Positions 1 to 64,000 of a DNA stretch of 64,000 bases are shown one piece after another. The stretch is taken from assembly GCF_030053115.1 (NCBI RefSeq), contig NZ_CP125619.1:2987501-3051500 (forward strand). The letters are read 5' to 3'. Each line of letters starts with the position of its first letter. Positions within the stretch are counted from its first letter, which is position 1. The notes below the pieces were generated by a model. That model worked only from the letters and a program-made list of their open reading frames with translations, was not told where the DNA came from and did no database searches. Position numbers and translations under genes: made by a program. The stretch is from Pseudomonas svalbardensis. Lineage in GTDB: Bacteria; Pseudomonadota; Gammaproteobacteria; Pseudomonadales; Pseudomonadaceae.

Positions 1-966
1 GCACGCCGCCAGCAACAACAACGGCAACAACAGCCAGTAACCTTGATCGGCCCACGTATCGAGGCGCAGGGTCTGGCCGTCGTTGCGCAGCGCGCGTGGA
101 CCGTCGAGCAAGCCGAGGGCGCGCAAGTCGGCATCGTCCAGGCGCGCGTGGCGATAAAGTCCGTCCAGGTCGTTGGCAAAGGCTTTCAGGCTGGGTTCGT
201 CCAGATGTGGCACCAGAATCGCACCTTGGTCATCCTTCAGAAAACTGCCGTCCTCCTGGGTGATCGGCGCCCCTTCGGCAGTGCCGATACCGAGCATCAG
301 AAATTGTGTCGACTTGCCGTCCAGCGCCTGCTGAATCCCTTGTCGTTCCTGTTCGGTCAAGGTTGAACCGACCAGCAGGATCCGCCCGTCACCGAGGGCA
401 CCCTGATCCAGCAGGGCAAGGGCCTTGGTCACCGCGAGATCAGCGCGATGTCCTGCTTGGGGCATCAGCGAAGGCTTGAGGGCATCCAATAGATTGCGGC
501 TGGTCGACAGGTCATCCGACAGCGGGACCAATGTGTGAGCGCTGCCGGCGTAGACGACGATCGCGGTCTGGGCATCGCTGCGGTTCTCCAGCAGGTCGAA
601 CAGTTTGCGCCGGGCCTGTTCCAGCCGGTTGGGTGGTACGTCGGTGGCGAGCATTTCCGGGGTCAGCTCAAGGACCACGACCAGCGGGTCGGCGGGTTTC
701 TGGCTGGCTTGCTCGACACGTTCCCAGCTCGGCCCGAGCAGCGCCAGAACGGTCAGCACCCAGGCACATCCAAGGATGACCCACGGCAATTTGCTGTCGC
801 GACCGTTGCCACCACTGAGCAACGCCGCATGGAAGGCCGGTGGCAGAATCATCTGCCAGCGCCCGGCGCGTTTCTGCCGATGCCAGAGTTGCCAGAGCAA
901 CCCGCCGAGCAATGGCAACAACAGCAACCACCAGGGGCGGAACACGTACGGCCAGAGTGCACTCAT
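1..966 (-). CDS. BatB-like VWA membrane protein (3' end outside window)
   Basis: The frame is open for 322 codons from ATG at 966 to the left edge, so the C-terminus is missing. Two hydrophobic segments (about residues 11-27 and 60-78) precede a von Willebrand A-like domain, and another begins at the window edge, which matches the BatA/BatB layout. The start overlaps the stop of the upstream VWA gene as ATGA, indicating translational coupling. It belongs to the MoxR-DUF58-DUF4381-VWA operon (family known for envelope or stress roles, the 'aerotolerance' Bat operon). The metal-site motif expected as DxSxS reads E100-L-T-P-E104, so metal binding by the canonical MIDAS geometry is doubtful. The function of this particular protein is inferred from family and operon only. 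Confidence 0.88.
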   Translation of the reverse strand, partial: MSALWPYVFRPWWLLLLPLLGGLLWQLWHRQKRAGRWQMILPPAFHAALLSGGNGRDSKLPWVILGCAWVLTVLALLGPSWERVEQASQKPADPLVVVLELTPEMLATDVPPNRLEQARRKLFDLLENRSDAQTAIVVYAGSAHTLVPLSDDLSTSRNLLDALKPSLMPQAGHRADLAVTKALALLDQGALGDGRILLVGSTLTEQERQGIQQALDGKSTQFLMLGIGTAEGAPITQEDGSFLKDDQGAILVPHLDEPSLKAFANDLDGLYRHARLDDADLRALGLLDGPRALRNDGQTLRLDTWADQGYWLLLPLLLLAAC

Positions 967-2042
967 CGGCGCCTCCGCAGACGCAGGCGTTTAAGCCGCT
1001 GGCGCCAGTCGGGCAGTTGCGATTGCAAAAACAGATCCTTGGTAAACAGTCGCCGCAACGGGTTGTCCGGCCAGCGCTCGCGAACCACCAACAGCATGCT
1101 CAACAGCAACGCTATCGCCAAAGGCCAGTGGTACAACGCCTGCGCCGGGCGGGCCTGAGTCGGTTGCTGGGTCACCGGTTCCAGTTTATCGAGGGTGTCC
1201 TTGATCGCTTGCAGTTCCTTGTCATCGTGGGCGCGAAAATACTGGCCGCCCGTGGCTTCGGCGATCGCCATCAAGGAGGGTTCATCGAGGTCGAGGCTCG
1301 GGTTGACCCCCAGGAAACCCAAAGTGCCGCTTTGCTCCGGATCGGCGCCGATACCGATCGGGTAGATTTTCACGCCTTCGCTAGCTGCCAGTCGCGCAGC
1401 CGTGAGCGGATCGATTTGGCCACCGTTGTTGGCGCCGTCAGTGACCAGAATCAGTACGCGACTGTGTGCCGGGCGTTGGCGCAGGCGTTTGAGCGCCAGG
1501 CCGATGGCATCGCCGATGGCGGTGTTCTTGCCGGCGATGCCGATCCGCGCTTCGTCGAGCCACACGCGCACCGTGTGCCGGTCGAACGTCAGCGGTGCTT
1601 GCAGATACGCCTGGCTGCCGAACAGGATCAGGCCGACGCGATCGCCGTCGCGACTTTCAAGGAAGTCACCGATCAAGTGCTGAACCAGCGTGAGTCGACT
1701 GACCTCTTCGTCCTGCCATTGCATGTCGGGGTAATCCATCGAGCCAGACACGTCGACCGCTACCAGCAGATCGCGACCGCTGGCGGCGATGGGCAGCGGT
1801 TCGCCAAGCCATTGCGGGCGCGCCGCGCCCATCAGGAGCAACAGCCACAGCAGCATGAACGGTGCCTGTTGGCGCCAGGCCGGCAGGTTGGCCCGAGCCC
1901 GGCGGCGGGCCAGGCCTTCGAGGTCGCCGAGGAAGCTGACTTTGAGCGCCGGCTCGCCACTGTCGGCGACAGGCAGCACGACGCGCATCAGCCAGGGCAG
2001 CGGCAACAGGGCAAAGATCCACGGCCAGGCGAACTCAAACAT
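963..2042 (-). CDS. BatA-like VWA domain membrane protein
   Basis: The protein has 359 residues. Two N-terminal membrane segments (about 5-22 and 61-75) are followed by a VWA domain with an intact MIDAS motif D97-V-S-G-S101 and a downstream TDG motif. A third membrane segment (about 307-323) and a very basic arginine-rich tail close the protein. It overlaps the DUF4381 gene upstream by 8 bp and the second VWA gene downstream by 4 bp, so it sits in the middle of a tightly coupled operon. VWA proteins of this operon are thought to scaffold envelope complexes together with the MoxR ATPase. The ligand is unknown. Confidence 0.92.
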   Translation of the reverse strand: MFEFAWPWIFALLPLPWLMRVVLPVADSGEPALKVSFLGDLEGLARRRARANLPAWRQQAPFMLLWLLLLMGAARPQWLGEPLPIAASGRDLLVAVDVSGSMDYPDMQWQDEEVSRLTLVQHLIGDFLESRDGDRVGLILFGSQAYLQAPLTFDRHTVRVWLDEARIGIAGKNTAIGDAIGLALKRLRQRPAHSRVLILVTDGANNGGQIDPLTAARLAASEGVKIYPIGIGADPEQSGTLGFLGVNPSLDLDEPSLMAIAEATGGQYFRAHDDKELQAIKDTLDKLEPVTQQPTQARPAQALYHWPLAIALLLSMLLVVRERWPDNPLRRLFTKDLFLQSQLPDWRQRLKRLRLRRRR

Positions 2043-2529
2043 GTTTACGAATCCAGGTGTCGACAGCCTGCGTCAGGCCGGCGATGGCCTTGTCGTCGAG
2101 TTTGCATTCGGGTTTGTAGGCGCCTTCGACCAGCACCATCCAGCGGGTCAGGCCGGCAGCCGGGCAACGATTGTCGAGGAATGCCAGCCATTTGCGCCCA
2201 TTGAGGGTATGGCTCTGGCTGTAGGGGTAATGGTTGCGGCACAGGCGTTTGAGCAAACCGTTGAGTTGCTGCAACCAAGCACCGGCCGGAGCGCCGTCGT
2301 AGGGTTTGGGCATCCGCGCCAGTTCTGCCAGCGCGGCGAGGCGCACCGGGTCCAGCGGTTGTTCGGCGCGCACGATAGGGCGTTTGTTCGCAAAGAAGTG
2401 CCTGGCCTTCCACAGACCGAAACCGATCAGAGGCAGTAACAACAGCAACAGCCACCAGCCCGGCGCCGGTGGCCAGAATTCGATCGGTGGCGGGGAAATC
2501 AGTGGTTGCAGTTGATCGAGGCTGCTCAT
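2035..2529 (-). CDS. DUF4381 domain membrane protein
   Basis: The protein has 164 residues starting at ATG 2529. This start was chosen because it overlaps the DUF58 stop as ATGA and lies just before the recognisable domain; a longer frame upstream is only antisense-like arginine-rich sequence. A single strong membrane span (a leucine-rich stretch after Trp-Trp, about residues 25-43) is followed by a soluble helical domain containing HTLNGRKWLAFLD. DUF4381 proteins occur almost always between DUF58 and VWA genes in MoxR operons, as here. The molecular role is not known. Confidence 0.88.
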   Translation of the reverse strand: MSSLDQLQPLISPPPIEFWPPAPGWWLLLLLLPLIGFGLWKARHFFANKRPIVRAEQPLDPVRLAALAELARMPKPYDGAPAGAWLQQLNGLLKRLCRNHYPYSQSHTLNGRKWLAFLDNRCPAAGLTRWMVLVEGAYKPECKLDDKAIAGLTQAVDTWIRKHV

Positions 2530-3470
2530 CGGCCTTTCCCCGGTTTCTGCGGGTTCAGGTACTCGCGCAGTTGCTCGACCATCTCGCTCTGGGTGCTCAG
2601 GGGCATCAGCAAAACCCGCAGCTTCTGCGCCAGCAGCTCCCAGCGAGCGATACGCGCTTCGGCCTGGGCGCGATAGGTCTGGCGCAGCTCGAAATTCAGG
2701 GTGTCGAGTTCCAGTTGCGCACCGCGTTCGGCGAAACGTAAAAGTCCGGCGGCGGGCAAGGCGTGATCCAGTGGATCGGATACGGGCAGCAGCAATAGAT
2801 CGCAATGCCGCGACAACAAACTCAGCTGTTGTTCGGCGCCCTCGGTCAGGGTGCGTTCGTCGCAGATCACGATCACCAGGCTGCCGGGACGCAATACTTC
2901 CCGGGCGCGACGCAGGGCAATGTTGAAGGCGTCCCGGTCCGGCTCGCTTTCCGTGTGCAGCGACTGATTGACCCGCACCAGACGGTTGAGCAATTGCAGC
3001 AGGCTCTGTTTGCTGCGTCGTGGCTTGATTTCATAGTGCTCGTTGTTGCCAAACACCAGTCCGCCGACCCGATCGTTATGACCCAGTGCAGCCCAGCCGA
3101 TCAGGCTCGCGGCCTGGGCGGCGAGCACCGATTTGAACATCAGTCCCGAGCCGAAAAACAGCCGGCGACTTTGTTCGACCATGATGAAAATCGGCCGCTC
3201 GCGCTCTTCATGGAACAGCTTGGTATGGGGTTCCTGGGTGCGGGCGGTGACGCGCCAGTCGATGCTTCGCACGTCATCGCCGGCCTGATAGACCCGCACC
3301 TGATCGAAGTCCACCCCGCGTCCGCGCAGTTTGGAGTGGTGCAAGCCGATCAGCGGGCTGCGCTGGCTCGGTGTGGAAAACAATTGCACTTCACGCACGC
3401 GATGGCGCATCTCGATCAGCTCGGCGAGGCTGACACGGATGCCCGGCTCGGGCGGCAGGAGGGCGTTCAT
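2526..3470 (-). CDS. DUF58 domain protein of MoxR operon
   Basis: The protein has 314 residues from ATG 3470; a TTG at 3479 would instead overlap the moxR stop. The DUF58 signature is visible as GRGVDFDQVRVYQAGDDVR followed by IDWRVTART, and the central part resembles a degenerate VWA fold. There is no signal peptide or membrane span. It lies between moxR and the DUF4381 gene with a 5-bp gap upstream and a 4-bp overlap downstream. Proteins of this family are presumed partners of the MoxR ATPase; no enzymatic activity is established. Confidence 0.92.
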   Translation of the reverse strand: MNALLPPEPGIRVSLAELIEMRHRVREVQLFSTPSQRSPLIGLHHSKLRGRGVDFDQVRVYQAGDDVRSIDWRVTARTQEPHTKLFHEERERPIFIMVEQSRRLFFGSGLMFKSVLAAQAASLIGWAALGHNDRVGGLVFGNNEHYEIKPRRSKQSLLQLLNRLVRVNQSLHTESEPDRDAFNIALRRAREVLRPGSLVIVICDERTLTEGAEQQLSLLSRHCDLLLLPVSDPLDHALPAAGLLRFAERGAQLELDTLNFELRQTYRAQAEARIARWELLAQKLRVLLMPLSTQSEMVEQLREYLNPQKPGKGR

Positions 3471-3475
3471 CGGGG

Positions 3476-4435
3476 TCAAGCGACGGCTACGACGTCGAGA
3501 ATCCGCTGGACCACCCGGTCCTGGTCGATGCCCGCGGCTTCGGCTTCAAAGGAAAGAATGATGCGGTGACGCAGCACATCGAACAGCACCGCTTGAATGT
3601 CTTCCGGGCTGACGAAGTCGCGACCGGCCAGCCAGGCGTGGGCCCGGGCGCAACGGTCGAGGGCGATCGAGCCGCGTGGGCTGGCGCCATAGGCGATCCA
3701 CTCGGCCATCTCCGGGTCGAACTTGGCCGGGGTGCGTGTGGCCATGACCAGTTGCACCAGGTATTCCTCCACGGCGTCGGCCATGTACAAGCCGAGGATT
3801 TCCTTGCGCGCGGCAAAAATCGCCTGCTGGCTGACCCGGCGCTCGGGCTTGGTTTCGCCGTTCAGTGCTTCGCCACGGGCCTGTTGCAGGATCCGACGTT
3901 CGACGGCGGCGTCCGGGAAGCCGATTTTCACGTGCATCAGGAAGCGGTCGAGCTGGGCTTCGGGTAACGGGTAGGTGCCTTCCTGTTCGATCGGGTTTTG
4001 CGTGGCCATCACCAGGAACAGCGGCGACAGGTCGTACGTGCTGCGCCCGACGCTGACCTGGCGTTCGCCCATGGCTTCGAGCAGGGCGGATTGAACCTTG
4101 GCCGGGGCGCGGTTGATTTCGTCCGCCAGCACCAGGTTGTGGAAGATCGGGCCTTGCTGGAACACGAAACTGCCGGTTTCCGGGCGGTAGATTTCCGTGC
4201 CGGTAATGTCCGCGGGCAACAGGTCGGGGGTGAACTGGATGCGATGGAACTGTGCTTCGATGCCTTCGGCAAGTTCTTTGATGGCCTTGGTCTTGGCCAG
4301 GCCCGGAGCGCCCTCGACCAGCATGTGGCCGTCGGCGAGCAAAGCGATGAGCAAGCGCTCGATGAGTTTTTCCTGGCCGAGAATCTGCGTTGAAAGAAAG
4401 GTTCGCAGCGCTAGCAGCGCTTCACGATGTTCCAT
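3476..4435 (-). CDS. MoxR-family AAA+ ATPase
   Basis: The protein has 319 residues. Walker A is GAPGLAKT (42-49), Walker B LVLADE (101-106) and sensor 1 ATQNP (144-148), with the typical MoxR stretch EGTYPLPEAQLDRF after it. It is the first gene of a five-gene minus-strand operon (MoxR, DUF58, DUF4381, VWA, VWA). MoxR ATPases are chaperone-like and often work with VWA proteins in metal insertion or envelope maturation. The substrate in this organism cannot be told from sequence. The leader upstream contains a REP hairpin but no obvious operator. Confidence 0.95.
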   Translation of the reverse strand: MEHREALLALRTFLSTQILGQEKLIERLLIALLADGHMLVEGAPGLAKTKAIKELAEGIEAQFHRIQFTPDLLPADITGTEIYRPETGSFVFQQGPIFHNLVLADEINRAPAKVQSALLEAMGERQVSVGRSTYDLSPLFLVMATQNPIEQEGTYPLPEAQLDRFLMHVKIGFPDAAVERRILQQARGEALNGETKPERRVSQQAIFAARKEILGLYMADAVEEYLVQLVMATRTPAKFDPEMAEWIAYGASPRGSIALDRCARAHAWLAGRDFVSPEDIQAVLFDVLRHRIILSFEAEAAGIDQDRVVQRILDVVAVA

Positions 4436-4603
4436 CGATGACTGTTCCTGGAAAGGGTGACCGAAGACGTTCGAATAACGCCAGGGCTGGGGGCGTTACT
4501 TTAATCTATCGCGGGGGGCGGCGACTAACGGCATTTTGTGCAAAGTGTGGGAAATGGTTGGGGGGTTGCAGGGCGCGTAGGGGGATGGTGTTCTTTCGGG
4601 CCT

Positions 4604-4688
4604 CTTCGCGAGCAAGCCCGCTCCCACATTTGATCGCGTTCAGCCAGGAGAAATGCGATCGAATGTGGGAGCGGGCTTGCTCGCGAAG
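4604..4688. repeat. REP hairpin (REPIN-type), copy 1
   Basis: Two 27-bp arms that are exact inverted copies (4604-4630 and 4662-4688) with the core GTGGGAGCGGGCTTGCTCGC; the spacer adds a GATCGC/GCGATC stem. It lies in the 275-bp gap between the moxR start and the 3' end of the small gene at 4711. Five further copies with the same core occur in this window. Confidence 0.9.
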
Positions 4689-4710
4689 GCGTCCGCTCAG
4701 GCGCTGAGAT

Positions 4711-5064
4711 TCAAAGCTGGCTGATGTAGGTGCCAGTGCCCTTGAGGATGTTCTGCAACGTTTCTTCCACTTCGGCCAAATCCGCCGCATCAGTGCTGTG
4801 AATGATTTCCAGCGAATCATCACCGTTCAGCGCATCGGCGTCAGCGGCAGCGATTTCGATCAACAGTCGGGTAGGGCTGAGGGTGACTTTCACGCCGTCC
4901 AGGGTTGAAGGCTCGTCGCCGAGGCTGATGTCCAGCGCGTCCTCGTCGGGGTAGCGGGTCATCAGGAACATATCGCCCTGATCGCTGTGGCAGCAGAGCA
5001 TGGCCATGTTGTCTTCTTCGTCATCGCACGGGTTGACGATCAAGAGGGCGGTGGTCATTTGCAT
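4711..5064 (-). CDS. small acidic protein of unknown function
   Basis: The protein has 117 residues from ATG 5064, preceded by AGGAA at suitable spacing. It is strongly acidic, with the cluster CDDEEDN near the N-terminus and many Asp and Glu throughout. There is no signal peptide or membrane span. It contains two adjacent cysteines (MLCCHSDQGD). I recall similar small proteins in Pseudomonas genomes but no assigned function. It is divergent from gdhB, with about 500 bp between the two starts. Confidence 0.75.
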   Translation of the reverse strand: MQMTTALLIVNPCDDEEDNMAMLCCHSDQGDMFLMTRYPDEDALDISLGDEPSTLDGVKVTLSPTRLLIEIAAADADALNGDDSLEIIHSTDAADLAEVEETLQNILKGTGTYISQL

Positions 5065-5566
5065 GGGGAATTCCTGGCTCGACGAGCATTGTGAAGACGA
5101 ACAAAGGACGATTCTGCCAGCAGACGGGAATTTCTGCTCGCCTGGTTGTCAGAGGATGTGTCGTGAACATCTGGGGTGTTGCTGGTCATTTCTGGTACGG
5201 ATGTGCCGCAAAAACGGGCTTAAACCCCCGTTTTGTCGTGCGGCTGCTAGTGTTGTTCGATGCACAAGGCGCAAGCTGCGTACCGATGACCGAATATGTC
5301 GCAGCGCTGCAAGCACGGGGCTTGCCGCACTGGTTAAGCTGCGCAACGGATGAGCACCTGTAAAGGCATTGTGCTGTACCTTGCCCAGTCGTTTTTGCAG
5401 ATGCCCATTCATGGAAGGTGAATGTGACCTGAGTGTCTCGTCCAGCTTCACCCACCTGTCATCCTGTTTCCTCTGCCCGAGAATCAGGAACAGGGTGACG
5501 GATTGCCCCGAAAGGGGTTTGCACGCGACGCTTCCATCAATAACAAGCCCAAGCGGAGTACCACAG
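5065..5566. other. 502-bp region upstream of gdhB without a convincing gene
   Basis: This is the divergent leader between the small acidic gene and gdhB. Short open frames cross it, but they lack ribosome sites and recognisable protein character. The only clear signal is the gdhB ribosome site GCGGAG at 5553-5558. No strong promoter or operator could be assigned by eye. Confidence 0.5.
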
Positions 5567-8500
5567 ATGGCGTTCTTCACCGCAGCCAGCAAAGCCGACT
5601 TCCAGCACCAACTGCAAGCGGCACTGGCCCAGCACATCAGTGAACAGGCACTGCCACAAGTGGCGCTGTTCGCGGAACAATTTTTCGGCATCATTTCCCT
5701 GGACGAGCTGACCCAGCGTCGGTTGTCCGACCTCGCCGGCTGCACCCTTTCTGCGTGGCGCCTGCTTGAGCGCTTCGATCACGCGCAACCGCAAGTGCGC
5801 GTCTACAACCCCGATTACGAACGCCACGGCTGGCAGTCGACCCACACCGCGGTCGAAGTGCTGCACCACGACCTGCCATTTCTGGTGGACTCGGTACGCA
5901 CCGAGCTGAACCGTCGCGGTTACAGCATCCACACCCTGCAAACCACTGTGCTGAGCGTGCGTCGCGGCAGCAAGGGCGAGCTGCTGGAAATCCTGCCGAA
6001 AGGCACCCAGGGCGACGACGTGCTGCAAGAGTCGTTGATGTACCTGGAAATCGACCGTTGCGCCAACTCGGCCGAACTGAATGTCCTGAGCAAGGAATTG
6101 GAACAGGTTCTCGGTGAAGTCCGCGTCGCGGTCGCCGATTTCGAACCGATGAAAACCAAGGTCCAGGAAATCCTCACCGGCCTGGACAACAGCCAGTTCG
6201 CTGTCGATCCTGAAGAAAAAGCTGAAATCAAAAGCTTCCTGGAATGGCTGGTGGGCAACCACTTCACCTTCCTGGGCTATGAAGAATTCGTGGTTCGCGA
6301 TGAAGCCGACGGCGGCCACATCGTCTACGACCAGGATTCCTTCCTCGGCCTGACCAAATTGCTGCGCACCGGCCTGACCTACGATGACCTGCGCATCGAA
6401 GACTACGCCGTGAACTACCTGCGCGAACCGACCCTGTTGTCGTTCGCCAAGGCTGCGCACCCAAGCCGTGTACACCGTCCGGCTTACCCGGATTACGTGT
6501 CGATCCGTGAAATCGACGCCGACGGCAACGTCATCAAGGAATGCCGTTTCATGGGCCTGTACACCTCGTCGGTGTATGGCGAGAGCGTGCGGGTCATTCC
6601 GTACATCCGTCGCAAGGTCGAAGAAATCGAACGCCGTTCCGGCTTCCAGGCCAAGGCTCACTTGGGCAAGGAACTGGCTCAGGTGGTTGAAGTGCTGCCG
6701 CGCGACGACCTGTTCCAGACCCCGGTCGACGAACTGTTTGCCACCGTGATGTCGATCGTGCAGATCCAGGAACGCAACAAGATTCGCGTGTTCCTGCGTA
6801 AAGACCCGTACGGCCGCTTCTGCTACTGCCTGGCCTACGTGCCGCGCGACATCTACTCCACCGAAGTGCGTCAGAAGATCCAGCAAGTGCTGATGGATCG
6901 CCTGAAAGCCTCGGACTGCGAGTTCTGGACCTTCTTCTCCGAATCCGTGCTGGCCCGTGTGCAGCTGATTCTGCGCGTCGATCCGAAGAACCGTCTGGAC
7001 ATCGACCCTGTACTGCTGGAAAAAGAAGTGGTGCAAGCCTGCCGCAGCTGGCAGGACGACTACGCCAGCCTGACGGTTGAAAGTTTCGGTGAGGCCAGCG
7101 GCACCAACGTGCTGGCCGACTTCCCGAAAGGCTTCCCGGCCGGTTACCGTGAGCGTTTCGCCGCCCACTCGGCGGTTGTCGACATGCAGCACCTGCTGAG
7201 CCTGAACGAAAAAAATCCACTGGTGATGAGCTTCTATCAGCCGCTGGCTCAGGTCTCCGGCCAGCGCATGCTGCACTGCAAGCTGTATCACGCCGACACG
7301 CCGCTGGCGCTGTCCGACGTGTTGCCAATCCTGGAAAACCTCGGCTTGCGCGTGCTGGGTGAATTCCCGTATCGCCTGCGTCACAACAGCGGCCGCGAGT
7401 TCTGGATTCACGATTTCGCGTTCACCGCCGCTGAAGGCCTGGAGCTCGACATCCAGCAGCTCAACGACACCTTGCAGGACGCTTTCGTCCACATCGTGCG
7501 CGGGGATGCCGAGAACGATGCGTTCAACCGTTTGGTACTGACCGCCGGTCTGCCATGGCGCGACGTGGCGCTGCTGCGTGCCTACGCCCGTTACATGAAG
7601 CAGATTCGCCTGGGCTTCGATCTGGGTTACATCGCCAGCACCCTGAACAACCACACTGACATCGCTCGTGAGTTGACCCGGTTGTTCAAGACCCGCTTCT
7701 ACCTGGCGCGCAAGCTCACCAGCGACGACCTGGAAGATAAGCAGCAACGCCTGGAACACGCGATTCTGGCCGCTCTGGACGACGTCCAAGTGCTGAACGA
7801 AGACCGTATCCTGCGTCGCTACCTGGACCTGATCAAGGCCACCCTGCGGACCAACTTCTACCAGACCGACGCGCACGGTCAGAACAAGTCCTACTTCAGC
7901 TTCAAGTTCAACCCGCACCAGATTCCAGAGCTGCCGAAGCCAGTACCGAAGTTCGAAATCTTCGTTTACTCGCCACGCGTCGAAGGCGTGCACCTGCGCT
8001 TCGGCAACGTTGCTCGCGGTGGTCTGCGCTGGTCCGACCGTGAAGAAGACTTCCGTACCGAAGTCCTGGGCCTGGTAAAAGCCCAGCAAGTGAAGAACTC
8101 AGTCATCGTGCCGGTGGGCGCCAAGGGCGGCTTCCTGCCGCGTCGCCTGCCACTGGGCGGCAGCCGTGACGAGATCGCGGCCGAGGGCATCGCCTGCTAC
8201 CGCATCTTCATCTCGGGCCTGTTGGACATCACCGACAACCTGAAAGACGGCGCGCTGGTACCGCCGGCCAACGTCGTGCGTCATGACGACGATGACCCGT
8301 ACCTGGTGGTGGCAGCGGACAAGGGCACTGCAACTTTCTCCGACATCGCCAACGGTATCGCCATCGACTACGGCTTCTGGCTCGGCGATGCGTTCGCATC
8401 GGGCGGCTCGGCCGGTTACGACCACAAGAAAATGGGCATCACCGCCAAGGGCGCGTGGGTTGGCGTTCAACGTCACTTCCGCGAACGCGGCATCAATGTT

Positions 8501-10474
8501 CAGGAAGACAACATTACGGTGGTCGGCGTCGGCGACATGGCCGGTGACGTGTTCGGTAACGGCTTGTTGATGTCCGACAAGCTGCAACTGGTCGCAGCGT
8601 TCAACCACCTGCACATCTTCATCGACCCGAACCCGGAGCCGGCCAACAGCTTCGCCGAGCGTCAGCGCCTGTTCGACCTGCCGCGTTCGGCCTGGTCGGA
8701 TTACGACACCAGCATCATGTCCGAAGGCGGCGGGATCTTCTCCCGTAGCGCGAAAAGCATCGCGATTTCCCCGCAGATGAAAGAGCGCTTCGACATTCAG
8801 GCTGACAAGCTGACCCCGACTGAACTGCTGAACGCCTTGCTCAAGGCACCGGTGGATCTGTTGTGGAACGGCGGTATCGGTACTTACGTCAAAGCCAGCA
8901 GCGAAAGCCACGCCGATGTCGGCGACAAGGCCAACGATGCACTGCGCGTGAACGGCAACGAACTGCGCTGCAAAGTCGTGGGCGAGGGCGGTAACCTCGG
9001 TATGACCCAGCTGGGTCGTGTCGAATTCGGCCTCAATGGCGGCGGTTCCAACACCGACTTCATCGACAACGCCGGTGGTGTGGACTGCTCCGACCACGAA
9101 GTAAACATCAAGATTCTGCTGAACGAAGTGGTTCATGCCGGTGACATGACCGACAAGCAACGTAACCAGTTGCTGGCGAGCATGACCGACGAAGTCGGAA
9201 ACCTGGTGCTTGGCAACAACTACAAGCAGACTCAGGCCCTGTCCCTGGCGGCCCGTCGTGCCTTGCCGCGGATTGCCGAATACAAGCGTCTGATGAACGA
9301 TCTCGAAGGCCGCGGCAAGCTGGATCGCGCCATCGAGTTCCTGCCGGCTGAAGAGGCGATCAACGAGCGCATCGCGGCGGGCCATGGCCTGACCCGTGCC
9401 GAGCTTTCGGTGCTGATCTCTTACAGCAAGATCGACCTCAAGGAAGCGCTGCTCAATTCCCAGGTGCCGGACGACGACTACCTGACACGCGACATGGAAA
9501 CCGCTTTCCCGCCGACCCTGGTGAGCAAGTTCTCCGACGCCATGCGCCGTCACCGTCTGAAGCGTGAGATCGTCAGCACCCAGATCGCGAACGATCTGGT
9601 CAACCACATGGGCATCACCTTCGTTCAACGACTGAAAGAGTCGACCGGCATGAGCCCGGCGAACGTGGCCGGTGCTTACGTGATCGTGCGTGACATCTTC
9701 CACCTCCCGCACTGGTTCCGGCAGATAGAGGCCCTGGACTACCAGGTTTCCGCTGACGTGCAACTGGAACTGATGGATGAGCTGATGCGTCTGGGCCGTC
9801 GCGCTACGCGCTGGTTCCTGCGCAGCCGTCGCAACGAGCAGAATGCTGCCCGTGACGTCGCGCACTTCGGTCCACATCTGGCCGCGCTGGGCCTCAAGCT
9901 CGACGAACTGCTGGAAGGCCCGACTCGCGAAGGCTGGCAGACCCGTTATCAGGCTTACGTTGCGGCTGGCGTTCCTGAGTTGCTGGCGCGCATGGTTGCA
10001 GGCACCACTCACCTGTACACCTTGCTGCCGATCATCGAAGCGTCCGACGTGACCGGTCAGAACGCAGCCGACGTGGCGAAGGCTTACTTCGCCGTGGGCA
10101 GCGCGCTGGACATCACCTGGTACCTGCAACAGATCAGCGCTCTGCCGGTTGAAAACAACTGGCAGGCCCTGGCCCGTGAAGCGTTCCGCGATGACGTCGA
10201 CTGGCAACAACGTGCGATCACCATCTCCGTCCTGCAACAGGGCGACGGCACCCAGGACGTGGAAACACGCCTGGAGCTGTGGATGGAAGAGCACGAAGGC
10301 ATGATCGAACGCTGGCGCGCCATGCTGGTAGAAATCCGTGCCGCCAGCGGCACTGATTACGCCATGTATGCGGTGGCCAACCGTGAGTTGCTGGATCTGG
10401 CGTTGAGCGGTCAAGCGGTAGTGCCAGTCACTGCCACTAGCACTGCCAGCGCTGAGTTGGAACCGGCGGCCTGA
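5567..10474 (+). CDS. gdhB: NAD-specific glutamate dehydrogenase (large, ~180 kDa type)
   Basis: It catalyses oxidative deamination of glutamate to 2-oxoglutarate with NAD and acts in amino-acid catabolism in the cytoplasm. The ATG at 5567 is preceded by GGAG at 5554-5557 and gives 1,635 residues, matching the roughly 1,600-residue length of the large bacterial GDH family; the frame runs 66 codons further upstream without a better site. The N-terminal regulatory half precedes a catalytic core with VGAKGGF (lysine near residue 853) and the dinucleotide-binding GVGDMAGDVFGNG segment, followed by GEGGNLGMTQLGR. The gene stands alone and ends in a strong terminator. The enzyme is known to be allosterically regulated in Pseudomonas. 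Confidence 0.97.
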   Translation: MAFFTAASKADFQHQLQAALAQHISEQALPQVALFAEQFFGIISLDELTQRRLSDLAGCTLSAWRLLERFDHAQPQVRVYNPDYERHGWQSTHTAVEVLHHDLPFLVDSVRTELNRRGYSIHTLQTTVLSVRRGSKGELLEILPKGTQGDDVLQESLMYLEIDRCANSAELNVLSKELEQVLGEVRVAVADFEPMKTKVQEILTGLDNSQFAVDPEEKAEIKSFLEWLVGNHFTFLGYEEFVVRDEADGGHIVYDQDSFLGLTKLLRTGLTYDDLRIEDYAVNYLREPTLLSFAKAAHPSRVHRPAYPDYVSIREIDADGNVIKECRFMGLYTSSVYGESVRVIPYIRRKVEEIERRSGFQAKAHLGKELAQVVEVLPRDDLFQTPVDELFATVMSIVQIQERNKIRVFLRKDPYGRFCYCLAYVPRDIYSTEVRQKIQQVLMDRLKASDCEFWTFFSESVLARVQLILRVDPKNRLDIDPVLLEKEVVQACRSWQDDYASLTVESFGEASGTNVLADFPKGFPAGYRERFAAHSAVVDMQHLLSLNEKNPLVMSFYQPLAQVSGQRMLHCKLYHADTPLALSDVLPILENLGLRVLGEFPYRLRHNSGREFWIHDFAFTAAEGLELDIQQLNDTLQDAFVHIVRGDAENDAFNRLVLTAGLPWRDVALLRAYARYMKQIRLGFDLGYIASTLNNHTDIARELTRLFKTRFYLARKLTSDDLEDKQQRLEHAILAALDDVQVLNEDRILRRYLDLIKATLRTNFYQTDAHGQNKSYFSFKFNPHQIPELPKPVPKFEIFVYSPRVEGVHLRFGNVARGGLRWSDREEDFRTEVLGLVKAQQVKNSVIVPVGAKGGFLPRRLPLGGSRDEIAAEGIACYRIFISGLLDITDNLKDGALVPPANVVRHDDDDPYLVVAADKGTATFSDIANGIAIDYGFWLGDAFASGGSAGYDHKKMGITAKGAWVGVQRHFRERGINVQEDNITVVGVGDMAGDVFGNGLLMSDKLQLVAAFNHLHIFIDPNPEPANSFAERQRLFDLPRSAWSDYDTSIMSEGGGIFSRSAKSIAISPQMKERFDIQADKLTPTELLNALLKAPVDLLWNGGIGTYVKASSESHADVGDKANDALRVNGNELRCKVVGEGGNLGMTQLGRVEFGLNGGGSNTDFIDNAGGVDCSDHEVNIKILLNEVVHAGDMTDKQRNQLLASMTDEVGNLVLGNNYKQTQALSLAARRALPRIAEYKRLMNDLEGRGKLDRAIEFLPAEEAINERIAAGHGLTRAELSVLISYSKIDLKEALLNSQVPDDDYLTRDMETAFPPTLVSKFSDAMRRHRLKREIVSTQIANDLVNHMGITFVQRLKESTGMSPANVAGAYVIVRDIFHLPHWFRQIEALDYQVSADVQLELMDELMRLGRRATRWFLRSRRNEQNAARDVAHFGPHLAALGLKLDELLEGPTREGWQTRYQAYVAAGVPELLARMVAGTTHLYTLLPIIEASDVTGQNAADVAKAYFAVGSALDITWYLQQISALPVENNWQALAREAFRDDVDWQQRAITISVLQQGDGTQDVETRLELWMEEHEGMIERWRAMLVEIRAASGTDYAMYAVANRELLDLALSGQAVVPVTATSTASAELEPAA

Positions 10475-10490
10475 TCAGGCGCTGAATGAA

Positions 10491-10524
10491 AAAGCCCCGT
10501 CTCGAAAGAGGCGGGGCTTTTTTT
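10491..10524 (+). terminator. Rho-independent terminator of gdhB
   Basis: AAAGCCCCG-T-CTC, GAAA tetraloop, then GAG-G-CGGGGCTTT followed by a T run. It begins 16 bp after the gdhB stop. Confidence 0.93.
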
Positions 10525-10558
10525 GCCTGAAGGTTTTGTACCGTCTGGTCGGGCCCCA

Positions 10559-10631
10559 TCGCGAGCAGGCTCGCTCCCACATTGGTTTTGCGTCGTACAT
10601 AGAACTAATGTGGGAGCGAGCCTGCTCGCGA
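10559..10631. repeat. REP hairpin, copy 2
   Basis: Exact 25-bp inverted arms at 10559-10583 and 10607-10631 with the core GTGGGAGCGAGCCTGCTCGC. It lies between the gdhB terminator and the convergent lipoprotein gene. Confidence 0.9.
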
Positions 10632-10645
10632 AGGAGCCATCAACC

Positions 10646-11356
10646 TCAATACAACTTTGTGCCTATATTATTATCGATCATCGACACTTTAGCTGTCGGC
10701 CTGGTCAATAAATTACTGAGCGACTGGTCAAACTTCTGCAAGGCCCGAACTTGCACATTCTGTTGTTCGTTAATGTCGGCAACTATCTCTTCGCTGCGTT
10801 TATAGTCCGCCCATACCGGGCTCAGTTCTTTAGCGTCATGCCCTTGTGCAGTGCCGATGTAGTTCAAGTTGGTATCGTAGAACGCTGCGCTGACATTCGC
10901 GCTGATATCCGAACTGCGCGACGTCATCAGTTGACTGCGCGTGTCGACGACGGCAACCACGTCCGGTTTAGCGGCCCTGAGACTTTGCATGTCCGGGTAC
11001 ACCGTCACCGATCCAAATTGACGTTGCAAGGACGCCTTGACCCAGTCCACCGCCAGGTCGGGTTTTGAGGTGGCGACGTAGGCATCGTGGATCGGCTGCA
11101 CCAGCAGGCTTTGGCCGAAACCGGTGCCGGCGTTGGCCTGGTAATCCTGAAGGTAGGCGCGGTTGGTCTGAGTGTTGCGGCTGTAGACGATGCCCAGGGA
11201 CACGTTGCTGCCATTGGCGACACGCGTGGCACTGCTGCGGCCGACCGGCTCGGTGAAGATGCCGTCGAGCGAAGAAACAGCCTTTGGTGCAGTGGGTATT
11301 GAACAGCCCGTTAAAAGAATCGTCATCGTCATGGTGCTGACAAGTGCAAGTTTCAT
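10646..11356 (-). CDS. putative lipoprotein of unknown family
   Basis: The protein has 236 residues from ATG 11356. This start was chosen because it directly yields a lipoprotein signal peptide ending LLTG-C (cysteine about residue 18); the frame continues upstream without a ribosome site. The mature part is polar with no further membrane spans. It contains VVAVVDTRSQLM and a C-terminal heptad-like segment (ADINEQQNVQVRALQKFDQ) that may form a coiled coil. Export to the periplasmic face of the outer membrane is likely. I do not recognise the family. Confidence 0.8.
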   Translation of the reverse strand: MKLALVSTMTMTILLTGCSIPTAPKAVSSLDGIFTEPVGRSSATRVANGSNVSLGIVYSRNTQTNRAYLQDYQANAGTGFGQSLLVQPIHDAYVATSKPDLAVDWVKASLQRQFGSVTVYPDMQSLRAAKPDVVAVVDTRSQLMTSRSSDISANVSAAFYDTNLNYIGTAQGHDAKELSPVWADYKRSEEIVADINEQQNVQVRALQKFDQSLSNLLTRPTAKVSMIDNNIGTKLY

Positions 11357-11524
11357 GGTGTTTCTCCCGTGAAACAACTTGAATCGGAAAGTTAATAGGC
11401 CGGACACAGTCGGCGGAGATTCCAGACTAAACCTGTCGTCACTGAATGAAATGGCCAATCACCGCACTTGTCAGGTGGCTACTAGTTTTGTTTGGTTTAA
11501 AAGGCCCTGGTTAATTGCGCCGGG

Positions 11525-11557
11525 AAATAAAAAGGCCCGAATGCTTAATTCGGGCCT
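11525..11557 (-). terminator. Rho-independent terminator of the cupin gene
   Basis: Read on the minus strand: the perfect 10-bp stem AGGCCCGAAT/ATTCGGGCCT (11548-11557 and 11533-11542), a 5-nt loop and then TTTTATTT. It starts about 27 bp after the cupin stop codon. Confidence 0.9.
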
Positions 11558-11584
11558 GATTATTTATGGCTGGCGCAACAGCTA

Positions 11585-12001
11585 TCAGTTTTCCAAAGGG
11601 ATCAATACTTTTTCGTCGGGCGCTAACACCATAAACACCAACAGTTTGGCGGGTTTAGTGGTACTGGCATTTTTCGAGACCAAATGCTCCGAACCGGCCG
11701 GTTCGTACCAGTATTCACCGGCCTTGTAAGTGATCGCCTTTTCACCTTTGACCTGGGAGATGATTTCTCCCGAAATGACGTAAGCCATGGCCGTGCCCTC
11801 GTGCTTGTGGGCGATGGACGACTGGCCGGGCAGATAGTCGACCTCGATCATCAGCGCTTTTTTATTGGGCACGTTTTTCAACATCTGGTCCTGCAACACG
11901 GTGACCTTTTCCGAAGGGGCGGCTTCATGAGCGAATGCCGTGGCGGAAAAGGTCAGGGCCAGGGCGGCGAGGGGCGCAGCACAGTAGCGGAAGGCGTTCA
12001 T
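11585..12001 (-). CDS. secreted single-domain cupin protein
   Basis: The protein has 138 residues. A signal peptide ends near AFA-HEA (cleavage about residue 24). Cupin motif 1 reads G-x5-HKH, but the usual glutamate ligand is not in place (EGTAM follows the histidines). Motif 2 is GEYWYEPAGSEHLVSKN, with the conserved Pro, Gly and His. The barrel could still bind metal through three histidines. It is a monocistronic minus-strand gene with its own terminator. Its substrate is unknown; periplasmic cupins of this type are often annotated only by fold. Confidence 0.85.
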   Translation of the reverse strand: MNAFRYCAAPLAALALTFSATAFAHEAAPSEKVTVLQDQMLKNVPNKKALMIEVDYLPGQSSIAHKHEGTAMAYVISGEIISQVKGEKAITYKAGEYWYEPAGSEHLVSKNASTTKPAKLLVFMVLAPDEKVLIPLEN

Positions 12002-12190
12002 GGGTTATCACCTGCTGTGGTTAGTGTCAGGCACCACAGTAAGTCTCGGTCAATGCCAATCAAACAGCCAATTTTCGTGAAGGCGAGGGGACCAATCATG
12101 CGCGTTGAAAAAACAAGATCGCCGCCTCCAGCCACTTCTGCAGGGGTACCCATAGCCCTGTAGGAGTGGCCGAAGGCGGCGACCTAATTT

Positions 12191-12484
12191 TTAAACGATA
12201 GGAAAGCTGTTGAAATCGACGGCGTTGGCCAGGCGGCTGTCGATCAGGCCGATAAAGCCTTGTACTTCAGGGCAGTTGAAATGCATTTGCATGGCCGCTT
12301 CCGATTGCCAGCGGGCGCTGACAGTCCAGCGGTTGTCGTCCTCGGGGCAGCGGTCGACCATATAGGAATCGCAGCCCGGTAGTTCGCGCAGGGTGTCGAC
12401 AATCTTTTGCAGTTGCTTGCCCAGTTCGTCCGAGCGGCCGGCAGCGGCCTGCACCTTAACGGTATTGATCACTTCGTTGGACAT
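12191..12484 (-). CDS. ABM-domain (YgiN-like) monooxygenase or dimeric ferredoxin-fold protein
   Basis: The protein has 97 residues. The antibiotic-biosynthesis-monooxygenase fold is indicated by the N-terminal strand INTVKVQAAAGR, the helix ELGKQLQKIVDTL, the strand SYMVDRCPEDDNRWTVSARW and the SEAAMQMHF segment. Members act on quinones, haem or other aromatics, or have no known substrate. It lies 123 bp downstream of the MocR regulator gene on the same strand and may belong to that regulator's target set together with the divergent AhpD-like gene. Confidence 0.82.
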   Translation of the reverse strand: MSNEVINTVKVQAAAGRSDELGKQLQKIVDTLRELPGCDSYMVDRCPEDDNRWTVSARWQSEAAMQMHFNCPEVQGFIGLIDSRLANAVDFNSFPIV

Positions 12485-12607
12485 TGCTCACACTCCTGAA
12501 TCAGGCCGGACGAATCCTGCTCATTGAGGGATAACGCTTATGCAGGATAGGCCTGCATCCCCGGACCACCAATAGCCAATCACGGGATAAAAACGCAGAC
12601 CAATCTG

Positions 12608-14041
12608 TCAGGCGACCTGCTGCAAAATGTCCCGCAGGCGGTCCAGGGCGATGTCGATGTCCAGGGTTTCAATGGCGCCAAAACCCAGGAAAAGCCCGGC
12701 CTGCGGCGCTTGCTGGTAGAAAAAACTACTGATGGGGTAGAGCCCGACTTCGACTTTTTTTGCCAATTCGATCACCAATGGAATATCGATAGACACTTTG
12801 CACATAACCACCATGTGGAACCCGGCGGTGGTCGGGACAGCCTCTAGCCACGGTGACAGATCGCCAGCCATGCGCTCGAGGATCCGCTCACGACGCCCGG
12901 CATAGATCGCATGGCAGCGCCGAATGTGCTTGAGCAGACAGCCTTCGGCGATGAACTTGGCCAGCGCCCATTGGGGCAGGGTGGAGGTGTGCAGATCGGT
13001 GAGTTGCTTGGCGCGAATGACCGCGTCGAGAATCGCTGGCGGCAGGATTGCATAACCCAGGCGCAGCTCCGGTAGCAGAGTTTTCGAAAAGGTCCCGACG
13101 TAGGCGACAATGCCGCGTTCGTCCATGTTTTGCAGCGAGTCGGTGGGCCGGCCTTCGTAGCGGAATTCGCTGTCGTAATCGTCCTCGATGATGATCGCGC
13201 CCAACTCATGAGCCCGCTCCAGCAGCGCCACCCGGCGCGCTTGGCTCATTGGCATGCCGAGCGGGAACTGGTGGGACGGCGTGACGTAGATCAGCCGGGT
13301 GCCAAGGGGGATTTTGTCCACCTGAATGCCTTCCGCATCCACCGGGACGCCGATCACCGTGGCGCCGTGGGTACCGAACAACAGGCGTGCGGGCGGATAG
13401 CCGGGGTCTTCCATGGCGACAATGCTGCCAGGACGCGTGAGCACCCGGGAGATCAAGTCCAGCGCCTGTTGCGCGCCGTTGCACACCACAACGTCTTCGT
13501 CCTGGCAATTGACCCCGCGGGAAAACGCGATGTGCCGGGCGATCGCATTACGCAGCGCCGGCAGGCCTTCGGGCATGCTGTAGAAGCCCTTGGACGCAGC
13601 GATTTGGCGCAAGGCGTGAGCGGTGCAGCGCCGCCAGTCATCCTGGGGGAACTGGCCCTTGCTGGTGGCGCCGCCGATGAAGTCGTAGCGCAACGAGCCT
13701 TCCAGCGTTGGATGGCGCAGGAACACCGGCAGGTTGCGCCAGGACTCGATGACCTCGGCACTGGCCAACTCCGAATGACTCTGTTTACGGGTGGTTTTCG
13801 CCGGTCGGGCGTTGACGTAGGTGCCTTTGCCGATGACCCCGGTGAGGAAGTTTTCGTAGGTCAGCTGCGTGTAGGTGTCGGAAATGGTCTTGCGGGAAAT
13901 GCCCAGTTGTTCAGCCAGCAAACGACTGGGCGGTAGCTGCGTTCCGGCTGCCAGACGACCGGATTCGATGGCGCTGCGCAGTTGGTTATACAACTGGCCT
14001 GCCAGGTCCTTGCGGCCGTTTATGACAACGTGAAGTTCCAT
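12608..14041 (-). CDS. MocR-family (GntR-aminotransferase) transcriptional regulator
   Basis: The protein has 477 residues. The N-terminal GntR winged helix (about 1-75) contains LAEQLGISRKTISDTYTQL. A linker is followed by a class I aminotransferase-like domain with the PLP-lysine motif TFSKTLLPE (Lys near residue 320), YVTPSHQFPLG and DDYDSEFRYEGRP. MocR proteins bind PLP or related amines and usually control a divergent neighbour. Here the divergent gene encodes an AhpD-like protein 207 bp away, and the ABM-domain gene lies downstream. The ligand is unknown; GABA, taurine and pyridoxal regulators share this architecture. Confidence 0.93.
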   Translation of the reverse strand: MELHVVINGRKDLAGQLYNQLRSAIESGRLAAGTQLPPSRLLAEQLGISRKTISDTYTQLTYENFLTGVIGKGTYVNARPAKTTRKQSHSELASAEVIESWRNLPVFLRHPTLEGSLRYDFIGGATSKGQFPQDDWRRCTAHALRQIAASKGFYSMPEGLPALRNAIARHIAFSRGVNCQDEDVVVCNGAQQALDLISRVLTRPGSIVAMEDPGYPPARLLFGTHGATVIGVPVDAEGIQVDKIPLGTRLIYVTPSHQFPLGMPMSQARRVALLERAHELGAIIIEDDYDSEFRYEGRPTDSLQNMDERGIVAYVGTFSKTLLPELRLGYAILPPAILDAVIRAKQLTDLHTSTLPQWALAKFIAEGCLLKHIRRCHAIYAGRRERILERMAGDLSPWLEAVPTTAGFHMVVMCKVSIDIPLVIELAKKVEVGLYPISSFFYQQAPQAGLFLGFGAIETLDIDIALDRLRDILQQVA

Positions 14042-14248
14042 ACCGGCGAGGCTCCTGGGGCGATTGAGGCGCGTGTGCGTCGGGCCAGATTACCCGCATG
14101 AGCGCCTGCGAAAAAGTTGCGTGGGCGAAAAACCTCCGATTGGTCTGGTGCCTGAGTGGTCCACGGGTATTTCGCAGAATTGGATCTGTAACGCCCGCGT
14201 ATCAACGCCTACCTTGGGAGGCACACATTTGATCCACGAGGTCACTCC

Positions 14249-14689
14249 ATGAACGCCCGCCTGGATTACTACAGCGCATCGCCCAAAGCGATGAAAGCGA
14301 TGATTGCCATGGAGGCGTTGACCAGCAACCTCAGCATCGAGCCGGCCTTGCTGCACTTGATCAAGATCCGTGCGTCGCAACTCAATGGCTGCGCTTTTTG
14401 CACCGACATGCACTCGGTGGATGCCCGGCGACTCGGCGAGACTGACCGTCGTTTGTATTCGATCGTGGTCTGGCGCGACAGCGGCTTCTTCAATGCGCGA
14501 GAACGCGCGGCGCTGGCCTGGACCGAAGCCGTCACCTTGCTCTCTGAAAACCATGTGCCGGACGAGGTCTACGCGCAGGCCCGGGAGCAGTTCAACGAAG
14601 GCGAGATGGTCGACCTGACCATCGCCGTCACCACGATCAACAGCTGGAATCGCCTGGCGGTGAGTTTTCGGCAAACTCCTGGCGGCTGA
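14249..14689 (+). CDS. AhpD-like carboxymuconolactone-decarboxylase family protein
   Basis: The protein has 146 residues. The alkylhydroperoxidase D core is visible: KIRASQLNGCAFCTDMH with C48-x2-C51 and H55, the redox pair plus histidine of AhpD-type peroxidases. The downstream helix VTTINSWNRLAVSF is also typical. It probably reduces a peroxide or acts on a related small molecule in the cytoplasm. It is divergent from the MocR regulator gene, which suggests that it is the regulator's main target. It is not followed by an operon partner in the same orientation within 85 bp. Confidence 0.88.
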   Translation: MNARLDYYSASPKAMKAMIAMEALTSNLSIEPALLHLIKIRASQLNGCAFCTDMHSVDARRLGETDRRLYSIVVWRDSGFFNARERAALAWTEAVTLLSENHVPDEVYAQAREQFNEGEMVDLTIAVTTINSWNRLAVSFRQTPGG

Positions 14690-14776
14690 ATCGATTTTCC
14701 GCCCCGAATGTCACATCAGGTTCATAAACGCTGCGCAGGATGAGGCTTTCAAGGACAGATCGACAGGGAGTCAGCG

Positions 14777-15769
14777 ATGCCATTTATGGAAACCACGGAT
14801 CGTCAGCAAGTTGCCGAGTACCGCTCGCCCGTAGAAAAAACCTCATCCTGGCGCGCACTGGCGGCAGGGATCGATCCGGTACTGGCGCAGTCTTTTCGGG
14901 TCAGTGCCCGTTGCGGCTGTTTCATGCAAGCGGCCCGCAGTCTCAACATCAAGGCCACCCAGCTGCGCAAACACTTGGCGCAGCTCGAAGCGCAACTGCA
15001 GTGTTCGCTATTCAGCCACTCAGAGAATGGCGTTGCCCTCAGTCGTGAAGGATTGCAGCTGCAATCGCAGTTGATTGCCCTGGCCCACGAGCGCGACTTG
15101 CCGGTGATCGAACAGCCGTTGATTCGCCTGGCCGTCGCCGAATCGGTCCTGCATGACATTCTCGGTCGCGATCTGGTGGCCTTGTTGCGGCGCAATGCCA
15201 GCGTGCGTCTGGACATCATCACCCTGGACAGCGAACTGTCCCTGCAAGCGGTCAGTTCCGATGTGGTGCTGTGGCTGTCCGGCACCGATTCACCGCTGCC
15301 AGGCCCGAGTTTTGCGGTCAGCGAGCCCCGGCGTCTGGCGCGGCTCGACTACTTGCCCCACATCGCCAAACGTTATTCACGGGTCGCGTCGCGGCCAGGC
15401 AGCCTCGACGACTTGACGGATTTCCTGCTGGTGCAATGGCAGCATGACCGTCAGGTCGACTGTTTTCGGCCGTGGAATACCCTCGTGGACCAGCGCCTGG
15501 CCGGAGTGGTGCAGTTGCATTCCTATGAGCTGATGCTGGAGATGATCCGTTGCAGCGCCTGCATTGGCCTGCTGCCCGGATACATCAGCCGCTTCGACCG
15601 GGGCCTGATTGAATTGCCGGGGCTGTTCAGTCAACCGATGCAGCGCCAGGTATGGATGGCGGTCAATGCCGAGTCCGAGGGGCAATCGCAGGTGCAGATG
15701 ATCGTCGAGCTGATCCAGAACACCTTCGAAGAGCGGCGGGAGTGGTTCGAACAACCTACGGCGGTATAG
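14777..15769 (+). CDS. LysR-family transcriptional regulator
   Basis: The protein has 330 residues from ATG 14777 with GGGAG 6 bp upstream; an ATG at 14786 is possible. The winged helix begins late (about residues 36-95: FMQAARSLNIKATQLRKHLAQLE), so there is an N-terminal extension of about 35 residues compared with most LysR proteins. The LysR effector-binding domain follows and ends with the typical IELIQNTFEERREWFE-like tail. No divergent target is adjacent: the neighbours are the AhpD-like gene upstream and a GNAT gene downstream on the same strand. The effector is unknown. Confidence 0.85.
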   Translation: MPFMETTDRQQVAEYRSPVEKTSSWRALAAGIDPVLAQSFRVSARCGCFMQAARSLNIKATQLRKHLAQLEAQLQCSLFSHSENGVALSREGLQLQSQLIALAHERDLPVIEQPLIRLAVAESVLHDILGRDLVALLRRNASVRLDIITLDSELSLQAVSSDVVLWLSGTDSPLPGPSFAVSEPRRLARLDYLPHIAKRYSRVASRPGSLDDLTDFLLVQWQHDRQVDCFRPWNTLVDQRLAGVVQLHSYELMLEMIRCSACIGLLPGYISRFDRGLIELPGLFSQPMQRQVWMAVNAESEGQSQVQMIVELIQNTFEERREWFEQPTAV

Positions 15770-15806
15770 AGTGGGCGGCCATGTCTGTATCAAGGATGAA
15801 TCACCC

Positions 15807-16328
15807 ATGCCCGCCACTGACGCTGTCATTTCCCTTGAACGGTTCAACGAATCCCACATCGACGGCATTACCGCGCTCTACAACGACACGGCCATTACCC
15901 GTCAGGTGCTGCAAATGCCGTTTCAGTCCGCGGAAGTCTGGCGCAAACGCCTGGCGCCGGACAACGAGCGTGTGGTGCAACTGGTGGCGCTGCATAAAGG
16001 GACGGTCATCGGCAATATTGGCCTGGAACAGTTTTCACGGATCCGCCGCAGCCATGCCGGCAATCTCGGCATGGGCGTCGCGGTGGCCTGGCAGGGCAAG
16101 GGCGTTGGCTCGAAGTTGTTGGCAGCGGCGCTGGACATCGCCGACAACTGGATGAACCTGCAACGGCTCGAACTTTCGGTCTACGCCGACAACGAAGCCG
16201 CCATCGGCCTGTATCGCAAGTTCGGCTTCGACACCGAAGGGCTGTTTCGCGACTACGCCGTGCGTGATGGCGGATGGGTCGATGCCTTGAGCATGGCGCG
16301 CCTGCGTCGCACACCCAAGGCCGGTTGA
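15807..16328 (+). CDS. GNAT-family N-acetyltransferase
   Basis: The protein has 173 residues from ATG 15807, which has AAGGA at 15792-15796; an upstream GTG at 15771 lacks a ribosome site. The acetyl-CoA loop is GMGVAVAWQGKGVGSKL (the Q-x2-G-x-G type motif), followed by LELSVYADNEAAIGLYRKFGF, as in RimJ/RimL-like and small-molecule acetyltransferases. The C-terminus (RDYAVRDGGWVDALSMARL) is typical of YhhY/SpeG-like members. The substrate cannot be told. It starts 37 bp after the LysR gene and converges on the racemase gene with a 1-bp gap. Confidence 0.9.
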   Translation: MPATDAVISLERFNESHIDGITALYNDTAITRQVLQMPFQSAEVWRKRLAPDNERVVQLVALHKGTVIGNIGLEQFSRIRRSHAGNLGMGVAVAWQGKGVGSKLLAAALDIADNWMNLQRLELSVYADNEAAIGLYRKFGFDTEGLFRDYAVRDGGWVDALSMARLRRTPKAG

Positions 16329-16329
16329 G

Positions 16330-17022
16330 TCACTCGCCCAACGCGAACGCCACCGCCGCCTGCGCATGCAGTTCGGTGGTGTCGAGCAAGGGCAGGGCGC
16401 TATGCTCGGGTTTGATCAGCAGGCCGATTTCCGTGCAACCGAGGATGATTGCCTGGGCGCCACGTCGGGTCAGTGATTCGATGACCTGCTGATACACCTT
16501 GCGTGACGCCTCGCTGACCACCCCGACGCACAACTCGTCATAGATGATCCGGTGAACGGCCTGACGTTCATCGGCCTCCGGCACCAGTACGGTCAGGCCC
16601 ATTGAAGTCAGGCGCTCCTTGAGAAAATCCTGCTCCATGGTGAACGCTGTGCCGAGCAATCCAATCTTCAGCGCACCAGCCTCGATGGCAGCTTGACCCG
16701 CCGGGTCGGCGATGTGCAGAAATGGAATACTGATCGCTGCCTGAATCTGCCCGGCCACTTTGTGCATAGTGTTGGTGCACAACACCACGCAATCGGCACC
16801 ACCGGCCTGCAACCGCTTCGCCGCATCCACCAGAATCGCCGCCGCATCGTCCCAGCGCCCGGCATGCTGGGCCTGTTCGACAGGGCCAAAGTCGACGCTG
16901 TACATTAGCAATTTCGCCGAACGCAACGGCCCGAGCCGGTCGCGCACCTGCTGATTGATGAGACGGTAATACTCGGCGCTGGACTCCCAGCTCATGCCGC
17001 CGATAAGGCCGATGGTGCGCAT
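16330..17022 (-). CDS. aspartate/glutamate racemase family protein
   Basis: The protein has 230 residues. The N-terminal motif IGLIGGMSWESSAEYY and the two catalytic cysteines, C82 in LCTNTMH and C196 in GCTEIGLL, match the Asp/Glu/hydantoin racemase superfamily, YgeA subgroup. It likely interconverts L- and D-forms of an acidic or broad-range amino acid in the cytoplasm. It is a single minus-strand gene, convergent with the GNAT gene. Confidence 0.92.
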   Translation of the reverse strand: MRTIGLIGGMSWESSAEYYRLINQQVRDRLGPLRSAKLLMYSVDFGPVEQAQHAGRWDDAAAILVDAAKRLQAGGADCVVLCTNTMHKVAGQIQAAISIPFLHIADPAGQAAIEAGALKIGLLGTAFTMEQDFLKERLTSMGLTVLVPEADERQAVHRIIYDELCVGVVSEASRKVYQQVIESLTRRGAQAIILGCTEIGLLIKPEHSALPLLDTTELHAQAAVAFALGE

Positions 17023-17402
17023 TGGTTTTCCTCAAGCTATGGCCTGCATTGACAGGCTTGGCTTGGGAGTTTCGATGTGTTCAAGGGCAGATGCCAGTGA
17101 AAAATAAACTGTAACGCTCATCTTTCGGAGAAGTGTCATGGTGCCTTTTCAGGCAAGGGGATGACATGGTTGCACCCGGCGGCCAACGTCTTCTCATACC
17201 CCACATCAGGTCGCCACGGTTCCAGGTTTCATTGCGGTTTGTCTCTTGCTATCGCCAGATGGCAACTCAATTGATGGCGCATGCCATGGGTGCTTTTCCA
17301 ATAGCGGCTGTTGGAATAGTCGCGGGTGAGTTCGTCCCACAAGTAGGGCGTCCCTTCTGGCGGTGTCCGCCTCGCACAAGGTGTGGGTGTAATAGAAAAT
17401 GA
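17023..17402. other. 380-bp stretch without a recognisable gene
   Basis: This lies between the racemase start and the end of the small exported-peptide gene. A plus-strand frame at 17133-17402 has no ribosome site and no protein-like composition. The racemase promoter should lie near 17025-17110. No repeat or terminator is evident. Confidence 0.4.
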
Positions 17403-17606
17403 CTACTCATAGTCCCGACAAATCCACTGTGCACCTTCCACGTATTTCACACAGCGTTCCGCAATAATGATGTAGCTGTCAGGCGTGTCCTTTGCATTTT
17501 GCGCATAAAGGGATGCACTTAAGCCCGACATCAACCCGACGCCTATCAGGGAATGACGGTTAGAGTTCAGGGCTATACCAAGAGAGCGCCACGGTAGACT
17601 GTTCAT
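17403..17606 (-). CDS. small exported protein of unknown function
   Basis: The protein has 67 residues. Its ATG at 17606 overlaps the stop of the halovibrin-like gene as ATGA, which is the main reason to accept it. An N-terminal region with a hydrophobic stretch (SLIGVGLMSGLSASLYA) ends at a plausible signal-peptidase site before QNA. The short mature part contains two cysteines (ERCVKYVEGAQWICRDYE) that could form a disulfide. Because of the coupling it may act with the upstream lipoprotein, for example as a partner or immunity factor. I do not recognise a family. Confidence 0.6.
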   Translation of the reverse strand: MNSLPWRSLGIALNSNRHSLIGVGLMSGLSASLYAQNAKDTPDSYIIIAERCVKYVEGAQWICRDYE

Positions 17607-18538
17607 TGAGTTACCACTTGATCGGCGGCGACGTAGGTGAATGTCGCTGTACCGGCTGCGCTGGAGGGCGGAGTCAGTCGAATGATAGGTACAACAATTT
17701 TTGGATTGGTCGAGTTGTAAAAATCTCGTTGATTGTATTGTGCGTCTGGCAGCCCTTGGTTATTACCACCTGCAATGAAAAAGAACGCCATGATGGGAAG
17801 GGTGTTGGCTCGACCCGCATGCCAGGTCCGTATAATTATTTCGTTATGTTCGTTGAATCCAGTAGTGCCCAGCATGGGTTTTGCCAGCACGGACTGGTAA
17901 AACGCGGGTCCTGCTAATGTATTGCGGTCATCCGTGACGTCGAAACCACATTGGCGCAAGTTTGGGTTGCCCCCCCCCGGTGTATTCCATACGCCCACCG
18001 CTTGGGCTGCGGTGGTCACACCGGCATCCTGGCAGCGTTTGCTTTGCACAGGAAAAGTGGCGGACGGTCCGCAAACTTCGGTTGCGCTTCGATGCCAACC
18101 CCATGCATCCATCGGGTATGAGCACAGGTACTGCAACTGATCTTTGCCTGCGGGCTGTTCGAGAAAGGGGTAAAGGATGTAGCCGTTTCCATAACCCCAT
18201 GCGAGTCGCCCGAAGTTTGCATCGGCCCTCAAGTACGAGAATGATACTCCGCCACTTTTTACCGACGTAGGGCTAGGGTCCCAGACTTTATACTGTCCTG
18301 CAGGATCCCTCACCGTGACCCTGAGTGTTACACCGGAGCACAGGAACCCCGGTTGTGAATCTACCTTGTTACAGTTAGGAAATTTCCGCCCATAAAGCGT
18401 CGTAAGTTGGGTTGCTATGTGCTGACCCTGCAACGTGCTGGACTGCACCGCTGCCTCGTTCTCACTAGTTGAGTATGTACCGACCTGGCTGCAACCCACC
18501 ATGAGTGCAGTTAGAAGAAGTGCGACTGTTTTGTTCAT
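17603..18538 (-). CDS. halovibrin-like secreted lipoprotein (possible NAD-acting enzyme)
   Basis: The protein has 311 residues with a lipoprotein signal LMVG-C (cysteine about residue 16) and several mature cysteines (CNKV, FLCSG, YLCSYPMDAW, RCQDAG, RQCGFDV) that suggest disulfides. The blocks VWDPSPTSVKSGGVSFSYLR, AGPAFYQS and YNQRDFYNST resemble, from memory, proteins annotated as halovibrin (HvnA/HvnC). The Vibrio members of that group were described as ADP-ribosyltransferases and later as NAD glycohydrolases. The enzymatic role here is an inference. The coding strand has a run of nine G (17970-17978). The gene is AT-richer than its neighbours and overlaps the next small gene by 4 bp. Confidence 0.72.
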   Translation of the reverse strand: MNKTVALLLTALMVGCSQVGTYSTSENEAAVQSSTLQGQHIATQLTTLYGRKFPNCNKVDSQPGFLCSGVTLRVTVRDPAGQYKVWDPSPTSVKSGGVSFSYLRADANFGRLAWGYGNGYILYPFLEQPAGKDQLQYLCSYPMDAWGWHRSATEVCGPSATFPVQSKRCQDAGVTTAAQAVGVWNTPGGGNPNLRQCGFDVTDDRNTLAGPAFYQSVLAKPMLGTTGFNEHNEIIIRTWHAGRANTLPIMAFFFIAGGNNQGLPDAQYNQRDFYNSTNPKIVVPIIRLTPPSSAAGTATFTYVAADQVVTQ

Positions 18539-18638
18539 TGCAAAAAACTCGTTAAATAGTTAGCGGTAGGGCGTAACGCCAATTACGTGATCGGCGTTGC
18601 AATGCATTTAAGTTGCAGCAAACGTTATAGGTGGGTGG

Positions 18639-20018
18639 TTATAAAGTGATTCTCAAGCACCACGAAAAAATGATAGGTTCGAGAGTTCCTGTCTTTCTCA
18701 GGGTGTAGTTGATAAGTGCTGGGCGTCCTTTGTTTTCAGTTATCCAGCTTTGAGGGACAGTTATGTTGGTATAGTTAGATTGAACAATCGGAATTTCATC
18801 ACTGTAACGGGTCACTACTCCGAACCATGCCAGTCGTACCTTGTAGGCGCCATCAAGGGTCGGATAATAGGCTCTCGCATTGAGTTTATCTGAAGATAAG
18901 GTAGGTTCCGGAAGATGGTGTTTTTGTCCCGTGATCGCAATATGCAGTTTTTTGGAAGGTAGGTCTTCAGTTGTGTTTGGTAGTCTGACGGTATAGGCGA
19001 TTTCTGCGACGCGGCTAATCGTGTCTACAACTTCCAGACGAGGGATCTTGAAGGTCAACGTTTGCCCTGAATGACTGACTGTTTGAATGTCGCTTCCATA
19101 GGTGCTGTTACGACCAAGCCAGTACACTTTGACGGTTTGTTGTGGGGCGGAGCCGATATAAGCCACTTGAACTGTTGCAAATGCGGCTTCGTAAAAATCT
19201 TTTACGAAGTTCAATCGTGTCCCCCCCGATTCTTTAGCTTCCAGCAATTTGGGTGGCAGCAGATTAATAGGGACAGGCTTGTCCTTGAGGTGTACGTCCA
19301 CCTCCAAGGCCGCGGATGGGCCAGATGGATTGCCTAGTTGATCAGTGACCGCGTACTGGAACGGTGTTCGTGGGTTGTCGCCGGTTTTTTCAAACGTAGC
19401 GGTGTAGAGCGTCTCGGTTACAACCGGACTGCCTGGAAGGGCTTCGCCGGGAGAAACTTTATGATCAACATAGGTTGTGCCCACGGTCAGGCGAATATCG
19501 TCATGGGCGCGTTTATTGGGATAGTCGAACCCGACCACGACACCGCGCTCTGCCTGGGCTTTATCCACTCCGTTGGTCTGCACATCGGCGGAGACCTGAA
19601 CCTTGCGCGCCGAATGGCCGGGTTCACCTGGTGCAAGGGTATGGTAGAGAACTTTTAATTTCCGGGACTCTTCGGGTGTTGTCTGACCAACCCTCCGCAC
19701 CTTGTAGAAGATCTCGTTGACACCTTCGTGAAGGATGCCTTTAGGGATGTGCAGTTGAACACGATCGTTTTCCTTGCCAGGCTCAATGTTTTTGCCAGTT
19801 ACGGGGGTTGCTCTGCCGTCCACATACAGATCAACGCGGTCGTTGGGCGCCGCATTGAGCCAAGGATCCATAATGCATAAGAGACCCTCAAGATGTTCGT
19901 TGAAGAGGGAAAGGGGAATGCCCCCCTGTGGATTGGAATCATGAATGACCGGAGTTTTCCATCCCGGGATGATTACCGGATATAGGGTCAGAACATTGTT
20001 GTTGGTTTGGTTATCCAT
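18639..20018 (-). CDS. Ig-like/adhesin-type repeat protein of unknown function
   Basis: The protein has 459 residues from ATG 20018, preceded by AAGGAG 7 bp away; a GTG at 20021 is less likely. No signal peptide is visible. After an N-terminal block (VDLYVDGRATPV, NEIFYKVRRVG), at least three units of roughly 100 residues look like beta-sandwich repeats with the recurrent pattern 'P-x-Y-x-V-D' (YAVTDQLGNPSGPS, IAYTVRLPNTTEDLPSKKL, INYTLRKTG). Pseudomonas genomes carry long cytoplasmic or type-I-secreted proteins of this style, annotated as hypothetical or Ig-like. It shares AT-rich composition with the halovibrin-like gene 100 bp downstream. Function is unknown. Confidence 0.7.
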   Translation of the reverse strand: MDNQTNNNVLTLYPVIIPGWKTPVIHDSNPQGGIPLSLFNEHLEGLLCIMDPWLNAAPNDRVDLYVDGRATPVTGKNIEPGKENDRVQLHIPKGILHEGVNEIFYKVRRVGQTTPEESRKLKVLYHTLAPGEPGHSARKVQVSADVQTNGVDKAQAERGVVVGFDYPNKRAHDDIRLTVGTTYVDHKVSPGEALPGSPVVTETLYTATFEKTGDNPRTPFQYAVTDQLGNPSGPSAALEVDVHLKDKPVPINLLPPKLLEAKESGGTRLNFVKDFYEAAFATVQVAYIGSAPQQTVKVYWLGRNSTYGSDIQTVSHSGQTLTFKIPRLEVVDTISRVAEIAYTVRLPNTTEDLPSKKLHIAITGQKHHLPEPTLSSDKLNARAYYPTLDGAYKVRLAWFGVVTRYSDEIPIVQSNYTNITVPQSWITENKGRPALINYTLRKTGTLEPIIFSWCLRITL

Positions 20019-20266
20019 CACCTGTCTCCTTGAGCGTGACTTTCACCATCCCGGCAGTTTAGGTGGCGGGTCTATCAAACACCGGCTCAAGCGAGTTGGC
20101 TACTGTCACATCTGACAGGTAAAGTCGTATAAATTGTGTTTTTCGCTACCGTTTGTCGTAATTTTCAGTGCCGTGCATTCATCAGTCTTCGTTTTAATTG
20201 AACAGTCCTGTGCTCAATCTGCCATGCTCAAAAACCGCAGCACCGCTTCAACAAAGGAACACCGCA

Positions 20267-20761
20267 ATGGACGACGTACAGCAATTGGGTGAGATGCTTC
20301 GCCATTACGCAGAAAGCGAAGCGCACAAGAAGCAACTGTTCGAGTCGCAATCGGCCGTGTGGGCGACGCGCATTGGTGAACTGTTCGATCAGATCCAGCA
20401 ATGGCTGGAACCGGTCCAGGCGCCGAATCTGCTAGAGGTGAGCCGCGAGGCGTATGTCGCCTCGGGGCCAAGCGTTCCGGTCGAGACGTCGACCTTCAAG
20501 ACCGAGAAGCTGTCCATTGTGATCGCCGGTAAACCGGTGGAGTTTGTGCCGGATGTGATGGGTGCCGGTGGTCAGATTTCACTGGCCGTGATGGGCCTGA
20601 CGGCCGCGCGGTACGGCAGCATTTCGCTGGTGTGCCTGCCGCCGTCCAGCAGCTGGCAATGGCGCAAGACCAACGGCTTGAAAGACCCGGATACCTTTGC
20701 GTTCGATGCGAACTTTTTGGCGCAGCAGTTGCAGAGCCTGATTCCCCGCGAACGCAGCTAA
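20267..20761 (+). CDS. conserved hypothetical protein
   Basis: The protein has 164 residues from ATG 20267, with AAGGA at 20254-20258; the frame opens earlier at a TTG without a site. It begins with a charged helical region (EMLRHYAESEAHKKQLFESQ, about residues 8-45) that could pair as a coiled coil. A beta-rich domain with FKTEKLSIVIAGKPVEFVPDVMGAGGQISLAVMGL-type alternation follows. No signal peptide or membrane span. It is monocistronic, and REP-like sequence follows its stop. I do not recognise the family. Confidence 0.75.
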   Translation: MDDVQQLGEMLRHYAESEAHKKQLFESQSAVWATRIGELFDQIQQWLEPVQAPNLLEVSREAYVASGPSVPVETSTFKTEKLSIVIAGKPVEFVPDVMGAGGQISLAVMGLTAARYGSISLVCLPPSSSWQWRKTNGLKDPDTFAFDANFLAQQLQSLIPRERS

Positions 20762-20770
20762 GGTCAAGCG

Positions 20771-20937
20771 CCACCCCTCACCCCAACCCTCTCCCCAGAG
20801 GGGAGAGGGGAAAGGGAGCCGATCTCCGTGCCTTTCAAGACCAGAGTTCGGCTCGATATTTCAGGTCGATGTAAATTGAAAGAACACCTCGGTCAGTCCC
20901 CTCTACCCCCTGGGGAGAGGGTTAGGGTGAGGGGTGG
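20771..20937. repeat. inverted pair of CCCTCACCC-type REP arms
   Basis: A 26-bp arm at 20771-20796 is repeated in inverted orientation at 20912-20937 with a single mismatch. Each arm is followed by its own short GGGGAGAGGGG-type stem. The arms enclose about 115 bp. It lies between two convergent genes and could act as a bidirectional transcription end. Confidence 0.85.
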
Positions 20938-20953
20938 CCTTAGCTGACTCCCC

Positions 20954-21175
20954 TCAAATCTCCAAATCCCCCCAACCAGGTTTTGCTTCTTCCGGCGCAA
21001 CGGCCTTCACGGTCTTGCCCGTCGCCAACTCCACCCGCCGCGCCACCTCCGGGTCATCGGCAAACGGAATCAGACTAGCTTCATCCAGACTTTCTGTCGT
21101 CTGGTGTTTCAGACAGTATTCAACCGCCAGGCAAAGCCCCGTCACGCCCAACACATTCAGCACGACCTCAATCAT
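20954..21175 (-). CDS. CcoQ/FixQ-like small subunit linked to orphan CcoN
   Basis: The protein has 73 residues. A single membrane span near the N-terminus (VVLNVLGVTGLCLAVEYCL) is followed by EASLIPFADDPE, which matches the characteristic 'EAxxLPFADD' element of CcoQ proteins. It begins 15 bp after the orphan ccoN stop on the same strand, so it is probably co-translated. CcoQ stabilises cbb3 oxidase. No ccoO or ccoP is present here, so the pair probably feeds into a complex with subunits encoded elsewhere. Confidence 0.72.
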   Translation of the reverse strand: MIEVVLNVLGVTGLCLAVEYCLKHQTTESLDEASLIPFADDPEVARRVELATGKTVKAVAPEEAKPGWGDLEI

Positions 21176-21190
21176 CTCAAGCTCCTTGCC

Positions 21191-22618
21191 TCAGGCAATC
21201 TGCGCGTCGCACTCGGCCATTTCGACGTCCGAAACCCGCACCGTGCGCCAGACGTTGTAAGCCATCAGCAACATGCCGCTGAGGAAGAACACACCGCCGG
21301 CGAAGCGCACCACGAACCCTGGATGGCTGGCCTGCAAGGCTTCGACGAAGGAATAAGTCAGCGTGCCGTCGTCGTTGATCGCGCGCCACATCAGGCCTTG
21401 GGTGATGCCGTTGACCCACATTGAGGCGATGTACAACACCGTGCCGATGGTCGCCAGCCAGAAGTGCAGGTTGATCAGCGGCGTGCTGTGCATCTGCTCG
21501 CGGCCGAAGACTTTCGGGATCATGTGGTACAGCGAACCGAAGGTGATCATTGCCACCCAACCCAGAGCGCCGGCGTGGACGTGGCCGATGGTCCAGTCGG
21601 TGTAGTGGGAGAGGGCGTTGACCGTTTTGATCGCCATCATCGGCCCTTCGAAAGTCGACATCCCGTAGAAGGCCAGGGACAACACCAAAAAGCGCAGGAT
21701 CGGGTCGGTGCGCAATTTATGCCAGGCCCCCGACAGCGTCATCATGCCGTTGATCATCCCACCCCAGCTCGGTGCCAGCAGGATCAGCGACATCGCCATG
21801 CCCAGTGACTGCGCCCAATCCGGTAGCGCGGTGTAATGCAAATGGTGCGGGCCGGCCCAGATGTACAGGGTGATCAGCGCCCAGAAATGCACGATCGACA
21901 ACCGATAGGAATACACCGGCCGCCCGACCTGTTTCGGCACGAAGTAGTACATCATCCCGAGGAACCCGGTGGTCAGGAAGAAACCCACTGCGTTGTGCCC
22001 GTACCACCACTGCACCATGGCGTCGGTCGCCCCGGAGTACACCGGGTAGGACTTGAACCAGTCCACCGGAATCGCCAGGTGATTGACCACGTGCAGCATC
22101 GCGATGACCACGATAAACGCGCCGAAGAACCAGTTGCCGACGTAGATGTGTTTGGTCTTGCGTTGCACCACGGTGGTGAAAAACACGATGGCGTAAGCGA
22201 CCCAGACCACCGTCATCCACACCGCGCCGGAGAATTCGATCTCGGCGTATTCCTTGGTGGTGGTGTAGCCCAGCGGCAGGGTGATCAGCATCACCACGAT
22301 CACCGATTGCCAACCCCAAAAAGTGAACGCGGCAAGCTTGTCCGAATACAGCCGCACCTGGCAGGTGCGCTGCACCGCGTAGTAACTGGCGGCGAATTGC
22401 GCGCTGCCGGAAAAGCCGAAAATTACCAGGCTGGTGTGCAGCGGGCGCAAGCGGCCGAAGGTGGTCCACGGCAGGTCGAGGTTCATCTGCGGCCACACCA
22501 GTTGCGAGGCGATCCACACCCCCATCGCCATCCCCAAGACACCCCAAACCACGGTTGCCACGACGAATTGGCGGACGACCTTGTAGTTATAGGCCTGTCC
22601 GATTGTTGCTGTGCTCAT
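21191..22618 (-). CDS. ccoN: cbb3-type cytochrome c oxidase subunit I, orphan copy
   Basis: The protein has 475 residues from ATG 22618, giving the standard [15 protein letters not shown] start; the frame runs 20 codons further without a site. Twelve or so membrane spans are evident. Haem and copper ligands are visible: RPLHTSL (haem b), WWYGHNAV (CuB), [14 protein letters not shown] (CuB histidine pair) and the HVHAGALGW haem pair. It is the catalytic subunit of a high-affinity oxidase in the inner membrane. Only a CcoQ-like gene accompanies it, as in the orphan ccoN genes of P. aeruginosa, which form hybrid oxidases. A weak ANR-like box lies about 105 bp upstream. Confidence 0.95.
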
Positions 22619-22722
22619 GGTCAATGCTTCCACGGTTGCAAAGTCTTGCCAGGCCACCCGGACTGGCATGTCGTCCACTGTAGAAACCCTGCCAGAAACA
22701 AAACAGACTCAGAAAAACCGAG

Positions 22723-22736
22723 TTTATGCGGATCAG
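22723..22736 (-). promoter_or_regulatory. possible degenerate ANR/FNR box upstream of ccoN
   Basis: CTGAT-CCGC-ATAAA on the minus strand matches TTGAT-N4-ATCAA at 8 of 10 fixed positions. It lies 105-118 bp before the ccoN start. Oxygen control of orphan ccoN genes is known in Pseudomonas; this particular site is only suggestive. Confidence 0.3.
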
Positions 22737-22850
22737 ATAAAGCGCATGCGTGTGGTGATCAGCCGCAGTCTGATACGGTTTTTTAGTATTTAGCTGAATC
22801 TGTAACGTACTGCGCCGCAGGTCCATAGTCGCTACCACAAGCACCGCCAA

Positions 22851-23024
22851 CCCCGTAGCAGCTGTCGAGCACCGCGAGGCTCGGGCCGCGTTCGGACGCA
22901 GCAGTCGCGAAATCAAGCGACTCGGTGGGTCAGGTAAACCGGGTACACAGGGTTTACGACTGCTACGTCCGAACGCGGCCCGAGCCGAACGCAGCCTCGC
23001 GGTGCTCGACAGCTGCTACGGGGC
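22851..23024. repeat. long inverted repeat, copy A
   Basis: The left arm 22851-22907 and right arm 22958-23024 pair over about 57 bp; the right arm has 10 extra bases and there is one mismatch. The outer ends read CCCCGTAGCAGCTGTCGAGC. A second small hairpin (GTAAACC/GGTTTAC) sits in the loop. A related copy lies at 25756-25915. The right end abuts the truncated sulfite-reductase remnant directly. The remaining interval back to ccoN (22619-22850) holds the ccoN promoter region and nothing else seen. Confidence 0.9.
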
Positions 23025-24017
23025 AGAACAAATGATCGACCCGCGGCCGCTGACGGAAATCCTCCGGCAGTGGTCGACCATCAACCCGGAATTCCTGTTT
23101 CTGCCGCGCAAGTTCAAGATCGCCATCTGCTCGGCGGAGCAGGACCGGGCGACGATCATGATGCATGACATCGGCCTCTATCTTTACCCGGGTGACGACG
23201 GGCAAATGCTGCTGCGGGTCATCGTTGGCGGCGGGTTGGGGCGCACGCCGATCCTTGGTTTACAGATTCGCGAGGGATTGCCGTGGCAACACCTGCTGTC
23301 CTACGTCGAAGCGGTGCTGCGGGTCTACAACCGCCACGGTCGGCGCGACAACAAGTACAAGGCGCGGATCAAGATTCCGGTCAAGGCGGTGGGCATCGAA
23401 GCCTTTGCCCGGGAAACCGCGCTCTGGCGGACACCGACCTCGATTTCGGCACACGCCTGTCCGAAAACCCGGCCTTCGCCCGTTGGGTGTCGCGCAACGT
23501 TCAGCCGCACAAAGTGCCGGGCTACGCCAGCGTGGTGTTGTCGACCAAACCGGGCATTGCCTCACCGCCGGGTGATGCAGTGATTCTGCCGTTGGCCCGT
23601 TGGCTTGAAGGTCCACCGCAAAAGGGCGTGTGGTTGGGGCCGGACGATGAGGTGGAAAGCCTAAAGCCGTGGTTTTCACACTTGTCGTTGATTGCCCTGG
23701 GTTTTCCGAGTTTCCGTGATGGTCGCGGTTACAGCCAGGCGTACTTGCTGCGCACTCGATTGGGCTGGACGGGCGAGTTGCGCGCCGTCGGCGATGTACC
23801 GCGCGATCAACTCAGCCACATGCGTCAATGCGGGTTCGACAGCTTTGCGGTGCGTGAAGACAAGTCCGCCGAAGATGCGCTCACGGGGCTGGCCGGGATG
23901 AGCGTGCTGTATGGGCGTTCGGTGATTGAGCCGCGGCCGTTTTTCGACGGCGTCAGTAGAACGCCAGTGAGGATGGCGCATCCTGTAGAGCAGGACGCGC
24001 CGAGCGCTGTCAGTTGA
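23025..24017 (+). pseudogene. remnant of cysI fused to a DUF934 gene
   Basis: The first part (23028 to about 23412) reads as the middle of a sulfite/nitrite reductase haemoprotein (AEQMIDPRPLTEILRQWST, FKIAICSAEQDRATI, VGGGLGRTPILG, YNRHGRRDNKYKARIKI). It has no N-terminus, since it starts at the inverted-repeat border. Near 23412-23425 the frame changes and about 27 residues seem lost; reading continues with FARWVSRNVQPHKVPGYASV. At about 23580 the CysI sequence stops after TKPGIASPPGDA and passes directly into a DUF934 protein (ILPLARWLEGPPQKG to MSVLYGRSVIEPRP). In pseudomonads cysI and a DUF934 gene are neighbours, so this looks like a decayed, internally deleted second copy. The iron-sulfur and sirohaem cysteines of the CysI C-terminus are missing, so no reductase can be made. 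Confidence 0.82.
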
Positions 24018-24510
24018 TACGGACCAGAGCAGCGCGATCGCTTGGAGAAAGCTGATCAATTTCGAGCAGTGTGAGGCTTTTTGGCGCTTCACCAGGCAGT
24101 GGGCTGCCGAGATTGCCCGCAGCGTCGGTGGGAAGTTTGTACATCGCGCCAGTGAGTGGATCGACAACGAGCATGCCAATCAACCCACCGAACAACAGGT
24201 TGCCCCAGTACCAGCCACTCATGCTGGTTTCCAGCGTAGCGCTGCTATCGGCATAACCTTCTTTCTTAAAGGTGATGGTGTAGGCCTCACCTTTGAAGTA
24301 GCCACGACCTGAAGGCAGGGTAACGGTATTGGGCGTGGAACCGTTATGTACGACGACTCCGTCCTTGTTCTTGATGGTGAAGTCGGCACCGCTTGGAGTG
24401 CTCGACACGTTCACTGGGTATTTGCTGTCGCCAACAATGCTTGCACAGCCCGAAGTCAGCAGTGTGGCGGTCAGGGCTGAAACGGTGAACAGCGTGCGGA
24501 GAGCTTTCAT
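24010..24510 (-). CDS. lipoprotein with a PEGA-like domain
   Basis: The protein has 166 residues from ATG 24510, with AAGGA upstream. A lipoprotein signal ends LLTSG-C (about residue 22). A PEGA-like beta unit follows (VNVSSTPSGADFTIKNKDG and ITFKKEGYADSSATL), then a hydrophobic stretch with YWGNLLFGGLIGMLVVDPLTGAMY near residues 100-122. Family members are envelope lipoproteins of unknown role. Its 3' end overlaps the cysI/DUF934 remnant by 8 bp in the convergent direction. Confidence 0.82.
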   Translation of the reverse strand: MKALRTLFTVSALTATLLTSGCASIVGDSKYPVNVSSTPSGADFTIKNKDGVVVHNGSTPNTVTLPSGRGYFKGEAYTITFKKEGYADSSATLETSMSGWYWGNLLFGGLIGMLVVDPLTGAMYKLPTDAAGNLGSPLPGEAPKSLTLLEIDQLSPSDRAALVRIN

Positions 24511-24773
24511 TGATGATCCTTGAGACCGGTATTTGCCGTCATTGGCCGAGGTACGCTTCATGTCGCCTCGTTGTGATTATTGGGGGCTGACTGCCCGGCG
24601 CGGACTCTAGCATTAATGGCAGTGCGCCATCATCCAGAACTCAAATTAATTCGATTTAGTCGCACACCGTGGGAAATGTTGTGTGGTGGCGTAAGGCATT
24701 TGTACTTGGGTCGATGATGGCACTTTGGTAGAGTCCGCAGCTCATAAGGAAGTCGTACCGAAAGGAGTCTGGT

Positions 24774-25742
24774 TTGAGTGTGGGCAAGAAGATTCTAGGG
24801 TTAACCGCGTTTCTGCTGATGTTGACCCTGTGGGGCGGTTACTTTTATGTGTTCCAGGAGAACCGCGGCGGTCAGTTGGGTGGTGCGCCCGACAGTTACG
24901 CCTGGTGCGGCACGCCACCGGCCACCGATGCGCTGTCGCTGGGTAAGGATCAGTTGACGCTGCGCGTCACTAACAACCTGCGTGGCGAGTTCCTGCTCAG
25001 CGGCGCGGTGATTGTTTCCGAACGCACCTTCAATCGCTATGACCTGGGCCGTAACGAACTGCGCCTGCGCCTGGAACCGCTGCAATGGTCCTACGGCGCC
25101 ACGCCGATTTTCCTCGAACAGGTCAGGATCAAGCCCCTGAGCCGTAACCTCGCTTCTGACAACAAAAGTGCCTACGCGGAGCTCGAACCGCGACCGATTG
25201 GCGTGCAGGGGCGCGCCACCGAGTTTCCCTTCGACACCTACCGCTACGGCTACAAACCGGTGCTGTATTACCTCAAGGGCAATGAGCGCGTCGACTTGCG
25301 CTTTCGCCACATCACCACGGTGATGGAGATGTCGAACACCTTTACGCCCATTCAAAAGTACAACCGGGTCGAGTACATCAATGAGAAAAACTCGTTGGTA
25401 CGCGACGAGGATTACAAGCCTTACGCCGCCAACGAATGTGCGTTCAGCGTCGAGCGCAAAGGCTCGTTCAAGGTGATCGTCTTGCTATTGCTGCTGGTGA
25501 TTTGCCTGCCGCTGATGCACGTGTTTTATCGCGACGAGCCGGGCATCGATTTTCTCGCCACGCTGGTGAGTATCGGTGCAGTCCGGATATTGCTGGTGGG
25601 GTCGTTGCAGGACTTTCAGCTGTACAACATTGACTTCCTGTTTGGCGCGGCGATTTTGCTGGTGGGGACGGTGTCGTTGATCAAGGCGATGCGGGCGAAT
25701 AGTCGGCGGGAATTGGCGTTGAAGAGTGGTTCGTCCTGGTGA
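24774..25742 (+). CDS. membrane protein of unknown function (TTG start)
   Basis: The protein has 322 residues. The start is taken as TTG 24774 because AGGAG at 24763-24767 is well placed; the next start, GTG 24780, is 12 bp from that site. There is one N-terminal membrane span (about 7-29), a periplasmic domain of about 200 residues, then three C-terminal spans (about 231-251, 260-277 and 286-306). The periplasmic part has an isolated cysteine pair (YAWCG and NECAF). Monocistronic. The family is not recognised. Confidence 0.75.
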   Translation: MSVGKKILGLTAFLLMLTLWGGYFYVFQENRGGQLGGAPDSYAWCGTPPATDALSLGKDQLTLRVTNNLRGEFLLSGAVIVSERTFNRYDLGRNELRLRLEPLQWSYGATPIFLEQVRIKPLSRNLASDNKSAYAELEPRPIGVQGRATEFPFDTYRYGYKPVLYYLKGNERVDLRFRHITTVMEMSNTFTPIQKYNRVEYINEKNSLVRDEDYKPYAANECAFSVERKGSFKVIVLLLLLVICLPLMHVFYRDEPGIDFLATLVSIGAVRILLVGSLQDFQLYNIDFLFGAAILLVGTVSLIKAMRANSRRELALKSGSSW

Positions 25743-25755
25743 TTCCACCGTCGAT

Positions 25756-25915
25756 GTAGCAGCTGTCGAGCAGCGCGAGGCTGCGTTCGGTGCGGGCCGC
25801 GTTCGGAGGCAGCCGTCGTGAAGTCACGCGATACGGTTTACAGGAAAACCGCGTTTGCAGGGTTTACGACGACTTTGTCGCCGAACGCAGCCTCGCAGGC
25901 TCGGCAGCTGCTACA
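25756..25915. repeat. long inverted repeat, copy B
   Basis: The left arm (25756-25818) starts GTAGCAGCTGTCGAGC and the right arm (25868-25915) ends with the inverse GGCAGCTGCTAC. The inner parts share GCGAGGCTGCGTTCGG. The loop again contains GGTTTAC. It is clearly the same family as 22851-23024 but less perfect. Confidence 0.82.
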
Positions 25916-26286
25916 GACCTGGCGAAGGATCACTTCAACGCGCGGCTTTGCGCAGGGCCGGCATGGCCGGGGCCGATTTGCCCGCGCGCACCAGCGTGGC
26001 TGATTGGACGACTCGGCACTTCTAGGCCGTTACTGCGAAATCTCTTTCCTATCAAGCCTGTAGGACACGTCTGTTGACGCTAGCAGCTAACCCGGGGTTC
26101 GCCAGTCGAAAGGGGGAATCTTTGGTTTTTTGTGCACGCTTGTGGGGATTGTGTGTACTAAAAGGTTAACGCGAAACGGGGGGTGGAGATGCGTGAGGCA
26201 AAAAAGCAATCGCGGTCACGCCTCGCTCTTATGAGGCTCCGACATGTTGATCAATCCCACGCAGGTGCATGGGATAGATCCGTTAC
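25916..26286. other. 371 bp without a gene downstream of repeat copy B
   Basis: No convincing reading frame: a plus frame at 26183-26479 is antisense to the YciI-like gene. No terminator with a T run was found. The area near 26150-26280 is where transcripts of the minus-strand YciI-like gene should end. Confidence 0.4.
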
Positions 26287-26712
26287 TCAGCGTTTCTTCA
26301 CCTGCGTACGCAGCCGTTCTTCCTGCTCCCGCAATTCAGGTGTGAACTCGGCCCCGAAATCTTCGGCCTCGTACACCTGGCGAATCTCGATCTCGGCGTC
26401 GGTGCCTGGCATCGGGTTGGGGCAGCGCTTGACCCACTCGATCGCTTCCTGTTTCGACTTCACCTGCCACAGCCAGTAGCCGGCGATCAGCTCCTTGGTT
26501 TCGGCGAACGGGCCATCGATCACCGTGCGCTTTTCACCCGAGAATCGCACCCGGGCGCCCTTGCTGCTGGGTTGCAGGCCATCGCACTCGATGAGGATGC
26601 CGGCTTTGACCAGTTCCTCGTTGTAGTTGCCCATCGCGGTCATCAGTTCCTCGCTGGGCAGCACACCGGCCTCGGAATCCTGGCTGGCTTTCACAATGAT
26701 CATGAATCGCAT
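26287..26712 (-). CDS. YciI-like (DGPF-domain) protein
   Basis: The protein has 141 residues from ATG 26712. The start MRFMIIVKA and the block VIDGPFAETKELIAGYWLW define the DGPF/YCII-related family, a small ferredoxin-like fold often linked to ECF sigma factors. No sigma factor gene is next to it here. The C-terminal 25 residues (EFTPELREQEERLRTQVKKR) form a charged helix. The precise role is unknown. Confidence 0.9.
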   Translation of the reverse strand: MRFMIIVKASQDSEAGVLPSEELMTAMGNYNEELVKAGILIECDGLQPSSKGARVRFSGEKRTVIDGPFAETKELIAGYWLWQVKSKQEAIEWVKRCPNPMPGTDAEIEIRQVYEAEDFGAEFTPELREQEERLRTQVKKR

Positions 26713-26976
26713 GGTCTTATCTCCGCTGGATGTGAGTGACTCACTGGCTAGTCGAATGGCCGTTGCCCGAATCGACAATGCTTCTTACGGAAGATCGCCG
26801 AAAAGCAGATTTGTTTCTCGACACTAAACTCGCTATGCGGTGATGGGGGCGGTTTGTATCCAATGTGTGCGACGACACTTCACAATTTGTATCTGGGCAT
26901 AGGTCGTCGGGCCATTTCGTGGTTAACTTCGGCCTCTTCAAAATTCTCTACAACAACGTTCAGAAGGACTCCGTTC

Positions 26977-27477
26977 ATGGCTCAAGTCACTCTTAAAGGC
27001 TCCCCGGTTCAAGTCAACGGCCAACTGCCACAAGCCGGTTCCAAGGCGCCAGCCTTTTCCCTGGTTGCCGGCAATCTGTCCGACGTGACCCTGGCGAGCT
27101 TCGCCGGCAAGCGCAAAGTGCTGAACATCTTCCCAAGCGTTGACACCCCGACCTGCGCCACTTCGGTTCGCAAGTTCAACGCCCAGGCCAGTGATGTCGC
27201 CAACACTGTCGTGCTGTGCATCTCCGCTGACCTGCCGTTCGCTCAAGCGCGCTTTTGCGGCGCCGAAGGCCTGGAAAACGTACAAAACCTGTCGACCCTG
27301 CGCGGTGCCGAGTTCATCGAGAACTACGGCGTTGCCATCGCTGACGGCCCGCTCAAAGGCCTGACCGCCCGTGCCGTCGTGGTTCTGGACGAAAACGACA
27401 ACGTTCTGCACAGCGAACTGGTCAAGGAAATCGCTGAAGAACCGAACTACGAAGCAGCACTCGCCGTTCTGAAGTAA
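26977..27477 (+). CDS. tpx: thiol peroxidase
   Basis: The protein has 166 residues from ATG 26977, with AGAAGGA about 10 bp upstream. It is an atypical 2-Cys peroxiredoxin: peroxidatic cysteine C60 in DTPTCATSV and resolving cysteine C94 in ARFCGAEGL, the Tpx spacing. It reduces hydrogen peroxide and alkyl hydroperoxides with thioredoxin. The length equals the family norm. An extra cysteine, C81, sits between the two. Monocistronic; it is followed by a complex palindromic element. Confidence 0.96.
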
Positions 27478-27504
27478 GCGTCGTTTTACAATTGTTAACG
27501 GCCT

Positions 27505-27772
27505 AGGGGGCGTTCTCACTGAATTTCCCCGCCGCGTTGTCGCCTTAAAGCGGGCCAGGCAAGGCGCAGGCCGCTGGTAATGGTTGTTCCCTTCCCAAGG
27601 CCTGCAACGCAGGCTGGCCCGCTTTAAGGCACAACCCGAAGGGCCGGGCCTGCTGTTGTGCAGGGCTGCGTTGCTCGAAGCTTATTTGGAATGACCAAAC
27701 CACGCTTCTCGCGCCTTGCCCTGCACAACAGCAGACCCGGCGCGGCGGGGAAATTCAGTGAGAACGCCCCCT
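27505..27772. repeat. 268-bp nested palindromic element (MITE-like)
   Basis: The ends are a perfect 32-bp inverted repeat (27505-27536 and 27741-27772). Inside are two further hairpins in tandem: 27542-27560 with 27612-27630 (19 bp, one mismatch) and 27644-27666 with 27718-27740 (23 bp, one mismatch that is a G-U in RNA). A single strand can therefore fold into a stem with two side arms. It encodes no protein. It fills the 442-bp gap between tpx and muxA; the rest of the gap shows nothing else. It may be a non-autonomous mobile element or structured repeat; no target duplication longer than 2 bp is visible. Confidence 0.88.
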
Positions 27773-27919
27773 CTGTCCAGGCCGTTTTCATTTGTGATTC
27801 AGTGTCTTGGCAAAACATCCTGTTACGTAAGCCGAAGGTAAATTGCCGGTAAAGCCGCTTTGCTTAATGCCCGCCAGTGCTTATCGTTCAGCCTCCTGTA
27901 GAAGAAGCCCACGCGCCCA

Positions 27920-29236
27920 ATGGTTGATCATTCCATGCAATCCTCCGTTTCCCGTAGTCCCCGTCGCTGGCTGTTCGGCCTGCTTGTCCTGTTGGTCATC
28001 GCTGGCCTGTGCTGGAAATTCTGGCCCGTCGGCACTGCCCAAAAAGAGGGCGCAGGGCAAAAAGCCGTTGCCGGGCAAACCGGCAGGTCGGGGGGAATGC
28101 GTCCCGGTTTCGGCGGGGCGACCGGGCCGGTTCCAGTGCGTGTCGCGCCAGCGGTCAAGGGTGACTTCCCGCTGTACTACAAGGCGCTGGGCACCGTGAC
28201 GGCGCTGAACACCATCAATGTGCGCAGCCGCGTCGGAGGTGAGCTGATGAAGATCTCCTTCGAGGAAGGGCAGATGGTCAAGGCTGGCGATCTGCTGGCT
28301 GAAATCGACCCGCGTCCGTACCAGAACGCCTTGCTTCAGGCCGAAGGCACGTTGCTGCAGAACCAGGCACAACTGAAAAACGCCCAGGTCGATGTGGAAC
28401 GCTATCGCGGCCTGTATCGCGAAGACAGTATCGCCAAGCAGACCCTGGACACCGCCGAAGCGCTGGTGGGCCAGTATCAGGGCACGGTCAAAACCAATCA
28501 GGCGGCGGTCAACGACGCCAAGCTCAATCTGGAATTCACCAAGATCCGCGCCCCGATTGCCGGGCGTGTGGGCTTGCGTCAGCTGGATGTCGGCAATCTG
28601 GTGGCAGCCAACGACACCACCGCGCTGGTGATCATCACCCAGACCCAACCGATCAGCGTTGCCTTCACCTTGCCGGAAAACAGCCTCGACGTCGTACTGG
28701 CCCGCTATCGCACCGGCGCCAAATTGCCCGCCGAAGCCTGGGACCGTGGCGACACCAAGTTGCAGGCCACCGGCGTCTTGCAGAGCCTCGATAACCAGAT
28801 CGACGTGACCACCGGCACCCTGAAATTCAAGGCTCGCTACGAGAACCGCGATCAGGCGCTGTTCCCCAATCAGTTTGTCAACGTTCATCTTTTGGCCGAC
28901 ACCCTCAAAGGAGTGGTCCTCGCACCCTCGGCGGCAATTCAGTTCGGCACCAACGGTACTTTTGTCTATGCGCTGGATGGCGACAAGAAAGTCACGATCC
29001 GTCAGTTGAAAGTCGGCGCCAGTGACGGCGAAAACACCGTCATTACCGAAGGCTTGGCCGCAGGTGATCGCGTCGTGCTGGAAGGCACCGACCGCCTGAA
29101 AGAGGGCAGCGAAGTCGAAGTGGTCTACGATAGCAAGGACGTACCGACCACCCCGACTGAACACCTGCAAGGCAAGTCGGCCACCACCGCGCCTGACGCG
29201 ACAGTCACCGACAAGGCGAAAAAGGGCGGCGCATGA
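27920..29236 (+). CDS. muxA: RND efflux periplasmic adaptor MuxA/MdtA-like
   Basis: The protein has 438 residues from ATG 27920; ATG 27935 is an alternative and neither has a strong ribosome site. An N-terminal anchor or signal ([19 protein letters not shown]) is followed by the membrane-fusion-protein fold: lipoyl half-motif [20 protein letters not shown], a coiled-coil hairpin (about 130-200), the second lipoyl half [20 protein letters not shown], and beta-barrel and membrane-proximal domains. It links the MuxB/MuxC pump to the outer-membrane channel. Its TGA overlaps the muxB ATG by 4 bp. By gene order and family this is MuxABC-OpmB, a heteromeric RND system. Confidence 0.93.
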
Positions 29237-32200
29237 ACATCTCGCGGCTGTTCATCCTTCGCCCGGTCGCCACGACCCTGAGCATGCTGGCCATTATCCT
29301 GGCCGGCGTGATCGCCTATCGGCTGTTGCCGGTGTCGGCATTGCCTCAGGTCGATTACCCGACCATCCGCGTCATGACGCTGTACCCCGGCGCCAGCCCG
29401 GATGTCATGACCAGCGCCGTGACCGCGCCGCTTGAGCGTCAATTCGGGCAGATGCCCGGCCTGACCCAAATGGCTTCGACCAGTTCCGGCGGCGCTTCAG
29501 TGCTGACCCTGCGTTTCAGCCTCGACATCAACATGGACGTCGCTGAGCAGCAGGTGCAGGCGGCGATCAACGCTGCGACCAATTTGCTGCCCAAGGACCT
29601 GCCGGCGCCGCCGGTGTACAACAAGGTCAACCCGGCGGACACCCCGGTGCTGACCCTGGCCATCACGTCCAAGACCATGCTGCTGCCCAAGCTCAATGAC
29701 TTGGTCGACACGCGCATGGCGCAGAAAATCGCCCAGATCAGCGGCGTCGGCATGGTCAGCATTGCCGGCGGCCAGCGTCAGGCGGTGCGAATCAAGGTCA
29801 ATCCCGAGGCGCTGGCCGCCAATGGCTTGAACCTCTCCGACGTGCGAACCCTGATCGGCGCATCCAACGTCAACCAACCCAAGGGCAACTTCGACGGCCC
29901 GACCCGGGTGTCGATGCTCGATGCAAACGATCAACTGACCTCGCCCAAAGACTACGCCAATCTGATTCTCACCTACGCCAACGGCGCGCCGTTGCGGCTC
30001 AAGGACGTGGCAGAGATCGTCGATGGCGCGGAAAACGAACGTCTGGCGGCGTGGGCCAACGAAAGTCAGGCCGTGCTGCTGAACATCCAGCGTCAGCCTG
30101 GCGCCAACGTCATCGAAGTGGTTGACCGGATCAAAGCCCTGCTGCCGAGCATCACCGACAACCTGCCGGCCGGTCTCGAAGTCACTGTGCTGACCGACCG
30201 CACCCAGACCATCCGTGCCTCGGTCACCGACGTGCAGCACGAATTGTTGATCGCCATTGCGCTGGTCGTGATGGTGACCTTCCTGTTCCTGCGTCGGGTC
30301 AGCGCCACGATCATTCCGTCGGTCGCGGTCCCACTGTCGCTGATCGGCACCTTCGGCGTGATGTACCTCGCGGGTTTCTCGGTCAACAACCTGACCCTGA
30401 TGGCACTGACCATCGCCACCGGTTTCGTGGTGGACGATGCGATCGTCATGCTGGAGAACATTTCCCGATTTATCGAAGAGGGCGAGAGCCCCCTGAATGC
30501 GGCGCTCAAGGGCGCCAAACAGATCGGCTTCACGCTGATCTCCCTGACCCTGTCGCTGATCGCGGTGCTGATTCCGTTGCTGTTCATGGCCGACGTGGTG
30601 GGGCGGTTGTTCCGCGAATTTGCCATCACCCTGGCGGTGGCGATCCTGATCTCCCTGGTGGTGTCCCTGACACTGACGCCGATGATGTGCGCTCGGTTGC
30701 TCAAGCGTGAACCCAAGGAAGAAGAACAAGGCCGTTTCTACCGAGCCAGCGGCGCCACAATTGATTGGATGATCGCGGCTTACGGGCGCAAGTTAAAGTG
30801 GGTTCTCAAGCATCAACCGCTGACCCTGATGGTGGCCATCGGCACGCTGGCGTTGACCGTATTCCTTTACATGGTGGTGCCCAAGGGCTTCTTTCCGGTG
30901 CAGGACACCGGGGTGATCCAGGGCATTTCCGAGGCGCCGCAGTCGATTTCCTTTGCGGCGATGAGCGAGCGTCAACAGGAGCTGGCCAAGGTGATCCTTG
31001 CCGATCCGGCAGTGGAAAGCTTGTCGTCCTACATCGGCGTCGACGGTGACAACTCGACGCTGAACAGCGGTCGTCTGCTGATCAACCTCAAATCCCACAG
31101 TAACCGCGACTTGAGCGCCACCGAAGTCATTGCCCGTCTGCAACCGGAACTGGACAAACTCACCGGCATTCGCCTGTTCATGCAGCCGGTGCAGGACCTG
31201 ACCATCGAAGACCGCGTCAGCCGCACCCAGTATCAATTCAGCATGTCGTCGCCGGATTCCGAGCTGCTCAGCCTGTGGAGCGGTCGTCTGGTGGAAGCAC
31301 TGGCCCAACGGCCGGAGCTGACCGACGTTGCCAGCGATTTGCAGGACAAAGGCTTGCAGGTTTATCTGGTGATTGACCGCGATGCGGCGTCGCGGGTCGG
31401 TGTGTCGGTGTCGAACATCACCGATGCGTTGTACGACGCCTTCGGTCAGCGGCAGATTTCCACCATTTACACCCAGGCCAGCCAGTACCGCGTGGTGCTG
31501 CAATCGCAGTCCGGCGAGAAGATCGGCCCGGATGCGCTGAATCAGATTCACGTGAAAACCACCGACGGCGGGCAAGTGCGTCTCTCCAGTCTGGCGCACA
31601 TCGAGGAGCGTCAGGCGCAACTGGCGATCACTCATATCGGGCAGTTTCCGGCAGTGATGATGTCCTTCAACCTCGCGCCCGGCGTGGCGCTGGGGCATGC
31701 GGTGGAGATCATCGACCAGGTGCAGAAGGACATCGGCATGCCGATTGGCGTACAGACCCAGTTCCAGGGCGCGGCCGAGGCTTTCCAGGCGTCGCTGTCG
31801 AGCACCTTGCTGCTGATTCTGGCGGCGGTGGTGACCATGTACATCGTGCTCGGTGTGCTTTACGAGAGCTACATCCACCCGATCACCATTCTCTCGACCT
31901 TGCCCTCGGCGGCGGTCGGCGCCTTGCTGGCATTGCTGTTGAGCGGGAATGACCTTGGCATGATCGCGATCATCGGCATCATTTTGTTGATCGGCATCGT
32001 GAAAAAGAACGCGATCATGATGATCGACTTCGCCCTCGACGCTGAACGCAATCAGGGCATGGACCCGGAAACGGCAATCTATCAGGCGGCACTGCTGCGT
32101 TTCCGGCCGATTCTGATGACCACACTGGCCGCGTTGTTCGGCGCGGTGCCACTGATGCTGGCGACCGGCTCCGGCGCGGAACTGCGTCAACCGTTGGGCC

Positions 32201-32337
32201 TGGTGATGGTGGGGGGCTTGTTGGTGAGTCAGGTGCTGACGCTGTTTACCACTCCGGTCATCTATCTGTATTTCGACCGCCTCGGTCGGCGCTGGGGTCG
32301 CAAGTCTGAAGCCGTGGAAGCGGTAGAACAGCCATGA
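29233..32337 (+). CDS. muxB: RND efflux pump subunit MuxB/MdtB-like
   Basis: The protein has 1,034 residues, the usual RND length. Twelve membrane spans and two large periplasmic loops are evident. The span-4 signature [16 protein letters not shown] holds the proton-relay aspartates; RND blocks [20 protein letters not shown] and [19 protein letters not shown] are present. MuxB-type proteins work as a heterotrimer with MuxC. It starts within the muxA stop and ends overlapping the muxC start by 4 bp, so the subunits are coordinately translated. Confidence 0.95.
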
Positions 32338-35300
32338 ACCTGTCCGGACCTTTCATCAAGCGCCCGGTCGCGACGATGTTGCTGAGCCTGGCGATCCTGC
32401 TGCTGGGCGGCGTGAGCTTCGGCCTGTTGCCGGTGGCGCCGCTGCCGCAGATGGACTTTCCGGTGATCGTGGTCCAGGCGAGTCTGCCCGGTGCAAGCCC
32501 TGAGGTCATGGCCTCGACCGTGGCCACGCCGCTGGAGCGCTCCTTCGGCGCCATCGCCGGGGTCAACACCATGAGCAGCCGCTCCAGCCAGGGCTCGACC
32601 CGGGTGATTTTGCAGTTCGACCTCGACCGCGACATCAACGGCGCGGCGCGGGAAGTGCAGGCGGCGATCAACGCCTCGCGCAACCTGCTGCCGAGCGGGA
32701 TGCGCAGCATGCCGACCTACAAGAAGGTCAACCCGTCCCAGGCGCCGGTCATGGTGCTGTCGCTGACCTCCGACGTACTGGAAAAAGGCCAGCTCTACGA
32801 TTTGGCCTCGACGATTCTGTCCCAGAGCGTGTCTCAGGTGCAGGGTGTCGGCGAAGTGCAGATCGGCGGCAGCTCCTTGCCGGCGGTGCGCATCGAACTC
32901 GAACCGCAGGCGCTCAACCAATACGGCGTGGCGCTGGACGATGTGCGCAACACCATCGCCAACGCCAACGTGCGCCGGCCAAAAGGGTCGGTCGAAGATG
33001 GCCAGCGGCTGTGGCAGGTTCAGGCCAACGATCAACTGGAAAAAGCCAAGGATTACGAGTCGCTGATCATTCACTACGCGGACGGCGCGGCCCTGCGCCT
33101 GAAGGACGTGGCCAAGGTCAGCGACGGCGTCGAAGACCGCTACAACAGCGGTTTCTTCAACAACGACGCGGCGGTACTGCTGGTGATCAACCGCCAGGCC
33201 GGCGCCAACATCATCGAGACGGTCAACGAAATCAAGGCTCAACTGCCGGCGTTGCAGGCCGTGTTGCCGGCCAGCGTGAAGCTGAACGTGGCGATGGACC
33301 GGTCGCCGGTGATCAAGGCGACCTTGCACGAAGCGGAAATGACCCTGTTGATTGCCGTGGCGCTGGTGATTCTGGTGGTGTTCCTGTTCCTCGGTAACTT
33401 CCGCGCCTCGTTGATTCCTACCCTGGCGGTGCCTGTTTCCCTGGTCGGTACCTTTGCGGTGATGTACCTCTACGGATTCTCCCTGAACAATCTGTCGCTG
33501 ATGGCGCTGATTCTGGCCACCGGGCTGGTGGTGGACGATGCCATCGTGGTGCTGGAGAACATTTCCCGGCACATCGACAAAGGCGTACCGCCGATGAAGG
33601 CCGCGTACCTGGGGGCGCAGGAAGTCGGCTTCACCTTGCTGTCGATGAACGTCTCGCTGGTGGCAGTGTTCCTGTCGATCCTGTTCATGGGCGGGATCGT
33701 CGAAAGCCTGTTTCGCGAGTTTTCCATCACGCTGGCGGCGTCCATCGTAGTGTCACTGGTGGTCTCTCTGACGCTGACACCGATGCTCTGCGCCCGCTGG
33801 CTCAAGCCGCATACGCCGGGTGAGGAAAACCGTTTGCAGCGCTGGAGTCAGCGCGCCAACGAGTGGATGGTCGGCAAATACGCCACGAGCCTCGACTGGG
33901 TGCTGCGTCATCGCCGGTTGACCCTGCTTAGCCTGCTAGTGACAGTCGGCGTTAACATTGCACTGTATGTCGTTGTTCCTAAAACATTTATGCCTCAACA
34001 GGACACCGGTCAGCTGATCGGCTTCGTGCGCGGCGACGATGGGTTGTCGTTCAGCGTGATGCAGCCAAAAATGGAAACCTTCCGCCGCGCCGTGCTCAAG
34101 GATGACGCGGTGCAAAGCGTCGCCGGCTTCATCGGCGGCACCAACGGCACCAACAACGCCTTCATGCTGGTGCGGCTGAAGCCGATCAAGGAACGCAACC
34201 TGTCTGCGCAAAAGGTCATCGAACGCCTGCGCAAGGAAATGCCCAAGGTGGCCGGTGCACAGTTGATGCTGATGGCCGACCAGGACCTGCAATTTGGTGG
34301 CGGTCGCGAGCAAAGTACGTCGCAGTATTCGTACATCCTGCAAAGCGGTGATCTGGGTGCGTTGCGCGAGTGGTATCCGAAGGTTGTCACTGCGCTCAAG
34401 GCTTTGCCGGAGCTGACGGCGATTGACGCCCGAGAAGGCCGTGGCGCGCAGCAAGTAACGTTGATTGTCGATCGTGATCAGGCCAAACGCCTGGGTGTCG
34501 ACATGGACATGGTCACCTCGGTGCTGAACAACGCCTACAGTCAGCGACAGATTTCGACGATTTACGACAGCCTCAACCAGTATCAGGTAGTGATGGAGGT
34601 CAACCCGAAATATGCCCAGGACCCGATCACGCTCAATCAGGTTCAGGTGATCACCGCCGACGGCGCGCGGATTCCGTTGTCGACCATCGCCCATTACGAA
34701 AACAGCCTGGAAGACGATCGGGTCAGCCACGAAGGCCAGTTCGCTTCGGAAAGCATTGCTTTCGACATGGCCGACGGGGTGACGGTGGAGCAGGGCACGG
34801 CCGCCATCGAGCGGGCGATCGCCAAGGTGGGTCTGCCGGAAGGTGTCATTGCGAAAATGGCCGGCACCGCCGATGCCTTCGCCGCGACCCAGAAGAGCCA
34901 ACCGTGGATGATTCTCGGCGCGCTGGTGGCGGTTTATCTGGTGCTCGGTGTGCTGTATGAAAGCTACATCCATCCGCTGACCATTCTTTCGACCTTGCCG
35001 TCGGCCGGGGTCGGCGCGTTGCTTTCGATTTATGCGCTGGGCGGTGAGTTCAGCCTGATCTCGTTGCTCGGGTTGTTCCTGCTGATCGGCGTGGTGAAGA
35101 AAAACGCCATTCTGATGATCGACCTGGCGTTGCAGTTGGAACGGCATCAGGGCATGGCGCCGCTGGAATCGATTCGCAGCGCTTGCCTGCAACGTCTGCG
35201 GCCGATTCTGATGACCACCCTGGCGGCGATCCTCGGCGCATTGCCGTTGCTGCTGAGCCGCGCCGAAGGGGCGGAAATGCGTCAACCGCTGGGCCTGACC

Positions 35301-35441
35301 ATTATCGGCGGGCTGATCTTCAGCCAGGTGCTGACCCTTTACACCACCCCGGTGGTTTACCTGTATCTCGACAAACTGCGCCATCGCTTCAACCACTGGC
35401 GTGGGGTGCGTACCGATGCTGCTCTGGAAACTCCGCTATGA
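32334..35441 (+). CDS. muxC: RND efflux pump subunit MuxC/MdtC-like
   Basis: The protein has 1,035 residues with the same fold as MuxB and paralogous to it. The proton-relay segment reads [21 protein letters not shown], and the C-terminal blocks are [19 protein letters not shown] and [19 protein letters not shown]. Overlaps of 4 bp (ATGA) on both sides tie it to muxB and opmB. In P. aeruginosa the homologous system exports aztreonam, macrolides, novobiocin and tetracycline; the range of this one is unknown. Confidence 0.95.
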
Positions 35442-36916
35442 CTGACCGTTCGCTTATCACTCTGGCTGCACCGCTGGTAACGGCCCGAGGCTCGCGTTTG
35501 TGGAGCCTGGCGCTGTGCGTGGCGATGCTCAGCGCCTGCGCTATCGGCCCGGATTACCAGCGCCCGCAAGCGGCTGCGCCGGCGCAATACAAGGAAGCGG
35601 CAGGCTGGCGTCAGGCCAAGCCCAGCGATTCCCTGGCCCGTGGCGCCTGGTGGGAGTTGTATGGCGATCAGCAGCTTAATGGCCTGATCGAAAAGCTTAA
35701 CAGTGCCAACCAGACCGTCGCGCAGTCCGAAGCCCAGTACCGTCAGGCCCAGGCCTTGGTGCGCAGTGCTCGTGGCGCGTTTTTTCCGACCGTGGACCTG
35801 ACTGTCGGGAAAAACCGCTCCAGCCAGGGCACCGGCAGCAGCAGTTCGAGCCTGACCAGTTCCTCCAGCGGGATTCGCGACACTTACACCGCACAGGCCG
35901 GGGTCAGTTGGGAAGCCGATGTTTGGGGCAAACTGCGACGAGGACTGGAAGCCGACACTGCCAACGCCGAGGCGAGTTATGCCGATCTGGCGGCGATGCG
36001 CTTGAGCCAACAGTCGGAAATGGTACAGAACTATCTGCAACTGCGCGTGATCGACGAGCAGAAACGCCTGCTGGAGGCGACGGTCGAGGCCTATCAGCGC
36101 TCGCTGACAATGACTGAAAACCAGTACCGCGCCGGTGTCTCCGGCAAGGACGCGGTGGCGCAGGCTCAGACTCAGCTCAAAAGCACCCAGGCTGACATGG
36201 TTGATCTGATCTGGCAGCGCGCCCAGTTCGAGAATGCCATTGCCGTTCTGATCGGGCTACCGCCGGCCGAGTTCAGCCTGGCTGAAAGCAAAGACATTCC
36301 TGCGTTGCCCGAGATACCGCTGAGCCTGCCTTCGCAATTGCTCGAGCGCCGCCCGGACATCGCCTCCGCTGAGCGCTCGGTGATGGCCGCCAACGCCAAC
36401 ATCGGCGTGGCCAAGGCGGCCTACTACCCGGACTTCACCCTGAGTCTGAACGGTGGTTACAGCAGCAGCACCTCTTCCAACTGGATCAGCGTGCCAAACC
36501 GCTTCTGGTCGGTCGGACCGCAATTAGCCATGACCTTGTTCGACGGCGGTCAGCGCTCTGCGGAAGTTGACCGCAGCGAAGCGGCCTACGACGAAACAGT
36601 GGCCAAGTACCGCCAGACCGTGCTCGATGGTTTCCGTGAGGTGGAAAACTATCTGGTGCAGCTCAAGGTCCTGGAAGACGAAGCGGGCGTGCGCCAGGAA
36701 GCGCTGGACGCGGCGCGAGAGTCCTTGCGCCTGACCCAGAACCAGTACAAGGCCGGTGTGATCGCTTATCTGGGCGTGGTGGTCGTTCAGGCCACAGCGT
36801 TGAACAATGAACGCAGCGTGCTGAGCCTGTTGCAGAGCCGGTTGATTGCCAGTGTGCAGTTGATCGCGGCATTGGGTGGTGGCTGGGATGGGGCGTTGCA
36901 AGTGAGCGAAAAATAG
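35438..36916 (+). CDS. opmB: outer-membrane efflux lipoprotein OpmB-like
   Basis: The protein has 492 residues from ATG 35438, which overlaps the muxC stop; the open frame begins earlier inside muxC but is not needed. A lipoprotein signal ends MLSA-C followed by AIGPDYQRP, the usual NodT/OprM start. Two repeated outer-membrane-factor domains carry SEAQYRQAQALVRSARGAFFPTVDL and its C-terminal counterpart ANIGVAKAAYYPDFTLSL. It forms the TolC-like exit duct. It is the last gene of muxABC-opmB; no clear terminator with a T run follows. Confidence 0.95.
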   Translation: MTDRSLITLAAPLVTARGSRLWSLALCVAMLSACAIGPDYQRPQAAAPAQYKEAAGWRQAKPSDSLARGAWWELYGDQQLNGLIEKLNSANQTVAQSEAQYRQAQALVRSARGAFFPTVDLTVGKNRSSQGTGSSSSSLTSSSSGIRDTYTAQAGVSWEADVWGKLRRGLEADTANAEASYADLAAMRLSQQSEMVQNYLQLRVIDEQKRLLEATVEAYQRSLTMTENQYRAGVSGKDAVAQAQTQLKSTQADMVDLIWQRAQFENAIAVLIGLPPAEFSLAESKDIPALPEIPLSLPSQLLERRPDIASAERSVMAANANIGVAKAAYYPDFTLSLNGGYSSSTSSNWISVPNRFWSVGPQLAMTLFDGGQRSAEVDRSEAAYDETVAKYRQTVLDGFREVENYLVQLKVLEDEAGVRQEALDAARESLRLTQNQYKAGVIAYLGVVVVQATALNNERSVLSLLQSRLIASVQLIAALGGGWDGALQVSEK

Positions 36917-37063
36917 TAGGCATCTGCCCCGATGTGAAACCTTAAAACCAACGTTTCATCGACTTGATGGCCATTTGCTTATTTTGTCGGTGCGTTCTTT
37001 TGCGCAATCAGTACAATCGCCCGATTTGCCCCCCGAGAACGGAGGGCTGTCGCGAGAAGTCTT

Positions 37064-39145
37064 ATGCTTATCGGTAGCTATTCCCCCACGCTGGTTATCA
37101 TCTCGCTTTTTGTGGCGATTCTCGCCTCCTATACCGCGCTCGACCTGACCGAACGTATCGCCACGGCCACGGGCCGGGCCGTGCATCTATGGACGGCGGG
37201 CGGCGCCTTTGCCATGGGGGTTGGCGTGTGGTCGATGCATTTCATCGGCATGCTCGCGTTTGAATTGCCCATCGACCTCGGTTACGACGTCGGCATCACG
37301 TTGGTGTCACTGCTGATTGGCATCCTGTCCTGCGGCTTTGCCCTGTGGCTGGTCAGCCAGCCACAATTGCCAGCCTGGCAATTGGCATTCGGCGCGCTGG
37401 TCATGGGCACCGGGATTAGCGCCATGCACTACACCGGCATGGCCGCCATGCGCATGCAGCCGGGTATCGATTACGATCCGACGCTGTTCGGCGCCTCGCT
37501 GCTGATCGCCGTAGTCGCCTCGGGCGCCGCGTTATGGATCGCTTTCCGCCTGCGCCAGCACACACCTTATGTCGGCCTGATCCGTGGCGGTGCGGCGGTG
37601 ATCATGGGCCTCGCGATTGTCGGCATGCACTACACCGGCATGGCGGCGGCGCGCTTCCCGGATGGCAGCTTCTGTGGCGCGGCCGTCAGCGGCCTGAACG
37701 GCAAGGGCCTGGACAATCTGGTGCTGATCACCACCCTGGCAGTGTTGAGCCTTGCCTTGTTGACCTCGATCCTCGATGCGCGCCTTGAGGCCCGCACCGC
37801 AGGCCTTGCCCACTCATTGACCGAGGCCAACCGCGAACTGACTCAACTGGCCCTGCATGACACCCTGACCGGCCTGCCGAATCGCGTGTTGCTGGCTGAC
37901 CGCATCGATCAGGCAATGTCCATGGTGCAGGAGCAGGGCGGTTGTTTCGCGTTGATGTTCATCGATCTGGACGGTTTCAAACCAGTCAACGATGCCTTCG
38001 GTCACCATATGGGCGATCTGTTGTTGCGTGAAGTCGGTCTGCGCTTGCGCGAGGATTTGCGCAGCCATGACACCCTGGCGCGGATCGGCGGTGATGAGTT
38101 CGTTTTACTGGTGCAGCTCGGCGAACAGAATGACGCATTGAGCCTGGCAGCCCGTCAGGTCGGGCTGATCGGGCGTTCGTTCCGGGTCGGCGAACATGAC
38201 TTGCAGATTTCCGCCAGCGTCGGCATTGCGATTTATCCGGGCAACGGTGAAACCGCCGAGGAATTGCTGATGAACGCCGACGCGGCGATGTATCACGCCA
38301 AGGGCTCCGGGAAAAACGGCTATAGCTTCTTCGATGCCTCGATGAACAGCAACGCGCGTAAACAGCTGCAGTTATTGCAGGACTTGCGTATCGCCATTGA
38401 TCAGCAGCAATTCAGTCTCTATTACCAACCCAAGTTCGATGCCAACAATGGCCGACCGGTCGGCGCCGAGGCGTTGCTGCGCTGGGTGCATCCGACCCAG
38501 GGCATGTTGCTCCCGGACAAGTTCATCGAACTGGCGGAAAAGACCGGGCTGATCATTCCGATTGGCGAGTGGGTGCTCAACGAAGCCTGCCGTCAGATGC
38601 GCGAGTGGTACGTGCTCGGGTACACCGACTGGCGCATCGCGGTGAACCTTTCAGCCTTGCAGTTCTGCCACGCGGGTCTGGTCCAGAGCGTCGCCAAAGC
38701 CTTGGCCACTCACCATTTGCCGGCCAACAGCCTGACCCTCGAGATCACTGAAACCACCGCCATGAGCGATGCCGATGCGAGCATGACAGTGCTGCAGGAG
38801 CTTTCGACAATGGGTGTCGACCTGTCGATCGACGACTTTGGCACCGGCTATTCGAGCTTGATGTACCTCAAGCGCTTGCCGGCCAACGAACTGAAGATCG
38901 ACCGGGGTTTTGTCCGCGACCTGGAGCGTGACAGCGATGACGCCGCCATCGTTTCCGCCATCGTCGCCCTCGGTCAGGCGCTAGGGTTGCGGATCGTCGC
39001 CGAAGGGGTGGAGACTGACTCGCAGCAAGACTTCCTGACGCAACTCGGTTGTGATTCGCTGCAGGGTTATCTGCTCGGGCACCCGTTGCCGGCCGAACGC
39101 TTCATGGTGGATATTCTGCGTGCAGAGCAATTGGCGGTGAGTTGA
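37064..39145 (+). CDS. MHYT-GGDEF-EAL c-di-GMP enzyme, MucR-like
   Basis: The protein has 693 residues. The N-terminal MHYT sensor has seven spans with the motifs SMHFIG, AMHYTG and GMHYTG, proposed to bind a metal and sense a gas. A GGDEF domain with the intact motif RIGGDEFVLL (about residue 341) is followed by an EAL domain with EALLRW (about 467) and DDFGTGYSSL (about 588). Both cyclase and phosphodiesterase motifs look active. Domain order and length match P. aeruginosa MucR, which supplies c-di-GMP for alginate synthesis; orthology is inferred. Monocistronic. Confidence 0.93.
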   Translation: MLIGSYSPTLVIISLFVAILASYTALDLTERIATATGRAVHLWTAGGAFAMGVGVWSMHFIGMLAFELPIDLGYDVGITLVSLLIGILSCGFALWLVSQPQLPAWQLAFGALVMGTGISAMHYTGMAAMRMQPGIDYDPTLFGASLLIAVVASGAALWIAFRLRQHTPYVGLIRGGAAVIMGLAIVGMHYTGMAAARFPDGSFCGAAVSGLNGKGLDNLVLITTLAVLSLALLTSILDARLEARTAGLAHSLTEANRELTQLALHDTLTGLPNRVLLADRIDQAMSMVQEQGGCFALMFIDLDGFKPVNDAFGHHMGDLLLREVGLRLREDLRSHDTLARIGGDEFVLLVQLGEQNDALSLAARQVGLIGRSFRVGEHDLQISASVGIAIYPGNGETAEELLMNADAAMYHAKGSGKNGYSFFDASMNSNARKQLQLLQDLRIAIDQQQFSLYYQPKFDANNGRPVGAEALLRWVHPTQGMLLPDKFIELAEKTGLIIPIGEWVLNEACRQMREWYVLGYTDWRIAVNLSALQFCHAGLVQSVAKALATHHLPANSLTLEITETTAMSDADASMTVLQELSTMGVDLSIDDFGTGYSSLMYLKRLPANELKIDRGFVRDLERDSDDAAIVSAIVALGQALGLRIVAEGVETDSQQDFLTQLGCDSLQGYLLGHPLPAERFMVDILRAEQLAVS

Positions 39146-39238
39146 GAACAATGTGATTGATGTGAGCCCATGCAAAAGCCAGCGATGACGGTTATTCTTG
39201 GCCCCGACTGCTAACGCTTGGAATGGGGGAAGTTTCGC

Positions 39239-39985
39239 ATGGACAAAGTCATCGTCATCACTGGCGGCAGCCGTGGTATCGGCGCCGCCACAGCCCTGTT
39301 GGCCGCAGAACAAGGCTATCGGATCTGCATCAACTACCTGGCCGACGAATCCGCTGCGCAAACTGTGCTGGAACAAGTCCGCGCCCTCGGCGCCCAAGCC
39401 ATTGCGGTGCGCGCTGACGTCAGCATCGAAGACGAAGTAATCGCGTTGTTCCACCGCGTGGACACTGAGTTGGGCCGGGTCACGGCACTGGTGAACAACG
39501 CCGGCACCGTCGGGCACAAGTCGCGGATCGATGAAATGTCCGAATTCCGTATTCTCAAAATCCTCAGAACCAACGTCCTGGCGCCGATCCTCTGCGCCAA
39601 ACACGCGATCCTGCGCATGTCGCCCAAGCATGGCGGGCAGGGCGGCAGCATCGTTAACGTGTCCTCGGTGGCCTCACGCCTGGGCGCGCCCAGTGAATAC
39701 GTCGATTACGCCGCCTCCAAAGGCGCGCTGGATACCTTCACCATCGGCCTGTCCAAAGAAGTGGCCGGCGAAGGCATCCGCGTCAACGCGGTGCGCCCTG
39801 GTTACATCTACACCGATTTCCATGCGTTGAGCGGTGACCCGGATCGGGTCAGCAAGCTAGAGTCGGCGATTCCGATGGCTCGGGGCGGGCGTCCGGAAGA
39901 AGTGGCTGAGGCGATCGTGTGGTTGCTGTCGGACAAGGCTTCCTATGCGACCGGGACATTCGTTGACCTCGGCGGCGGGCGCTAA
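39239..39985 (+). CDS. short-chain dehydrogenase/reductase
   Basis: The protein has 248 residues from ATG 39239, with a GGGGA ribosome site. Classical SDR features: cofactor loop TGGSRGIG (about 8-15), NNAG, catalytic serine in VNVSSVASRLG, and YAASKGA with the Tyr-x3-Lys pair. Arg/Asp context after beta-2 (VRADVSIED) is compatible with NADP. The C-terminus VDLGGGR is typical of FabG/glucose-1-dehydrogenase-like SDRs. The substrate is unknown. It stands alone between the c-di-GMP gene and a REP hairpin. Confidence 0.93.
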   Translation: MDKVIVITGGSRGIGAATALLAAEQGYRICINYLADESAAQTVLEQVRALGAQAIAVRADVSIEDEVIALFHRVDTELGRVTALVNNAGTVGHKSRIDEMSEFRILKILRTNVLAPILCAKHAILRMSPKHGGQGGSIVNVSSVASRLGAPSEYVDYAASKGALDTFTIGLSKEVAGEGIRVNAVRPGYIYTDFHALSGDPDRVSKLESAIPMARGGRPEEVAEAIVWLLSDKASYATGTFVDLGGGR

Positions 39986-40035
39986 GCCTTTAGATTTGCA
40001 CTGTTTGGTCTGCCCTCATCGTCGGAACGCCGCCC

Positions 40036-40095
40036 GGAGCAAGCTCGCTCCCACAGTTGATCGCATTCCCCTGTGGGAGCGAGCCTGCTCGCGAA
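40036..40095. repeat. REP hairpin, copy 3 (one arm degenerate)
   Basis: The right arm CTGTGGGAGCGAGCCTGCTC (40071-40090) is canonical. The left arm (40036-40056) has lost the outer CGCGA and carries a deviating base. It lies between the convergent SDR and MocR-type genes. Confidence 0.82.
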
Positions 40096-40122
40096 GGCGG
40101 TAGACCCGACGCCATCAAACTC

Positions 40123-41532
40123 TCAGAACGACCGCACAATTCGGCCCAACGTCTCCATCGCCTTCTCGGCAGTCTCATCCCAGGGGCTGCCGTAATTCAG
40201 TCGAATACAATTCCTGAAGCGTTGGGTCGGTGAAAAGATCGGCCCGGGGGCAATGCTGATCCCTTGCGCCAACGCCATCTGAAACAACTTCAGCGAATCC
40301 ATCTGCGGTGGCAATTCCAGCCACAAAAAGTAGCCGCCGGCCGGTTGACTGACACGGGTTTGCGCCGGGAAGTAGCGCGCGATAGCGGCGAGCATGGCGC
40401 TTTGCTGTTCTTCGAGGGCGTAACGCAGTTTTCGCAGGTGCCGGTCGTAGCCGCCGTGTTGCAGGTAATCGGCGATGGCCGCCTGGGCCGGCATCGACGC
40501 GCACAGCGACGTCATGAGCTTCAGTCGTTCGATCTTCTGCGCGTAACGCCCGGCGGCGACCCAACCGATGCGGTAGCCGGGGGCCAGGCTTTTGGCGAAC
40601 GAACCGCAGTGCATCACCAGCCCTTCGGTATCAAAAGCCTTGGCCGGTTTCGGCGCCTGTTGGCCGTAATACAGCTCTGCGTAGACATCGTCCTCGATCA
40701 ACGGCACTTGATGGCTGCGCAAAAGCTCAACCAGTTCCTGTTTCTTCGCCTCGGGCATCGTCGCGCCCATCGGGTTCTGGAAACTGGTCATGCACCAGAC
40801 AGCCTTGATCGGGTGCCGTGCCAGGGTTTGCGCGAGTACGCCAAGGTCGATGCCATCGCGCGGATGCACAGGGATTTCCACGGCTTTGAGCTTCAGCCGC
40901 TCCAGGATTTGCAGGCACGCGTAGAACGCCGGGGCTTCGATGGCCACCAGATCGCCGGGCTCGGTGACCGCTTGCAGGCACAGGTTCAGCGCTTCCAGCG
41001 CGCCGTTGGTGATCAGCAGTTCTTCCATGGGCAGCATCAGCCCGCCGACCATATAGCGCAGGGCGATTTGTCGACGCAGTAGCGGGTTGCCCGGTGACAT
41101 GTCGGTGACGACCATGCGCGGGTCCATCTCGCGGGCGGCGCTGGCCAGAGAGCGGGACAACCGTTGCAGCGGGAACAGGGTCGGGCTGGGGAAAGCCGAG
41201 CCGAAGGGCACGGTGTTCGGGTCCTTGATCGAGTCGAGGACCGAGAACACCAGTTCGCTGACGTCGACTTCGGTGGACTCATTGACCTGGCTGCTGATCA
41301 CCGGCTCCGAGAACGGGCTCGGCGCGTGCGCGTTGACGAAGTAGCCGGAACGCGGGCGAGCGCGGATCAGGCCGCGGCGTTCGAGCAGGTAGTAGGCCTG
41401 GAACACCGTGGACGGGCTGACCCCGTAAGTCTGGCTGGCGTAGCGCACCGATGGCACGCGCTGGCCGGGGCCGAGAACACCGGAGCGGATCAGTTCAGCG
41501 ATGTCGTCGGCGAATTTTTCGTAGCGTTTCAT
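40123..41532 (-). CDS. second MocR-family PLP-dependent regulator
   Basis: The protein has 469 residues. The GntR winged helix (1-75: KFADDIAELIRSG, SQTYGVSPSTVFQAYYLLE) is joined to an aminotransferase-like domain with ITNGALEALNLCL, TSFQNPMGATM, DDVYAELYYG and the PLP site GSFAKSLAPGYRIGW (Lys near residue 313). The fold is that of YdcR/MocR regulators. No target gene is obvious: the neighbour upstream, across a REP hairpin, is ccoG on the same strand. The ligand is unknown. Confidence 0.93.
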   Translation of the reverse strand: MKRYEKFADDIAELIRSGVLGPGQRVPSVRYASQTYGVSPSTVFQAYYLLERRGLIRARPRSGYFVNAHAPSPFSEPVISSQVNESTEVDVSELVFSVLDSIKDPNTVPFGSAFPSPTLFPLQRLSRSLASAAREMDPRMVVTDMSPGNPLLRRQIALRYMVGGLMLPMEELLITNGALEALNLCLQAVTEPGDLVAIEAPAFYACLQILERLKLKAVEIPVHPRDGIDLGVLAQTLARHPIKAVWCMTSFQNPMGATMPEAKKQELVELLRSHQVPLIEDDVYAELYYGQQAPKPAKAFDTEGLVMHCGSFAKSLAPGYRIGWVAAGRYAQKIERLKLMTSLCASMPAQAAIADYLQHGGYDRHLRKLRYALEEQQSAMLAAIARYFPAQTRVSQPAGGYFLWLELPPQMDSLKLFQMALAQGISIAPGPIFSPTQRFRNCIRLNYGSPWDETAEKAMETLGRIVRSF

Positions 41533-41577
41533 CGGGGGCCCGGGTTGGTGTCATTCTGGAAAATCGGCGGTGACTTC

Positions 41578-41641
41578 TTCGCGAGCAGGCTCGCTCCCAC
41601 AGGTACTGCAGAGTTTTTGTGGGAGCGAGCCTGCTCGCGAA
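41578..41641. repeat. REP hairpin, copy 4
   Basis: Exact 24-bp inverted arms at 41578-41601 and 41618-41641 with the TGTGGGAGCGAGCCTGCTCG core. It lies between the ccoG stop and the MocR-type gene start, both on the minus strand. Confidence 0.9.
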
Positions 41642-41664
41642 TGGCAGCACCGCAGTCTAAGGGA

Positions 41665-43095
41665 TCAACGGTTCATCGGCGCAACAAACCGGCTCTTCGC
41701 CTCGCTATAAATGCCCGACTCATCGCTGTCGGCGATCTTGAACGTAATCGTCTGCGAACTGCTGCTCGGCCGTTCCGTGGTCATCGCCACCGACACCGGC
41801 ACATCCACAATCTCACCGGGCGCGAGGCTCAGTTCGGTCTTGCCTTGCAAATGGAAGCCGTCCACGTCGACCAGGGTCAGACGGTAGTCCTGACGTTGCT
41901 GGGTCTTGTTGATGACTTTGAGGCTGTAGATGTTTTCGATCTGCCCCTGACTGTTCTCGCGGAACAGGCCACGGTCCTTGCTCACGTCCAGCGACACCAT
42001 TGGCCGCTCCACCAGCGCCAGGGCAAGCGCACCGATCATCACCAGCAGGACCACGGTGTAGCCGATCAATCGTGGCCGCAGCAAATGAGTCTTGCCGCCC
42101 TGCAACTGATGCTCCGAGGTGTAGCTGATCAGCCCGCGGGCGTAGCCCATTTTGTCCATGATCGAATCGCAGGCGTCGATACACGCGGCGCAGCCGATGC
42201 ATTCCATCTGCAAGCCGTCGCGGATGTCTATGCCGGTCGGGCAGACCTGCACGCACACCTGGCAGTCGATGCAATCACCGAGGCCGACCTCAGCCGGTGC
42301 CACGTCACGTTTGCGCGGGCCACGGTTTTCGCCACGGGCCACGTCGTAGGAGATGGTCAGGGTGTCTTTGTCGAACATTACGCTCTGGAACCGCGCATAC
42401 GGACACATGTGCATGCACACCGCTTCACGCAGCCAACCGGCGTTGATGTAAGTCGCGCCGGTAAAGAACAGCACCCAGAACAGGCTGACGCCGCCCATCT
42501 GCAAGGTCAGCAGTTCTTCGGCCAGCGGCCGGATCGGGGTGAAATAGCCGACAAAGGTCAGGCCGGTCAACAGGCTGATGGCCAGCCACAAGGTGTGCTT
42601 GGCCGAGCGGCGGATCAGTTTGTTCAGGCCCCAGGGCGCGGCTTGCAGCTTGATCCTCTGGTTGCGTTCGCCTTCGGTGAGTTTCTCGCACCACATGAAG
42701 ATCCAGGTCCAGGAGCTCTGTGGGCAGGTGTAACCGCACCAGACTCGCCCGGCGAACACGGTGATCGCAAACAGGCCGAACGCGGCAATGATCAGCAGCG
42801 CCGACAGCAGGATGAAATCCTGCGGCCAGAAGGTTGCGCCGAAGATGTGGAATTTGCTTTCGGAAAGGTCCCAGAGCACGGCTTGGCGGCCGCCCCAGTT
42901 CAACCACACCGTGCCGAAGAACAGCAAAAACAGAAACCCCGCGCCGCTCAAGCGCAGGGTGCGGAATAAACCGGTGAAGCTGCGGGTGTGGATCAGGTTG
43001 TCGCTGGACTTGGCCTTCATCTTTGGACGCGAAGGCTCGTAGCTTTGCACTAGCGGTGCACTTTCAACAATTCGGACGGGGATTCTATCGCTCAT
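41665..43095 (-). CDS. ccoG: cbb3 oxidase assembly protein (copper-linked ferredoxin-type)
   Basis: The protein has 476 residues from ATG 43095. Several membrane spans carry CGYTCPQSSW and CMHMCPYARF, then a two-cluster ferredoxin segment (CIDCQVCVQVCPTGIDIRD and ECIGCAACIDACD), and a C-terminal Ig-like FixG domain. CcoG reduces copper for insertion into cbb3 oxidase. No ccoNOQP or ccoI genes are adjacent in this window, although an orphan ccoN lies about 19 kb away. Confidence 0.95.
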   Translation of the reverse strand: MSDRIPVRIVESAPLVQSYEPSRPKMKAKSSDNLIHTRSFTGLFRTLRLSGAGFLFLLFFGTVWLNWGGRQAVLWDLSESKFHIFGATFWPQDFILLSALLIIAAFGLFAITVFAGRVWCGYTCPQSSWTWIFMWCEKLTEGERNQRIKLQAAPWGLNKLIRRSAKHTLWLAISLLTGLTFVGYFTPIRPLAEELLTLQMGGVSLFWVLFFTGATYINAGWLREAVCMHMCPYARFQSVMFDKDTLTISYDVARGENRGPRKRDVAPAEVGLGDCIDCQVCVQVCPTGIDIRDGLQMECIGCAACIDACDSIMDKMGYARGLISYTSEHQLQGGKTHLLRPRLIGYTVVLLVMIGALALALVERPMVSLDVSKDRGLFRENSQGQIENIYSLKVINKTQQRQDYRLTLVDVDGFHLQGKTELSLAPGEIVDVPVSVAMTTERPSSSSQTITFKIADSDESGIYSEAKSRFVAPMNR

Positions 43096-43171
43096 GGTCT
43101 TTCGCTCATCAGCCTCCATCAGGCCTGAGCACTATGAGCGGCGATCTGATTGCATAACAGACTCACCTATT

Positions 43172-43207
43172 GCAATAAAAAGCGGATCAGATGGGCATTG
43201 ATCCGCT
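43172..43207 (-). terminator. Rho-independent terminator downstream of the DUF3203-like gene
   Basis: On the minus strand: AGCGGATCA (43207-43199), a 9-nt loop, TGATCCGCT (43189-43181), then TTTTATTG. It sits about 85 bp after the stop of the gene at 43291. The rest of 43096-43290 shows the ccoG leader and nothing else assignable. Confidence 0.85.
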
Positions 43208-43290
43208 GCCTGCGACAAGTTGATGCACCCGCTACAGCGGGACGCAGACACCTGTATCAAGCGTCTGCGGGTGTTATTGATCCGGGTCAG

Positions 43291-43524
43291 TCAAATCACC
43301 GAATCACTGTCGGTGGCCTTCAAATGCTTACGCCCGTCGACTGCGCCTGCTACGGTCAATGCGTCGGCTTCTGCTTCGGTAATGTAGATGCGCTGGCCGT
43401 CGAGCTCCACCGCCGACATGGCTTTTTCCGAGTCGGTAATGATGGTGACGTCGGGACACAAACGAATTTCTTCGCCGTTCTCGGTGATGAAGAAGCAGGT
43501 CTGGTTTTCGATGCGCACAGTCAT
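43291..43524 (-). CDS. small DUF3203-like protein
   Basis: The protein has 77 residues, with AGGA upstream of ATG 43524. The compact beta-rich sequence (MTVRIENQTCFFITENGEE, AVELDGQRIYITEAEADAL) matches, from memory, the Pseudomonas family DUF3203. No signal peptide or membrane span. It has its own terminator. Function is unknown. Confidence 0.8.
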   Translation of the reverse strand: MTVRIENQTCFFITENGEEIRLCPDVTIITDSEKAMSAVELDGQRIYITEAEADALTVAGAVDGRKHLKATDSDSVI

Positions 43525-43661
43525 GGAGGTGTCCTTTTTTCTGCGGGTTCTAAAGTGTTAGGGCACAGCCGAGGATCATCGTTCTGTGCAACCGATTAAT
43601 GGTCGACGCGGTCCATCCTCAATAGAGCAACTTTCTGTTCAGTTATCACAAGGACAACACC

Positions 43662-44168
43662 ATGAACGCTTGGTGGCATGAGGTTTGGGTGACCCTGCAA
43701 GCGGAGTTCGCCGACATCGGCGACGCTTCACAACTGACGCGCATTACTGTGCGCTTGGTGATGGCGGCGTTGTTGGGCGGAATTCTTGGCTTCGAACGCG
43801 AGCACAAAGGCAAGGCCGCCGGGGTCCGCACCCACATGCTAGTGGCGCTCGGTGCCGCGCTGTTTGTGCTGGTGCCGCAAATGTCCGGCTCACAGGCCGA
43901 TGCCATGAGCCGGGTGGTGCAGGGCGTGATCGCCGGGATCGGCTTTCTTTGCGCGGGGACTATTCTTAAAAACACCGAGGGCGACGAAGGGCACGTCAAA
44001 GGCCTGACCACCGCCGCCGGGTTGTGGATGACCGCCGCCATTGGCGTCTCGGCCGGGTTGGGGCGAGAGGCGACGGCGGTGCTCAGCACGTTGCTGGCGT
44101 TGGCGATTCTCAGTGTGATGCCCGTCGTTGTGCGAATGATCGACAAGGACAAGGATCAAAATCCGTGA
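43662..44168 (+). CDS. MgtC/SapB family membrane protein
   Basis: The protein has 168 residues, with AGGA upstream of ATG 43662. Four to five spans with the family core RLVMAALLGGILGFEREHKGKAAG and GIGFLCAGTILKN, then LTTAAGLWMTAAIGVSAGLG. It has only the transmembrane MgtC domain, without the cytosolic ACT-like C-terminal domain of virulence MgtC. Family members modulate the F-type ATPase or magnesium physiology; the role here is unknown. Its last 59 bp overlap a convergent small gene. Confidence 0.9.
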   Translation: MNAWWHEVWVTLQAEFADIGDASQLTRITVRLVMAALLGGILGFEREHKGKAAGVRTHMLVALGAALFVLVPQMSGSQADAMSRVVQGVIAGIGFLCAGTILKNTEGDEGHVKGLTTAAGLWMTAAIGVSAGLGREATAVLSTLLALAILSVMPVVVRMIDKDKDQNP

Positions 44169-44340
44169 ACTGATGATCGGGTGTGCCAACCACCGGCGGC
44201 ATGGTGCTCGGCGGGTCTTCCCGGGGAGGCGGTGTGGTGCCGGGCGGGTCTTGCTCAGGCACAGGTTCAGGCTCGGTCGGCGGAATGGTCGGGCTGTCGA
44301 TGTTTGGATCAGGCGTTTCGGCAGGGATCGGAATGCTCAT
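44110..44340 (-). CDS. proline-rich small protein overlapping the mgtC-like 3' end
   Basis: The protein has 76 residues from ATG 44340. It is almost entirely Pro, Asp, Glu, Ser and Thr (for example PPTEPEPVPEQDPPG, PPPREDPPSTMPP) and so intrinsically disordered. Its 3' part runs antisense to the mgtC-like gene. I recall similar short proline-rich proteins in Pseudomonas. Composition alone could arise by chance in GC-rich DNA, so confidence is limited. Confidence 0.5.
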   Translation of the reverse strand: MSIPIPAETPDPNIDSPTIPPTEPEPVPEQDPPGTTPPPREDPPSTMPPVVGTPDHQFTDFDPCPCRSFAQRRASH

Positions 44341-44569
44341 GAATTCAACCTCCAGTGGCACATCGCGTAAGTCGTGCTTAAGTGTGTTGACCACTGTGTA
44401 AAGGAATTGATTCCACCGAAGCCCCAGGCAAATCCTCGTGAACTTTTACCGGCGCCTGTCGCTCGGAACCTAAGTGAGTTCATTCCGGGGCGGACGATCC
44501 TGCGGGATGGCTATCTGTTACAAGCCACAGACACAAGAGCGTCCATGGGGCGTAAAGGAGAGATGCTCG

Positions 44570-46567
44570 ATGACTGCTGAAAAACCGACAGAGCTGAACT
44601 ACAACCCTCATATGCCGCTGTCCCAGGCTTTATTGCTACCGCGCATCGCCATCGAAAACACCATGCCGACCCTCGATGGCGGGCAGTTCGCCGTCAAAGC
44701 CGTGGTGGGTCAGGACGTGGTGGTGACGAGCAAAGTGTTCGCCGACGGTCACGACACATTGGCCGTGCGCGTACGCTGGCACGCCGAGGGTGAGGAGACC
44801 TGGCAAAGCGAAGTCATGACCGACCTGGGCAATAACGGTTGGCAGGGCCAGTTCCGGGTCGCTCGCCAGGGCCGTTATGTGTTTTGCATCGAAGCCTGGA
44901 TCGATCAGTTCGCCAGCTTCTGTTATGAGCTGGAGAAAAAACACGCAGCCAGGGTGCCGATCAGCCTGGAGTTGCAGGAGGGGCGAACGCTGGTCCAGCA
45001 AGCCGCCGAACGCACCGAAGGGCAGCTGAGTGAACAACTGGCGGCGCTGCACCATGAATTGTCGGGTCTGCTCGAAATCGAGCAGGTCGAGTTGTTTCTG
45101 CACCAGCGTAGCGCCGAGCTGATGACGCAGGCCGATCATCGTGCCTATTTGAGCATCAGCCCTGAGTACCCGCTCGACGTCGAGCGGGACCTGGCGCAGT
45201 TCGCCAGTTGGTATGAATTGTTTCCGCGTTCGATCACTGACGATCCGGCCCGTCATGGCACTTTCAACGATGTGCATGCGCGGCTGCCGATGATCCAGGA
45301 CATGGGCTTCGATGTGCTGTACTTCCCGCCGATCCACCCGATCGGCCGCAGTTACCGCAAAGGCCCGAACAATTCCCTGACCGCCGGGCCGGACGATCCG
45401 GGCAGTCCGTATGCCATTGGCAGCGAAGAGGGCGGGCATGAAGCCATTCATTCGGAGCTGGGCACTCGCGAAGACTTCCGGCGCCTTGTCGCAGCCGCCG
45501 CTGACCATGGACTGGAAATCGCCCTGGACTTCGCAATTCAGTGTTCCCAGGATCACCCGTGGCTGCAGCAGCATCCGGGTTGGTTCAACTGGCGGCCGGA
45601 CGGCACGATCAAATACGCCGAGAACCCGCCGAAGAAATACCAGGACATCGTCAACGTCGATTTTTATGCCGCCGATGCGATTCCCAGTCTGTGGGTCGAG
45701 TTGCGCGACATCGTGGTGGGTTGGGTCGAGGAGGGCGTAAAGCTGTTTCGCGTCGACAACCCTCACACCAAACCGCTGCCGTTCTGGCAGTGGCTGATTG
45801 CTGATGTGCGGGCGCTGTACCCCGAGGTGATCTTCCTGGCCGAAGCCTTCACCACCCCGGCAATGATGGCGCGGTTGGGCAAGGTCGGTTATTCCCAGAG
45901 TTACACCTATTTCACCTGGCGCAACAACAAGTCCGAGCTGGCCACCTATTTCACCGAACTCAATGAGTCACCGTGGCGCGAATGCTTCCGGCCGAACTTC
46001 TTCGTCAACACACCCGACATCAACCCGGCGTTTTTGCATGAGTCGGGGCGTGCCGGATTTCTGATCCGCGCGGCGCTGGCGACCATGGGCTCCGGTCTGT
46101 GGGGCATGTATTCAGGCTTCGAACTGTGCGAAGCGGCACCGGTGCCGGGCAAGGAGGAGTACCTCAATTCCGAGAAGTACGAAATCCGCCCGCGGGACTT
46201 CAACGCGTCGGGCAACATCATTGCCGAGATCGCCCAGCTCAACCGCATCCGCCGGCAGAACCCGGCGCTGCAGACGCATCTGGGCTTGAAGGTCTACAAC
46301 GCCTGGAACGACAACATTTTGTATTTCGGCAAACGCAGCGCCGATGGCAGCAATTTCATTCTGGTGGCGGTCAGCCTTGATCCGCTTAACGTCCAGGAAG
46401 CGAATTTCGAGTTGCCGCTGTGGGAGATGGGCTTGCCCGACGACGCCAGCACCCAGGGCGAAGACTTGATGAGCGGTCATCGCTGGACCTGGCACGGCAA
46501 GTACCAATTCATGCGGATAGACCCGGCGAATCAACCGTTCGGGATCTGGCGGATCAGCATTTCCTGA
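44570..46567 (+). CDS. glgE: alpha-1,4-glucan:maltose-1-phosphate maltosyltransferase
   Basis: The protein has 665 residues from ATG 44570, with AAGGAG at 44555-44560; the open frame extends upstream without a site. It extends alpha-glucan from maltose-1-phosphate. An N-terminal Ig-like domain precedes the GH13 barrel: YFPPIHPIGRSYRKG, nucleophile Asp in FRVDNPHTKP (about residue 396), acid/base Glu in FLAEAFT (about 424), and the GlgE motif NFFVNTPDINPAFLHESGRA. It is the first gene of glgE-treS-glgB. The maltokinase fused to TreS, encoded next, makes its substrate. Confidence 0.96.
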   Translation: MTAEKPTELNYNPHMPLSQALLLPRIAIENTMPTLDGGQFAVKAVVGQDVVVTSKVFADGHDTLAVRVRWHAEGEETWQSEVMTDLGNNGWQGQFRVARQGRYVFCIEAWIDQFASFCYELEKKHAARVPISLELQEGRTLVQQAAERTEGQLSEQLAALHHELSGLLEIEQVELFLHQRSAELMTQADHRAYLSISPEYPLDVERDLAQFASWYELFPRSITDDPARHGTFNDVHARLPMIQDMGFDVLYFPPIHPIGRSYRKGPNNSLTAGPDDPGSPYAIGSEEGGHEAIHSELGTREDFRRLVAAAADHGLEIALDFAIQCSQDHPWLQQHPGWFNWRPDGTIKYAENPPKKYQDIVNVDFYAADAIPSLWVELRDIVVGWVEEGVKLFRVDNPHTKPLPFWQWLIADVRALYPEVIFLAEAFTTPAMMARLGKVGYSQSYTYFTWRNNKSELATYFTELNESPWRECFRPNFFVNTPDINPAFLHESGRAGFLIRAALATMGSGLWGMYSGFELCEAAPVPGKEEYLNSEKYEIRPRDFNASGNIIAEIAQLNRIRRQNPALQTHLGLKVYNAWNDNILYFGKRSADGSNFILVAVSLDPLNVQEANFELPLWEMGLPDDASTQGEDLMSGHRWTWHGKYQFMRIDPANQPFGIWRISIS

Positions 46568-46583
46568 GCCGGGCGAAGATCAA

Positions 46584-46690
46584 ATGTGGGAGCAGGCTTG
46601 CTCGCGAAAGCGGTGTGTCAGGCGACATCAATGCTGACTGTTATGGCCCCTTCGCGAGCAAGTCGAATCGTCGCACCGCCGCTCCCACAC
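46584..46690. repeat. REP hairpin, copy 5, variant with an extended arm
   Basis: The left arm ATGTGGGAGCAGGCTTGCTC (46584-46603) is canonical. The right arm begins CTTCGCGAGCAAG (46650-46662), then carries about 16 extra bases before GCTCCCACAC (46681-46690). It lies between glgE and treS, inside an otherwise compact operon. Confidence 0.8.
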
Positions 46691-46745
46691 TGACCGTATT
46701 TCTTCAGGCAGATACTGTTTTCCCAGAATTTTTCAGGAGTTTCAA

Positions 46746-49700
46746 ATGGTGAAGAAACCCAAGGCAGCCACCTTTATCAAGGACCCGCTCTGGTACAAGG
46801 ATGCGGTCATCTACCAAGTTCACGTTAAGTCTTTTTTCGATTCCAACAATGACGGAATCGGCGACTTTCCCGGTCTTATCGCCAAACTCGATTACATTGC
46901 CGATCTGGGCGTCAACACCATTTGGTTGTTGCCGTTCTATCCCTCGCCACGGCGCGATGACGGCTACGACATTGCCGAATACCGTGGCGTGCATTCTGAT
47001 TACGGCACCATGGCCGACGCCAAGCGGTTCATCTCGGAAGCCCACAAACGTGGCCTGCGGGTGATTACCGAACTGGTCATCAACCACACCTCTGACCAGC
47101 ACGCCTGGTTTCAGCGTGCGCGCAAAGCCAAACCCGGTTCGGCGGCGCGGGACTTTTACGTCTGGTCCGATGACGATCAAAAGTACGACGGCACTCGTAT
47201 CATCTTTCTCGACACCGAAAAGTCCAACTGGACCTGGGACCCGGTGGCCGGTCAGTACTTCTGGCACCGCTTCTATTCCCACCAGCCAGACTTGAATTTC
47301 GATAACCCGCAAGTCATGAAAGCCGTGCTGTCGGTGATGCGCTACTGGTTGGACATGGGCATCGATGGCCTGCGCCTGGACGCGATTCCGTACCTGATCG
47401 AACGCGACGGCACCAACAACGAAAACCTGCCCGAGACCCATGACGTCCTCAAGCAAATCCGTGCCGAAATCGACGCCAATTACCCGGACCGCATGCTGCT
47501 GGCCGAGGCCAACCAATGGCCGGAAGACACGCAACTGTACTTCGGCGACACCGACGCCAAAGGCCTGAACGGCGACGAATGCCACATGGCGTTCCACTTC
47601 CCGCTGATGCCGCGCATGTACATGGCGCTGGCCCAGGAGGATCGTTTCCCGATCACCGACATCCTGCGCCAGACCCCGGAGATCCCGGCCAACTGTCAGT
47701 GGGCGATTTTCCTGCGCAACCACGATGAGCTGACCCTGGAAATGGTCACCGACAAGGAGCGCGATTACCTCTGGAATTACTACGCGGCCGACCGTCGGGC
47801 GCGGATCAACCTGGGCATTCGCCGCCGCTTGGCGCCGTTGATGGAGCGCGATCGTCGCCGCGTCGAACTGCTCAACAGTCTGCTGCTGTCGATGCCCGGC
47901 ACGCCGACTCTGTATTACGGCGATGAAATCGGCATGGGTGACAACATCTACCTCGGCGACCGTGACGGCGTGCGGACGCCGATGCAGTGGTCGATTGACC
48001 GTAACGGCGGTTTCTCCCGTGCCGACCCGGCCAGCCTGGTGCTGCCACCGATCATGGACCCGCAATACGGTTACCTGTCGGTCAACGTTGAAACCCAGGC
48101 CGGCGACCCGCATTCACTGCTGAACTGGACCCGGCGCATGCTCGCCGTGCGCAAGCAGTCCAAGGCCTTCGGTCGCGGCACACTGAAAATGCTCTCGCCG
48201 AGCAACCGGCGGATCCTGGCCTACACCCGGGAATTCACCGGACCGGACGGCAAGCACGAAATCATCTTGTGCGTGGCCAACGTGTCCCGTAGCGCGCAAG
48301 CGGCGGAGCTGGACCTGTCGGCTTACGTCGGCATGGTGCCGGTAGAGATGCTCGGCGGTAACGCCTTCCCGCCGATCGGCCAGTTGAATTTCCTGCTGAC
48401 CCTGGCGCCTTACGGCTTCTATTGGTTTGTGCTCGCGGCGGAAAACCAGATGCCGAGCTGGCACGTGGAACCGGCGCAAAGCCTGCCGGACTTCACCACG
48501 CTGGTGCTGAAGAAACGCATGGAAGAACTGCTCGAAGCGCCGTCCCGCGGCACGCTGGAGCAGGGCATCTTGCCGAGCTGGCTGCAGAATCGCCGCTGGT
48601 TTGCCGGCAAGGACGCGGCCATTGAACAGGTCAACATCGCTTACGGCGTGCGCTTCGGCGATCCGCTGCACCCCGTGTTGTTGAGTGAAATCGACGTCAC
48701 CAGCGGCGGCCAGACCAGTCGCTATCAGTTGCCGTTCGGCTTTATCTCCGAAGATCAGGTCGGTGCCGCGTTGCCTCAGCAACTGGCCTTGTCTCGAGTC
48801 CGGCGCGTGCGTCAGGTCGGTTTGATCACCGACGCCTTCAGCCTCGACACCTTTGTGCATGCAGTATTGCAGGACATTCAACGTAATACCGTATTGCCAT
48901 CCAGTGCGGGCGAGATCTGCTTCGAGCCGATGGCGGAACTGGCGAAACTCGGTCTGAGCGGGGAATCGGAAGTGCGTTACCTGTCCGCGGAGCAGTCCAA
49001 CAGTTCGGTGGTGATCGGCAACAGCCTGGTGCTGAAACTGATCCGCAAGGTCGCGTCTGGCGTGCACCCGGAACTGGAAATGAGCGCGTTTCTGACCCAC
49101 GCCGGTTTCCGCAATATCTCGCCGCTGCTCGGTTCGGTGGTTCGCCGTGATCCGTCGGGCGAGGACAATCTTTTAATGATCGCCCAAGGCTACTTGAGCA
49201 ATCAGGGCGACGCCTGGGAATGGACCCAGAACAACCTCGAACGGGCGCTGCGCGACGAACTGGCCGACGCCATGTCCGAGCAAGAGCAACACTACAACGC
49301 CTTGGGTGAATTGAGAGACTTCGCCGGCATGCTCGGCCAGCGTCTGGGCGAAATGCACCAGCTGCTGGCAGCGCCCAGCGACAACCCGGACTTCGCCCCG
49401 CAGGTCACCACCCAGAAAGATGCCCAGGCCTCGGCCAAGGACGTGGCGGCGCAACTGGAGTACGCGCTGAAGTTGCTCAAGCAGCATCAAAGCGAATTGA
49501 ACCCGGCAGACAACGCATTGGTCACTCGTTTACTGGACAACAAAAAAGCCATCCTCAGCCATGTTCAGGAGCTGGGAAAAAAAGCCGTTGGTGGTCTGCG
49601 GATTCGCGTCCACGGCGATTTGCACTTGGGCCAGGTGCTGGTGATCAAGGGCGACGCCTACTTGATCGACTTCGAAGGCGAACCGGCGCGGCCGCTGCAT

Positions 49701-50087
49701 GAGCGACGGGGCAAACACAGCCCGTACAAAGATGTCAGTGGCGTATTGCGTTCTTTTGACTACGCTGCGGCGATGGCGATTAATGTGCACAACGTCGATA
49801 ACACGGCCGATGCCCAAGCCGCTCGTCAACGTGTCGCCGATCGCTATTTAAATGAAGCAAGACAAGCATTTGTCGACGCTTATCGGCTGGCGGCAGCTAG
49901 TCTTGCTCATGCATGGCAAGATCCGGAAGGCGAGGACGCCGCGCTGGCGTTGTTCGGCCTGGAGAAGGCAGCGTATGAAGTGGCCTATGAGGCAGAAAAT
50001 CGCCCCACCTGGTTGCCCGTGCCGTTGCACGGTTTGTATGGGTTATTGAGTGGGCTTAAACCCTTTTCCGATCTTGGTGGAGAGTAG
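46746..50087 (+). CDS. treS: trehalose synthase/maltokinase fusion
   Basis: The protein has 1,113 residues. The N-terminal GH13 domain (about 10-550) isomerises trehalose and maltose: [19 protein letters not shown], nucleophile D212 in LRLDAIPYL, acid/base Glu in LLAEANQWP (about 254) and [12 protein letters not shown] (about 326). The C-terminal maltokinase (about 600-1113) begins [14 protein letters not shown] and has the kinase motif HGDLHLGQ (about 955) and LIDFEGEP; it phosphorylates maltose to maltose-1-phosphate with ATP. One polypeptide thus channels trehalose to the GlgE substrate. It ends 2 bp before glgB. Confidence 0.96.
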
Positions 50088-50089
50088 TC

Positions 50090-52321
50090 ATGAGTTTCTC
50101 GAACAAGGAACAGGGGCACGCTAAAGAAGCGTTGCTGCCCAGATCGCGGGACATCGACGCGCTGGTACGCGCCGAACATCAGGACCCCTTTGCAATTCTC
50201 GGTCCCCACGGCGATGGTGCCGGCGGGCAATTCATTCGGGCCTATTTGCCGGACGCCTTGAGCGTGCAGGTACTGGCCAAGGATTCCGGGGAGGAACTCG
50301 GCAACCTTGAGGCCACCCAGACGCCGGGCTTGTTCGTCGGGCACTTCGATCGGGCGCAGCCGTATTTGCTGCGAACCCGGTGGGCCGGCGGCGAACAGGT
50401 TTCCGAGGACCCTTACAGCTTTGGCCCGTTGCTCGGCGAGATGGACTTGTACCTGTTCGCCGAAGGCAATCACCGCGATCTCAGCGCTTGCCTGGGCGCG
50501 CAGCTGAAGACGGTCGACGGTGTCGATGGCGTGCGTTTCGCCGTGTGGGCGCCGAACGCCAAAAGGGTGTCGGTGGTGGGTGACTTCAACAACTGGGACG
50601 GTCGCCGGCACCCGATGCGCCTGCGTCATCCGACCGGCGTTTGGGAAATCTTCGTCCCGCGCATGCAAGCGGGGGAAACGTACAAGTACGAAATCCTCGG
50701 TACCCACGGCATTCTGCCGCTCAAGGCCGATCCGATGGCGCTGGCCACCTCGCTGCCGCCGGACACCGCGTCAAAAGTCGCTTCGCCGCTGAACATCGAG
50801 TGGCAGGATCAGGAGTGGATGCAATCGCGGGGTGACCGTCATCGGGTGAGTGCGCCGCTGTCGATCTACGAATTGCATGCTGGCTCGTGGCAATGTGAGC
50901 TGGATGATCTGGGCGAGGTCGCCCGCCAGTACACCTGGCATGAGTTGGCCGAGCGGCTGATTCCTTACGTGAAGGATCTGGGTTTTACCCACATCGAGCT
51001 GATGCCGATCATGGAACATCCGTTCGGCGGTTCCTGGGGCTATCAGCTGCTGTCGCAGTTCGCCCCGAGCGCCCGCTACGGTACGCCGGATGATTTCGCC
51101 GCGTTCGTCAATGCCTGCCACCAGGCCGACATCGGCGTGATTCTCGACTGGGTGCCGGCACATTTTCCGACCGATACCCACGGCCTGGCGCAATTCGATG
51201 GCACCGCGCTGTACGAATACGGCAACCCGCAGGAAGGCTTCCATCAGGACTGGGACACGCTGATCTACAACCTGGGTCGCACCGAAGTGCACGGCTACAT
51301 GCTGGCCTCGGCGCTGCACTGGCTGAAGCATTTCCACGTCGACGGTCTGCGCGTCGATGCCGTGGCTTCGATGCTGTATCGCGATTACTCACGTAAGGCC
51401 GGCGAATGGGTGCCAAACCGTCACGGCGGTCGGGAAAACCTCGAAGCCATCGACTTCCTGCGCCATCTCAATGACGTGGTCGACCTCGAAGCCCCTGGCG
51501 CGCTGGTGATTGCCGAAGAATCCACCGCGTGGCCGGGTGTCAGCCAGGGCACGCAACAGGGCGGACTGGGCTTCGACTACAAGTGGAACATGGGCTGGAT
51601 GCACGATTCGCTGCACTACATCCAGCAGGACCCGGTGTACCGCGCTCATCATCACAACGAACTGAGCTTCGGTCTGGTGTATGCCTGGTCCGAGCGCTTT
51701 ATCTTGCCGATCTCCCACGACGAAGTGGTACACGGCAAGCACTCGCTGATCGACAAGATGCCCGGCGATCGCTGGCAGAAATTCGCCAACCTGCGCGCCT
51801 ACCTCAGTTTCATGTGGGCGCATCCGGGCAAGAAGCTGTTGTTCATGGGTTGCGAGTTTGGTCAGTGGCGTGAGTGGAACCACGACCAGCAACTCGACTG
51901 GTACTTGCTGCAGTACTCGGAGCACAAAGGTGTGCAGAAACTCGTCGGCGATCTCAATCGGCTGTATCGCGAAGAGCCGGCGCTGCATGATCAGGACGAC
52001 GCGCCGCAAGGCTTCCAGTGGTTGATTGGTGATGATGCAATCAACAGCGTCTACGCCTTCATGCGCTGGAGCAGGGATGGGCGGCCGGTGTTGGTGGTGG
52101 CTAACTTCACGCCGGTGCCGCGTGAGGGTTATCGCGTCGGCGTACCGTTTGCCGGGCGTTGGACCGAGGTGATCAACAGCGATGCGGCCACTTACGCCGG
52201 TTCGAACTATGGCAACAGCGGCGGGGCGTTTACCGAGGATGAGCCGAGCCATGGGCAGGAACTCTCGTTGGTATTGAACCTGCCGCCGCTGGCGGTGTTG
52301 ATGCTGCGTCCGGAGGGTTGA
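50090..52321 (+). CDS. glgB: 1,4-alpha-glucan branching enzyme
   Basis: The protein has 743 residues. CBM48/N-domain blocks ([20 protein letters not shown]) precede the GH13 barrel: [28 protein letters not shown], nucleophile Asp in [12 protein letters not shown] (about 418) and acid Glu in LVIAEEST (about 474). It introduces alpha-1,6 branches into the glucan made by GlgE. It follows treS by 2 bp and completes the trehalose-to-glucan pathway. Length is normal for bacterial GlgB. Confidence 0.96.
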
Positions 52322-52342
52322 TCTAACACCGAGTCGCTCCTT

Positions 52343-52415
52343 TCGCGAGCAGGCTCGCTCCCACAGTGGTTTTGTGTACGACATCAATCCACTGTGGGAG
52401 CGAGCCTGCTCGCGA
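52343..52415. repeat. REP hairpin, copy 6
   Basis: Exact 25-bp inverted arms at 52343-52367 and 52391-52415. It lies between the convergent glgB and autotransporter genes. Confidence 0.9.
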
Positions 52416-52454
52416 TGGGGTCAGCCCTGACAAAACATTTCTTTAAGCCTGATT

Positions 52455-53528
52455 TCACCACCGCATCCGCACACCCAAACTCCCGATCAACCCATTCAAA
52501 TCATTGTCATCCACATCACTGCTGTAATCGGCGCTGACGTAAAAACTCACGGCGGGTGTCACTCTGGCCACCAAGCCCAAACCCACTTCGACAGTCGATG
52601 AATAGCGGCTGCTGCTGATCTTCTCAACCTGATCGAGGTTCACGGTATTGCCGGTGTACACCGTGTGCCACACGTTGGTTCGCACATAGGGTTCGACCCC
52701 CAGGCCGTTGATGTCGTAACTACCTTTCAACCGTGCACCGACCCGGCCGCTCCAGGACGTCAGATCGCTGGACGAGGCATTACCTGACCCGGCATACGGG
52801 GTGTCCAGGGTAATGCGTTGATTGATTAACTGCGCCTGGGGTTCGACTACCCAGTTATCGCTCAGACCAATGGGGAAACCACCTTCCACCGACAGCGTCA
52901 CCGCGCTGCCCTCGGTCGCCAGTCGGGCGCCCTGGTCATTGCGGGTATAGCCGTTGAGCCGGCCGCCGCTGGCCGTCAAGTCCACGTGCCAGCCTTGTGG
53001 CCCGGTCAAACTCCAGTAAGCTCCGAGGCTTTGGCCTTCGAGGTTGAGGGTGTCGTGGCTGGGGTCAGCAAGGGCGCGGCCGGTCAGCAGCCCGTTGCTG
53101 TTGCCTTGTAACTGAGTCATGCCGCCGACCAGTCCGACCCGCTGGGTATGACCGCTACCGCTTTGCAGAGTCAGGATCGCCGGACCTTTGAATTCGCTAC
53201 TGCCAGGGATAGCAAATCCCTGAGCCAGAACATCGGTTTGCGCCTGCCGCGAGGCCTGTCCATACACCTGATCCCAGGCCGAAGGCGCAGCGTCCTCGAT
53301 GGTCAGACGTGAACTACGTGTATCGGAGGCGGCGCTGAAGCGGCCGGAGTAGGGGGCGGTGAAAGTGACGGCGGGTAAGGTCATGACCGGAACATCCTGA
53401 CGGTACCAAGGCGTGGTTGCATCCTCTGCCGGCCCTGCCTGTACTTCCATGGACGAGCACAGAAGGAGTGAACTCGAGACAGTGCAAAAAGTGACTTTGA
53501 TCTCTTGTTGGGTGAATGAAGTTTTCAT
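52455..53528 (-). CDS. autotransporter beta-barrel protein with almost no passenger
   Basis: The protein has 357 residues. A long N-terminal signal-like region ends near EVQAG. After about 60 residues of linker, the remaining 270 residues form an autotransporter beta-domain (RVGLVGGMTQLQGN, SLGAYWSLTGPQGWHVDL, WVVEPQAQLINQ, GARLKGSYDINGLGVEPYVRT) ending in the barrel signal LGVRMRW with C-terminal aromatic Trp. Normal members carry a passenger of several hundred residues; here it is nearly absent. It may be a bare barrel, a domesticated remnant or a barrel-only porin-like protein. A decayed paralogue lies just upstream. Confidence 0.85.
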   Translation of the reverse strand: MKTSFTQQEIKVTFCTVSSSLLLCSSMEVQAGPAEDATTPWYRQDVPVMTLPAVTFTAPYSGRFSAASDTRSSRLTIEDAAPSAWDQVYGQASRQAQTDVLAQGFAIPGSSEFKGPAILTLQSGSGHTQRVGLVGGMTQLQGNSNGLLTGRALADPSHDTLNLEGQSLGAYWSLTGPQGWHVDLTASGGRLNGYTRNDQGARLATEGSAVTLSVEGGFPIGLSDNWVVEPQAQLINQRITLDTPYAGSGNASSSDLTSWSGRVGARLKGSYDINGLGVEPYVRTNVWHTVYTGNTVNLDQVEKISSSRYSSTVEVGLGLVARVTPAVSFYVSADYSSDVDDNDLNGLIGSLGVRMRW

Positions 53529-53852
53529 GGAGGTCTACCTTGCAATCGCATGCGGTATCTCGCTCTGGCGTCTCTCTCCTACCCCGAATGAGGGGCGACC
53601 GAATGTAGTGGGGCAAGCCTCTGGCCGCCCGATTTTGCGGGAGTCTGGGGGTTGCCCCTGGTGTATTTCCGGGGGTAGTAACGTGTAGCTAAGAAGACCG
53701 TTGACATCGCGTCAAGAAAGTGGCCGATAAATGGTATGTGTATTTTAGGACTCGCAAGTGACTGATTTACGCCACACATCTAAGTTCTTGTTTGTTCGAA
53801 AAATCGTCAAAGAATCCGCGTTCCAGAGCGTTTTTGATAGTGGGCTACCGGT
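53529..53852. other. 324-bp gap between intact and decayed autotransporter genes
   Basis: No reading frame with a ribosome site and no repeat was recognised. The region near 53529-53600 should hold the promoter of the barrel gene. An AT-richer stretch is seen at about 53690-53830. Confidence 0.4.
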
Positions 53853-55015
53853 CTACCAACTCACCCTGACACCGACATTTGCGGCCGTTCCGCGAAGCTG
53901 ATTACTGTCGATATTGCTGGTGTAGTCGACTCCGCCATACACGCCCACGGTTTTCGCGAGGCTAAGCACAACGCCGACACCGAGGTCGGCCGATGATTTT
54001 TGCTCGGTATCGATCCGGTCCGCGCCGTCGAAGGTTACCGAGTCGGTACCGGAAAGGGTGTGCCACAGATTGGCTCGTATGTAAGGTTCCAGTGGTCGTC
54101 CACTGACTTGGTAGCGGCCTTTGAGTCGAGCGCCGAGGCGACCGGTCCAGGCACCGTCGGAGTCGAATGAGACGTGGGAAATGCCGTCGTCCTGGCTGTC
54201 CAGCGAGACTTTTTGATGGATGACCTGTGCCTGGGGTTCAACCACCCAGTTGCCCGTCACTTGAATCGGATAGCCGGTTTCCGCCGAAACAGTCAAGGCG
54301 TAGCCTCGGTTATCCAGTTTGAGGCCGCGTTCGGAGTGGCTGTCACCGTCGAGCCGGGTGCCCATGATGACGGTGTCGACGTACCAGCCCTTGGGATCAG
54401 TCAACGTCCAGTGCAAGCCATAACTGTCGCCTTCAAGTTCCACTTTGCCAGCGCGCTTGTCTTCGAAGCCTTGGTTAAACCGTCGACATCGCCCTGCAAA
54501 CGCGGGTTTCGTTGAGCAGGTGCTGATCGCCTTGGCGATCATGGAAAGTACCGAGTGCATTCAGGGTCAGTTGCGCGGCAGCGGGTGGCAGTACCGACCA
54601 GGTCGGGACCTCGGGGCGGTACAGCGCAATCGGTGACGCGCCCGGTACGGCTGCCGGTAAAACCGGTAGCGATGGACTGCCGGCGGGAGCGAGTGCGGCC
54701 ACCGGCGTTGTGACGACCGGGACGACAATCGGTGGCAAGGCCGGATCCGGGTTTGGGAGGGTGACGGTCGCGGGGGCCCGCATCGGGGGTGCTGACAGCA
54801 GTGCCTTGAGCCTGCACCAACTCAATACCGTACTGCTGCGTCAACCCGCCGGTTCCGCCCAGATTGGTGACCGTGATTAATGTGCTGCCGGTTAATGTCC
54901 CATCGTTCACCACCAGTTTGTCGCTGGGGGAGTTGTCATCGCCGACCGCACTTTGCAAAAACAACTGGCCGCCGTTACCCGAGTAATTGCCCTGCACCGT
55001 CAGGGTGTCGTCGGT
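53853..55015 (-). pseudogene. decayed autotransporter gene
   Basis: Read from 55015 downwards, the passenger end (TLTVQGNYSGNGGQLFLQ, GIELVQAQGT) shifts frame near 54780 into the linker and early barrel part (PNPDPALPPIVVP, ALYRPEVPTWSVLPPA, LGTFHDRQGDQHLL). About 70 barrel residues then seem lost near 54480-54500, and after a further one-base shift the rest of the barrel continues (FEDKRAGKVELEGDSYG, LTDPKGWYVDTV, WVVEPQAQVIHQ, NVGVRVSW) to the stop at 53853. The signal peptide and most of the passenger are missing. At least two frame changes and one deletion make it non-functional. It is a paralogue of the intact barrel at 52455-53528. Confidence 0.85.
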
Positions 55016-55212
55016 TCGGGTAACGACGAGTCGGCACTATCGAACTCGCCGAGGTCTTCGAGGGTGATGCCCAGCATCTTGGCCACGAGCAAGTCTTCCA
55101 TGGCGCCTTCGTCTTTAGTCGCGGCTTGCGCGGCGCTGATTTCTTTGCGTTTGAGGCGCGTGATGGGCAGGGTTTTGAGGGAGGATTTCGCGGCTCGATC
55201 GAGGATCGTCAT
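55000..55212 (-). CDS. small helical protein, 3' end probably chimeric
   Basis: The protein has 70 residues from ATG 55212. It is basic then acidic and helical (ITRLKRKEISAAQAATKDEG, MEDLLVAKMLGITLEDLGE). Its last 11 or so residues and the stop codon lie in sequence that, in another frame, is the passenger of the decayed autotransporter. The original C-terminus was therefore probably replaced by a deletion junction near 55020-55030. It is divergent from the small gene at 55253. Family not recognised. Confidence 0.55.
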   Translation of the reverse strand: MTILDRAAKSSLKTLPITRLKRKEISAAQAATKDEGAMEDLLVAKMLGITLEDLGEFDSADSSLPEPTTP

Positions 55213-55252
55213 CGGGCAGCCATCACGCCATAGAAAGGACAAGGTGTTGTAG

Positions 55253-55447
55253 ATGGAAGACGAAGTCACAATCGAGCATGAAGGTACGCAGTACGCCGCC
55301 CCTTACTGGGTGCAGGGCGATACGTTGACGGTGTTTTTACCGAATGGAGAGCAGCGGTCAAAAGCGCTGCGTGGCCTGAGCGCAGGGAGCGCCGCGCGCC
55401 AACATCTGCGGTTTTACGTCGGTGGCATTACCGCAAAAAAACAATAA
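55253..55447 (+). CDS. small conserved hypothetical protein
   Basis: The protein has 64 residues. It looks like a small beta domain (VTIEHEGTQYAAPYWVQGDTLTVFLPNGEQ), then RGLSAGSAARQHLRFYVGG. The start lies 40 bp from the divergent gene start at 55212. AAAGGA lies upstream of the ATG but further away than usual. No signal peptide. I recall similar orphan proteins in pseudomonads without a function. Confidence 0.65.
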   Translation: MEDEVTIEHEGTQYAAPYWVQGDTLTVFLPNGEQRSKALRGLSAGSAARQHLRFYVGGITAKKQ

Positions 55448-55524
55448 GGAAGCGCGTCGCGGTTTCGACCTTTGAATGCTTCTAAATAGTGAGGGCGCAA
55501 GCGCCCTCGCTACCCGCCTGGCGA

Positions 55525-55893
55525 CTACCCAGGCTTGTGGTTGTCCAGTAATCGATTGACCGCTAACTCACCCAACATGATGACCCGTTGCAGCACCAGC
55601 ATCGTTTGGCGTCGTGGGCCGTCCGTTAAATCGGTGAGATCGTTGACCATGGCGCTGGCTGATGCCAACGATTCGCAGGCCTCGACGAGCAACGTTTCGT
55701 CATCCACCGCTGCGTCGATGGTGAAAATGGTGCCGGGCTTGCGGGGCGGTATCTGCGTTTTCGACGCCCCGGGGTTGAGGTAGAAGCTGAGTGCGCGGTC
55801 GGCCGCCTCTGTCATTTTCTTGGGGTCAAGATCACGAAAGACGTCGTAGGGTACCGGACGGGTATTCGGGGGGTTGGGCGTAACTTTGAACAT
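55525..55893 (-). CDS. DUF6124-like Pseudomonas protein
   Basis: The protein has 122 residues from ATG 55893; the frame continues upstream through the structured leader, but the family sequence begins at MFKVTPNPPNTRPVPYDVF. The features DPKKMTEAADRALSFYLNPG, a central acidic helix (LLVEACESLASASAMVNDLTD) and VLQRVIMLGELAVNRLLD resemble the Pseudomonas-specific DUF6124 group from memory. Multiple paralogues per genome are usual. No function is known. Confidence 0.82.
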   Translation of the reverse strand: MFKVTPNPPNTRPVPYDVFRDLDPKKMTEAADRALSFYLNPGASKTQIPPRKPGTIFTIDAAVDDETLLVEACESLASASAMVNDLTDLTDGPRRQTMLVLQRVIMLGELAVNRLLDNHKPG

Positions 55894-56225
55894 AGATGAA
55901 GCTCCAACTTGCAATATTGAGGAGCCATCACCCTCGCTACCAAACGAAGGGTGGCGGCCATACGTGGGTTGGTAGACCGGTCGAAGTTGGAAAAACCCGG
56001 CGCTCACAATGGAGCCCCACGCATGACCACCATAAAAGCAGAGTCCCGAAGAGAGACTGCATAAGGTGTTGCCATGCGACTTCGTAGCGGGCTACCAAAC
56101 CCGATCACTGTTTTTCAGTGACAGGGAAACGATATAGCCCGCCCCACAGCCGCACAAGCCAGCGGATTCTGGCGCACGCGTAGGCAACGACGCAAGGCGT
56201 TGTAGCCGTTAGGACGTAACAGCGG
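55894..56225 (-). promoter_or_regulatory. structured leader upstream of the DUF6124-like gene
   Basis: Hairpin CTACCAA/TTGGTAG at 55937-55975; larger hairpin GCGGGCTA/TAGCCCGC at 56087-56142 enclosing TCACTG/CAGTGA (56105-56121). The word GCTACCAAAC occurs twice (55936-55945 and 56091-56100). The nested stems suggest a structured 5' leader or an independent small RNA. From memory, similar sequence precedes other genes of this family. The stretch 56226-56453 shows no accepted gene. Confidence 0.5.
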
Positions 56226-56453
56226 GTGTCCTTAAACGCGTACGTTAAACGCGTGAAAGCGTTCAAAAAATTGAGGAGGCGTCCGACATTTTTTAGGGGT
56301 TGGCTGTCGCAAGCGAGAGGTTTAGTGTGGTTGCGCCCATCAGGTAGAGAGATGGGACCACGTGCAGCTTGGCAGGGTGCACTTCATCTTGACACCCACG
56401 GCAGTGAGCCACCTACCGATTAGATTGCTAGGTATTGATCCCGGAGGGGCACT

Positions 56454-56645
56454 ATGAACGCCGAACTTTCCCCCATCGTTTCAGAGTTTGAAACCGAAGA
56501 GCTGGCCGCCAGCTACGACCGTTGGTTCCGTGCCAAAGTGCAGGCGTCGCTCGATGATCCACGCCCGAATGTCCCACACGATCAGGTAATGGCTGATGTA
56601 CGATCCCTTCTCAAAGCCAAGCGCACTAAGCGCGATGCTGGTTGA
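56454..56645 (+). CDS. PaaA2/RelB-like antitoxin
   Basis: The protein has 63 residues with a strong GGAGG 8 bp before ATG 56454. The sequence LSPIVSEFETEELAASYDRW, then FRAKVQASLDDPRPNVPHDQ, closely resembles PaaA2-type antitoxins of ParE toxins. These have a short DNA-binding or helical N-terminal part and a toxin-wrapping C-terminus. It overlaps the start of a toxin gene that is now broken. The antitoxin itself looks intact and could act as an orphan. Confidence 0.85.
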   Translation: MNAELSPIVSEFETEELAASYDRWFRAKVQASLDDPRPNVPHDQVMADVRSLLKAKRTKRDAG

Positions 56646-56905
56646 GTGGCGGCGCCGAAGCGCGGGCTGAACTGTGGCAAATCATTGATTGTATTGGCGA
56701 CCGTCACCTTGCAGCGGCGAGCGAGCTGTACCAAACCATTGAGGCTGCTACCTCAGCCCTTCCGCAACATCCCTACCTTTATCGATTTGGTCGTGCACCC
56801 GGTACGCGGGAAATTGTTGTGCATCCCAATTACTGGGTGGTCTACCGGGTGACGGATTGAATCGAGATCGTGACCGTTTTGCATGACAGGCAGGAATACC
56901 CCTGA
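56635..56905 (+). pseudogene. broken ParE-type toxin
   Basis: The expected start is ATG 56635 (MLVEWR), overlapping the antitoxin end. One extra G near 56651 shifts the frame; after it the ParE sequence continues as EARAELWQIIDCIGDR, LPQHPYLYRFGRAPGTREIV and HPNYWVVYRVTD. The codon after D is TGA (56858-56860) where family members have arginine. Reading through gives IEIVTVLHDRQEYP and a second TGA at 56903. Two independent lesions indicate a dead toxin. A TTG at 56642 could restore most of the middle part, but without the last strand. Confidence 0.85.
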
Positions 56906-57066
56906 CTCGACCAGTCATTTGCATCGGATTTGACCAGCACGCTTCGTGGATATAACCGGCAGAGAACGACCCAAAGCTGACGGTCGAATTCATCATTCTG
57001 GAGCTTGCAGGCATTGATCAGGCGCTATTGATATCTGCTGTTGACGTTCATTCGGACAATTGACGC

Positions 57067-57082
57067 GTGCATGGATATGCAC
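57067..57082. promoter_or_regulatory. palindrome upstream of the first arsR gene
   Basis: Perfect inverted repeat GTGCAT-GGAT-ATGCAC located 15 bp before ATG 57097. Related sequence (TATGCATGAGTGCGCATA) lies just before the monooxygenase start. Candidate ArsR operator; no direct evidence. Confidence 0.45.
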
Positions 57083-57096
57083 ATATAGTCATCCGC

Positions 57097-57447
57097 ATGA
57101 CAAACCGAACCTCTACACGTTCCCGTGCAATTGATGCCGCAATCGACTCTCTCGATGGAGCCTTCTTCAAAGCTCTATGCGAGCCGTCGCGGGTAGCTGT
57201 GCTCAAGCGAGTCATGCAACTGGGGCGAGCAGATATCGGTGAGATTGCCGAAGGGCTACCTCAAGAGCGTTCAGTGGTGTCCCGTCATCTGCAAGTGCTA
57301 TTAGAGGCCGGCATTGTCCGCGCTACCAAGGTCAGCAGGCAGATGTTCTACGAGGTGGATGGGCCGGCAGTGGTGACACGGCTCGAAGCCATTCTCCAAC
57401 AAATGAAGAGTCTGGCCCCGTTTTGCTGCCCTGGTATGCCAGAGTAG
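57097..57447 (+). CDS. arsR: ArsR-family repressor with C-terminal vicinal cysteines
   Basis: The protein has 116 residues from ATG 57097; a GTG at 57067 lies inside the palindrome and is less likely. The winged helix covers about 20-105 (FFKALCEPSRVAVLKRVM, ERSVVSRHLQVLLEAGIVRA). The usual CVC metalloid site of the recognition region is absent. Instead C110-C111 sit in the tail FCCPGMPE, resembling the C-terminal As(III) site of Acidithiobacillus ArsR; C28 could be the third ligand. The monooxygenase gene starts 39 bp downstream, so the two probably form an operon. Confidence 0.85.
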   Translation: MTNRTSTRSRAIDAAIDSLDGAFFKALCEPSRVAVLKRVMQLGRADIGEIAEGLPQERSVVSRHLQVLLEAGIVRATKVSRQMFYEVDGPAVVTRLEAILQQMKSLAPFCCPGMPE

Positions 57448-57485
57448 TTTTTTTATTATCTCTATATATGCATGAGTGCGCATAC

Positions 57486-58556
57486 ATGAACATAATTAAT
57501 GAGCCCAAGGATGTCATCGTTATTGGTGCGGGCCAAGCTGGGCTTGCGTGCGGTTGGCATCTGCGGCAGCAGAATCTCAGTTTTCTCATCCTGGAAGCCG
57601 AGAGCCAGTCAGGTGGAAACTGGCGCAACTACTACGACAACCTGAGACTTTTTTCCCCTGCTGCTTACTCATCGTTACCTGGGATGCCCTTTCCAGCTGA
57701 AGCCAAGCACTATCCACTACGCGATGAAGTCGTACGTTATTTGGAGCAGTACGCTGACGCTTTCCAGCTACCCATTCGGCAGAACATACGAGTCCAGAGA
57801 GTGAGTAGGGAGGATGGACTCTTTTTGCTTCAGGCATCTGATGGTCAGCGTTTCTGCTCAAAAGCATTGATCGTTTGCATTGGCGGATTCAATCAGCCGT
57901 TCATCCCTGACATTCAGGGGCTGGGGAGTTTTCGCGGGCAACGTTTACACGGTGCTGATTACCGAAATGTCGACGGATTCAGTGATCAACGAGTAGTGGT
58001 CATAGGTGCTGCCAACTCAGCTGTACAAATTGCCCATGAGTTGGCTCAAGTCAGCAGCGTCGTATTGGCGACAAGGGAATCGATTCGGTTTTTTCCGCAA
58101 AAGATCCTCGGTGTGGATTTTCATGCTTGGCTCAAGTGGACAGGGATGGAGAAGACTCGTTGGCTGAATGATCAAAGTACCCCTGTACTGGATGATGGCA
58201 CCTATCGTCGAGCCATGAAGCAGGGACTTTTTGAGCGCAAGCCGATGTTCACGGAGGTAACGTCAACGGGCGTGATCTGGGCTGATGGGCAGCACACTGA
58301 CGTGGACAGTTTGGTTTTCGCGACCGGGTTTCGTCCGAACCTTGGTTTTTTGGCAGGTCTGCACGTGGCGGGCAATGAAAGCCTGACCCAACGCAACGGG
58401 AAGGCGGAGCACGTGCCGGGTTTGTATTTTGTGGGATTACCGAAGCAGCGTAACTTTGCTTCAGCAACCCTTAGAGGCGTTGGACCAGATGCTTCTCACA
58501 TCATCCCTAGCTTGATGCGCTTCATTCACAATGCATCGTATCCAGTGTTCGCTTGA
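57486..58556 (+). CDS. flavin-binding monooxygenase (ArsO/CzcO-like)
   Basis: The protein has 356 residues from ATG 57486; ATG 57468 is possible. FAD motif GAGQAG (14-19), FMO-like LRLFSPAAYSSLPGMPFP, second nucleotide motif GAANSA (about residue 174) and the ATGFRP motif (about 280). Such single-component FAD/NADPH enzymes next to arsR are often named ArsO; activity on arsenic compounds is inferred from context. The C-terminus LRGVGPDASHI is shared with CzcO-type proteins. The gene is more AT-rich than housekeeping genes in the window. Confidence 0.85.
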   Translation: MNIINEPKDVIVIGAGQAGLACGWHLRQQNLSFLILEAESQSGGNWRNYYDNLRLFSPAAYSSLPGMPFPAEAKHYPLRDEVVRYLEQYADAFQLPIRQNIRVQRVSREDGLFLLQASDGQRFCSKALIVCIGGFNQPFIPDIQGLGSFRGQRLHGADYRNVDGFSDQRVVVIGAANSAVQIAHELAQVSSVVLATRESIRFFPQKILGVDFHAWLKWTGMEKTRWLNDQSTPVLDDGTYRRAMKQGLFERKPMFTEVTSTGVIWADGQHTDVDSLVFATGFRPNLGFLAGLHVAGNESLTQRNGKAEHVPGLYFVGLPKQRNFASATLRGVGPDASHIIPSLMRFIHNASYPVFA

Positions 58557-58609
58557 TGCTGGGTATCGACTTTTTTCTGCTCAACACTGCGTCTACCGGA
58601 ACATCATAA

Positions 58610-59827
58610 TTACCTGCCTTTTTGCGTAATTGGCAGACGCCAAGTGGCGATGAAGCACAGCAACAGAAACCCGCACATCACGCTAAGCAGTACCGATGCT
58701 CCGAAGCTGTCCAGAACGTAAGCGGCGGCGATAGGGCCGCAGGCTTGGGCGACAAGGACGGGCCTTGCGAGCAGTCCCATTCGTGCGCCATATCCTTGAG
58801 GCCCGAACAGCGCCAATGGAAGAGTACCGCGAGCGATGGTGAGGATGCCGTTACCGGCTCCGTAAAGTGCTATCGCCACGAAGGCCAGCCAAGGCAGGCC
58901 TGAGATCAGCAGTCCAAGCCCGATCAAACAAAGCAACACACCGGCTCGTGCGGACCAAGTTGGATGGAGGTTCCTGCCTAGGGAAAACTCAGCCACCCGT
59001 GCCAGGACTTGCGAAGGACCAATCACCATGCCGATGGCCAAGGCCACAGCAGTTGTGATCCCCAGCTGATTAAGGACATTGAGCAGGTGGACTGAGATGC
59101 CTGATACCACAAGCGCCAGAATCGTCAGCATGGCGCCAATCAACAAGAACAGCTGGTTGGTGGCCCTTGGGCGAAGCTCGGAGGCATTGGGTGATTCTAC
59201 TCTTGCGGGATGGGGCGGTTGCTTTGCGCTCCCAGGAATCAACAGCGCATGAATGGGCAATCCGATTAGCAGATGAGCTGCGGCGATGGTAAAGCAGGCG
59301 TTTCTCCAGCCGATCCAACTCTCCAGTCCCGCTATCACCGGCCAACCTATGGTGCTGGCGAAGCCACCCAACAAGGTCAGCCCAGTGATTGACGTTCGAG
59401 CCTCCTCCCCGAAAAGACGTCCTAGGGTTGAGAAGGCTGCGTCGTATAAACCCGCTGCCATGGCAACGCCGATCAGGGTCCAGGCGAGATAGTAAATGGC
59501 AGTGTTGTCCGCCAGTCCCATCAGTAGCATGCCGAGAGCCAGCAACAGTGAACTGGCGGCTAGGACAGAGCGTCCGCCATGACGATCAATCTGACGACCA
59601 ACTGCCGGCGAGGAAGCTCCGGCGACCAGCAATCCCCAGGACAGGCCGCCCACTACGCTGGTAATGGACCACCCGGTTTCTTTGGCTATTGGAGCCGCAA
59701 GCACTGCCGGCAGGTAATAGGTCGTACCCCAAGCAAGAATCTGGGTGAAACCCATCGCCCATACGAGCCTGGAGCGACTGATCGGAGGATGAATCTGCTC
59801 TGGAAGTGTCAAGACCGGCGCGCTCAT
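58610..59827 (-). CDS. MFS transporter of the arsenic island
   Basis: The protein has 405 residues and about twelve spans. MFS features: GRQIDRHGGRSVL between spans 2 and 3 (motif A), and a central polar loop (about 195-215). The C-terminal half ends LPITQKGR. It is divergent from marR across 121 bp that hold two copies of GTTG-N7-CAAC and mirror-image promoters. It is likely an exporter controlled by that MarR protein. The substrate may be an organoarsenical or its acetylated product; this is inference. Confidence 0.88.
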   Translation of the reverse strand: MSAPVLTLPEQIHPPISRSRLVWAMGFTQILAWGTTYYLPAVLAAPIAKETGWSITSVVGGLSWGLLVAGASSPAVGRQIDRHGGRSVLAASSLLLALGMLLMGLADNTAIYYLAWTLIGVAMAAGLYDAAFSTLGRLFGEEARTSITGLTLLGGFASTIGWPVIAGLESWIGWRNACFTIAAAHLLIGLPIHALLIPGSAKQPPHPARVESPNASELRPRATNQLFLLIGAMLTILALVVSGISVHLLNVLNQLGITTAVALAIGMVIGPSQVLARVAEFSLGRNLHPTWSARAGVLLCLIGLGLLISGLPWLAFVAIALYGAGNGILTIARGTLPLALFGPQGYGARMGLLARPVLVAQACGPIAAAYVLDSFGASVLLSVMCGFLLLCFIATWRLPITQKGR

Positions 59828-59832
59828 TTTTA

Positions 59833-59847
59833 GTTGTCAGTAACAAC
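59833..59847. promoter_or_regulatory. candidate MarR operator O1 (MFS side)
   Basis: GTTG-TCAGTAA-CAAC, 6 bp from the MFS start codon (59827). It sits next to a minus-strand promoter with -35 TTGACG (59877-59872) and a weak -10 CTAGCT (59854-59849), 17-bp spacing. Confidence 0.6.
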
Positions 59848-59848
59848 A

Positions 59849-59877
59849 AGCTAGCGCCTTCCTTTGGCTACCGTCAA
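59849..59877 (-). promoter_or_regulatory. candidate promoter of the MFS gene
   Basis: TTGACG, 17-bp spacer, CTAGCT on the minus strand. The -35 is good and the -10 weak. The predicted transcript start falls inside O1. Confidence 0.45.
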
Positions 59878-59890
59878 CCGAAGATCAGTG

Positions 59891-59919
59891 TTGACGATTC
59901 TGAGATTCCAGGATTACTG
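59891..59919 (+). promoter_or_regulatory. candidate promoter of marR
   Basis: TTGACG (59891-59896), 17-bp spacer, TTACTG (59914-59919). The predicted start falls inside O2. The arrangement mirrors the MFS promoter. Confidence 0.45.
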
Positions 59920-59933
59920 TTGCAGCTAACAAC
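59919..59933. promoter_or_regulatory. candidate MarR operator O2 (marR side)
   Basis: GTTG-CAGCTAA-CAAC, 15 bp before ATG 59949. On the opposite strand it reads TTAGTTGTTAG, sharing TTAGTTG with O1. Confidence 0.6.
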
Positions 59934-59948
59934 TAATTTGTGACGGTT

Positions 59949-60446
59949 ATGACGAAGCGTAAAAACGATCAGCTGACTCAGGATTCTGAGGACTTGTACA
60001 AAGCGTTGAACCAGCTGGTTCGCGTCCATCAGTTCCGTGATCGAGATCGGATCTGCTGTTACGACGTGTCTGTAACCCAGTGCTATGCCGTCGAAACGCT
60101 GGTCAAAAGGGGCGCATTGCGCCTTCAGGTCTTGGCGGAAGAAATGTTCTTGGACAAGAGTACGGCGAGTCGAGTGATCGATACCTTGGAACGCAAAGGG
60201 TATGTGTCCCGCGTTGAGGATGATGAAGATCGGCGTGCTGTGCGAATTCAGGCAACGGATGCTGGACGTGAGCTATACGAGAAAATCAGAGCTGATCTGA
60301 TTGCTGAGGAGCGAGCGATGATTGAGAACCTGTCAGTTGAAGCCAGGCAGGGAGCGCTGAGTTTGCTGAGGCAGATTACGCGGGCCACGGAGATTCGCTG
60401 CGGGCTCGTGAGTGAGTGCTGCCCAGCCGTGAAGAGCAAGGATTGA
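59949..60446 (+). CDS. MarR-family regulator with cysteine clusters
   Basis: The protein has 165 residues from ATG 59949; GTG 59940 is possible and neither has a clear ribosome site. The MarR winged helix is evident (LQVLAEEMFLDKSTASRVID, then TLERKGYVSRVEDDEDRRAV). Cysteines are placed at C36-C37 and C45 in RDRICCYDVSVTQC and at C151, C157 and C158 in the tail RCGLVSECC. This pattern suggests a soft-metal or metalloid sensor. It is divergent from the MFS gene and is followed after 63 bp by arsN1. All three genes have a GTTG-N7-CAAC palindrome at their start. Confidence 0.88.
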   Translation: MTKRKNDQLTQDSEDLYKALNQLVRVHQFRDRDRICCYDVSVTQCYAVETLVKRGALRLQVLAEEMFLDKSTASRVIDTLERKGYVSRVEDDEDRRAVRIQATDAGRELYEKIRADLIAEERAMIENLSVEARQGALSLLRQITRATEIRCGLVSECCPAVKSKD

Positions 60447-60477
60447 AAGGGCAAATTTTCCTTTTTTTGCCAATAAT

Positions 60478-60492
60478 GTTGTTACTACCAAC
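60478..60492. promoter_or_regulatory. candidate MarR operator O3 (arsN1 side)
   Basis: GTTG-TTACTAC-CAAC, 17 bp before ATG 60510 and directly after a -10-like AATAAT (60472-60477). A small hairpin GGCAAA/TTTGCC (60450-60471) precedes it. Confidence 0.55.
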
Positions 60493-60509
60493 GTAATGGG
60501 GCTCCAACA

Positions 60510-61013
60510 ATGCGAGTTCGTTTAGCTGAACCCAAGGACACCGTTTCAATAGCAGCAATCTACAACCAGGGGATCGAGGAACGTAGCTCTACGTTTGAAA
60601 CTGCCCCTCGAAGCCCGGCAGAAATGCTTGATCGCATCAACTCAATGGATCGTTATCCAGTGTTGGTCATGGTCGATGCGGCGGAACAGGTTGTTGGCTG
60701 GGCTGGACTTAGTAGTTATCGCGCCCGCGCCTGTTACGACGGTATCGCGGATTTTTCCATTTACCTGGATCGCAGTGTTCGCGGCCAGGGGCTCGGCAAG
60801 CAGCTACTACAGTCACTGCTGGAAGAAGCCGAAGTTCGCGGATTCTGGAAAGTCCTTTCACGCATTTTCACCTTCAATCACGCCAGTCTCGCTTTGTGCG
60901 AAGCCTGCGGTTTCCGCCAGGTGGGGGTGTATGAAAAACACGCCTGCCTGGAAGGACGCTGGCTCGACTGCGCAATTGTCGAGCGCCTGTTTCCGAACAA
61001 TCAGCCAACCTGA
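60510..61013 (+). CDS. arsN1: ArsN1-like N-acetyltransferase
   Basis: The protein has 167 residues, a GNAT of the phosphinothricin/arsinothricin acetyltransferase group: IAAIYNQGIEERSSTFETAP, VVGWAGLSSYRARACYDGIA, acetyl-CoA loop DRSVRGQGLGKQLL and FRQVGVYEKHACLEGRWLDC. ArsN1 acetylates the amino group of arsinothricin, an organoarsenical antibiotic, and related enzymes act on phosphinothricin. The arsenic neighbours favour the first role, but the substrate is inferred. It is 11 bp upstream of the flavoprotein gene and probably co-transcribed with it. Confidence 0.87.
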   Translation: MRVRLAEPKDTVSIAAIYNQGIEERSSTFETAPRSPAEMLDRINSMDRYPVLVMVDAAEQVVGWAGLSSYRARACYDGIADFSIYLDRSVRGQGLGKQLLQSLLEEAEVRGFWKVLSRIFTFNHASLALCEACGFRQVGVYEKHACLEGRWLDCAIVERLFPNNQPT

Positions 61014-61024
61014 AGGAGTCGGTC

Positions 61025-62380
61025 ATGGATAACACTCACCTTCCCGTCGCCATCATTGGAGCAGGTCCAGTGGGCCTCGCCGCCGCAGCGCATCTGCTGG
61101 CCAGAGGTATCACTCCGCTGATTCTGGAAGCTGGGCCGAAAGCTGGGGCCAGCATTGAAGAATGGGCGCATGTGAAGATGTTCTCTCCATGGCAGTTCAA
61201 CGTGGACAAGGAGGCGGTCAAACTTTTGTTGGCTGATGGTTGGACTCCACCACCGGAGAACGAGTATCCAACGGGCCGTGAACTGCTGGAACGTTTTGTT
61301 CGACCTCTCGCGGACCTCGAACAGATCAAGCGTCACTTGCAGCTCAATACCCGTGTTCTGGCAGCCACTCGCGTCGGTCAGGATGTGATGAAGACCCAGG
61401 GCAGATCGGCAGCTCCTTTTTTGCTGCGTGTCGCAGGGCCAACGGGTGAACAGGATGTGCGGGCCAGTGCTGTCATTGATGCCTCGGGCACCTACCTGAC
61501 ACCAAACTGGATGGGCGCCCATGGCATCCCTGCATTGGGCGAGATCGAGCATGCAGCGCACATTGCGTACGGCATTCCGGAGGTGCTGGGTCGTGCGCGG
61601 AATCGCTATGCCAACAAAAGAGTGCTGGTGGTGGGTGGTGGTCACTCCGCGTTTAACGCCCTACAGGATCTGGTGCGTCTGATTCAGGAGGCACCGCAAA
61701 CCAAAGTGCTATGGGCGATCCGGGGTAATTCTCTTGAGCGCATTCTGGGTGGTGGTGCGAATGATCAATTGGAAGAGCGCGGAAAGCTCGGCCTGAAGAT
61801 TCGCCAATTGCTGAATGACGGCGTGATCGGGCTGTTCAAAAACGTCGCTATCGATCAGGTTGTAGGCAATGGCCAAGGGTTGGTTGTGAAGGCGGGAGAC
61901 CAGATACTTCCACCTGTGGACCAAATCATTGTGGCGACTGGATTCCGACCTGATATGAGCCTGCTCGCCGAGTTGCGTATCGCACTTGATCCCGCAACTC
62001 AAAGCGCAGTGTTGCTCGCTCCAATGATCGATCCCAACGAGCACAGCTGCGGTACGGTCAGACCTCATGGCGCGATAGAACTTGCGCATCCTGAGGAAGG
62101 TTTGTTCATTGTTGGGATGAAGAGCTATGGTCGGGCGCCTACGTTCTTGTTGATGACTGGGTATGAGCAAGTTCGCTCTGTCGTCGCGGCGCTGGCGGGT
62201 GATTGGGATGCGGCCAAAAGGGTTGAGCTGATCCTCCCGGAAACGGGCATTTGCAACTCGGATTTCGATGAAGTCGATGATCGCTTAAAGGCTTCGGCAA
62301 GTCAGACGTCTTGTTGTGGCACCGGAGAGACAATCCTTGAGGCCGCGCCTCGTACCTCGCCGGGTTGTTGCAAAGCCTAG
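61025..62380 (+). CDS. FAD/NAD(P)-binding oxidoreductase with cysteine-rich tail
   Basis: The protein has 451 residues with AAGGAG before ATG 61025. FAD motif GAGPVG (12-17), second dinucleotide motif GGGHSA (about 204), and ATGFRPD (about 306). The C-terminal 45 residues contain C410, C430-C431 and C448-C449, two vicinal pairs suited to bind As(III) or carry electrons. Flavoproteins of this type recur in bacterial arsenic operons, but no reaction is established. It follows arsN1 by 11 bp. A GC-rich hairpin follows its stop. Confidence 0.85.
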   Translation: MDNTHLPVAIIGAGPVGLAAAAHLLARGITPLILEAGPKAGASIEEWAHVKMFSPWQFNVDKEAVKLLLADGWTPPPENEYPTGRELLERFVRPLADLEQIKRHLQLNTRVLAATRVGQDVMKTQGRSAAPFLLRVAGPTGEQDVRASAVIDASGTYLTPNWMGAHGIPALGEIEHAAHIAYGIPEVLGRARNRYANKRVLVVGGGHSAFNALQDLVRLIQEAPQTKVLWAIRGNSLERILGGGANDQLEERGKLGLKIRQLLNDGVIGLFKNVAIDQVVGNGQGLVVKAGDQILPPVDQIIVATGFRPDMSLLAELRIALDPATQSAVLLAPMIDPNEHSCGTVRPHGAIELAHPEEGLFIVGMKSYGRAPTFLLMTGYEQVRSVVAALAGDWDAAKRVELILPETGICNSDFDEVDDRLKASASQTSCCGTGETILEAAPRTSPGCCKA

Positions 62381-62393
62381 TGCGCAGCAACCG

Positions 62394-62421
62394 AACCCGC
62401 CCTCGATGACCGGGGCGGGTT
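62394..62421 (+). terminator. possible terminator after the flavoprotein gene
   Basis: Stem AACCCGCC/GGCGGGTT with a 12-nt loop, 14 bp after the stop. No immediate T run; T-rich sequence begins about 15 bp later. Possible weak or Rho-assisted terminator. Confidence 0.5.
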
Positions 62422-62701
62422 AGGGGCGACCTTCTTATTTTCTTTTGCACGTCCAGGTAGTCCTTGAACCAAGGAGCGACCTATTTCTGCGTGAGTGACA
62501 GATTCATTACAGAAACCATATATACACCACCGCAGATATTTGAAGAGACACGGAAGGCTGGCTAGCGTCTTAATACACAGTTTTCATTGAAGGTGCTGGG
62601 AGGAGTCCAATCGTTTTGATGGATTAATGGGTCGTTTGCTCTTTACCTTGCATGCGGAAAAACATATATTCGTTAAACCGCATATGAGCTGAGGCTTCAC
62701 A
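62422..62701 (+). promoter_or_regulatory. promoter region of the arsC-arsR-arsC cluster
   Basis: A 280-bp AT-richer non-coding stretch. An inverted repeat ATGCGG (62652-62657) and CCGCAT (62678-62683) encloses ACATATATTCG, the type of AT-rich dyad bound by ArsR. It ends 18 bp before the first arsC start. No other signal was found. Confidence 0.5.
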
Positions 62702-63115
62702 ATGACCAGCAAAGCCCGTGTCCTGTTCGTCTGTACTGCCAACGCTGCGCGCTCCCAGTTGGCCCAAGCGTTGCTGAGGCATACCGATTCGGAGCATTTC
62801 GAGGCGTTTAGCGCCGGCACAACTCCGACTCAGGTAGATCCGCGCACCTTCGAGGCGCTATCACACATCGGTGTGAGCACCGAAGGATTACGTAGCAAGT
62901 CGATAGACGAGTTCCGTGATGAGCGTTTCGATTACGTCATCACCTTGTGTGATAAAGCCGCAGCGGAATGCCTGTCTTTACCTGGAGCCGGTGAAGCATT
63001 GGCCTGGAGTTTTGAGGACCCGGTCACCAGCACCAAACCCGATGCCTTCCGTCACACCCTTCACGAAATTCATGAGCGCATCAAGATGTTCGTCTTGGTC
63101 AAAAACAAACACTGA
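62702..63115 (+). CDS. arsC: low-molecular-weight phosphatase-type arsenate reductase
   Basis: The protein has 137 residues. P-loop C11-TANAA-R17-S and the redox pair C83/C90 in LCDKAAAEC match thioredoxin-coupled ArsC of the pI258 type. The family aspartate lies in EDPV. It reduces arsenate to arsenite. It is the first gene of arsC-arsR-arsC, 9 bp before arsR. The P-loop Ala at the position of Ser/Cys in most ArsC differs from the second copy. Confidence 0.9.
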   Translation: MTSKARVLFVCTANAARSQLAQALLRHTDSEHFEAFSAGTTPTQVDPRTFEALSHIGVSTEGLRSKSIDEFRDERFDYVITLCDKAAAECLSLPGAGEALAWSFEDPVTSTKPDAFRHTLHEIHERIKMFVLVKNKH

Positions 63116-63124
63116 GAAAACGAT

Positions 63125-63496
63125 ATGGCTGACCATCTGACACCGACCACTGTTTTCAAATGCCTGGCTGACGACACTCGGGTCCGCACGATGATGCTCA
63201 TCACCCGTGAAGGAGAGCTTTGTGTTTGCGAGTTGACCTGCGCGTTGAACGAGAGTCAGCCAAAAATCTCCAGGCACCTGGCGCAACTGCGTACTTGCGG
63301 CCTATTGTCGGACCGTCGGCAAGGCCAATGGGTGTATTACCGACTGCACCCGAATCTCCCTGATTGGGTTCATCAAGTGCTGACCACCGTGCTGGAAAGC
63401 AACAAGCACTGGTTGAGCCCTGATGCCAAACGCCTTGATGAAATGGGTGACCGTCCTGAACGGGCAGCCGTGTGCTGTGAAAGCAAAATCGCCTGA
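63125..63496 (+). CDS. arsR: ArsR-family repressor, CVC type
   Basis: The protein has 123 residues. The winged helix has the classical metalloid site ELCVCELT (C33 and C35, with C39 nearby) on the recognition-helix side, then NESQPKISRHLAQLRTCGLL. The tail carries a vicinal C117-C118. It senses As(III)/Sb(III) and should repress this cluster. It lies between two arsC genes, 9 bp after the first and 27 bp before the second. Its sensor site differs from the first ArsR at 57097. Confidence 0.93.
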   Translation: MADHLTPTTVFKCLADDTRVRTMMLITREGELCVCELTCALNESQPKISRHLAQLRTCGLLSDRRQGQWVYYRLHPNLPDWVHQVLTTVLESNKHWLSPDAKRLDEMGDRPERAAVCCESKIA

Positions 63497-63523
63497 TTCC
63501 GCCTTCGACCACGAGATCACTCG

Positions 63524-63994
63524 ATGAAAATCCTGTTCCTCTGCACTGCCAATAGCTGTCGCAGCATCCTCTGTGAAGCGGTCTTCAATCACTTGGCACC
63601 GGAAGGCATGAAAGCCTACAGCGCGGGCAGTCAGCCCAAAGGCGAAGTGCATCCGCTGAGTCTCAAGACTCTGGAAAACGCTGGTGTGTCGACGCTCGGG
63701 CTGTTCAGTAAGTCCAGCGATGTCCACGTGAACTTGGCACCTGATTTCGTCATCACGGTGTGCGACAAGGCTGCCGGTGAGGCCTGTCCGGTATTTTTCG
63801 GGCCGGCCACCAAGGCCCACTGGGGGCTGGCCGACCCCTCGGAATACCACGGAACTCAAGAAGAGATCGAGGCGGCTTTTGAAGCCACTTTGGAGCAGAT
63901 CAAAACCCGTATTGAAGCCTTCCTGGCTATACCGCTTGCCCAGCTGAGTGCCGAACAGCTCAAGGCAGAGCTGGCCCTGATTGGCACGCTGTAA
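63524..63994 (+). CDS. arsC: arsenate reductase, thioredoxin-coupled
   Basis: The protein has 156 residues. P-loop C7-TANSC-R13-S and redox cysteines C80 and C88 in VCDKAAGEACPVF define the three-cysteine ArsC mechanism; WGLADPSEY holds the catalytic aspartate. An additional C12 in the P-loop and C17 are present. It completes arsC-arsR-arsC; arsenite exporter genes would be expected just beyond the right edge. The stop lies 6 bp from the end of the window. Confidence 0.95.
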   Translation: MKILFLCTANSCRSILCEAVFNHLAPEGMKAYSAGSQPKGEVHPLSLKTLENAGVSTLGLFSKSSDVHVNLAPDFVITVCDKAAGEACPVFFGPATKAHWGLADPSEYHGTQEEIEAAFEATLEQIKTRIEAFLAIPLAQLSAEQLKAELALIGTL

Positions 63995-64000
63995 CTACCG

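Follow-up and report, generated by a model that had tools for sequence, protein, structure and literature searches.

The control of arsenic resistance is usually attributed to ArsR repressors. The arsenic island of Pseudomonas svalbardensis analysed here also encodes a regulator of the MarR type, and short palindromes are found on both sides of its gene. The question raised by this locus is which protein acts at those palindromes, on which genes, and in response to what signal. The whole stretch of DNA that was analysed, 64 kb in length, is referred to below as the window.

Dyads and genes of the locus

A pattern scan of the window found exact GTTG-N7-CAAC dyads at four positions. Three of these are the sites reported in a preliminary description of this DNA: O1 (GTTGTCAGTAACAAC, 59833–59847), O2 (GTTGCAGCTAACAAC, 59919–59933) and O3 (GTTGTTACTACCAAC, 60478–60492). 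They were listed without strand, as candidate operators of the divergent MFS gene (O1, the exact dyad on the MFS side), of marR (O2) and of arsN1 together with the following flavoprotein gene (O3). All three are less than 20 bp from a start codon, as had been claimed: O1 is separated by 5 bp from the ATG of the MFS gene (59827, minus strand), O2 by 15 bp from the likely ATG of marR (59949), or by 6 bp if the upstream GTG (59940) is taken, and O3 by 17 bp from the ATG of arsN1 (60510). The fourth dyad, at 13478, is located inside a 477-aa ORF.

The divergent gene (58610–59827, minus strand) encodes an MFS transporter that scored 241.6 bits against the NCBIfam ArsK equivalog NF033733, below its cut-off of 400 bits, and is hence described only as ArsK-like. 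The marR gene (59949–60446, plus strand) encodes 165 aa from the ATG, or 168 aa from the GTG, with a MarR winged-helix domain (PF01047, 52.2 bits; Pfam cut-off 24.6). MarR models were the best in Pfam, and no ArsR/SmtB models were present among the profile matches of the protein. The next gene, arsN1 (60510–61013, plus strand), belongs to arsinothricin N-acetyltransferase family A (NF040503, 236.8 bits; cut-off 170), and is followed by a gene for an FAD/NAD(P)-dependent flavoprotein (61025–62380, plus strand; Pyr_redox_3), which reached 50.6 bits against the ArsO model, below the cut-off of 425. The C-terminal tail of the flavoprotein (62300–62380) is rich in cysteines, arranged as CC...CC, and resembles the C-terminus of MarR itself. 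Two ArsR/SmtB-type genes are found in the same island within 4 kb (57067–57447 and 63125–63496). An ATAT-rich repeat at 62650–62700, ahead of an arsC-like gene at 62702, resembles an ArsR-type operator, and suggests that the island may contain two separate arsenic switches. A PADLOC search returned nothing useful.

Shuffling of the 64 kb gave an expectation of 1.62 dyads, and at least four matches occurred in 6 of 100 shuffles, so that the number of dyads in the whole window is in itself unremarkable; the striking part is their clustering. At the genome-wide rate, the Poisson probability of three dyads within 660 bp is ≈4.4 × 10^−7, or ≈4 × 10^−5 when allowing for the 97 such stretches in the window, which bears out the earlier remark that the cluster at these gene starts was notable. 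The specificity of the motif across the genome held only in part. In the complete genome (6.36 Mb, one contig), the loose pattern GTTG-N7-CAAC was present at 134 places, compared to 143 for the reversed control. This is the chance level, and the eight fixed bases alone are thus uninformative. The tighter motif GTTGTYRNNNNCAAC gave 11 strand hits, compared to 15 for its reversed control, and was not enriched either. The dyad was therefore rejected as a genome-wide marker of the regulon. Four of the 11 strand hits come from the three sites, with O1 matched on both strands, and the other seven places are all within long ORFs (the ORF at L066 is putative as a gene). O1–O3 are set apart from these other matches by their position and, as promoter sites, are confined to the locus. 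The scan suggests no targets elsewhere in the genome, where sites with two atypical halves could escape detection.

Conservation of the dyads beside MarR relatives

Relatives of the MarR protein were found in 11 of 199 genomes of the genus, 16 of 298 of the family, 2 of 369 of the class and 11 of 299 of the order to which genome G565 belongs. (The genome draws overlap, and the genus, family and class counts include the window's own genome.) Further relatives came from 39 named loci and four plasmids, three of which were taken in; the fourth (Deinococcus, 29.6%) was left out. The named taxa with relatives are Pseudomonas, Stutzerimonas, Halopseudomonas, Achromobacter and two acidobacterial MAGs. 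After loci with identical flanks were removed, 60 of the resulting 80 MarR loci (the window's own, L001, included) remained, and exclusion of L050, which has a truncated MarR, gave 59 distinct loci with full-length MarR at 46–100% identity, window included. L050 (6001–6300) seems to have lost most of marR together with the arsN1 and flavoprotein genes, and O3 remains ahead of the arsC region. ArsN1 was matched at E ≤ 1e-40 in 10 of the 199 genus genomes, nine of them among the 11 with MarR, the two genes being on different contigs in G143. In the tenth, G022, the match is only a fragment with two stops, and the genus therefore provides no intact ArsN1 control that is free of MarR.

An exact dyad was present upstream of marR in all 59 distinct loci. 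O3 was exact in 37 and had at most one mismatch in 50 of the 52 distinct loci in which the gene after marR was recognised as arsN1, flavoprotein or arsN2; a one-mismatch O3 would be expected by chance in roughly 4% of loci, by our estimate. The two loci without O3 are L081 and L084, in which arsN1 closely follows marR. Among the 28 distinct loci in which a divergent MFS gene was matched, 26 have an exact O1; the exceptions are L003 and L004. In two of the 28 (L017 and L021), only a short remnant of the MFS gene is left, and O1 is kept in both; O1 also persists in L018, likewise with a short remnant, and in L029, where no MFS gene was found. The comparison gives good support to the proposal of the preliminary description that a single MarR regulon may cover the pump, marR itself and the arsN1-flavoprotein operon.

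The placement of the dyads was counted in an earlier set of 65 loci, of which 45 were distinct (399 kb). Promoter windows, amounting to ≈26.5 kb, contained 102 of the 104 exact dyads, and the remaining ≈373 kb contained two. Fourteen control patterns (spacings of 0–6 and 8–13, and the mirror pattern) gave only 0–5 matches each in the same promoter windows, compared to 102 for N7.

The most informative relatives have MarR proteins that are 46–54% identical to that of the window, and their flanks look unrelated to the window's by eye. They include 13 loci from the order of G565, which is in the same class (L068 and L087–L098), with the arrangement marR-arsN1-flavoprotein in 11 and marR-flavoprotein in two (L088 and L093). 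The exact dyad precedes marR in all 13, and O3 is exact in nine and one mismatch off in four. In L068, L095 and L098, a second, one-mismatch dyad is found ≈34 bp upstream of the marR dyad, which suggests that these loci may have paired operators. In a Terriglobales MAG (L048, MarR 48%), dyads precede both marR and an arsN2-arsM-arsC-acr3 cluster (2706–6302); the gene families were assigned by profile models, ArsC by Pfam only. Conservation at orthologous starts, which had been put forward as a check on the three sites, was thus strong, including where MarR is only 46–54% identical and the neighbourhood differs.

Promoter architecture

The preliminary description placed O1 and O2 in mirror-image promoters, each with TTGACG and a 17-bp spacing. 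The −35-like TTGACG elements were found in the sequence, at 59872–59877 (minus strand) for the MFS gene and at 59891–59896 (plus strand) for marR, but the spacing applies only loosely: a distance of exactly 17 bp leads to poor hexamers (TTACTG and CTAGCT). The best-scoring −10 of the window's marR promoter, ATTACT at 16 bp, is also poor, and ends just before O2. A scan of the promoters with the sigma-70 consensus returned no site at threshold. Of the 54 O2 rows compared, 46 have TTGAC as the −35. In 43, the last two bases of the best-scoring −10 are the GT of the operator itself; the window belongs to the other 11. On the O1 side, TTGAC was found in 28 of the 34 rows filed as O1 type, which include ArsQ-type sites and one misfiled row (L088). 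All of these promoter scores are the best of several, taken without a shuffled control. With the dyad located over the −10 of a TTGAC promoter at most marR starts, steric repression is likely.

O3 is different, in that no convincing −35 was found for it. Instead, a run of T (60462–60468, plus strand) ends exactly 9 bp upstream of O3. A run of at least six T at the same 9-bp gap was present in 39 of 50 loci with O3, in two phyla (Proteobacteria and the Terriglobales locus). Of the remaining 11, two have a shorter run at 9 bp, one has a run at 8 bp and another at 10 bp, four have a short run 13 bp away, and three have no run. (The T-tract was seen in L087, L089, L094, L096 and L048, among others.) A weak hairpin after marR (60445–60465, plus strand) is a possible terminator; in the window, its folding did not stand out from that of shuffled sequence (z 0.15). 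When the hairpins of four relatives were folded, three did better than shuffles (z −1.9 to −2.3) and the fourth did not (z 0.60). In some Pseudomonas relatives the hairpin precedes the T-tract, while in the order of G565 the T-tract often directly follows the stop codon, and for this reason we tentatively take the T-tract as a promoter element. It is possibly an unusual one, and O3 seems to belong to a promoter type different from that of O1 and O2.

The MarR protein and a proposed arsenical switch

The MarR protein has cysteines at positions 36, 37 and 45 in ATG numbering (39, 40 and 48 from the GTG), encoded at 60054–60059 and 60081–60083, and at positions 151, 157 and 158 near the C-terminus. 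Cys36, Cys37 and Cys45 are present in 57, 56 and 56, respectively, of 57 distinct locus sequences; one has Ser for Cys45 and one has Gly for Cys37. The CC-x7-C pattern was found in 233 of the 240 homologs listed, which are the best 120 matches among 4242 and the best 120 among 3261, and is missing in seven of the 120 closest. The predicted structure has a pLDDT of 86.1. In this model, Cys36 and Cys37 are located in a loop ahead of the second helix, with moderate confidence (≈72), Cys45 is near the start of that helix, and Cys157 and Cys158 are in a low-confidence tail. The Foldseek matches listed were of MarR type (among them Rv0880, FabT and MexR), with E-values down to 9e-7 and moderate TM-scores (≈0.4–0.6). 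Eleven solved relatives were matched, and none of the four that were aligned has cysteines at positions 36, 37 or 45. It is a natural guess that the cysteine set forms an arsenical-binding site.

MarR, MexR, MepR and OhrR are MarR-family autorepressors divergent from an efflux gene. The present protein is like them in its winged-helix MarR domain, in the short dyads at its promoters and in its apparent control of itself along with a divergent pump, but differs in having CC-x7-C before the DNA-binding helices, which the four aligned structures lack, and in its arsenic gene neighbourhood. In its likely job, as an arsenic-relieved repressor of resistance genes, it is like the ArsR/SmtB repressors, but it belongs to a different protein family and has two separate ArsR-type genes nearby.

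Some of the relatives are found beside genes for arsinothricin synthesis and export. In L085, a Pseudomonas amygdali plasmid (MarR 53%; 3248–6489), marR diverges from arsQ and arsL, beyond which arsM is found. Only one dyad, of the type GTTGCG-N3-CGCAAC, is located between marR and arsQ-arsL. The same form of dyad is present in L010 and L011, whose divergent ArsQ is 98 and 94% identical, respectively, and in L082, where ArsQ was not matched. The altered dyad centre hints that this branch of MarR (L010, L011, L082 and L085, 53–55% identity) may have a diverged operator. In L041 (Pseudomonas sp. SJZ074, MarR 71%; 3010–6477), marR is divergent from ArsQ (662.7 bits; cut-off 480) and ArsL (672 bits; cut-off 450), with two window-type dyads between them, the ArsQ-side dyad being ≈266 bp from the start of the ArsQ ORF rather than at the start. 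L041 was not counted as a divergent ArsQ locus because the match starts past the 400-bp limit, and L080, with flanks like those of L041, was dropped as a duplicate. ArsL was found in 1 of 298 genomes of the family, too few to count. With relatives beside arsQ-arsL as well as arsN1, a single type of MarR regulator accompanies both the making of arsinothricin and resistance to it.

In published work, ArsN1 acetylates arsinothricin, leading to resistance (PMC6465285), and arsQML of Burkholderia gladioli is arsenite-inducible, with ArsR suggested as the regulator there (PMC8552651), whereas it is a MarR gene that is adjacent here and that stands beside arsQ-arsL in Pseudomonas. The word MarR does not occur in either of these two papers. 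An arsV operon of Achromobacter is reported to be induced by antimonite (PMC11719878), and no tie to the window's MarR was found. In listings of the open-licence literature, we saw no paper on a MarR protein controlling arsN1 or arsQML; two of those listed, PMC8149597 and PMC11317156, contain both the words "arsn1" and "marr".

Taking these observations together, we put the probability at about 80% that the dyads are operators of the MarR protein encoded between them, and that they form a locally autorepressed regulon, probably relieved by a trivalent arsenical. MarR-family proteins act as dimers. A MarR dimer would occupy the −10/start region of the three promoters and block RNA polymerase, thereby holding down the divergent ArsK-like exporter, marR itself and the operon of arsN1 and the flavoprotein gene. 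The inducer would be a trivalent arsenical (arsenite, or else an organoarsenical, for instance reduced arsinothricin or methylarsenite) bound by Cys36, Cys37 and Cys45, with the C-terminal cysteines possibly sharing in the binding. The arsenical-bound MarR would then leave the DNA, and export, acetylation and probably oxidation would be switched on. Binding by MarR, the direction of control (repression) and the inducer are inferred, the inducer from gene content and cysteines.

The lack of a −35 at O3, together with the fixed 9-bp distance to the T-tract in 39 of 50 loci, would be consistent with MarR acting as an activator at that site. We consider this improbable, since the operator abuts or overlaps −10-like bases as it does at marR, which favours blocking. 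The presence of two ArsR-type genes within 4 kb would favour ownership of the dyads by one of the ArsR/SmtB regulators of the island (57067–57447 or 63125–63496), but MarR was the only criterion by which the 59 loci were gathered, and every one of them has the dyad in spite of differences in the other genes. Furthermore, the exact dyads of the window are the three sites and the one inside an ORF, so that neither ArsR gene has one upstream. This very improbable reading was rejected. Hardly any weight can be given to the dyads being RNA hairpins or inherited sequence without function, despite their inverted-repeat form and the flanking sequence that close relatives have in common: they are kept at 46–54% MarR identity where the flanks differ by eye, they overlap the −10 at most marR promoters, and other spacings gave no more than five matches.

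MarR proteins commonly use cysteine oxidation. The same MarR regulon could thus respond to oxidative or electrophile stress through a thiol switch like that of OhrR or MexR, with arsenic as an indirect trigger only, and the cysteines described above would serve such a sensor too. Some of the relatives are also named as "2-MHQ and catechol resistance" repressors, although this is an automatic label. Against this stands the neighbourhood, which consists of arsenic genes in distant taxa (arsN1, arsN2-arsM-arsC-acr3 and arsQ-arsL), and the fit of CC-x7-C and the tail cysteines to binding of a soft metalloid. We regard the thiol switch as unlikely, and prefer direct relief of MarR repression by a trivalent arsenical.

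What is new here is the breadth of the family, the cysteine signature, the link to biosynthesis genes and the T-tract, which in most loci ends exactly 9 bp ahead of O3. A MarR family that carries cysteines, has an operator of its own and is tied to arsinothricin resistance offers a directly testable answer to the regulation of arsN1, as well as a possible biosensor part and a motif usable for finding further organoarsenical genes. The chances appear evenly balanced that these proteins constitute a new MarR subfamily of arsenical sensors, defined by CC-x7-C and the GTTG-N7-CAAC operator, which is present in Proteobacteria and Acidobacteria and controls both arsQ-arsL, for the making and export of arsinothricin, and arsN1, for its destruction. 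If so, the producers of arsinothricin and its targets would read one signal with one switch.
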